From Alphaproteobacteria bacterium (GTDB taxonomy: Bacteria; Pseudomonadota; Alphaproteobacteria; Sphingomonadales; Sphingomonadaceae), in the NCBI GenBank assembly GCA_030431435.1, contig JAUIJI010000018.1:1-33095 (forward strand): DNA of 33,095 nucleotides, given 5' to 3'. Within the stretch, counting starts at the first letter, position 1. The number at the start of each line of letters is the position of its first letter. Shown here piece by piece: positions 1 through 33,095 of the stretch. Below the pieces are notes generated by a model that was not told where the DNA came from, ran no database searches, and was given only the letters and a program-made list of their open reading frames with translations. Made by a program: the position numbers and the translations under genes.

Positions 1-398
1 TGCGCATGCTCCTGGTCATCCGCATAGGCATCGGCCACGCGGGCGAACAGGTCCTGGTAGCTCTCGTTCGGCAGCAGGTAGCGATCGGTCAGCGTTTCCT
101 TGCCGAAGGCGGTGAGATTCGCATCGCGTGCATCGTCGGTGACGATGTTGAAGCGCCGCGGGTTGACCGTCTTCGAATCGCTGACCGGCCTGGCCGATTC
201 CTGGGCGGCGACCTTCACCGCATCTGCCAAAGCTTCAGCCGCCGCTTCGCTCACCAGCTCTTCGCTGCCGGCATCCTTCTTTTCCATCATCACCGCTTTC
301 TCGCTGGCCTTGGGCTTTTCAGCCGTTTTCTCGGGGGCTGCTGCAGCCGTGTTTTCGTCCAGACCCATTGCTGCTTCGTCCGTATTCCTGAATTCCAT
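1..398 (-). CDS. nrdA: Ribonucleoside-diphosphate reductase alpha subunit, N-terminal part (cut by window edge)
   Basis: Makes deoxyribonucleotides from ribonucleoside diphosphates, together with a beta (radical) subunit. Only about 132 codons are present; the gene continues beyond base 1. The ATG at 396-398 opens a frame with an Ala/Glu/Lys-rich low-complexity stretch (about residues 14-80). A well-conserved block follows, containing VNPRRFNIVTDD and LTDRYLLPNESYQDLF, which I recognise as the start of the alphaproteobacterial class I alpha subunit. All catalytic cysteines lie outside the window. No strong ribosome site precedes the ATG (GGGGACGGG is the best match). The frame stays open to the edge, with no break. 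The 240-bp leader and its promoter are described separately. Family identity comes from memory of homologues and the beta-subunit neighbour cannot be seen, so the class is likely but not proven. Confidence 0.88.
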   Translation of the reverse strand, partial: MEFRNTDEAAMGLDENTAAAAPEKTAEKPKASEKAVMMEKKDAGSEELVSEAAAEALADAVKVAAQESARPVSDSKTVNPRRFNIVTDDARDANLTAFGKETLTDRYLLPNESYQDLFARVADAYADDQEHA

Positions 399-556
399 TT
401 TCGCGCCCGTCCCCGATCAAGTTTGCCACATCGATGTTCCGCATGTGTTCGAATCGGCGGGAAGCTTCCAGCCTATCCTTTTTCATGCGGCAGCAGGGAA
501 AAACTTATCCCCCGCCTGCCCACAGGAAGCTGATGGAACACCCTGTCCCGGACCCG

Positions 557-586
557 AAAAAGGCACCCTCCCGAAGATGGGGTGCC
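557..586 (-). terminator. Intrinsic terminator inside the nrdA leader
   Basis: On the minus strand GGCACCC (586-580) pairs with GGGTGCC (568-562). The loop contains a C(TTCG)G tetraloop-like core, and five T residues follow at once (561-557). This is the classic shape of a Rho-independent terminator. It lies about 160 nt upstream of the nrdA start and about 45-75 nt downstream of the predicted transcription start, so it either ends a short RNA or works as an attenuator. A second GGCACCC copy (617-611) could compete for the same partner strand. Confidence 0.6.
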
Positions 587-632
587 GGTTCTGCGGAATC
601 TAGGTCTTGTGGGTGCCCCCTGCAACCGTGCC
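557..632 (-). ncRNA. Candidate short leader RNA or sRNA upstream of nrdA
   Basis: The predicted promoter at 639-668 would start transcription near 632, and the terminator at 557-586 would end it, giving an RNA of about 75 nt. I do not recognise it as a known riboswitch or sRNA family: no cobalamin box, 6S or SRP signature is visible. It could be an independent small RNA or the 5' end of an attenuated nrdA message. The call rests only on promoter and terminator geometry. Confidence 0.3.
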
Positions 633-638
633 ACAACT

Positions 639-668
639 GATAGTGAATCGGACCGATTCCAGACGCAA
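639..668 (-). promoter_or_regulatory. nrdA promoter with two CcrM (GANTC) sites in the spacer
   Basis: Reading the minus strand, TTGCGT (668-663) is the -35 and ACTATC (644-639) the -10, with an 18-bp spacer. The spacer holds GAATC and GATTC, which together form a perfect 15-bp palindrome (645-659). GATTC abuts the -10. The ftsK promoter at 26141-26170 has the same arrangement. In Caulobacter, GcrA acts with sigma-70 at promoters carrying methylated GANTC, so cell-cycle control is the natural inference. Confidence 0.55.
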
Positions 669-671
669 GAG

Positions 672-688
672 GGTTAATGTCGATTTAC
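672..688 (-). promoter_or_regulatory. CtrA-like box beside the nrdA -35
   Basis: The minus strand reads GTAA-N7-TTAACC (688 to 672). This differs by one base from the full CtrA consensus TTAA-N7-TTAAC known from Caulobacter. It ends three bases upstream of the predicted -35, where a bound response regulator would touch RNA polymerase. A box of the same form (GTAA-N7-TTAACC) lies at 2837-2853. Confidence 0.45.
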
Positions 689-733
689 TGCTGCTGATGA
701 GCAAATTTTAGGGGTGTATCACACAGGCAATAC

Positions 734-766
734 GCCGCGACGCGTGGAGTTTCCTCCACTCGCGGC
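734..766. other. 13-bp bulged hairpin in the nrdA / small membrane protein intergenic region
   Basis: GCCGCGA (734-740) pairs with TCGCGGC (760-766) and GTGGAG (744-749) pairs with CTCCAC (754-759). The loop is four bases and a three-base bulge (741-743) sits on one arm. No T tract follows on either strand, so this is not an ordinary terminator. It may be a protein site or a structured untranslated region. The rest of the gap 399-950 holds the nrdA control elements, two close GANTC sites (823-827, 832-836) and a 12-bp palindrome (851-862). I see no gene in it. Confidence 0.45.
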
Positions 767-894
767 ATGCGCAACCCCAAAAATCGATCTCTGGAAAAAA
801 AGCTGTGCAGTTTCCCGAACGTGAATCTTTCGAATCCGGCACTGAAACAATGCTGCGCAGCAGCACGGATATGTGGGTTACGGGTGCGAATTGC

Positions 895-924
895 TGGACC
901 GTAAACCCGGCATCGGACTATATG
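895..924 (+). promoter_or_regulatory. Candidate promoter of the 951 gene
   Basis: TGGACC (895-900) and TATATG (919-924) are separated by 18 bp. They lie 26 bp upstream of the ATG at 951, which leaves room for a short leader carrying the AAGGAGG ribosome site. The -35 is a weak match, so the call is tentative. Confidence 0.35.
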
Positions 925-950
925 CCCCCAATCGCGCAAAGGAGGCTGTG

Positions 951-1172
951 ATGATCGCCTTTCTGAAGGGTGTCCCGCTCGGAACTTTCCTGACCATCGT
1001 GGTCTGCCTGTTCATCGGCTCCGCCGGATCGAAGGGCGGCTTCCTCAATATCTTCAAGTTCGACGTGGTGATCCGCGAGCTGAGCCTGAATTTCGACGTC
1101 TACTGGTCGTGGCCGCTGTTCCTGATCGGCACCGGCCTGTCATGGGCGATCATCCACATGATGGGCGACTGA
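951..1172 (+). CDS. Small two-helix membrane protein, unknown function
   Basis: This 73-residue protein has two hydrophobic segments, about residues 8-27 (VPLGTFLTIVVCLFIGSAG) and 51-69 (a Trp-rich stretch). A short soluble linker with GSKGGFLNIFKF and a charged patch separates them. The start at 951 is set by a strong AAGGAGG seven bases upstream; the longer reading from 873 has no such site. It is transcribed away from nrdA and converges with nadB, seven bases apart. I do not recognise a named family. It resembles small conserved membrane proteins of sphingomonads, and nothing in the sequence suggests an enzymatic role. Confidence 0.75.
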   Translation: MIAFLKGVPLGTFLTIVVCLFIGSAGSKGGFLNIFKFDVVIRELSLNFDVYWSWPLFLIGTGLSWAIIHMMGD

Positions 1173-1179
1173 GCGCCTC

Positions 1180-2772
1180 CTACGGCACCAGCACCGTATC
1201 CGCCGGGTCCTTGGCCAGCGCGGGATAATCCAGAGTATAATGCAGCCCGCGGCTCTCGTGCCGCTTCAGCGCGCTGTCCACTATCAGCTGCGCGCACTGG
1301 TGCAGGTTGCGCAATTCGATCAGGTCCGTGGTCACGCGGAAGTGGCCGTAATAATCCTCGATCTCGTCCCCCAGCAGCTTGATGCGGTGCGCCGCGCGTT
1401 CGAGCCGCTTGGTGGTGCGCACGATGCCGACATAGTTCCACATGAAGCGGCGGATCTCGGTCCAGTTCTGCTTGATGACCACTTCCTCGTCCGAATCGGT
1501 GACGCGGCTTTCATCCCATTCGCGCACTGAGGGCGGGGCTTCCATGCTGTCCCAATGCGCCAGGATATCCTGCGCTGCCGCCTCGCCGAACACGAAGCAT
1601 TCGAGCAGGCTGTTGGACGCCAGACGGTTCGCACCATGCAGCCCGCTCTCTGTGCATTCGCCCGCTGCCCACAGGCCCGGCAAGTCCGTGCGCGCATCAA
1701 GCCCGATAACCACACCGCCGCAGGTATAATGCTGCGCGGGCACCACCGGGATCGGCTCTTTCGTCATGTCGATGCCAAGCGTTTCCAGCTTGTCATAGAT
1801 CGTCGGGAAATGGGTGCGCACGAATTCGGGCCGCTGGTGGCTGATGTCGAGATGGACATAGTCGAGGCCGAAACGCTTGATCTGGTCATCGATCGCGCGG
1901 GCGACCACGTCACGCGGGGCCAGCTCCATCCGGTCAGCGTCGTAATCGACCATGAAGCGATGGCCGGTTTCGGGATGCAGCAGATGCCCGCCCTCGCCGC
2001 GCACCGCCTCTGTAATGAGGAAGTTCTTGACCTCGAGATTGTAGAGGCAGGTCGGGTGGAACTGCATCATCTCCATGTTGGAGACGCGTGCCCCGGCACG
2101 CCATGCCATCGCGATGCCATCCCCCGTCGCGCCGCGCGGCGCGGTGGAGAACTGGTACACGCGGCCCGCGCCGCCTGCCGCCATCACCGTGGCGCGCGCG
2201 GTATGGGCCCGCACTTCGCCGGTCTCCTCGTCCAGCGCATAGGCACCCCATACGCGGCCGCTGCCCGAATATTTCTGCTCGTGCCTGCCGGTGATGAGGT
2301 CGATGCAGCTCTGGTGCGGAAGCAGGGTGATGTTGGGGTTTTCCTCCGCCGCCTTGAGCAAGGCGGCCTGCACCGCCCAGCCGGTGGCATCGTCCACATG
2401 CACGATGCGGCGGTGCGAATGGCCGCCTTCGCGCGTCAGGTGCAGGTCCCCGCTGTCCTGGTTGAAGGGCACGCCCAGTTCCACCAGCCGGTCAATCGCG
2501 GCAGGCGCGCCCTCGATCACGAACTCCACCGTCTCGCGATCGTTGAGGCCGGCACCAGCCACCATCGTGTCACGGATATGGTCCTCGAAGGTGTCACCTG
2601 CATCGAGCACGGCAGCGATCCCGCCCTGCGCCCATGCGGTTGAGCCGGAATTGAGCTTGCCCTTGGCCAGCACCAGCACCTTCAGTTTCGTCGCCAGCGA
2701 CAGCGCCGCCGTCAGCCCGGCAGCGCCGGAGCCGATAACAAGCACATCATAGGGTTCGGGTCGTGTCATCAC
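1180..2772 (-). CDS. nadB: L-aspartate oxidase
   Basis: Oxidises L-aspartate to iminoaspartate with FAD, the first step of de novo NAD synthesis. The 530 residues match the family's usual length. An N-terminal dinucleotide fold (VIGSGAAGLTAA, about residues 12-23) is followed by the flavin-binding STAWAQGG motif (about 44-51). The substrate-loop HSHRRIVHVDDATG motif and the C-terminal flavin motif GLHGANRLASNSLLE come next, and a helical tail ends the protein. Succinate dehydrogenase flavoproteins share the fold, but the AWAQGGIAA and HANRL-type motifs and the length favour NadB. The second codon is also ATG, so the start may be 2769. nadA and nadC are not adjacent. The upstream gap, shared with the PAP2 gene, carries a CtrA-like box. 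Confidence 0.93.
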   Translation of the reverse strand: MMTRPEPYDVLVIGSGAAGLTAALSLATKLKVLVLAKGKLNSGSTAWAQGGIAAVLDAGDTFEDHIRDTMVAGAGLNDRETVEFVIEGAPAAIDRLVELGVPFNQDSGDLHLTREGGHSHRRIVHVDDATGWAVQAALLKAAEENPNITLLPHQSCIDLITGRHEQKYSGSGRVWGAYALDEETGEVRAHTARATVMAAGGAGRVYQFSTAPRGATGDGIAMAWRAGARVSNMEMMQFHPTCLYNLEVKNFLITEAVRGEGGHLLHPETGHRFMVDYDADRMELAPRDVVARAIDDQIKRFGLDYVHLDISHQRPEFVRTHFPTIYDKLETLGIDMTKEPIPVVPAQHYTCGGVVIGLDARTDLPGLWAAGECTESGLHGANRLASNSLLECFVFGEAAAQDILAHWDSMEAPPSVREWDESRVTDSDEEVVIKQNWTEIRRFMWNYVGIVRTTKRLERAAHRIKLLGDEIEDYYGHFRVTTDLIELRNLHQCAQLIVDSALKRHESRGLHYTLDYPALAKDPADTVLVP

Positions 2773-2836
2773 GCTGCCTCATGCCGCGTGGCAGGCAAGT
2801 GGGCAAGCGGCAACACGACGCAAGCCAGCCACCGCG

Positions 2837-2853
2837 GTAACCGTGAATTAACC
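2837..2853. promoter_or_regulatory. CtrA-like box between nadB and the PAP2 gene
   Basis: GTAA (2837-2840), seven bases, then TTAACC (2848-2853): the same form as the box upstream of nrdA and one base from the CtrA consensus. It sits near the middle of the 149-bp divergent gap, about 65 bp from the nadB start and 70 bp from the PAP2 start, so it could serve either gene. No clear -10 hexamer can be assigned. Confidence 0.4.
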
Positions 2854-2921
2854 CTGTTGGCATAGTCCGGCAGTGCATCAGGCAGGGATTTCCCCCTGCG
2901 CATCTGACGGGGACCTGCCGG

Positions 2922-3896
2922 GTGAAAGCCGAACGCGACTGGATCTATGCTGCCGCTGCGCTCACCGCGCTATGCGTGGTGCTGGCGCTGGGGCTGATGC
3001 CGCGGATCGACGGATTGCTGCCCGCGCTGCGTATCCTGCCTGCATGGATGCTGGGCACTGTGATCGCAGGGATCATCATGCTGTTCGGCCAGATGGCCGT
3101 GAACAAGGTGGAGAGCCCCGCTGCCGAATTTGCGAATATCTGGCGCACCCAGCGCCCGCGCGTGTTCGCAGCGCTTGCCATCCTGCTGCTGGCGGGCCTC
3201 AACATGGTTTCCTTCATGTGGGTGAAGACGCTGCTCAACTACCTCGTGCCGTTCTGGGCAGACCCGATGCTGGCCCGCGCTGACGCCGCGATCTTCCTTG
3301 GGCATGATCCGTGGCGGCTGCTGGCGCCCTATGTCTTCCCCGCAGCCGGGCAGGTGTACCACCCGCTGTGGTTCCTGATCATGATCGTGCTGCTGGCGAT
3401 TGCCGCATGGGCCCCGAAGAGCCCGCAGCGCAGCGCCGTGCTGATGAGCTATTTCATCCTCTGGTCGCTCGCCGGGCCGCTGATCCACTGCCTGCTGCCC
3501 GCTGGCGGGCCGATCTTCTACGAGGCGATGGGTTACGGCCCGCGCTATGCCGATATCGTGCCGACGCCGGAGACTCTGGGCGTGGCGCAATATCTGTGGG
3601 CCACTTACTCCACCGGATCGTTCGGCGCGGGATCGGGCATTTCCGCCATGCCGAGCATGCATGTCACCATGGCCGCATGGATGGTGATCGCCAGCGCCGT
3701 GATCGCCCCGCGCACGCTGGTGCCGGTGTCGATTGCCTGCGGTGTGGTGGCGATGCTCTCGGTCGCGCTCGGCTGGCATTACGCGCTGGACGGCATTGTC
3801 GGCGGTATCGTGGCGCTTGCAGTGTATCGCGCCAACCTGGCGTGGTTCACGCGCCGCCAGTCGGGCGGCAGCGAAGCGGTTCCCGCTGCGGCCTAG
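2922..3896 (+). CDS. PAP2-superfamily integral membrane protein (possible phosphatase or inositol phosphorylceramide synthase-like)
   Basis: A 324-residue polytopic membrane protein with about six to eight hydrophobic helices. The C-terminal half carries the PAP2 catalytic motifs: AMPSMHVTM (C2, around residues 242-250) and GWHYALDGIVGG (C3, around 283-294). The His residues of both are present. This places it in the PAP2_3 / Aur1-like branch, which handles lipid phosphates or phosphosphingolipid head groups. Sphingomonads make sphingolipids, so a lipid role is plausible but not shown. The start is GTG with a weak GGAC-type ribosome site; no ATG fits better. Its TAG stop overlaps the TAG of the convergent ABC gene within a single CTAG. 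The upstream gap carries a CtrA-like box. Confidence 0.8.
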   Translation: MKAERDWIYAAAALTALCVVLALGLMPRIDGLLPALRILPAWMLGTVIAGIIMLFGQMAVNKVESPAAEFANIWRTQRPRVFAALAILLLAGLNMVSFMWVKTLLNYLVPFWADPMLARADAAIFLGHDPWRLLAPYVFPAAGQVYHPLWFLIMIVLLAIAAWAPKSPQRSAVLMSYFILWSLAGPLIHCLLPAGGPIFYEAMGYGPRYADIVPTPETLGVAQYLWATYSTGSFGAGSGISAMPSMHVTMAAWMVIASAVIAPRTLVPVSIACGVVAMLSVALGWHYALDGIVGGIVALAVYRANLAWFTRRQSGGSEAVPAAA

Positions 3897-4840
3897 GCCG
3901 CTTCCACCGCGCTGGTGAGCTGGACGAACACATCCTCGAGATCCGCCTCGCGAGTCGAGACATCCTCGATGGCAAAGCCCTGTTCCTGCAGCTTGGCGAG
4001 CACTTGTCCGGCGGTCATTTCCGCCTTGTCATAAGTGACTTCGATCACCCGCTCGCCCGCCTTCTCGCATTTGCGGAAGCGCGGGTCCTGCGGCAGCTTG
4101 TCGATATCCTTGTCCACCGTGACGGCGACGATCTTCTCGCCCATCATGCCGACGAGTTCGCGGGTGGGCTTGTTGGTGATGAGTTCGCCATGGTTGATGA
4201 TGGCGATCCGGTCACACAGCGCCTCGGCCTCTTCGAGGTAATGCGTGGTCAGCACCACGGTCACGCCCTCTGCGTTCAGCTCGCCCACCAGTTCCCACAG
4301 TTGCTTGCGCAGTTCCACGTCAACGCCCGCCGTCGGCTCGTCCAGCACGAGGATCGGCGGCGAATGGACCATGGCCTTGGCGATCAGCAGGCGGCGCTTC
4401 ATCCCGCCTGACAGCGTGCGGGCATAGGCGTTGCGCTTGTCATCGAGCCGCACCGCGCGCAGCAATTCGTCCGACCGGCGCAGCGCCTTGGCGATGCCAT
4501 ACATGCCGCCCTGGTTTTCCAGCACTTCGTAAGGCGTGAAGAAGGGATCGAAGATAATCTCCTGCGGGACGATGCCGATCGAGAGCTTCGCATTGCGCGG
4601 GTTCTCGTCAATGTCGTGGCCCCAGACGCGGATCGATCCACCGGTCTTGTTCACCGTGCCCGCCATGATGTTGATCAGCGTGGACTTGCCCGCGCCATTG
4701 GGGCCGAGCAGGCCGAACACGCCGCCTTCGGGCACATCGAAGGTCAGGCCCTTCAGCGCCAGCTTGGGCTCGGCCTTCTTGCTTCCGGCATAGCGTTTGA
4801 CGACGTCGCGGAATTCGATTGCGGGGGTGTTGTCGGACAT
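3893..4840 (-). CDS. ABC transporter ATP-binding protein, ABC-2 / DrrA-NodI type
   Basis: A 315-residue ATPase subunit. Walker A GPNGAGKST is at residues 46-54, signature LSGGM at 142-146, Walker B LVLDEPTAGVD at about 163-173, and the switch His in LTTHYLEEAE. The C-terminal extension (about 230-315) resembles the domain found in ABC-2 exporters of drugs, lipids or polysaccharides. I place the start at 4840 because AGGAG lies seven bases upstream and homology begins there; the frame stays open to 5011 but without support. No permease gene is adjacent on either side, so the membrane partner must be encoded elsewhere. It would power export across the inner membrane, and the substrate cannot be told from sequence. 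Confidence 0.88.
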   Translation of the reverse strand: MSDNTPAIEFRDVVKRYAGSKKAEPKLALKGLTFDVPEGGVFGLLGPNGAGKSTLINIMAGTVNKTGGSIRVWGHDIDENPRNAKLSIGIVPQEIIFDPFFTPYEVLENQGGMYGIAKALRRSDELLRAVRLDDKRNAYARTLSGGMKRRLLIAKAMVHSPPILVLDEPTAGVDVELRKQLWELVGELNAEGVTVVLTTHYLEEAEALCDRIAIINHGELITNKPTRELVGMMGEKIVAVTVDKDIDKLPQDPRFRKCEKAGERVIEVTYDKAEMTAGQVLAKLQEQGFAIEDVSTREADLEDVFVQLTSAVEAA

Positions 4841-4937
4841 GGCGCTCCTATGGGGTTTCGCCGCCCCTGCGTAAAGGGCGTGAAGGAAGCCCGAAGCCAT
4901 ATTGCCTGAATCGCGCGGGGGCATTAGGGCAAAGGGC

Positions 4938-5162
4938 ATGAGCGACACACCCGAAACCACGATCGTTGAAACCGGCCGCGTCTGGTGCGACGGCGCTGGC
5001 GATATCCGCAATGGCGAGAACTATCGGTCTGCGGCGCTGGGCCATCCGCGCGTCTATATGCAGATTGACGAGAAGGGCTACGTCGATTGCGGCTATTGCG
5101 ACCGGCGCTTTATCCTCAAGGGCGGCCCGGCTGACGTCGAAAGTGCCGGAAAAGCCGCCTGA
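4938..5162 (+). CDS. zf-CHCC zinc-finger protein (NDUFS6-like family)
   Basis: A 74-residue protein with a C-terminal zinc-finger domain. Candidate zinc ligands are Cys17, His36, Cys51 and Cys54, the last two in DCGYCDRRF. This is the zf-CHCC family, which is related to the mitochondrial complex I subunit NDUFS6 and common in alphaproteobacteria as a stand-alone small protein. The start at 4938 is chosen because the family begins there; a longer reading from 4902 has no ribosome site. AAAGGG lies close upstream. It diverges from the ABC gene across 97 bp. Its bacterial role may concern complex I or Fe-S proteins, but this is inference from the family. Confidence 0.85.
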   Translation: MSDTPETTIVETGRVWCDGAGDIRNGENYRSAALGHPRVYMQIDEKGYVDCGYCDRRFILKGGPADVESAGKAA

Positions 5163-5238
5163 TAGCTGCGCTGAAGCGTGGTCAGCACTCGTTCAGGCGA
5201 CTCATGCGATATCCTTCTCCAATCATGGGAGAATTGAC

Positions 5239-5649
5239 ATGAAAAACCTTATCGCACTCGCAGCAGCAGGCGCCACGCTTGCCCTGGGTGCTACCACTGC
5301 ACAGGCGGAAACCCGCCAGGAACGCAACGAGGCACGCCTTGCCGAAATGATCGAAGGCCGCGTTGCGGGTGAACCGCAGAGCTGTGTCAGCGCCTTCCGC
5401 TCGAACAACATCGAGGTGATCCCCTATGTCGGCATCGTCTATGATGCCGGGGACACGATCTATGTCGCCCGCGCCACAAGGCCCGAACGACTGCGCAGTT
5501 CGGACGTGCCGATCATCGAACGCTTCGGCAGCCAGCTGTGCCGCAACGACGTGATGCGCACGATTGACCGCTACAGCGGCTTCACCACCGGCGCGCTCTT
5601 CCTTGAAGACTTCGTGCCTTACACCAAGGCCGAAACCGCCGAGGGCTGA
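5239..5649 (+). CDS. Secreted protein of unknown function with one predicted disulfide
   Basis: A 136-residue protein with a clear signal peptide: Lys2, a hydrophobic Ala/Leu core, then TAQA before ETRQERNEA, with likely cleavage after residue 23. The mature part has two cysteines (Cys49 and Cys101) that could pair in the periplasm. An Arg/Glu-rich helix (24-40) precedes a compact domain. The start at 5239 has GGGAGA seven bases upstream. I recognise the general style of small secreted sphingomonad proteins but no named family. The gene stops seven bases before, and in the same frame as, the DUF924 gene, so the two are probably cotranscribed. Confidence 0.8.
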   Translation: MKNLIALAAAGATLALGATTAQAETRQERNEARLAEMIEGRVAGEPQSCVSAFRSNNIEVIPYVGIVYDAGDTIYVARATRPERLRSSDVPIIERFGSQLCRNDVMRTIDRYSGFTTGALFLEDFVPYTKAETAEG

Positions 5650-5655
5650 CGGAGA

Positions 5656-6210
5656 TTGGCTGCCCCTGCGCGCAGTTGGGCAGCCAGCCTCCTCTATCTC
5701 TGGTTCCACAAGCTGGAGCCATCTGACTGGTGGGGCGGATCGGCCAAGGTCGACGCCCTGCTGGCCAGCCGCTACGAACGCTGGCTGCAGGCGCTGCATA
5801 CGCGCCCGCCGGCCGATTTCCTCGACAATCCGCAAACCGCGCTGGCCGCGGTGATCCTGTTCGACCAGGCGCCGCGCAACCTCTATTCCGGCACCGCTGA
5901 AGCCTTTGCCTATGATCCGCTCGCCAATGCGATCATGGAAGGCGCGCTGGCGCGTGGCTGGGACAGGCAGCTTTCCCCGGTGCAGCGCCAGTTCCTGGGC
6001 CTGCCGCTGATGCATAGCGAGGCGATTGCCGACCAGCGCCGCTCGCTCGCCTATTTCAGGAAGCTGGGGCGCGGATACGGCTTTGCCTTTGCGCGTGACC
6101 ATTATCGCATGATCGCCCGCTTTGACCGCTACCCCCATCGCAACGAGGTGCTGGGGCGCACCAGCACCGCGGCAGAAAAGCGCGCCATCGCTGCCGGTTT
6201 TGCGTGGTAG
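5656..6210 (+). CDS. DUF924 family protein
   Basis: About 184 residues matching the DUF924 family. YLWFHKLEPSDWWG corresponds to the family's usual start (…DFWF…W); DQAPRNLYSGT, a central helix and QRQFLGLPLMHSE follow. DUF924 proteins are all-helical (TPR-like) and have no proven biochemical role. The start must be TTG at 5656, because an in-frame TGA (5647-5649, the stop of the upstream gene) lies two codons before it and the next ATG falls deep inside the domain. GAGGG at 5641-5645 is well spaced for this TTG, so translation is probably coupled to the upstream secreted-protein gene. Confidence 0.83.
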   Translation: MAAPARSWAASLLYLWFHKLEPSDWWGGSAKVDALLASRYERWLQALHTRPPADFLDNPQTALAAVILFDQAPRNLYSGTAEAFAYDPLANAIMEGALARGWDRQLSPVQRQFLGLPLMHSEAIADQRRSLAYFRKLGRGYGFAFARDHYRMIARFDRYPHRNEVLGRTSTAAEKRAIAAGFAW

Positions 6211-6336
6211 GTGACAGGTCTTGCCTGACGGGTCGCAGGCGCCGCCATTTACTTTGTCCGGCTCCCGTGCCTAATCTCGCAGCTTGCGGACCTGCCAGCA
6301 GAGCGGGCCGCGATTGCAGGATGCGGGAGGGGACCC

Positions 6337-6783
6337 ATGCGATACGCCGTCTGGCTGGTGCGCCTGATCTATGCCGGGTGGATGATCCCGGCGGGATTGA
6401 ACCATTTCTACCAGCTCTATCCGCAGCCCTTGGGCAATGAGCCGATCAGCATTGCCGTGTTCACCGCCCTGCTCGACAGCGGGCTGTTCACGCTGGTGAA
6501 GGCGGTCGAACTGCTGGCAGGCGTGATGCTGCTGGTGGGCTGGCGCGTACCGCTGGCGCTGATCATGGTGCTGCCGGTCAGCTTCACCGTCTGGTACTGG
6601 GATACCGAACTGCAGGGCTGGTGGACCACTTCTGCCGTTTATGGCTGGGCAGTGGGCGGCTGCAACACCGTGCTGCTGCTGGCTTACTGGGATTGCTACA
6701 GGGACTTCTTCACCCGCCACGCCGTCCCGCGCCTGCCCTTCGCCAGTGCGAGTGAAGCCCCGGCGAGGGAGGCACAGGCATGA
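6337..6783 (+). CDS. DoxX-like four-helix membrane protein (first of a pair)
   Basis: A 148-residue protein with four hydrophobic helices (about residues 3-22, 35-60, 66-88, 100-122). It has the DoxX-like pattern of an aromatic-rich first helix followed by a KAVELLAGVMLLVG-type second helix. DoxX-like proteins are small inner-membrane proteins linked to redox or stress functions, but the exact activity is unproven. GGAGGGG precedes the ATG by four bases. The stop overlaps the next gene's start in ATGA (6780-6783), so the two products are probably made together and may form a complex. Confidence 0.72.
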   Translation: MRYAVWLVRLIYAGWMIPAGLNHFYQLYPQPLGNEPISIAVFTALLDSGLFTLVKAVELLAGVMLLVGWRVPLALIMVLPVSFTVWYWDTELQGWWTTSAVYGWAVGGCNTVLLLAYWDCYRDFFTRHAVPRLPFASASEAPAREAQA

Positions 6784-7430
6784 CCCGGCTTTTCGACATC
6801 CTGCGCGTGGTTCTCGGCGTGATCATGGTAGTGACCGCGCTCGACTGGTTCATGCCATCGCTGATGCCCTTCATGCGGGACACCACTTTCACCGATCCGA
6901 TGGCGGTGCGCATGCTCGATGTGCTGACCGCAAGCGGCCTGCTGGCGGTGGGCAAGTTCATCCAGCTGGCGGGCGGGGCGCTGCTGGTGCTCAACCGGGC
7001 GGCACCCTTCGCACTGGCCGCGATGTTCCCGGCCAATATCTGCGGTGCCTATATCGGCGTGCTGCTGGAAGGGGGTGCCGTGCTGGCATTGCTCGCGCTG
7101 GCGCTGCTGGCCTTGAACGGCCTGCTGATGCTGGCTTACCTGCCCTATTACCACGGCGTGCTGCAATCGGGCCGCACCGGCGGCGGGCTGGCGGACGGGG
7201 AGAGCGCCGAGGAAGGCGCGTATTACAACAGCCTGTTCGCCAACCCCTTCAGCGGCGCACCGCCGAAAGCCTATGTCGCCGGTTTCGCGGTCTGGGCAGC
7301 AGCGATGTGGTTCTTCTGGTATGTCGTGCCCTTCGCCAACAGCACCACCGGCATGGTGACGCTGATATATCCCGGCGTGATCCTGGCGGTCGGGCTGGTC
7401 AACGCATTGCGCAAGGGCAAGTCCGCCTGA
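6780..7430 (+). CDS. DoxX-like membrane protein with C-terminal extension (second of a pair)
   Basis: A 216-residue membrane protein. The first part repeats the DoxX-like four-helix pattern of the upstream gene (FDILRVVLGVIMVVTALDWF, then KFIQLAGGALLVLN). A soluble loop of about 35 residues with GGGLADGESAEEGAYYNSL and a further pair of helices to the C-terminus follow. It looks like a diverged, extended duplicate of its neighbour, and both have a conserved Lys before helix 2. Translation is coupled by the ATGA overlap, with GAGGGAGG as an internal ribosome site. An 11-bp perfect hairpin wraps its stop codon. Confidence 0.7.
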   Translation: MTRLFDILRVVLGVIMVVTALDWFMPSLMPFMRDTTFTDPMAVRMLDVLTASGLLAVGKFIQLAGGALLVLNRAAPFALAAMFPANICGAYIGVLLEGGAVLALLALALLALNGLLMLAYLPYYHGVLQSGRTGGGLADGESAEEGAYYNSLFANPFSGAPPKAYVAGFAVWAAAMWFFWYVVPFANSTTGMVTLIYPGVILAVGLVNALRKGKSA

Positions 7431-7444
7431 TCGCTTGCCCTTGC
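7411..7444 (+). other. Perfect 11-bp hairpin around the stop codon of the DoxX-like gene
   Basis: GCAAGGGCAAG (7411-7421) pairs exactly with CTTGCCCTTGC (7434-7444) across a 12-base loop that holds the TGA stop. No T run follows, so it is unlikely to be a simple intrinsic terminator. It could protect the upstream message from 3' decay, or modulate the asparaginase gene that starts 25 bases later. Confidence 0.55.
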
Positions 7445-7469
7445 CGCGCAGGAGCCTATGGGGCGTGGC

Positions 7470-7964
7470 ATGAGCACTGACCCCATCCTCGTCCTCACCA
7501 CTGGCGGCACGATCGACAAGCAGTATTTCGACGCGCTGAGCGAATACCAGGTGGGCGAAACCACCATCGGCATGCTGCTGCGCACGGCGCGCGTGGCACG
7601 GGAGGTGCGGATCGAGGAAGTCCTGCGCAAGGACAGCCTCGAACTGACCGAGGCAGACCGGGCGCTAATCGCCGAGCGCGTAGCCGCCGCGCCCGAAACC
7701 CGCATCGTGATCACCCACGGCACCGACACCATGACAGACACCGCAAAGGTGCTGGCCGCCATCGATGGCAAGACCGTGGTCCTCACCGGCGCGCTCGCCC
7801 CGGCGCGCTTTGCCGAAAGCGACGCCGCCTTCAATCTCGGCATGGCCTTTGCCGCCGCGCAGACCTGTGCACCGGGCATTTATATCGCGATGAGCGGGCA
7901 GGTGTTCGACGGGCTGAAGGTGCGCAAGGACCGCGCGGCAGGCAGGTTCGTCCCTATCGACTGA
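7470..7964 (+). CDS. Single-domain asparaginase-like protein
   Basis: A 164-residue protein matching only the N-terminal domain of type I/II L-asparaginases. TTGGTIDK carries the nucleophilic Thr at about residue 11, and THGTDTM supplies the second catalytic Thr and Asp. A following TGALAPARF strand corresponds to the usual Lys/Ala region. Full asparaginases have about 330 residues, so the C-terminal domain is absent. The gene is not broken: it ends naturally and overlaps the convergent glycosylase gene by 11 bp. Short versions of this kind are annotated in many sphingomonads. The start could also be 7458, but GGGG at 7460-7463 is better spaced for 7470. Activity on asparagine is not assured. 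Confidence 0.78.
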   Translation: MSTDPILVLTTGGTIDKQYFDALSEYQVGETTIGMLLRTARVAREVRIEEVLRKDSLELTEADRALIAERVAAAPETRIVITHGTDTMTDTAKVLAAIDGKTVVLTGALAPARFAESDAAFNLGMAFAAAQTCAPGIYIAMSGQVFDGLKVRKDRAAGRFVPID

Positions 7965-8661
7965 TTGCCTGCTGTCCCGTGCGGCAGTCATCCAGCACCG
8001 GGCAGTTCGCGCAATCCATGGATCGCGGCTTGCAGAAGCGCTGGCCCAGCTTCTTCAGCAGAAGGTGATGCTCGTCCATGTCCGCAGCGCTCCATTCCTC
8101 GGGCAGGATCGGCATCAGCGTGTCAAATGTCTTCGCCGTGTCGGCTTTCTCCGGCACCACGCCGATGCGCTGCATGGTGCGGCGGTGATGCCCGTCGATC
8201 ACCATCGCCTCGCGGTTGAAGGTGGAGGCGTTCATCACGCCAGCCGAATTCTTGCGCGCCACGCCGGGCAGCGTTTCCAGCCATGCCATCGCCTCCGCGG
8301 TCGGCAGGTTGGAAAGGTGAGTGAGCGTGACGGTGCCGCGCGCATCGCGAATGCGGTTGAGGCAGGCTGACAGGCGCTCTGCCGCCACGCGCGGGAAGCT
8401 TTGCGCGGTGAGCATGGCTTCGAGTTCGGGCAACGGCACATCCGCGACCGCGTCCCAGCTGCCGTATCGGGCGAGCAAAGCGTCAGTCGAGGCGTTGGAA
8501 ATCGCTGTCTTCGTCTGCGCCCCGATCACCCCCTGCACCAGCGTCCACTCCGGGCTGCGGCGCTTGTCCGGTGGCCGAATGATCCGCCCGAACGCGCCGA
8601 TCAGCGCGGCATGGATACGGCGCAGCTGGCCTGTGCGGGGATCATCGAGGGGGAGTTGCAC
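7954..8661 (-). CDS. Endonuclease III-like DNA glycosylase (HhH-GPD, 4Fe-4S)
   Basis: A 235-residue base-excision repair enzyme. The helix-hairpin-helix motif LPGVARKNS carries the predicted catalytic Lys137, and VIDGHHRR carries Asp156. Both align with the Lys/Asp pair of endonuclease III. Cys210, Cys217, Cys220 and Cys226 form the C-X6-C-X2-C-X5-C cluster motif. It differs from classical Nth in its N-terminus and in the sequence after the Asp, so the lesion specificity is open and I withhold the symbol. The start is GTG at 8661, nine bases after the upstream membrane-protein gene, in a likely guaA transcript. The 3' end overlaps the convergent asparaginase-like gene by 11 bp. Confidence 0.85.
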   Translation of the reverse strand: MQLPLDDPRTGQLRRIHAALIGAFGRIIRPPDKRRSPEWTLVQGVIGAQTKTAISNASTDALLARYGSWDAVADVPLPELEAMLTAQSFPRVAAERLSACLNRIRDARGTVTLTHLSNLPTAEAMAWLETLPGVARKNSAGVMNASTFNREAMVIDGHHRRTMQRIGVVPEKADTAKTFDTLMPILPEEWSAADMDEHHLLLKKLGQRFCKPRSMDCANCPVLDDCRTGQQAISR

Positions 8662-8670
8662 TGCTGACTG

Positions 8671-9036
8671 TCAGCCAGCCTTGCCCGCCACCACTCCTGC
8701 CAGTAACGCGCCAGCAACGCCGCCCGCCACCTTCAGCCCGTGGTTGACCCAGGCCATCAGCGGGAAATCGATCTCGCCTGCGAGGATGGTGGGGGTCGAG
8801 ATGGCGTAATAGAACAATATGCCGACGACGCCCACGGCTGCGCCAATCACGAGGCGCGAGGAAGTGGCAGGCCGCGCGGCCCAGAAGCCGCCGATGGCGA
8901 ACAGGATAAAGGCCACAGCCAGACCTTCCGGCTTGTAGCCGACGAGGTCCGCCGTCGCGAGGAAATAGACATAGACCGCGTAGAGCAATTCGATAACGAT
9001 CCCGGCGATGACGGTGCGTTTCCAGTATGTCGCCAT
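8671..9036 (-). CDS. Four-helix membrane protein, unknown function
   Basis: A 121-residue protein with four hydrophobic helices (about 7-28, 37-53, 62-82, 97-118) and short loops rich in Gly and Ala. I recognise no catalytic motif and no named family. A strong GGGGAGAGGA ribosome site sits five bases before the ATG, so the start is secure. It lies between guaA (32 bp upstream) and the glycosylase gene (9 bp downstream) on the same strand and is probably cotranscribed with both. Confidence 0.72.
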   Translation of the reverse strand: MATYWKRTVIAGIVIELLYAVYVYFLATADLVGYKPEGLAVAFILFAIGGFWAARPATSSRLVIGAAVGVVGILFYYAISTPTILAGEIDFPLMAWVNHGLKVAGGVAGALLAGVVAGKAG

Positions 9037-9068
9037 GGTTTCCTCTCCCCTTGGCTGCCTTCAGGCGG

Positions 9069-10643
9069 TTATTCCCACTCGATCGTACCCGGCGGCTTGC
9101 TGGTATAGTCATACACCACGCGGTTCACGCCTTGCACTTCGTTGACGATGCGCGTCGCGCAGCCGGTCAGGAAAGCGGCATCGAAGGGATAGACATCCGC
9201 CGTCATGCCATCGGTGCTGGTCACGGCGCGCAGGCCGCAGACGCTGTCATAAGTGCGGTAATCGCCCATCACGCCCACGGTCTTGACGGGCAACAACACG
9301 GCGAAGGCCTGCCAGATCGCATCGTAGAGGCCAGCCTTGCGGATCTCGTCGAGATAGATGGCATCGGCCTTGCGCAGGATGTCGCAACGCTCCTTGTTCA
9401 CCTCACCCGGAATACGGATGGCAAGGCCCGGCCCCGGGAAGGGGTGGCGGCCGACGAAGATATCGGGCAGGCCCAGCTCGCGGCCGAGTTCGCGCACCTC
9501 GTCCTTGAACAGTTCGCGAAGCGGTTCGACCAGCTTCATGTTCATGCGTTCGGGCAGGCCGCCGACATTGTGGTGGCTCTTGATCGTAACGCTGGGCCCG
9601 CCGGTGAAGGAGACAGACTCGATCACGTCGGGATAGAGCGTGCCTTGCGCGAGGAAATCGGCGCCGCCGATCTTCTTCGCCTCTTCCTCGAACACGTTGA
9701 TGAATTCCGCGCCGATGAACTTGCGCTTCTTCTCCGGGTCGGTGACGCCGTCGAGGCCCGCCATGAAGCGGTCCTCCGCATCGACCACCACCAGCGGGAT
9801 GTTGTAATGGTCGCGGAACATGGTCTCGACCTGTTCGCGCTCGTTCAGACGCAGCAGGCCGTGGTCGACGAAGACGCAGGTCAGCTGGTCACCGATGGCT
9901 TCGTGGATCAGGATGGCGGCCACCGAGCTGTCCACACCGCCGGAAAGCCCGCAAATCACCTTTCCATCACCCACCTGTTCGCGGATCTCGGCGATCTTGG
10001 TCTCGCGATAGGCGGCCATGGTCCAGTCGCCCGCCAGCCCGCAGACATTGTGCACGAAATTGGCGAGCAGCTTCGCCCCATCGGGCGTGTGGACCACTTC
10101 GGGGTGGAACTGGGTGCCGTAATAGCGGCGTTCCTCGTCAGCGATCACCGCGAAAGGCGCGCCATCGCTGGTAGCGACAATCTCGAAGCCGGGCGCAAAC
10201 TGCGTCACCTTGTCGCCATGGCTCATCCACACCTGGTGGCGCTCGCCCACTTCCCACATGCCTTCGAACAGCGCGCAGGACTTGGTGACGGTGAGATAGG
10301 CACGGCCGAACTCGCCACCTTCGCCGGTTTCATGGCCGGGCCGCACTTCGCCGCCCAGTTGCTTGCTCATCACCTGCTGGCCATAACAGATGCCGAGGAT
10401 CGGCAATCCGCTGTCAAACAGCATCTGCGGTGCGCGCGGGCTGCCCTCGTCAGGCACGCTGGCGGGCGAGCCTGACAGGATGATGCCCTTGGGCTTCAGC
10501 CTGCCGAACGCCTCTTCAGCGAGGGTGAAGGGCGCGATCTCGCAATAGACGCCCGCTTCGCGCACACGGCGCGCGATCAGCTGGGTTACCTGGCTGCCGA
10601 AATCGACGATGAGGATGGAATCGGGGAGGTGGTCTTGGTCCAT
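9069..10643 (-). CDS. guaA: GMP synthase (glutamine-hydrolysing)
   Basis: Converts XMP to GMP with glutamine and ATP in the cytoplasm. The 524 residues match the usual length. The N-terminal class I glutaminase has the nucleophile Cys86 in LGICYGQQ and the catalytic His/Glu in GTQFHPEV. The ATP-pyrophosphatase domain follows with its P-loop LSGGVDSS (around residue 228). The C-terminal dimerisation domain has [10 protein letters not shown] and ends in KPPGTIEWE, as expected of GuaA. The ATG at 10643 is preferred over the TTG two codons upstream. No strong ribosome site is visible. It heads a minus-strand cluster with a membrane protein and a glycosylase. The gene guaB is not in view. Confidence 0.97.
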
Positions 10644-10774
10644 GGGCAAAAGGCATTGCCGCCTTGTGTGCGCCCTGTCCAGCCACCCACTCGCTGAACC
10701 GCGCTTCCACCCACAGCCCGCACGCCTGAAGTTGCGAATGTTACGGTTTCACGAAAAACCAGTGGTGAGAAATG

Positions 10775-10803
10775 CGCAACAATTGTCGCTGTTTTCGCAT
10801 TTG
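10775..10803 (+). repeat. Duplicated 29-bp upstream element, copy 1
   Basis: Follows the pattern CGCAACA-N-TTGTCG-N5-TTCGCA-N-TTG; copy 2 at 11295-11323 has every fixed base at the same spacing (22 of 29). It ends 89 bp upstream of the UrcA-like gene. GAAA precedes the core by two bases (none in copy 2). Its place and spacing suggest a shared activator or repressor site or part of a promoter; I do not recognise the regulator. Confidence 0.6.
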
Positions 10804-10892
10804 AGTTCAGCGATGCTGCAGTGCACAAGAAGGGTGAAGAAAACAAGGGATCACCTGAACAGGACAACAACCCTCAAGTTGGAGTTCGAATC

Positions 10893-11186
10893 ATGAAGAC
10901 CATTCTTTTCGCCACCCTGGCATCGCTTGTCGCCGTTCCGGCAGCTGCGCAGACTGCGCCGATCATCATCTACGATGCCTATCCCGACCGCGTCACCAGC
11001 GCTCCCTCTGCGGCCACCGAGGCCGAGCAGGTGGAGATCGCAGCCAAGGCCGCTTGCGAGGCGCCCTACATCCGCAACCTCAAGGGCCAGCAGCTCTATG
11101 CCGAGTGCCTGGCCGAAGCGCGCGCCGAGGCTGCAGCGATTCTGGCCGAACGCGCACTGGCGGGCACCGAACTGGCGGCCCGCTGA
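10893..11186 (+). CDS. Secreted UrcA-like family protein
   Basis: A 97-residue protein with a signal peptide (MKTILFATLASLVAVPAAAQ, likely cut after residue 20). The mature domain carries two cysteines, Cys55 and Cys72, spaced around IRNLKGQQLYAE. The pattern of one Cys, an Arg-Asn-Leu stretch, a second Cys and an Ala-rich amphipathic helix resembles the UrcA family of small periplasmic proteins common in Sphingomonadales and Caulobacterales, in which two cysteines are conserved. The match is by pattern only. The start at 10893 has GGAG eight bases upstream; an open frame reaches back to 10821 without support. It diverges from guaA and shares a 29-bp upstream element with the next small transcript. 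Confidence 0.65.
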   Translation: MKTILFATLASLVAVPAAAQTAPIIIYDAYPDRVTSAPSAATEAEQVEIAAKAACEAPYIRNLKGQQLYAECLAEARAEAAAILAERALAGTELAAR

Positions 11187-11194
11187 CCGGATTG

Positions 11195-11243
11195 CCGGCA
11201 GGCGGGGCGGGCTCTCTCCTCTCCCTCTCGCTCCGCCTGTCGG
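11195..11243 (+). terminator. Hairpin after the UrcA-like gene, possible terminator
   Basis: An 11-bp arm (11195-11205) pairs with 11233-11243 with one G-T wobble, starting nine bases past the stop codon. The loop is long (27 bases, pyrimidine-rich) and no T run follows. It may be a factor-assisted terminator or a 3' stabiliser; the call is moderate. Confidence 0.35.
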
Positions 11244-11294
11244 TAACATGCTGAAAAGCCGAAGATTTAGCCCCACATGGTGTGTTGCAAGAAA

Positions 11295-11323
11295 CGCAAC
11301 ACTTGTCGAATTCTTCGCAATTG
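11295..11323 (+). repeat. Duplicated 29-bp upstream element, copy 2
   Basis: Second copy of CGCAACA-N-TTGTCG-N5-TTCGCA-N-TTG, ending 80 bp before the first tiny ORF. Here the core overlaps an inverted repeat: GTGTTGC (11282-11288) and GCAACAC (11296-11302). The 22 fixed bases and exact spacing make chance unlikely. Confidence 0.6.
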
Positions 11324-11348
11324 CACAATTTTATTTCGCGCATATTTA
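11321..11348 (+). promoter_or_regulatory. Candidate promoter of the tiny-ORF pair
   Basis: TTGCAC (11321-11326) and TATTTA (11343-11348) with a 16-bp spacer in an AT-rich patch. The -35 begins with the last three bases of the duplicated element, which would place a bound regulator next to RNA polymerase. Copy 1 has TTGAGT in the same place but no clear -10, so a common promoter is not certain. Confidence 0.35.
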
Positions 11349-11403
11349 GCAATCGCACAACGGGGCACCCCCTCTCCCAAGCCCCCACAGGAGCAAGAAA
11401 ACA

Positions 11404-11487
11404 ATGCGCAATATCGCCACTTCCCTCGCCGCCGCTTTCGTCTCGGTCGTGCTCACCGCCAGCACGCTGAACGCGATCATCGTCTGA
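11404..11487 (+). CDS. 27-residue hydrophobic small protein
   Basis: ATG at 11404, 27 codons, TGA at 11485-11487. AGGAG at 11389-11393 is correctly spaced, which supports translation. The peptide starts MRNIATSLAAAFV and is hydrophobic from residue 8 to its IIV end, so it could span the membrane once or resemble a bare signal peptide. It has no Cys and a single basic residue at the N-terminus. I do not recognise it. A second ORF of exactly the same length follows 43 bases later and a strong terminator closes the unit. It could be a membrane micro-protein, a type I toxin-like peptide or a leader peptide. Confidence 0.45.
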   Translation: MRNIATSLAAAFVSVVLTASTLNAIIV

Positions 11488-11530
11488 TCCGGCGCCCTCC
11501 CACCCCTGTTTCCATGAAAGGACAACCATC

Positions 11531-11614
11531 ATGAAGGCACTCGCAAAGAAGATCTTCCTGTCCTACTTCAACAGCGTTTCGCGCCTGCCCTATCCGGCTA
11601 TCTGGATGGTCTGA
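11531..11614 (+). CDS. 27-residue basic small protein
   Basis: ATG at 11531, 27 codons, TGA at 11612-11614. AAAGGA lies nine bases upstream, a good ribosome site. The peptide starts MKALAKKIFLSYF and ends LPYPAIWMV: a basic amphipathic N-terminus, then a Pro/aromatic tail. Like its partner it ends in Val and has 27 residues. No family is recognised. The residue pattern (Lys-rich amphipathic helix plus a hydrophobic tail) would suit a membrane-surface peptide. It is followed 25 bases later by a strong terminator, so the pair seems to be a self-contained transcript and not a gyrB leader. Confidence 0.5.
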   Translation: MKALAKKIFLSYFNSVSRLPYPAIWMV

Positions 11615-11639
11615 GCCGAACCGGACCGGAACCGCTTGA

Positions 11640-14320
<2,681 letters not shown>

Positions 14321-14321
<1 letters not shown>

Positions 14322-15394
14322 TGGCCCGGGGCCGCGCCATGACGGGCACCGAACGCGGGGGCTTCCTGCTGTTCCTGGCGCTCGTTACGGCGGCGATGTT
14401 GCTGGTGGTCTGGCCATTCGTCGCCCCGCTGGTTTGGGCAACGCTGGCGGCGATCATGTTCCAGCCGCTGTACCAGCGGATGCTGGGCTGGCGTAAAGGG
14501 CGCGAGAACCAGGCCGCAGTGCTGGCACTGCTGGTCATCACGGTGGCGGTTATCATCCCTTCTGTCATCATCGGCAGCATGGTGGTGGACGAGGCGATCG
14601 GCATGTTTGCCGCCCTGCGCACCGGCGATATCGATGTCGCGCGCGAACTCGATACGGTGATCGCCGCCCTGCCTGCCGGGCTCGGATCGCGGCTGGTTGA
14701 ATCGGGCTGGGGCGACATGGCGACGCTTCAGGCCCGCGCCCAGGAACTGGCAGAGGATTCGATCGGCCTGATCGCGCGCCATGCCGTCACGATAGGGGGC
14801 GGCGTGGCGGGCTGGCTGCTGGCCTTCGGTGTCGGCCTTTATGTCACCTTCTTCCTGCTGCGCGATGGCAAGCAGATGACGCCGAAGCTGATCCACGCCT
14901 TTCCCATCCAGCAGGACATCGCCGAGCGCATGGCAGAGCGGTTCCTGACCATCGTGCGCGCCACGATCAAGGGCTCGGTCGTCGTCGGGCTGGTGCAAGG
15001 CGCATTGGGAGCGATCACATTCTGGATAGTCGGCATCCCCTCCGCGATCCTGTTCGGCGTGATCATGGCGCTGTTCTCGCTGCTGCCCGCCATCGGCCCG
15101 GCGATCGTCTGGGCACCTGCGGCGATCTACCTGCTGGCGGTGGGTGAATACTGGCAAGGCATTTTCGTGATCGTATCGGGCGTGGCGATCATCGGCATGG
15201 CCGACAATCTCCTGCGCCCCGTGCTGGTTGGCCGCGACACGGGAATTCCCGACTGGCTGATCCTCGTCACCACGCTGGGCGGCATTGCCACCATGGGGCT
15301 TTCGGGAATCGTGCTCGGCCCGCTGGTGGCTGGCCTGTTCATCGCTGCGTGGAACGTGTTTGCGGAGCAGGACGAGGAAGCCGCGCAGGCCTAG
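14321..15394 (+). CDS. AI-2E family transporter / permease
   Basis: A 357-residue membrane protein of the AI-2E transporter family. About eight hydrophobic helices are visible: a pair near residues 12-50, another around 65-90, and the C-terminal group from about 160 on. The family signature is the GLVQGALGAITFWIVGIPSA and LPAIGPAIVW region followed by DNLLRPVLVG. Members export small molecules or act in Na+/H+ exchange, and few have proven substrates; transport of autoinducer-2 is not implied. The ATG overlaps the gyrB stop as TGATG, a translational coupling seen also in other genomes. An alternative start is 14339. Its TAG overlaps the convergent acyltransferase TAG in one CTAG. Confidence 0.88.
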
Positions 15395-16002
15395 GCGATT
15401 GTCTCTGGTTGGCCTGCGGTGGCTGCGGCAACCATGCCACGCGCGCTTATGCTGGTTTCCTCATCGAGGAAAGCAAACAGCCTTGCCATATCGGCATGGT
15501 AATCGCCCGTGGGCATTACCGCGGGGCCAAGGCCAGCCACCTTGCGCTGGTGATCGGCAAAACCGCACACCAGCGGCACGCCCGCGAGCATGGCGATGCG
15601 ATAGAAACCGGTCTTCCATTTGAGCGCGCCCTTGCGCGTGCCTTCGGGCGCGATCACCAGCATGAACTCGTCACGCGCGGCGAATTCATCCACCACTTGC
15701 CGCACCACGCCGCCGCCCGCGCTGCGATCCACCGGCACCCCGCCCATCTCGCGCATGAAGCCGCCCATAGGCCATTTGAACAGCGTGTGCTTGCCCATGA
15801 AGGCAGGCGTCACGCCATTGGCATCGGCAATGCCCATGAAGGTGATGAAGTCCCAGTTCGATGTATGCGGCACCGCCACGAAGATGCAGCGGTGCTCAGG
15901 AGGAGGCGCATGCCCCTCCACCCGCCAGCCACGGACATGGAACAGCCACACCAGCACGCGCCGCGTGATCCTTGTGAGCAGGGACAGGCGGGGCTGGGTC
16001 AA
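15391..16002 (-). CDS. Lysophospholipid / 1-acylglycerol-3-phosphate acyltransferase-like protein
   Basis: A 203-residue PlsC-superfamily acyltransferase. The catalytic H-X4-D motif is HTSNWD (His46, Asp51) and the substrate motif is APEGTRK (around residue 118). GGVPVDR precedes it, as in block II of the family. It is short and has one N-terminal hydrophobic segment (about 17-24), so it is probably a peripheral inner-membrane enzyme. The HTSNWDF form is typical of a sphingomonad subgroup distant from true PlsC, so the acceptor could be lysophospholipid or another glycerol lipid. The TAG stop shares a CTAG with the AI-2E gene. Confidence 0.83.
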   Translation of the reverse strand: MTQPRLSLLTRITRRVLVWLFHVRGWRVEGHAPPPEHRCIFVAVPHTSNWDFITFMGIADANGVTPAFMGKHTLFKWPMGGFMREMGGVPVDRSAGGGVVRQVVDEFAARDEFMLVIAPEGTRKGALKWKTGFYRIAMLAGVPLVCGFADHQRKVAGLGPAVMPTGDYHADMARLFAFLDEETSISARGMVAAATAGQPETIA

Positions 16003-16044
16003 TCCGGTGTCGCAATCTCGAACAGGTTAGAGTGAGGCCGAACC

Positions 16045-17094
16045 TCACTCCCCCATATCGAGATGTTCTGCAAGCCACGGCAGCACCACGTCCTTGAAGC
16101 GGGCGCCGATGCGGTTGACGTGGTCACCGTCATAGACTTCCCATTCGTGCTCGATGCCGAATTTCTCCAGCTCCTGGTGGATCAGCGTGTCGTCGGCGAC
16201 CAGGCCATCCTTGTCACCCACGTCTAGGCCGATGCCATCGAAGCTTTCCAGCGCCGCAACGTGGGCGGAAACCATGGCGAGCGGCGAATTGGCGGCCCAG
16301 CGGGCCAGCACATGCTCATCCAGCTCGCCTTCCTCGTTTACTGCCCAGTCGACATAGAAGGGCGGCTTCTGCGGGTTGGGAGACCACGCCACCGCGCTTG
16401 CCAGCCCGGCGCGCATGCCGAAGCCGGAATCGTCCGCGCCCTCACGCGGGACGGATGCCATGGCGGTGGCGCTTTCTACCGTCTCGCGGCGGGGTGATAC
16501 GCAGCAGGCACTCTGCGCCCAGATCGAATCGAACACTTCGGGATGTGTCATGCCGACCACCCATGTGCCGTATCCACCCATCGAATGGCCGACGAGGGCG
16601 CGCCCTTCGCGGTTGGGGATTGTGCGGTAGTTGGCGTCCATATAGGCGACCAGGTCAGTGGCGATGAAATCGCGGAAATTGCCCGTGGTAACCGAGTTCG
16701 AATACATCGATCCGCCCATCTCCGTCAGCGTATCGGGGACCACCACGATGAATTCGCGGCCCGCAGCGGCATTCTCGGCCACGGCAGTCGGCACTTGCAT
16801 GAAGTCATAGAAATCGCGTCCCGAAATGGCGAAGCCGTGCAGGTAATAGACCACCGGGTAATGCCGTGTCGGATCATCGCCATAGCCGGGCGGGAGGACC
16901 ACCATCACCTCGCGTTCCAGCGCATTGCCTTCCAGATTTCCTTCCAGCGTCGTGCCGTAAACCATCGGATTTTCCACCGTGATCCCTTCGGGCACCACGG
17001 CATCGGGCGCGGTGATGTTCTGCGCGGCAACGGGAACGGCGGCGAGCGAGAGCAGCGCAGCGGCTGCAAACAGTGTCTTCTTCATGGTGTTCAT
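16045..17094 (-). CDS. Secreted esterase, PF00756 family (second gene of a tandem pair)
   Basis: A 349-residue alpha/beta hydrolase of the putative esterase (esterase D / antigen 85) family. The signal peptide covers residues 1-25 (cut near VAAQ). The nucleophile is Ser171 in GHSMGG. The family's YYLHGF oxyanion segment is at about 83-89, and the acid/base residues are probably in VGDKDGL and GDHVNR. The only two cysteines, Cys197-Cys198, are adjacent. The upstream gene is a paralogue with the same layout. Its stop overlaps this start as ATGA (a second ATG at 17085 is possible), so the two are translationally coupled. Targets may be acetyl or feruloyl esters of polysaccharides, but the substrate is unknown. 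Confidence 0.85.
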   Translation of the reverse strand: MNTMKKTLFAAAALLSLAAVPVAAQNITAPDAVVPEGITVENPMVYGTTLEGNLEGNALEREVMVVLPPGYGDDPTRHYPVVYYLHGFAISGRDFYDFMQVPTAVAENAAAGREFIVVVPDTLTEMGGSMYSNSVTTGNFRDFIATDLVAYMDANYRTIPNREGRALVGHSMGGYGTWVVGMTHPEVFDSIWAQSACCVSPRRETVESATAMASVPREGADDSGFGMRAGLASAVAWSPNPQKPPFYVDWAVNEEGELDEHVLARWAANSPLAMVSAHVAALESFDGIGLDVGDKDGLVADDTLIHQELEKFGIEHEWEVYDGDHVNRIGARFKDVVLPWLAEHLDMGE

Positions 17095-18125
17095 TCTCCG
17101 GTGCCGGGCTGCACCAGCACGTCGAGATGCTCGACGAAGAAGGGCAGCATGTCAGTGCGGATGCGTTCGCGGATGCGGTTGCCGTGATCGCCTTCGTAGA
17201 GCTCGAAATCATAGGCGATGCCGAAGCGATCCAGCTCGCGCATGAAGGCGCGGTTGCCTTCCAGCAGGAAATCCTGATCACCGATGTCGATGGCGATGGC
17301 TTCAAGGCTTTCCAGCGCCGGGAGATACTGCGGCAGCATCACCAGCGGCGAGTTCGCGGCCATGCGATATTCGGCAAGCTTGTCCATCGTGCCATCATCG
17401 TTGAGGCCGGTATCGACCTTGAGGAAATTGTCCGCCGAGGGATCGGGCGACCATGCCGCCAGCGTGGAAACCCCGGCCAGCCCGCCGAAATCGGCATTGG
17501 CTACGTCTTCCTCGCTCATCCCCTCGATCCGCGCGGCTGTTTCCGCGTCGATCGGCTGCGGCGGCAGGCAGCAGGCGCTCATCATGTAGATGCTGGAGAA
17601 GACCTCCGGATGTTTCATGGCGATGCGGATGGTGCCGTATCCGCCCATCGAATGCCCGGCCAGCCCGCGGCTTTCGCGCATCGGGATGGTGCGGAAATTG
17701 GCATCCACCCAGCCGACAAGGTCGCGCGCGACCATGTTCTCGTAATCGCCCACAGTCGGGCTGGATGAATAGAAACCGCCGCGCCGCAAGGAATAGCCAT
17801 CGGGCATGACCATGATCACGTCATTGCCGGCATCGGAGGCTGCCTGCACCGCCTCCTGGATCTGGAAACCGGCCTGCTGTGCCTCTACCGGGGCCCAATA
17901 TCCGTGGAGGTAATAGACCACGGGATAGCGACGGTCGGTATTCTCGTCATAACCGGGCGGGGTGACGACATAGACCTTGCGGGTTGCGTCATTGCCTTCA
18001 AGGTTCCCTTCCACCGACGGGGAATAGAAGCTCATCAGCTCGATCCGCGCCTCTTCCTGCGCGAGCGCAGGCGCGGCAATGGCAAGCGTGGCGGCGCCCA
18101 GCGCGCCGATGGCGAATTTCAGCAT
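17091..18125 (-). CDS. Secreted esterase, PF00756 family (first gene of a tandem pair)
   Basis: A 344-residue paralogue of the downstream gene. It has a signal peptide (residues 1-23, ending PALAQ), VYVVTPPGYD, then YYLHGYW. Ser159 lies in GHSMGG, with predicted acid GDQDFL and base GDHGNR near the C-terminus. The shared sequence YPVVYYLHG, NLEGN and SACC shows duplication from one ancestor. As in its partner, the only cysteines are one adjacent pair (Cys185-Cys186). The start at 18125 is chosen because the signal peptide begins there; the open frame to 18359 is unsupported. It may act on ester-linked groups outside the cytoplasm together with its partner. Confidence 0.85.
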   Translation of the reverse strand: MLKFAIGALGAATLAIAAPALAQEEARIELMSFYSPSVEGNLEGNDATRKVYVVTPPGYDENTDRRYPVVYYLHGYWAPVEAQQAGFQIQEAVQAASDAGNDVIMVMPDGYSLRRGGFYSSSPTVGDYENMVARDLVGWVDANFRTIPMRESRGLAGHSMGGYGTIRIAMKHPEVFSSIYMMSACCLPPQPIDAETAARIEGMSEEDVANADFGGLAGVSTLAAWSPDPSADNFLKVDTGLNDDGTMDKLAEYRMAANSPLVMLPQYLPALESLEAIAIDIGDQDFLLEGNRAFMRELDRFGIAYDFELYEGDHGNRIRERIRTDMLPFFVEHLDVLVQPGTGE

Positions 18126-18325
18126 GTGTCTCCCTCCGCTGCCACACCGGGCAGCTCTCGACTCTGGGCGGGAGTCTTCCTTCTTGCCGGATCGATGTCC
18201 AGCACCATTGTGACGCCGATACAAAAGGCGACAAAAATCCAGAATAATCAAGGGTTCCAGATAATTGCTGGCCTTGCCACGCTCCTGTCCGTATCCTTTG
18301 CGGCAGGACGGAACACCACTCACCC

Positions 18326-19843
18326 ATGCTTGATTCGACACCCAAGGCCTCGATGCCAATACCCGCGCCGCAATTCGCCGAGGAAAGCGCGCGGCTGGAA
18401 GTGCTCGCCGATTTCCAGCATGAGGCGCTGGAAGACGATCCGGAACTGCAGGCCATCGTCGAATTTGCCGCCAAGCTGTGCAAGGGGTCGGCTTCGATGG
18501 TCAGCCTGGTTGATGACAAGAGGCAGTATTTCCTCGCCCGCACCGGCCTCGAGCAGCGCGAGACCCCGCGCGACATCTCGTTCTGCTCCCACGCGCTGGG
18601 CATGTCAGAAGTGATGGAAGTGGGCGACGCCACCAAAGACCCGCGCTTTGCCGAAAATCCGCTGGTCACCGGCGAACCGGGCGTGCGCTATTATGCCGGG
18701 CAGCCGCTGATTTCGGCCGAAGGCGCGCCGCTGGGAACGCTCTGCGTGATCGATGTCCAGCCGCACGAGCGACCGCTCAACCAGTTCCAGCGCGAGGGCA
18801 TGGCCGTGCTTGCGCAAGCCGCCATGCGCCGCCTGCGCGCGCGCCGTGCCAGCATCATCGCCAGCCGCGAAATTGCCGAGAGCGAGGAACGCTTCAAGGC
18901 GCTCGCCGATTCTATGCCCGATATCGCCTTTTCGGCCGACGAGGATGGCACTTTCGACTATTTCAACCAGCGCTGGCAGGATTTTACCGGCCTGCCCCTG
19001 CCCTATACCGAGGATCAGAGCCGGCAGGTACTCGATCCCGAGGATTACGATTCGATCCAGGACGACTGGGCTGCGGCGGTGCGCGAGGGCGAACCCTATG
19101 AGCGCCAGCATCGGCTGCGCCGCCACGACGGCAAGTTCCGCTGGGTGATCGTGCGCGCCTTGCCGGTGAAGGTGGGCGAGACTGGACGCCTGCGCTGGTT
19201 CGGCACGATCACGGACATCCATGACGCGCACGAGCTGTCCGAGAACCGCGACATGCTGGCCAAGGAACTGTCGCACCGGATCAAGAACATCTTCGCCGTC
19301 GTCAACGGCCTGATTTCCCTGCAGGCCCGCAAGGAACCCGAACATGCCGATTTTGCCGACCGGCTGACGCAGACGCTGCAGGCGCTGGGCCGCGCGCATG
19401 ACTTCGTGCGGCCATCGGGCGGCACCACGCAGGAAAGCCTGCGCGGGCTGCTCGAGGTGATCTTTGCCCCCTATCGCGACGCCGGCGGCAAGCCGCGCGT
19501 GCGACTGGACGGGGACGAGGGCGCCATTAGCCACAAGGCCGCCACGCCGCTGGCACTGGTGTTCCACGAACTGGCGACCAATTCCGCCAAATACGGCGCG
19601 CTGTCGGTGGACGGCGGATATGTCATCCTCGCCATTGCCAGCGAGGGCAAGCGCGTCCAGCTGACATGGAAGGAACACGGCGGGCCGCCGGTCGAACACG
19701 GAAACGCAAGCGAGGCCGGCTTCGGATCGCGCATGGTGGAGCTTGCGGTGACCGGCCAGCTGCAAGGCCAGTGGGAACGCCATTTCGAGGAAAGCGGCCT
19801 GCGGGTTGAGCTGGACTTCCCCGCCGATGCGATTGCGCCCTAG
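18326..19843 (+). CDS. HWE-type sensor histidine kinase with GAF and PAS domains
   Basis: A 505-residue soluble sensor kinase with no membrane segment or signal peptide. The N-terminal GAF domain (about 30-180) includes RDISFCSHAL and LGTLCVIDV. A PAS domain follows (about 185-305, with PDIAFSADEDGTFDYFNQRWQ-type sequence). The kinase core has the phospho-acceptor His317 in LSHRIKN and the N-box Asn419 in HELATNSAKYG. The HWE-type Trp448 in LTWKEHG and the GFGSRMVE G-box complete it. This is the HWE family, which in alphaproteobacteria often feeds the general stress response (PhyR/EcfG), but no PhyR, NepR or response regulator is adjacent. The PAS lacks the LOV cysteine motif, so light sensing by flavin is unlikely. 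The start may be 18353. The stop shares a CTAG with midA. Confidence 0.87.
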   Translation: MLDSTPKASMPIPAPQFAEESARLEVLADFQHEALEDDPELQAIVEFAAKLCKGSASMVSLVDDKRQYFLARTGLEQRETPRDISFCSHALGMSEVMEVGDATKDPRFAENPLVTGEPGVRYYAGQPLISAEGAPLGTLCVIDVQPHERPLNQFQREGMAVLAQAAMRRLRARRASIIASREIAESEERFKALADSMPDIAFSADEDGTFDYFNQRWQDFTGLPLPYTEDQSRQVLDPEDYDSIQDDWAAAVREGEPYERQHRLRRHDGKFRWVIVRALPVKVGETGRLRWFGTITDIHDAHELSENRDMLAKELSHRIKNIFAVVNGLISLQARKEPEHADFADRLTQTLQALGRAHDFVRPSGGTTQESLRGLLEVIFAPYRDAGGKPRVRLDGDEGAISHKAATPLALVFHELATNSAKYGALSVDGGYVILAIASEGKRVQLTWKEHGGPPVEHGNASEAGFGSRMVELAVTGQLQGQWERHFEESGLRVELDFPADAIAP

Positions 19844-20904
19844 TCCGGGTTATCGAAACCCGTGCCATCGGGCCAGTCAGGGTCTGACAGCGCCAGAACC
19901 TTGAACAGCTCGCCCATCTGGTCAGGCGCGACAAGCCGGTCGCGCGCGCGCAGCAGCGCCTCGCGATAATGCGGCGCGAACCCTGCCAGCGCATCGGCGC
20001 GCTGGTGGATGCCAAGCGCGGTCAGCCAGCGGCCCTGCGTCGTGGTGCCGATCCACTTCGCCCCGCGCGACAGGGCGATCTGCGCCATCTGGTCGAAATC
20101 GACATGCGCGGTGAGGTCCATCTCGCCCGGCGCCTCCAGCGGATCGCGCTTCTGGTGGTTGCGGATGGCCTGCAAGGTCGATCCGGTGCGCGGCGCGACA
20201 TGGCCATAATCGATAAACAGCGCCACGCCGCCCTGGTTGACCAGCCGGCCTGCCACTTCGAACAGCGTCGCCGCAGCGCCGGGACAGGTCTCGATCACCG
20301 TGCCGACAGGCGCATCGCGGCGCTTTTCCGGGACCGCGCTGTCCATTGGCGTGTGGCCCGCAACGAAGCGGAAGTTCTCGCCATCCTCAGCGACGTCCAC
20401 CATCACCTCGCGCCAGCCATTGCCCGTCATCACCAGCTGGCGCACGGGAAGCGCATCGAGGAATTCATTGGCCACGATCAGCACCGGGCCTTCCATGGGT
20501 ATGGTCGAAAGGTCATTGTGGAACACAGCATCGGGCACCTGCTCCAGCTGCACATCGCGCAGCCTGGTCGAGCCTTCGACAAGGTTGATGCGCGGCTCCA
20601 GCCCGTATCGCCTCATCGCCCGCTGCGCATCGCGCGCAAGGAAGCCGCGACCTGGCCCCAGCTCGACATAATGCGCAGGCTCGGTGCGACCGGCACGGAT
20701 CCAGATATCCGCCAGCCACAGCCCGATCAGCTCGCCGAACATCTGGCTCACCTCGGGCGCGGTGATGAAATCGCCCTGCTCGCCGAACACCTCGTTTTCG
20801 GAGTAGTAGCGGGCGTTGCTCTCGCCCATGAACTGCATCAGGCTGATCGGGCCGGTTGCGGAAATCAGCCTGCGGAAACTTGCGGCCAGATTGCCGTCAG
20901 CCAT
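19840..20904 (-). CDS. SAM-dependent methyltransferase, MidA/NDUFAF7 family
   Basis: A 354-residue protein of the DUF185/MidA family. GDFITAPEVSQMFGELIG at about 44-61 and the SAM-binding ELGPGRG at 81-87 are diagnostic; NEFLDALPV and LFIDYGH follow. The mitochondrial homologue NDUFAF7 dimethylates an arginine of a complex I subunit during assembly, so a similar role at NADH dehydrogenase is plausible. The start at 20904 overlaps the lgt stop by eight bases, which indicates translational coupling with lgt; the frame open to 20940 is not needed. The TAG stop overlaps that of the kinase gene within CTAG. Confidence 0.88.
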   Translation of the reverse strand: MADGNLAASFRRLISATGPISLMQFMGESNARYYSENEVFGEQGDFITAPEVSQMFGELIGLWLADIWIRAGRTEPAHYVELGPGRGFLARDAQRAMRRYGLEPRINLVEGSTRLRDVQLEQVPDAVFHNDLSTIPMEGPVLIVANEFLDALPVRQLVMTGNGWREVMVDVAEDGENFRFVAGHTPMDSAVPEKRRDAPVGTVIETCPGAAATLFEVAGRLVNQGGVALFIDYGHVAPRTGSTLQAIRNHQKRDPLEAPGEMDLTAHVDFDQMAQIALSRGAKWIGTTTQGRWLTALGIHQRADALAGFAPHYREALLRARDRLVAPDQMGELFKVLALSDPDWPDGTGFDNPD

Positions 20905-21769
20905 TGGCAGGCTGCCCCTTCGCTCCGGAATAGGCGGCATCGACCGGCTTCTGCCGCAGCGACCAGATAACGAGGCCGATACCCAGCAGGATCAGCGGGA
21001 TGGTCAGCCACTGCCCGCGGCTGAGGCCGGTTTCGGCGACCACCCAGGCGAGATGCGCATCGGGCTCGCGGAAATATTCGACGATGAAGCGCCCGGCAGA
21101 GATCATGGCGGTGAACACGCCCACCAGGAAGCCCGGGCGATAGCGCGCGCGGGTGAGCCAGAACAGCGCATAGAGCACCACCGCCACCAGCAGGCCTTCC
21201 AGCAGTGCTTCGTAGAGCTGGCTGGGGTGGCGCGGTTCGGGGCCGGCGCCGGGAAAGGTCATGGCCCAGGGAACGGCGCTCTCGACCGGACGCCCCCACA
21301 GCTCGCCATTCACGAAATTGGCCATGCGCCCGAGGAACATCGCCGCGCCGACATTGACCGCGATATAATCGCTCACCCTTATGAACGAGAGGCCATGGCG
21401 CCACGAGGCGTAGGCAATTGCCAGCACAACGCCGATCAGCCCGCCATGAAAGCTCATCCCGCCTTCCCAGGTCTTAAACATGTCGACCGTGCCGATCAGG
21501 TCAGGCCGGTAGAACAATACATAGCCCAGCCGGCCGCCGATGATCACGCCGAGGAAGCAGTAGAAGAACAGGTCGTCCGCATGCCGCGTCGCCATCGGCG
21601 CACCGGGTGCCGCCAGCATCTTGCGCAGGTGCACATAGGCGATGATCAGGCCGAAGATATAGGCGAGCGAATAGAACTTCAGCGTGAAGAAGCCGAGGTC
21701 GATCCCGTTGACCAGGCCAAGATCGGCCCAGTTGATCGCGCTGCCCGCTGCCGCGAGAAATTCAAGCAT
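20897..21769 (-). CDS. lgt: Prolipoprotein diacylglyceryl transferase
   Basis: Transfers diacylglycerol from phosphatidylglycerol to the lipobox cysteine of prolipoproteins in the inner membrane. 290 residues with seven hydrophobic helices. Diagnostic motifs are GGRLGYVLFY, the MSFHGGLIG His-Gly-Gly motif and the signature GRMANFVNGELWGR, then HPSQLYEALLEG and GRFIVEYFREPD. The start at 21769 has AGAGAGG eight bases upstream. It lies upstream of midA, which it overlaps by eight bases. It diverges from glnD with starts 67 bp apart, so their promoters may influence each other. Confidence 0.95.
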   Translation of the reverse strand: MLEFLAAAGSAINWADLGLVNGIDLGFFTLKFYSLAYIFGLIIAYVHLRKMLAAPGAPMATRHADDLFFYCFLGVIIGGRLGYVLFYRPDLIGTVDMFKTWEGGMSFHGGLIGVVLAIAYASWRHGLSFIRVSDYIAVNVGAAMFLGRMANFVNGELWGRPVESAVPWAMTFPGAGPEPRHPSQLYEALLEGLLVAVVLYALFWLTRARYRPGFLVGVFTAMISAGRFIVEYFREPDAHLAWVVAETGLSRGQWLTIPLILLGIGLVIWSLRQKPVDAAYSGAKGQPANG

Positions 21770-21836
21770 GTGTCCAAGCCTCTCTTGCTGGCTGCGGCCA
21801 TGGCACAGCCTGTGCAAAGGCGAAAGCCCCGACAAC

Positions 21837-24674
21837 ATGGTGACACGCCCCAAGCAAGGTTTTGCACAATTGCCCGCAGCGCACTATCTGCAAGGCGTGA
21901 CCCAGCTGAAAATCTCCCGCCAGCGCGAGATCATCGATCGCCGCAAGCTCGTTTCCTCCATCGGTGCCGCCGTCGCCGAACACGGCGTGGAGGATGCTCG
22001 CCAGCCCATTGTGGAGCTGCTGCGCGCAGCCTTCCAGCAGGGGCGCGAGGAGATGACCAGGCGGCTGGGCGACAATCCCGGTGCCGGGCACGAGATTACC
22101 CACGGCTATTGCTTCCTGATCGACCAGCTGATCCGTGTGGTGCACGATCATGTAGTGGACGCGGTCCACCCTAAGGCCAGCCCTTCCGCCGGGGAACGCC
22201 TCGCGCTGATCGCGGTGGGCGGATACGGGCGCGGCGAGATGGCGCCCTTCTCGGATGTCGACATCGCCTTCATCACCCCGGTCAAGCCTTCCGCCTGGTG
22301 CGAACAGGTGATCGAGGCGATCCTCTACTTCCTCTGGGACCTCAACCTGACCGTGGGCCATTCCAGCCGCTCGCTGGACGAGATGGTGCGCATGGCCAAG
22401 GAAGACCTGACGATCCGCACCGCCATCCTCGAAGGCCGCTATCTGTGGGGTGACAAGGACGTCTACAAGATGGCCGAGGACCGCTTCTGGAGCGACGTTG
22501 TCCCCGGCTCGGAACGCCAGTTCATTACCGAAAAGCTGGCCGAGCGCGATGCAAGGCACAAGCGCATGGGCGATTCGCGCTATGTGGTCGAACCCAATGT
22601 GAAGGACGGCAAGGGCGGGTTGCGCGATTTGCAGACGCTCTACTGGATCGGCAAGTATGTCTACCGCGTGCGCGAGGCGGCGGAGCTGGTCGACAAGGGG
22701 CTGTTCACCGCGCAGGAATATCGCAGCTTCCGCCGCGCCGAACGCTTCATGCTGGCGGTGCGCAGCCATCTGCACACCATCGCCAAACGCGGCGAGGACC
22801 GGCTGACATTCGACCTGCAGCGCGAAGTGGCCCGGCGCATGAATTACGCCGACCGGCCGGGCAAGAGCGCGGTCGAACGCTTCATGCAGTTCTATTTCAT
22901 GCAGGCGCAGCATGTCGGCAACCTTACCGGCGTGTTCCTGGCGCAGCTGGAAGAGCAGATGGTGGAGAAGAAGCCGCGCAACCGGCTGATCGAGCGGCTG
23001 CTGGGCCGCAAGGAGCATGACCGCACCATCGATGGTTATGTCGTGCGCAGCGGCAAGCTCGCCGCGCCGGACAACCGCTGGTTCAGGGACGATCCGGTGC
23101 GACTGGTCGAGATCTTCACCCTTGCCGAGCGCGAAGGGCTGGAAATCCACCCCGAAACCATCCGCATGGTGCGCCGCGATTCCGGCCTGATCCACCAAAA
23201 CGTGCGCGAGAACCCGCGCGCCAACGCTGCTTTCCTTGAATTGCTGACCGGTCGCAACGATCCGGAGATGGTGCTGCGCTGGATGAACGAGGCGAGCGTG
23301 TTCGGCCGCTTCGTGCCCGATTTCGGCAAGGTCAACGCGCAGATGCAGTTCGACATGTACCACCACTATACGGTGGACGAGCACACCATCCGCGCGATCG
23401 GCCTGCTCAGCCAGATCGAAAAGGGCGAACTGGAGGAAGACCACCCGCTCGCCACCAAGATCCTCCCCGGCCTCAAATATCGCCGGGCACTCTATGTCTC
23501 GGTTCTGCTGCACGATATCGCCAAGGGTCGCGGCGGTGACCATTCGGTGCTTGGCGCGGAAGTGGCGCTGGAATTGTGCCCGCGCCTTGGCCTGACCGAG
23601 CAGGAAACCCAGCTGGTCAGCTGGCTGGTGCGATATCACCTGCTGATGAGCGCAATGGCCTTCAAGCGCGACCTGTCCGACCCCAAGACGATCGAGGATT
23701 TCATCGACGTGGTTGAGGATGCCGAACACCTCGGCCAGCTGACGATCCTTACCATCGTCGATATCCGCGCCGTGGGCCCGGGCATCTGGAACAGCTGGAA
23801 ACGCCAGTTGCTGGGTGATCTCTACAAGCTGGCGGATGAGCAGTTGCGCCTGGGCGATGACGACGAGGACCGCCAGCGCAAGCGCTATGAAAAGAAGCGC
23901 GAGGAAGTCGCGCGGTTGCTGGGCGAGGAACGCGAGCATCTGGTGGAAGAGCTCGATAGCCGGTTTGACCGCGACTACTGGATGGCCGAGCCGTCCGATA
24001 TCATCGCCATCAACCTGCCGCATTATGCCGCCGCCAAGCAGCTCGAGCACTCGCTGTCGATCCATGCGGAATATTACCCGGCGCGCGGGGCCACGCTGAT
24101 CACCGTGATCGGCGATGACCACCCCGGCCTGTTCTTCCGCATCGCCGGTGCGATCAACCTGGCCGGTGCCAACGTGATCGACGCACGCATCCACACCACC
24201 AAGGTGGGCAAGGCGGTCGACAATTTCCTGGTGCAGGACCCGCTGGGCAAGCCGTTCAAGGAAGAGGCGCAGATCGCCCGGCTGAAGCAGAAGATCGAGG
24301 ACGCGCTGCTGGGTAAGATCGACATGGTCGGCAGCCTCGCCCAGCGCCCGCTGCCGCGCACCCGTGCCGAGGCCTTTACCGTGGCTCCGCAGATCTTCTT
24401 CAACAATGACGCGTCAGACCGCTTCACCGTGATCGAAGTGCATGCGCGCGACCGCCCGGCGTTGCTCAACCGCCTGACCCGCGCGATGTTCGAACGCAGC
24501 CTGATCATCAATTCCGCGCACATCACCCAGTTTGGCGAGAAAGCGGAAGACACCTTCTATGTAACCGACCTGCTGGGCCACAAGATCTACAGCAAGGACC
24601 GGCTGCAGAAGGTCGAGGACGCACTTCTGGAAGCCATCGCGGCGGGTGAGCCGAAGGTGGAAGCGGCGGAGTAG
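21837..24674 (+). CDS. glnD: [Protein-PII] uridylyltransferase / uridylyl-removing enzyme
   Basis: Adds UMP to PII proteins when nitrogen is short and removes it when glutamine is high. 945 residues. The N-terminal nucleotidyltransferase domain has GGYGRGEMAPFSDVD at about 128-142, with the metal-binding Asp pair. The linker leads to the HD hydrolase domain with LLHDIAKGRGGDHS (His558, Asp559). Two C-terminal ACT domains (near residues 754 and 864, each with an HPGL/RPAL-type start) sense glutamine. All parts are intact. The start at 21837 has no strong ribosome site; the frame is open back to 21684 without support. It faces yggS, with stop codons three bases apart. The PII gene glnB is not in view. 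Confidence 0.95.
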   Translation: MVTRPKQGFAQLPAAHYLQGVTQLKISRQREIIDRRKLVSSIGAAVAEHGVEDARQPIVELLRAAFQQGREEMTRRLGDNPGAGHEITHGYCFLIDQLIRVVHDHVVDAVHPKASPSAGERLALIAVGGYGRGEMAPFSDVDIAFITPVKPSAWCEQVIEAILYFLWDLNLTVGHSSRSLDEMVRMAKEDLTIRTAILEGRYLWGDKDVYKMAEDRFWSDVVPGSERQFITEKLAERDARHKRMGDSRYVVEPNVKDGKGGLRDLQTLYWIGKYVYRVREAAELVDKGLFTAQEYRSFRRAERFMLAVRSHLHTIAKRGEDRLTFDLQREVARRMNYADRPGKSAVERFMQFYFMQAQHVGNLTGVFLAQLEEQMVEKKPRNRLIERLLGRKEHDRTIDGYVVRSGKLAAPDNRWFRDDPVRLVEIFTLAEREGLEIHPETIRMVRRDSGLIHQNVRENPRANAAFLELLTGRNDPEMVLRWMNEASVFGRFVPDFGKVNAQMQFDMYHHYTVDEHTIRAIGLLSQIEKGELEEDHPLATKILPGLKYRRALYVSVLLHDIAKGRGGDHSVLGAEVALELCPRLGLTEQETQLVSWLVRYHLLMSAMAFKRDLSDPKTIEDFIDVVEDAEHLGQLTILTIVDIRAVGPGIWNSWKRQLLGDLYKLADEQLRLGDDDEDRQRKRYEKKREEVARLLGEEREHLVEELDSRFDRDYWMAEPSDIIAINLPHYAAAKQLEHSLSIHAEYYPARGATLITVIGDDHPGLFFRIAGAINLAGANVIDARIHTTKVGKAVDNFLVQDPLGKPFKEEAQIARLKQKIEDALLGKIDMVGSLAQRPLPRTRAEAFTVAPQIFFNNDASDRFTVIEVHARDRPALLNRLTRAMFERSLIINSAHITQFGEKAEDTFYVTDLLGHKIYSKDRLQKVEDALLEAIAAGEPKVEAAE

Positions 24675-24677
24675 GGT

Positions 24678-25343
24678 CTAACCGCGTTCCCCGAACAGCG
24701 CGGTGCCCACGCGGATATGCGTAGCGCCGAGCATGATTGCGGTGGGGTAATCCCCGCTCATGCCCATGCTGCGGCCTTCAAGGCCATTATCGCGCGCCAG
24801 CTTGTCGAGCAGGGCGAAGAAGGGCGCAGGCTCGATGCTGAAAGGCGGAACGCACATCAGCCCGGCGAGCGGGATATCCGCTGCGCGGGCCTGTTCGACC
24901 AGCGCGGGCACATCGGCAATTGCGCAGCCGCCTTTCTGGTCCTCGTCGCCAATATTGACCTGAACGAAACACGGCACGCGTTTGCCCGCCTTGTCCATCG
25001 CCTTGGCCAGCGCTTTCACAAGGCTCGGCCGGTCGAGCGAATGGATACAATCGAACAGCTCCACCGCATCATCCGCCTTGTTCGATTGCAGCTGGCCGAC
25101 GAGGTGCAGTTTAACGCCATCGTAAGCCTCTTTCAGCGCAGGCCATTTGCCTTGCGCTTCCTGCACACGGTTTTCACCGAACACGCGCTGTCCTGCATCG
25201 AGCAGCGGGGTAATCGCGTCAGCATCATGCGTCTTGCTGATCGCGATCAGGGTGACGTCATCCACCTTGCGGCGGGCAATCTTGCAGGCACGGGCGATCT
25301 CTGCCTGCACCTCTTCCAGCAATTGGGCTGCACTCTCGCTCAT
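24678..25343 (-). CDS. yggS: YggS family pyridoxal-phosphate homeostasis protein
   Basis: A 221-residue PLP-binding protein (YggS/PROSC family), a single alanine racemase-like barrel without the second domain. LIAISKTH holds the cofactor Lys37, with VFGENRVQEA, HLVGQLQSNK and VNIGDEDQKGG in order and the family's GMSGDYPTAI and RVGTALFG near the end. It keeps free PLP in balance and is not known to catalyse a reaction. The start at 25343 is chosen by homology, and a leaderless start is likely: the symmetric -10 lies six bases upstream and there is no ribosome site. The frame open to 25373 runs through the palindrome and into thiE. Confidence 0.92.
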   Translation of the reverse strand: MSESAAQLLEEVQAEIARACKIARRKVDDVTLIAISKTHDADAITPLLDAGQRVFGENRVQEAQGKWPALKEAYDGVKLHLVGQLQSNKADDAVELFDCIHSLDRPSLVKALAKAMDKAGKRVPCFVQVNIGDEDQKGGCAIADVPALVEQARAADIPLAGLMCVPPFSIEPAPFFALLDKLARDNGLEGRSMGMSGDYPTAIMLGATHIRVGTALFGERG

Positions 25344-25346
25344 GGG

Positions 25347-25360
25347 CGCGCTATAGCGCG
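25347..25360. promoter_or_regulatory. Palindromic bidirectional promoter between yggS and thiE
   Basis: The 20-bp gap between the two start codons contains the perfect 14-bp palindrome CGCGCTATAGCGCG. On either strand the centre reads TATAGC, a fair -10, followed by exactly six bases before each ATG. Transcripts in both directions would therefore start at the ATG and be leaderless. Bacterial promoters with symmetric -10 elements are known to fire both ways. No convincing -35 is seen on either side. Confidence 0.5.
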
Positions 25361-25363
25361 GGC

Positions 25364-25900
25364 ATGGCAGCAATCCAGCCCTTCCCTGACCTGTGGCTCA
25401 TCTCGGACGCGCGCAATGATGCCGTTCTCGAACAAGCCCTCAAGCGCCTGCCGCGGGGCAGCGGCTTCATCTATCGGCACTATCACCTGCCCGACGGCGA
25501 GCGGGTAGCGCGCTATTTCGCGCTGGAGCGGATCGCCCGTGCGCGCGGGCACACGGTGGTGCTGGCCGACAGCGCGCTCACCGCCGTCGAATGGGGCGCA
25601 GACGGCATCTACGGCGCGCCCTTGTCGCTTTACCCCAAGCGAGACCTGCTGACGCTGGCGACCGTCCACGATATGCGCGAGATTGCGCAAGCCAATCGCA
25701 TGGGCGCAGACGCCGCGCTGCTCTCCCCCGCCTTCGCCACCAACAGCCACCCCGGCGCAGACTCGCTGGGACCTTTGAAATGGCGGATATTGGCGAGGTA
25801 TGCGCTGATGCCGGTGATCGCGCTCGGCGGGATGGATGCGGGGAAGGCAAGGCGATTGGGCTGCGAACGATGGGCGGCCATCGACGGGTTGAGTAGGTAG
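25364..25900 (+). CDS. Thiamine phosphate synthase-like protein (TMP-TENI family)
   Basis: A 178-residue TIM-barrel protein of the ThiE/TenI family, which joins the thiazole and pyrimidine halves of thiamine. Visible features are LWLISDARN at the N-terminus, GADGIYGAPLSL and the phosphate-binding GADAALLSPAFATNSHPGA, then VIALGGMDAGKARRL. At 178 residues it is shorter than the usual 210, and the C-terminal end is abrupt. Key ThiE residues of the pyrimidine site cannot be confirmed, so a paralogue with another role is possible. No thiamine genes or TPP riboswitch are adjacent. The start at 25364 has no ribosome site and probably begins leaderless from the palindromic promoter. Confidence 0.72.
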   Translation: MAAIQPFPDLWLISDARNDAVLEQALKRLPRGSGFIYRHYHLPDGERVARYFALERIARARGHTVVLADSALTAVEWGADGIYGAPLSLYPKRDLLTLATVHDMREIAQANRMGADAALLSPAFATNSHPGADSLGPLKWRILARYALMPVIALGGMDAGKARRLGCERWAAIDGLSR

Positions 25901-25910
25901 TTTGTTTCAT

Positions 25911-26110
25911 GAACCCGCATCCGCGGGTTGGTCCTCGGTGCTGATCCCTCCGCTTCGCTGCGGGGCACCTGCGGGCGGGCGGTCGCCCTTGCGGGCCTAC
26001 GGCCCGTCTTTCCCCGCTATTGTCATGGCCGGGAATGGTCGCGGCGCGGTACGCGACGCCAGCGCGCGACCGCGCGCCGGCCGGTAGGCCGGAAGCCAAG
26101 TGAGCGGATG
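25911..26110. repeat. Hairpin-rich, possibly REP-like intergenic block
   Basis: The 300-bp gap between thiE and ftsK holds at least three short perfect hairpins: AACCCGC/GCGGGTT (25912-25929), CGGGCC/GGCCCG (25992-26006, followed by TCTTTCC, a weak terminator for thiE) and CCGGCC/GGCCGG (26077-26092). GC-rich, palindromic and non-coding, it looks like an interspersed repeat of the kind common in related genomes. No second copy occurs in this window, so this is an inference. Confidence 0.35.
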
Positions 26111-26140
26111 CGAACGCCGGGGCCTGAGGCGATAAAAAAA

Positions 26141-26170
26141 TTGACCTCGAGTCCGCACGGATTCACTATG
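26141..26170 (+). promoter_or_regulatory. ftsK promoter with two CcrM (GANTC) sites in the spacer
   Basis: TTGACC (26141-26146) and ACTATG (26165-26170) with an 18-bp spacer. The spacer contains GAGTC (26149-26153) and GATTC (26160-26164), and GATTC abuts the -10. An A-rich stretch (26133-26140) precedes the -35. The predicted start near 26177 leaves a 25-nt leader with a GAGGGAG ribosome site. The layout repeats the nrdA promoter. Confidence 0.6.
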
Positions 26171-26201
26171 CGCATCCGCGGGACATCGAGGGAGCAAGAC
26201 C

Positions 26202-28556
26202 ATGGCGACAACCGCCCGCAAATCGGCGCAGGCAAGTGACTGGAAAGCGGCATTCCGTCGCTCGCTGGCGCGCATCCTGCAACGTGGCGGCGCGGTTGTG
26301 CTTTACGCGCTGATGGGCTTTCTCGCCCTTTCCCTCCTCAGCTACACTCAGACCGACCCCTCGCCCTCTACTGCGGCGGGAGACATCGTGCAGAACTGGA
26401 TGGGCCGTGCGGGGGCATGGATGGCAGACCGTGCGCTGCTCTCCTTCGGCATCGTCTCGGTGCTGTTCCTGCCGCTGCTCTATGCCTTTGCCAGCAAGCT
26501 GTGGCGCGATTCGGAAAGCGAGGAGGACGAGGACGCGCCGGCCATGGCTGGCGGCACATGGTGGAAGACGCTGCTGGTGCTGGTGCTGGCCATGGCGCTG
26601 CTCTCAACCGTGCTCGCCCTTGTCACCGATCCGGCCGAACCCAACCTGCCCGCAGGCTGGGGCGGGCTTGCCGGACTGCTCGGCGAAGGGGCCTTGCGCG
26701 CGCTCGCCGGTCGCCTGCCCGAAGCGGCGCAATTCTGGACCATCCTTGCCGGGGGCTTTGCCGCGCTGCTGGGCGGGGCACTGCTGGCAGGCAAGGTCTT
26801 CGCCATCGACTGGGCCGGCCTGCTGACCGTGCCGGAATGGCTGAAACATGCACCCAGCCTGCCGCGCAGCAACCCCAACCCGTTCAAGGAACAGGCCGAA
26901 AAGCGCAAGGCATCGGCAGAAAAGACCAAGGCGGAACCGGTCACCATCGCGCAGCCCGATCGCAAGCCGCCGGAGATCTCCGACCCATCGGCTCCACCGC
27001 GCCCGGCATCGCCCGCCAAGGCCCGGCAGAAGGACCTGTTCGCCGAGTTCGACCTGCCGGGCATGGACCTGCTGGAAGACCCGCCTGCGGCCAATGCGCC
27101 CGCGCTCGACAAGCACGCGCTGGAGAGGAACGCCCGCCTGCTCGAAAACGTGCTCGACGATTTCAACGTCAAGGGCGAGATCACCGCCGTGCGCACCGGC
27201 CCGGTGGTCACCATGTACGAGCTGGAGCCTGCCCCGGGCATCAAGGCCAGCCGCGTCATCGGTCTTGCCGAGGATATCGCCCGCAACATGTCCGCCATTT
27301 CCGCGCGCGTCTCGCCCATTCCGGGCAAGACGGTGATGGGCATCGAACTGCCCAATGCCGACAGGCAGGTGGTAAGCTTCAAGGAAATGGTCGGCTCGGA
27401 AGCCTTCGCGTCGGCCAAGGGCAACCTGCCGGTGATCCTGGGCAAGGACATCGCGGGCGAACCCGTGGTGGCAGACCTTGCCGCCATGCCTCACCTGCTG
27501 GTGGCCGGGACCACCGGCTCGGGCAAGTCGGTCGGCCTCAACTGTATCCTGCTCTCGCTCCTCTACCGCTTCAGCCCCAGCGAGTGCCGCATGATCCTGA
27601 TCGATCCCAAGGTGCTGGAACTCAAGAGCTACGATGATATCCCGCACCTGCTCTCCCCCGTGGTGACGGAGCCGCACAAGTCTGTCCGCGCGCTGAAATG
27701 GGCGGTGGGCGAGATGGAAAAGCGCTATCGCATGATGTCCGATATCGGCGCGCGCAATATCGGCGGTTTCAACGAACGCGTGAAGGCCGCCGCGGCCAAG
27801 GGCCAGCCACTGGGCCGCCGCGTGCAGACCGGCTTCGATCCCGACACGGGCGAGGAACTGTTCGAGGAAAAGCAGCTCGATTACGAGGTCCTGCCGCAGA
27901 TCGTGGTGATCGTTGACGAGCTGGCCGACCTCATGGTCACCGTGGGCAAGGAAATCGAGGTGCTGATCCAGCGGCTGGCGCAGAAATCGCGCGCGGCAGG
28001 CATCCACCTCATCATGGCGACGCAGCGCCCCTCGGTCGATGTCATCACCGGCGTGATCAAGGCCAACCTGCCCACCCGCATCGCCTTCAACGTCACCAGC
28101 CGCATCGATAGCCGCACCATCCTTGGCGAACAGGGCGCGGAGCAGCTGCTTGGCAAGGGTGACATGCTGTTCAAGCCCACTTCAGGGGCCTTGCGGCGCG
28201 TCCATGGCCCCTTCGTTTCGGACGAGGAAGTGGAGAAGGTGGCCGAACACTGGCGCAGCCAGGGAGAGCCGGACTACGTCGATTCGGTTACCGAGGAACC
28301 CGAGGATGGTGGCCTCAATTTCGAGGATGATTTCACCGCTTCGGACAATCCGGAAGAGCGCCGCTACATGCAGGCCTGCCAGATCGTGTGGGAAAACCAG
28401 AAGGCTTCCGGCTCCTGGCTGCAGCGCCAGCTTGGCGTGGGCTACAACACCGCCGCCAAGCTGATCGAACGGATGGAGGAAGACGGGCTGGTCGGCCCTG
28501 CCAACCACGTCGGCCGCCGCGAAATCTACCGCGATCGGGACGGCAATCCGCTCTAG
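26202..28556 (+). CDS. ftsK: DNA translocase FtsK
   Basis: Pumps chromosomal DNA across the division septum and aids dimer resolution at dif. 784 residues. Four to five membrane helices occupy the N-terminus (to about residue 205). A Pro/Lys-rich linker (about 220-290) follows. The RecA-like motor has Walker A GTTGSGKSVG near 436-445 and Walker B VVIVDELADLM near 565-575. The C-terminal gamma winged-helix domain (about 715-784, QRQLGVGYNTAAKLIERME) recognises KOPS. All parts are intact and the length is usual for alphaproteobacteria. The start at 26202 has GAGGGAG eight bases upstream. The promoter carries two CcrM sites. It ends ten bases before the convergent tannase-family gene. Confidence 0.95.
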   Translation: MATTARKSAQASDWKAAFRRSLARILQRGGAVVLYALMGFLALSLLSYTQTDPSPSTAAGDIVQNWMGRAGAWMADRALLSFGIVSVLFLPLLYAFASKLWRDSESEEDEDAPAMAGGTWWKTLLVLVLAMALLSTVLALVTDPAEPNLPAGWGGLAGLLGEGALRALAGRLPEAAQFWTILAGGFAALLGGALLAGKVFAIDWAGLLTVPEWLKHAPSLPRSNPNPFKEQAEKRKASAEKTKAEPVTIAQPDRKPPEISDPSAPPRPASPAKARQKDLFAEFDLPGMDLLEDPPAANAPALDKHALERNARLLENVLDDFNVKGEITAVRTGPVVTMYELEPAPGIKASRVIGLAEDIARNMSAISARVSPIPGKTVMGIELPNADRQVVSFKEMVGSEAFASAKGNLPVILGKDIAGEPVVADLAAMPHLLVAGTTGSGKSVGLNCILLSLLYRFSPSECRMILIDPKVLELKSYDDIPHLLSPVVTEPHKSVRALKWAVGEMEKRYRMMSDIGARNIGGFNERVKAAAAKGQPLGRRVQTGFDPDTGEELFEEKQLDYEVLPQIVVIVDELADLMVTVGKEIEVLIQRLAQKSRAAGIHLIMATQRPSVDVITGVIKANLPTRIAFNVTSRIDSRTILGEQGAEQLLGKGDMLFKPTSGALRRVHGPFVSDEEVEKVAEHWRSQGEPDYVDSVTEEPEDGGLNFEDDFTASDNPEERRYMQACQIVWENQKASGSWLQRQLGVGYNTAAKLIERMEEDGLVGPANHVGRREIYRDRDGNPL

Positions 28557-28566
28557 GGCTCGGCCC

Positions 28567-30138
28567 TCAACTCTCCGGCATGCGGCAGGAATAGCTCGAC
28601 AGCTGGTTTTGCGGCCCGCCATCGTAATGGGCATATTGCGGGTGCGGGCACAGCGGCATCTGCGCATCGGCATTGTCTGTGCGCGAGGCAGGAACGGATG
28701 ACGGGGCCTTGCCCTCTTCCACCCACTCCACCAGCGGGCCGAGCAGGTCGAAGGTCCCATAGGCATCGCCGCCACTGCAATGCATCATGCCCGGCACCAT
28801 GTAGAAGCGCGCGGCATCGTCCCACCGATCGCCGTTCGCCTGCCCCGCACGCTGGAAATAATCCCACGTATCAAAGGCAGAGAACCACGGGTCAGACACG
28901 CCGTGGAAGAACATCATCTTGCCATTACGGTCGAGGAAGGTGGACAGGTTGGTCCAGTATGCGGTGTCGGTCAGGCGGCCCACGGCATCCATCCGCACCT
29001 CATGCATGCGCGCGTCGATATCGATGTCGCGGCTGGCATTGGCGGGGCCGAACACGCCGGGCTGGCCGGACGGGACATAGCCCGGCAGGCCCGGCCCGTC
29101 ATAGGTGATGCCCGTATCCCAGGGGACCGGCACGTAGGTGGGCCGCCCGGTGGCGTCGTGCGGTCCGGCAAAGGCCAGTTCCAGCGCCTCCACCTCGGCA
29201 CCCGACAGGCAGCCGTCACTGCCATCGCACTGCAGCGCGCCCGCATCGAAGCTGCGGCACGCCTCGACATTGGCGATGATGCCGTCCTCAAGCCCGTCAC
29301 GCGCATCGCACTGGTTCAGCACCTCGGCGTGAATGGCCTGCCGTTGCGCAGGCGAGAAACCGCCCGCGCGCTCTTCGCCTTCGGCCAGCGTGCGGTTGAT
29401 CATCACCTGCGCATATTCGATTCCCAGGTTCGAATGGCCTGGCCGCATGGCCGGTGCGCCCACCACGATCCCGTCAAACAGTTCGGGATAGCGCTGGCTG
29501 GCCAGCATCCCTTCGCGCCCGCCGGTTGAACAGCCGGTCATGTAGGAATGGTGCGGCGCCTTGCCATAGAATCGCGCAACGATATCGCGGCTGGCCAGCG
29601 TGACCGTGCGCACCGATGTTTCGGCGAAATCGAGCGCGGCGCGCTGGTCCTGGTGGAAGCTTGCATCGAAGCCCGCTCCCTTGTGCCCGCTGTCGTGGCT
29701 GGTCACGGCGAATCCGCGCGAAAGCGCATTGGTTGCGCCCGAGGCGACCGGGCCCACCGCGGGCCTGATCGAACCGTTCAGTCCGCCACCGCCCTGCAAC
29801 AGGTAACGCCCGTTCCAGTCCGCCGGCAGCGCCAGTTCGAAACCGATGCCATAGGTCACCCCGCCTGCGCCCGTCCGCTCGTTGATCATGCCTTCGACAA
29901 GGCAATGCGGGGGCAGGGCGGTGGGCGGTCCGCCCTGCCAGCCGGGAAGTTCGCGCCCGTCGGGATAGTAGGTCGCTGCCTTGATGGCGACATCGCCCAT
30001 CTGCATGCCTTCCAGCGCGGCGCAGCGTTCGCCCGGCGCGGCCTCGTCCTGGCCCGTAGCCGGTGAAAACGCCAGCAGGCCCGCACCTGCCACCGTGCCT
30101 GCCAGCAAGCCTGCGAAAATCCTGTTGTGACCAGTCAT
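28567..30138 (-). CDS. Tannase / feruloyl esterase family secreted hydrolase
   Basis: A 523-residue alpha/beta hydrolase of the tannase and feruloyl esterase family. A signal peptide or anchor spans about residues 6-26. The nucleophile is Ser204 in GCSTGG, the acid Asp416 in HGVSDPWF and the base His453 in GMMHC. Cys203 and Cys454 sit next to Ser and His, the CS-D-HC pattern that in this family is held by a disulfide. Other cysteines cluster in the lid region (about 280-320). The substrate is probably an ester of a phenolic acid or a related aromatic, outside the cytoplasm. The start at 30138 has AGGGAG just upstream. It diverges from the SGNH hydrolase across a gap with an operator-like inverted repeat. 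Confidence 0.87.
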   Translation of the reverse strand: MTGHNRIFAGLLAGTVAGAGLLAFSPATGQDEAAPGERCAALEGMQMGDVAIKAATYYPDGRELPGWQGGPPTALPPHCLVEGMINERTGAGGVTYGIGFELALPADWNGRYLLQGGGGLNGSIRPAVGPVASGATNALSRGFAVTSHDSGHKGAGFDASFHQDQRAALDFAETSVRTVTLASRDIVARFYGKAPHHSYMTGCSTGGREGMLASQRYPELFDGIVVGAPAMRPGHSNLGIEYAQVMINRTLAEGEERAGGFSPAQRQAIHAEVLNQCDARDGLEDGIIANVEACRSFDAGALQCDGSDGCLSGAEVEALELAFAGPHDATGRPTYVPVPWDTGITYDGPGLPGYVPSGQPGVFGPANASRDIDIDARMHEVRMDAVGRLTDTAYWTNLSTFLDRNGKMMFFHGVSDPWFSAFDTWDYFQRAGQANGDRWDDAARFYMVPGMMHCSGGDAYGTFDLLGPLVEWVEEGKAPSSVPASRTDNADAQMPLCPHPQYAHYDGGPQNQLSSYSCRMPES

Positions 30139-30185
30139 GCCATACTCCCTCTCTCCAGTGACCGCTGGCTACCAAGCCATTGGGC

Positions 30186-30207
30186 GATACACAACGCGGC
30201 TTGTATC
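30186..30207. promoter_or_regulatory. Inverted repeat, possible shared operator
   Basis: GATACA (30186-30191) and TGTATC (30202-30207) are exact inverted copies separated by ten bases, about the size of a dimeric repressor site. It lies in the 114-bp gap between the divergent tannase-family and SGNH genes, flanked by a wider inverted pair (CATTGG / CCAATG). One regulator could control both hydrolases. Confidence 0.4.
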
Positions 30208-30252
30208 ACCTGCCAGCCAATGTAACCTCTTGCTTGAACGGGAGAGAACACA

Positions 30253-31497
30253 ATGCGCAATTGGACAACAGGACTTGCCCTTGCCGCAGGACTGCTGGCG
30301 GCAACGCCCGCACTTGCCGGGCATCATGCAGACGGTACGTGGGTAGGCAGCTGGACAGCCAGCCCGCACGCCCCCTTGACCACCGAAGGCCCCTTTGCGG
30401 CTGCCAGCTATGACAATGTCACCATCAGCCAGGTGATCCGCCTGTCCGAAGGCGGTTCGGCGCTCAGGGTGCGCTTCACCAATCGTTATGGCACCGCCCC
30501 GCTGCATATCGGCGATGCGCGGATCGTATTGCTGGATGATGATGGCAACGAGATTGCCGGTTCCAGCCGCGCGCTCACCTTCGGCGGAGAGGATGGCGCG
30601 GTGATCCCGCGCGGCGCGCCTTTCGCCAGCGACGTGGTGCAGTTGCAGACCAGGGATTTCCAGAAGGCCAAGGTGGTAATGTACCTGCCGGAAGATACCG
30701 GCCCGTGCACCTGCCACCTCACCGGCCTCGATACGCTGGCGGTCTCTGCCCCCGGCAACCATGTCGATAGCGACTTCGAACCGGCCTCGACCGGGATGCA
30801 CCGCGCCTTCCTGCACACGGTGGAGGTGCTGTCCGATGACGCACAGGGCACCATCGTCACCTATGGCGATTCGATCACCGATGGCGTCGGCTCGACACCC
30901 GGCGAGGACCGCCGCTGGCCTGACGTGCTGGCGGAACGGCTCGAGGCGGCAGGCATGGAATATGCCGTCGCCAATGCCGGCATTTCGGGCAACCGCGTGC
31001 TCAGCCCCGGCATGGGTGAAAGCGCGCTGTCCCGCTTTGACGAGGACGTGCTGAGCCTGCCCAATGTCACCCACATGATCATCTTCGTGGGTGTCAACGA
31101 TATCGGCAACCGATATGGCCCGGAGCGTGGCGGACCGGGCGGCTTTACGCTCGACCAGCCGCAGATCGACGTGGCGCAGATGATCGCCGGATACCGCCAG
31201 CTGATCGCCCGCGCGAAGGCCGAAGGAATTACGGTGATCGGCAGCCCGATCGGCCCCTACAAGGGTGCGGGATACTGGAGCGAGGAAGGCGAGGCCGCCC
31301 GCCAGGCGATCAACAACTGGATCCTCGATTCGGGCGAATTCGATGCCACCGTGCGCCTCGACACCGCCTTCGCTGATCCGGCAGACCCGGCGCAGATGCG
31401 CGAAGGCTATCACATGGGCGATTTCCTGCACGGCAGCGATGCGGGGCTGAAAGCCGTGGGCGAAAGCATCCCGCTGGAGCTGTTTGCGAGCGAATAA
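30253..31497 (+). CDS. Secreted SGNH/GDSL-family hydrolase
   Basis: A 414-residue secreted esterase. The signal peptide covers about residues 1-22 (cut near ALAG). The first 190 residues form a beta-rich N-terminal domain, after which the SGNH domain begins. Block I is GDSITDG with Ser207, and block III is GVND with Asn282. The catalytic Asp390 and His393 lie in DFLHGSDAG. The only cysteines form a CTC motif near residue 152. This layout is that of the SGNH esterases acting on acyl, acetyl or carbohydrate esters. It is transcribed away from the tannase-family gene, so both may handle the same ester substrate. A GGGAGAG ribosome site lies seven bases upstream. Confidence 0.87.
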   Translation: MRNWTTGLALAAGLLAATPALAGHHADGTWVGSWTASPHAPLTTEGPFAAASYDNVTISQVIRLSEGGSALRVRFTNRYGTAPLHIGDARIVLLDDDGNEIAGSSRALTFGGEDGAVIPRGAPFASDVVQLQTRDFQKAKVVMYLPEDTGPCTCHLTGLDTLAVSAPGNHVDSDFEPASTGMHRAFLHTVEVLSDDAQGTIVTYGDSITDGVGSTPGEDRRWPDVLAERLEAAGMEYAVANAGISGNRVLSPGMGESALSRFDEDVLSLPNVTHMIIFVGVNDIGNRYGPERGGPGGFTLDQPQIDVAQMIAGYRQLIARAKAEGITVIGSPIGPYKGAGYWSEEGEAARQAINNWILDSGEFDATVRLDTAFADPADPAQMREGYHMGDFLHGSDAGLKAVGESIPLELFASE

Positions 31498-31568
31498 CCC
31501 GTCCGCAACGCTGGATAACTGGCCGTCCGCAGCTTTCGGGCTTCGGGCGGCCTGCTATTTTGGCATCC

Positions 31569-33026
31569 GTGCAGGCAAATATCGAAATAGGCAGGGATTC
31601 GGGCGGCAATGCCGTCCATATCGACGTGGAGGAGCTGCTCGCCACGCGCCTGCTGGTGCAGGGCAACTCCGGCAGCGGCAAATCGCACCTGCTGCGCCGC
31701 CTGCTCGAAGAAAGCGCGCACCTGGTGCAACAGGTGGTGATCGACCCGGAAGGCGACTTCGCCTCGCTGTCAGACCATTTCGGCCATATCGTGATCGAGG
31801 GTGGCAGCTATACCAGCCGCGAGATCGAGGCGCTGGCGGGCCGCATTCGCCAGCATCGCGCCTCCGTGGTCCTGTCGCTGGACGACCTTGAGGTGGAACA
31901 ACAGATACGCTGCGCCGCGCAATTCCTCACCGCGCTGTTCGATGCCCCGCGCGAACACTGGTATCCGGCGCTGGTGGCGGTGGACGAGGCGCAGATGTTC
32001 GCGCCTTCCGCCGCAGGCGAAATGGCCGAGGATACGCGGCGGATGACGCTCTCTGCGATGACCAACCTCATGTGCCGCGGGCGCAAGCGCGGGCTGGCCG
32101 GGATCGTCGCCACCCAGCGGCTGGCCAAGCTGGCGAAGAATGTCGCAGCGGAAGCTTCAAACTTCCTGATGGGCCGCACCTTCCTCGATATCGATATGCA
32201 GCGCGCGGCAGACCTTCTCGGCATGGACCGCAAGCAGGCCGAGCGCATTCGCGACCTTGAGCGTGGCCATTTCCTCGGTCTTGGCCCGGCAGTCAGCCGC
32301 AAGCCGGTGGCAGTTATGATCGGCCCGGTGAAGACCGGCGGCAAGAACGCGGCTTCCGGCCTGATGCCGCTGCCTGATGCGCCGAGCGAGGATATGGAAG
32401 CGCTGCTGCACGCCTCGCTGGCAGAGGAAGCCGCCGCAGCGGCTCCCCGCCCGGCGCCCGCGCCGCCGCCTTCCCCGCCTGTCGAAGAGCTGGCCGAAGC
32501 GATCTCGCTCGCCTCTTCAGAAGAGCCGCTGGTCGAAGCCTCCGAAGACACCGATCCTGCACCTGCAGGCGGTGCCAGCATCGACACAATCCTGCATGAA
32601 ATGGCGGCAGAGGAAGGCGCAACCTTCCAGCCGCTTGCCAGCCTGTTCCGCGATTTCGCCATCCGCTGCCGCCAGCGCGGCGTCGCTTCCGCCCATGTCG
32701 ACATGACACAGTTCAAGCGGCTGTTCGCCTTTGCCAGCGCGGGCCTCGGCAGGCTGGACGATGCGCAGCGCAGCGCGGTCGAGCGCCTCGCCGAACATGT
32801 CAGCGATGATGTGCTCGCCCCATACCTCGCCATTGCAGCCGCCGCTGCCGAAGGCCGCAGCGCGCCTGACGAGGACGAGCTGGCGCGCGTCTATGGCACA
32901 TCCTCACCGGGGCGCATCCGCCGCCTGCTGGAACACCTCGAAAAGACCGGGCTGGTCGTTGTGCGCGAGGATTTCGGCGGCGAACGCTCGATCACCGTGC
33001 CGGGGCTGGAGGAGTTCGCGGGCTAG
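31569..33026 (+). CDS. HerA/DUF87-type ATPase with C-terminal winged-helix region
   Basis: A 485-residue P-loop ATPase. Walker A GNSGSGKSH is at residues 32-40, Walker B with VAVDEAQ near 139, and ATQRLAKL contains the arginine-finger-like region. A Pro/Ala/Glu-rich linker (about 285-350) leads to a helical C-terminal region whose last 80 residues look like a winged helix (GTSSPGRIRRLLEHLEKTGL). The motor resembles HerA and the DUF87 family, which pump or unwind DNA in repair or defence, but its NurA-like partner is not in view. I prefer the GTG at 31569, because TGCTATTTT (31553-31561) is a good extended -10 seven bases before it; TTG at 31560 would lie inside that element. Confidence 0.82.
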   Translation: MQANIEIGRDSGGNAVHIDVEELLATRLLVQGNSGSGKSHLLRRLLEESAHLVQQVVIDPEGDFASLSDHFGHIVIEGGSYTSREIEALAGRIRQHRASVVLSLDDLEVEQQIRCAAQFLTALFDAPREHWYPALVAVDEAQMFAPSAAGEMAEDTRRMTLSAMTNLMCRGRKRGLAGIVATQRLAKLAKNVAAEASNFLMGRTFLDIDMQRAADLLGMDRKQAERIRDLERGHFLGLGPAVSRKPVAVMIGPVKTGGKNAASGLMPLPDAPSEDMEALLHASLAEEAAAAAPRPAPAPPPSPPVEELAEAISLASSEEPLVEASEDTDPAPAGGASIDTILHEMAAEEGATFQPLASLFRDFAIRCRQRGVASAHVDMTQFKRLFAFASAGLGRLDDAQRSAVERLAEHVSDDVLAPYLAIAAAAAEGRSAPDEDELARVYGTSSPGRIRRLLEHLEKTGLVVVREDFGGERSITVPGLEEFAG

Positions 33027-33095
33027 AGCACTTTCCGACCATTCTGGGTCGCCCTGACGGAGCCGATTTTGGCTCAGCGCGAGGAGAGAGGAGGG
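33027..33095 (+). other. Window end: short hairpin and ribosome site of the next gene
   Basis: GAGCC (33060-33064) pairs with GGCTC (33071-33075). The last 15 bases, GAGGAGAGAGGAGGG, are a very strong purine-rich ribosome site, so another plus-strand gene probably starts just past the window. No open frame is visible here. Confidence 0.4.

Follow-up and report, generated by a model that had tools for sequence, protein, structure and literature searches.

UrcA-family genes form part of a described regulon in Caulobacter, where UzcR controls urcA. The small RNA (sRNA) ar8/suhB occurs in all Alphaproteobacteria except Rickettsiales; in Caulobacter, its relatives SisA-D have four promoters without a shared motif, and an anti-Shine-Dalgarno 10-mer is described for SisA, as given in the available text of PMC12559287. 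The transcriptional inputs named for this sRNA come from Sinorhizobium, where it is called MmgR: these are NtrC and AniA/PhaR, and no LysR-type regulator (LTTR) is among them in the available text of the two reports (PMC7143759, PMC12542648). In Rhizobiales, one LTTR, VtlR/LsrB, drives the AbcR sRNA and small-protein genes, according to the parts available of PMC8844928 and PMC7486931. In E. coli, GcvA is an LTTR whose gene is divergent from the sRNA gene gcvB; 15-bp dyads are predicted for GcvA at -65 and -43 relative to the start of gcvB, and sites for LysR at -64 and -43 relative to that of lysA (PMC5002191, available text). Divergent LTTR-sRNA pairs are therefore already known from gcvA/gcvB. 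We found no report in the open-access literature of an LTTR input to suhB/MmgR or of its extension to micropeptide or UrcA genes, and nothing there that joins LysR, ar8/suhB/mmgR and sphingomonads.

We analyzed a stretch of 33,095 nucleotides from an alphaproteobacterium of the Sphingomonadaceae (hereafter, the window), which carries in order guaA(-), an element of 29 bp, an UrcA-like gene, a second copy of the element, tiny ORF 1, tiny ORF 2, a terminator-like hairpin and gyrB. We propose, with a probability of about 0.78, that the element combines a LysR-type operator with a sigma-70-type -35, and that its regulator is probably a GcvA-like LTTR, whose ortholog in this genome lies at C155:1550-2425(-). 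This proposal draws on observed conservation, geometry, linkage and co-occurrence. The candidate system would be an alphaproteobacterial parallel of gcvA/gcvB, with an LTTR of the GcvA-like branch, a divergent sRNA and a possibly similar placement of dyads. It differs from that pair in its operator (TTGC-N7-GCAA here, ATTA-N7-TAAT in E. coli), in its sRNA (ar8/suhB, not GcvB), in an LTTR that scores below the GcvA cut-off, and in counting tiny peptides and UrcA proteins among its further candidate targets. RF00519 covers the sRNA under the element as well as MmgR of Sinorhizobium and SisA-D of Caulobacter. The VtlR/LsrB-AbcR system shares the plan of one LTTR for an sRNA and small-protein genes, but with another LTTR, another box and another sRNA family. 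As in the UrcA/UzcR regulon, UrcA-family genes are among those under the element, although the window protein itself stays below the cut-off of UrcA family TIGR04433 (14.5 bits against 25). With a candidate activator named and its operator defined, ar8/suhB would gain a testable upstream signal in Sphingomonadaceae-type bacteria, and conserved 26-28-aa peptides and UrcA proteins, all of unknown function, would be connected with this sRNA.

The two copies of the element, at 10775-10803(+) and 11295-11323(+), show 0 mismatches over 22 fixed bases, and they precede the first codons (ATGs at 10893 and 11404) by 89 and 80 bp; in both respects the original prediction, made from the letters of the window, was exact. 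In 100 dinucleotide shuffles of the window, no match to the 29-bp pattern appeared at ≤3 mismatches. Searching the whole genome (2.90 Mb in 163 contigs, 90.5% complete) at ≤3 mismatches returned these two copies as the only matches, and the reversed pattern returned 0. The pattern thus lacks the random scatter over the genome that the prediction had named as speaking against it. A search of this kind had been proposed as a way to find a regulon: the targets are indeed UrcA-like and tiny-ORF genes, but the strict pattern gives these two sites only. Allowing 1 mismatch, the 17-bp sub-pattern TTGTCG-N5-TTCGCA occurred 32 times in the genome against 27 for its control, which is not above background, so the information resides in the full element. 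With two sites at ≤3 mismatches and a sub-pattern at control level, a genome-wide regulon defined by the strict pattern is ruled out; the regulon in this genome is compact, because the strict pattern finds these two sites and one diverged site can be added before suhB.

The prediction's 29 bp are real but are part of a longer unit. The true module spans ~55 bp and comprises GTTGC-N7-GCAAC, then TTTCGCAnTTG, whose TTG opens the putative -35, and a putative -10 located 16-17 bp further on. Beyond what had been predicted, copy 2 continues upstream into the perfect dyad GTTGCAAGAAACGCAAC (dyad 1, GTTGC-N7-GCAAC, 11284-11300(+)). Dyad 1 of copy 1 (10764-10780(+)) reads GGTGA-N7-GCAAC, its left half degenerate (GGTGA), so that of the two LysR-type dyads in the window one is perfect and the other retains the right half only. 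The 29 bp of copy 1 hold the right half of dyad 1, dyad 2 and 3 bases of the putative -35. It had likewise not been predicted that the last TTG of the element is the start of this -35, which would be TTGAGT (10801-10806(+), with column conservation in its favor) for the UrcA-like gene and TTGCAC (11321-11326(+)) for the tiny-ORF unit; the corresponding -10 candidates are CACAAG (10824-10829(+)) and TATTTA (11343-11348(+)).

We next quantified column conservation over 98 elements, 51 from the genus and 47 from the family. GTTGC (columns 4-8) is conserved at 0.85-1.00, GCAAC (columns 16-20) at 0.94-1.00, TTCGCA (columns 34-39) at 0.95-1.00, TTG (columns 41-43) at 1.00 and a CAT.T block (columns 64-68) at 0.64-0.92; the elements were gathered with patterns already holding TTCGCA-N-TTG or with few mismatches, so part of this invariance is selection by method. 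The T-N11-A dyad of LysR-type operators is present as TTGC-N7-GCAA at 0.90-1.00 per column, part of it favored by the collecting patterns. We read TTGcAC (columns 41-46) as the probable -35 and the CATATN block as the probable -10. At sRNA-class loci a conserved GCC begins at column 76-77; taking it as the likely transcription start puts the center of the dyad (column 12) at about -64. When the dyad matrix was scored at all offsets, +21 bp came out best after 0 in all four sets, with mean scores negative everywhere and +36 close behind in one of the four sets, while the halves of dyad 2 scored alone did not single out offset 21. Taken at this offset, a degenerate second dyad may be centered at about -43, next to the -35. 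A role for the element as RNA structure was rejected, because it lies upstream of the putative -35 and -10. Long perfect hairpins are exceptions: in four of the 98 elements (L070, L076, L080 and L082), the dyad arms lengthen into perfect inverted repeats of 14-19 bp whose sequences largely differ, whereas one further element reaches 10 bp and all others ≤7. These extended arms look like template-switch correction of a quasi-palindrome.

The element had been judged a selected motif and not a recent duplication, and its distribution among relatives supports that judgment, contrary to the alternative of a motif that relatives lack. Of 37 genus genomes, 34 carry the pattern at ≤3 mismatches, as against 0 of 24 from the order's other families; among the same relatives, its reversed control matched a single time, in one genome. 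We then built a sequence-only profile, R1. The window and 33 genus loci yielded 51 elements, of which 47 went into R1; one UrcA-class element each of L076, L082, L087 and L088 was omitted. R1 matched all 40 genus genomes at E≤0.05, 34 of which had also supplied its training set; for the six others (G006, G017, G022, G256, G257 and G258), best E-values ranged from 3e-17 to 3e-5. Across the family, 117 of the 199 genomes, drawn from 62 of the 96 genera, matched at E≤0.01 (four of the 199 being genus training genomes). Counts across genomes are not corrected for phylogeny. Of 57 matches in the family, we used 50 for reading the targets and 47 for column conservation. Two loci, L136 (G128) and L138 (G250), each hold four tandem elements within ~1.2 kb, one of which precedes a 27-aa ORF in each.

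A large share of the family elements leads into the suhB/MmgR sRNA. Among the 47 family elements, which come from 38 loci, 23 have the suhB core GGCAT[CT]CTCTCC after them, at a constant 80-81 bp from the start of the dyad; a looser definition of the suhB class gives 26 of 47, three of which are leaders of other units. Rfam RF00519 was confirmed in seven of 12 chosen loci, the five without it being genus loci. The window's own genome encodes a suhB/MmgR sRNA at C25:11476-11554 (RF00519, 45.2 bits, above the gathering threshold of 41). The R1 match that ranks next after the two known copies in this genome, at C25:11598-11620 (15.7 bits, E 0.028), is the dyad GTTGCAAAATCCGCAAC in front of this very sRNA: a perfect dyad 80 bp before the core, the same distance as in relatives. 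A second suhB-like candidate of this genome, at C104:1648-1726(+), scores 36.1 bits, below the gathering threshold of 41, and has no core by which to anchor a promoter. At gathering thresholds, Rfam matches nothing in the window, and an sRNA inside it was considered and rejected; two matches stay below threshold (RcsR1, E 0.087; mir-9223, E 0.15).

The candidate regulator emerged from a regex scan of collected loci for the LysR helix-turn-helix. It gave five matches, one of them unrelated; the remaining four represent a single LTTR that neighbors the element in the genomes G127 and G226. The ortholog in the window's genome, which does not adjoin a clear element, is 53 and 61% identical to these two proteins. 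Against PDB chain 8y6u_H, a glycine cleavage system transcriptional activator, it scores 98.6 bits. The nearest profile to the G127 LTTR is that of GcvA (NF008352), at 182.9 bits, below the curated cut-off of 288. Using the G127 LTTR as a query against named genomes, we kept the best 80 of 182 relatives; since these were scored from this query, the named loci are rich in Sphingorhabdus, and they overlap the family genomes (the L226 protein is identical to that of G127). In 33 of the 80 named loci, the LTTR start is preceded, at 51-112 bp and in divergent orientation, by the dyad and TTTCGCAnTTG; each of the 33 has the suhB core 80-81 bp beyond the dyad start. Elsewhere in the named loci, the same dyad regex matched nine times in 850,474 strand-bases. 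The 33 linked loci all belong to a group of 38, L226-L263 (Sphingorhabdus, Parasphingorhabdus, Blastomonas and similar), five of which lack the linkage; it was seen in 0 of the 42 loci L264-L305 (Croceicoccus, Qipengyuania, Erythrobacter, Altererythrobacter and one Novosphingobium), where R1 had no match either. Rfam placed suhB next to the LTTR in nine of 20 scanned loci, nine of 12 in the first group (L226-L263) and 0 of eight in the second (L264-L305).

Linkage and co-occurrence extend over the family. Element and LTTR are divergent at 50-141 bp in at least 17 family genomes, a set that overlaps the named one and in which the matches of G082 and G185 cover the 3' half of R1 only; in G196, a partial element precedes the LTTR and shares its strand. 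Of the 117 element-positive family genomes, 111 carry an LTTR homolog (E≤1e-50), as do 52 of the 82 others (Fisher p 2.7e-8, not corrected for phylogeny), these 52 having the LTTR and no R1 match. Six element-positive genomes lack the LTTR at E≤1e-50 (G067, G152, G192, G193, G219 and G233), two of them ~100% complete (G192 and G219). Within the genus, 39 of 40 genomes have the homolog, and the exception is 70% complete. A test for an autoregulatory dyad at the LTTR gene was non-discriminating (23/30 against 83/150 control windows, and 28/42 against 149/210). Two weak R1 matches, upstream of the LTTR genes of G196 and G032, would be compatible with autoregulation. Upstream of the LTTR in the window's genome (C155), a dyad-like GTTGCATATTTCTGAAC is seen by eye between a CTCGACA-like motif and the LTTR start; by eye, too, L197-L202, L206 and L208 show a dyad-like sequence in the corresponding position, the CTCGACA-like motif being conserved. 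These are possibly autoregulatory sites.

The linkage at 50-141 bp bears on the view that some other regulator, NtrC/NtrX-like, UzcR-like of the OmpR family, or LsrB/VtlR, binds the element and that its proximity to the LTTR is incidental. Such a view could appeal to the control of urcA by UzcR. It could equally appeal to the activation of mmgR by NtrC in S. meliloti and to the activation of sRNA and small-protein genes by LsrB/VtlR, as described in the available text of PMC7143759 and of PMC8844928 and PMC7486931, respectively. We consider it unlikely, however, as it leaves repeated divergent linkage to one LTTR unaccounted for. LsrB/VtlR in particular was rejected: the VtlR/LsrB box GCAT-N3-TG-N3-T (PMC7486931, available text), compared by eye, does not fit the element, and LsrB is reported, in the part available of PMC11975290, from Rhizobiales only.

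Binding of the element by PhaR/AniA in place of an LTTR is a still weaker candidate, and we regard it as very improbable. The window's genome does encode PhaR (152.4 bits, cut-off 109.45), PhaR of S. meliloti binds the mmgR promoter (PMC12542648, available text), and PhaR-like palindromes starting at columns 52-57 occur in part of the promoters studied here. However, YGCRNYGCR, the PhaR core, is spaced differently from GTTGC-N7-GCAAC and sits ~45-50 bp downstream from it, and most tiny-ORF and suhB promoters keep the element without the palindrome. This distribution led us to reject PhaR as the dyad binder; it fits better as a separate second input. That the element is a shared strong promoter or a duplicated leader with no dedicated regulator, as its putative -35 and the adjacency of the two genes might suggest, is barely credible, since GTTGC, GCAAC and TTTCGCA, all upstream of the -35 TTG, are kept across genera while flanks diverge (bases that the collecting patterns favor), and a generic promoter needs no dyad at -64.

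We return to a GcvA-like LTTR as the probable regulator, for which the geometry of the promoter suggests a mechanism. The strong dyad TTGC-N7-GCAA at about -64 would hold the LTTR, and the weak second dyad 21 bp downstream, at about -43 and abutting the -35, would be contacted together with RNA polymerase once a co-inducer is present. The LTTR would be expected to activate three targets: the sRNA, the UrcA-like gene and the tiny-ORF unit with its two peptides. Its gene is unlinked in the window's lineage, where one promoter module is placed before each of these three; in Sphingorhabdus, Parasphingorhabdus, Blastomonas and similar genomes, the LTTR gene is divergent from suhB/MmgR (ar8) and has one intergenic region in common with it, as gcvA has with gcvB in E. 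coli.

A second input is suggested by the PhaR/AniA-like palindrome TGCAGTGCA at 10817-10825(+), which matches the motif given in the available text of PMC12542648 and overlaps the putative -10 of the UrcA-like gene. Near the -10, the PhaR core occurs in 8 of 15 UrcA, 3 of 27 tiny-ORF and 0 of nine other promoters of the genus; shuffles average 0.1-0.4 per set with maxima of 2-3, so that the tiny-ORF count is no more than the best shuffle. In family promoters, it occurs in 5 of 23 suhB and 10 of 24 others. PhaR represses mmgR in Sinorhizobium meliloti (PMC12542648, available text), and by analogy it may repress the promoter of the UrcA-like gene as well. PhaR would then hold this gene down at low storage polymer, a repressive carbon-storage input alongside the LTTR.

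The genes under the element in the genus loci examined are UrcA-like, a tiny ORF or a putative non-coding transcript, in agreement with the two target types originally proposed. The UrcA-like protein of the window (10893-11186(+), 97 aa) has, by eye, a signal-peptide-like N-terminus and has relatives in genus loci; five of seven chosen under-element proteins of relatives (four from the family at large, one from the genus) pass TIGR04433. Family elements also precede ~27-aa ORFs of two types. In the window, tiny ORF 1 (11404-11487(+), 27 aa, hydrophobic) and tiny ORF 2 (11531-11614(+), 27 aa) are followed by the terminator-like hairpin (11639-11672(+), from sequence and fold). In sequence sets chosen by regexes on conserved residues, pN/pS was 0.23 for tiny ORF 1 in 11 sequences of 26 aa and a less clear 0.67 in 12 sequences of 27 aa, and 0.28 for tiny ORF 2 in 10 sequences; this codon comparison favors translation of both.

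The leader of the tiny-ORF unit contains CCTCTCCCAA at 11371-11380(+), its only copy on either strand of the window, with the same letters as the C-rich stretch of the genome's own suhB sRNA. A C-rich core of this kind occurs in 8 of 25 genus leaders, against a mean of 0.5 and a maximum of 3 in shuffles, and the tiny-ORF transcript has a possible dual role as peptide message and RNA. A wider scheme, for some species including this one (with its CCTCTCCCAA at 11371), can be offered with rather low credence: a GcvA-like LTTR would rule a compact regulon in which the anti-Shine-Dalgarno sRNA and the micropeptide mRNAs are parallel arms, an mRNA with CCTCTCCCAA in a leader hairpin would be both message and riboregulator or sponge partner, and PhaR would add carbon-storage status.

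In nine genus genomes (L064, L068, L072, L074, L076, L077, L079, L082 and L089), the element is followed by a transcript of ~125 nt, putatively non-coding and containing a C-rich stretch, which in L068, L074, L076, L082 and L089 lies directly upstream of gyrB. Scanning five of the nine loci placed this transcript in no Rfam family at gathering thresholds, and six loci of these genomes gave two sub-threshold Rfam matches. In a consensus fold of seven of the nine sequences (L074 and L082 left aside), 11 of 34 pairs show compensatory change, and we regard the transcript as a candidate new sRNA.
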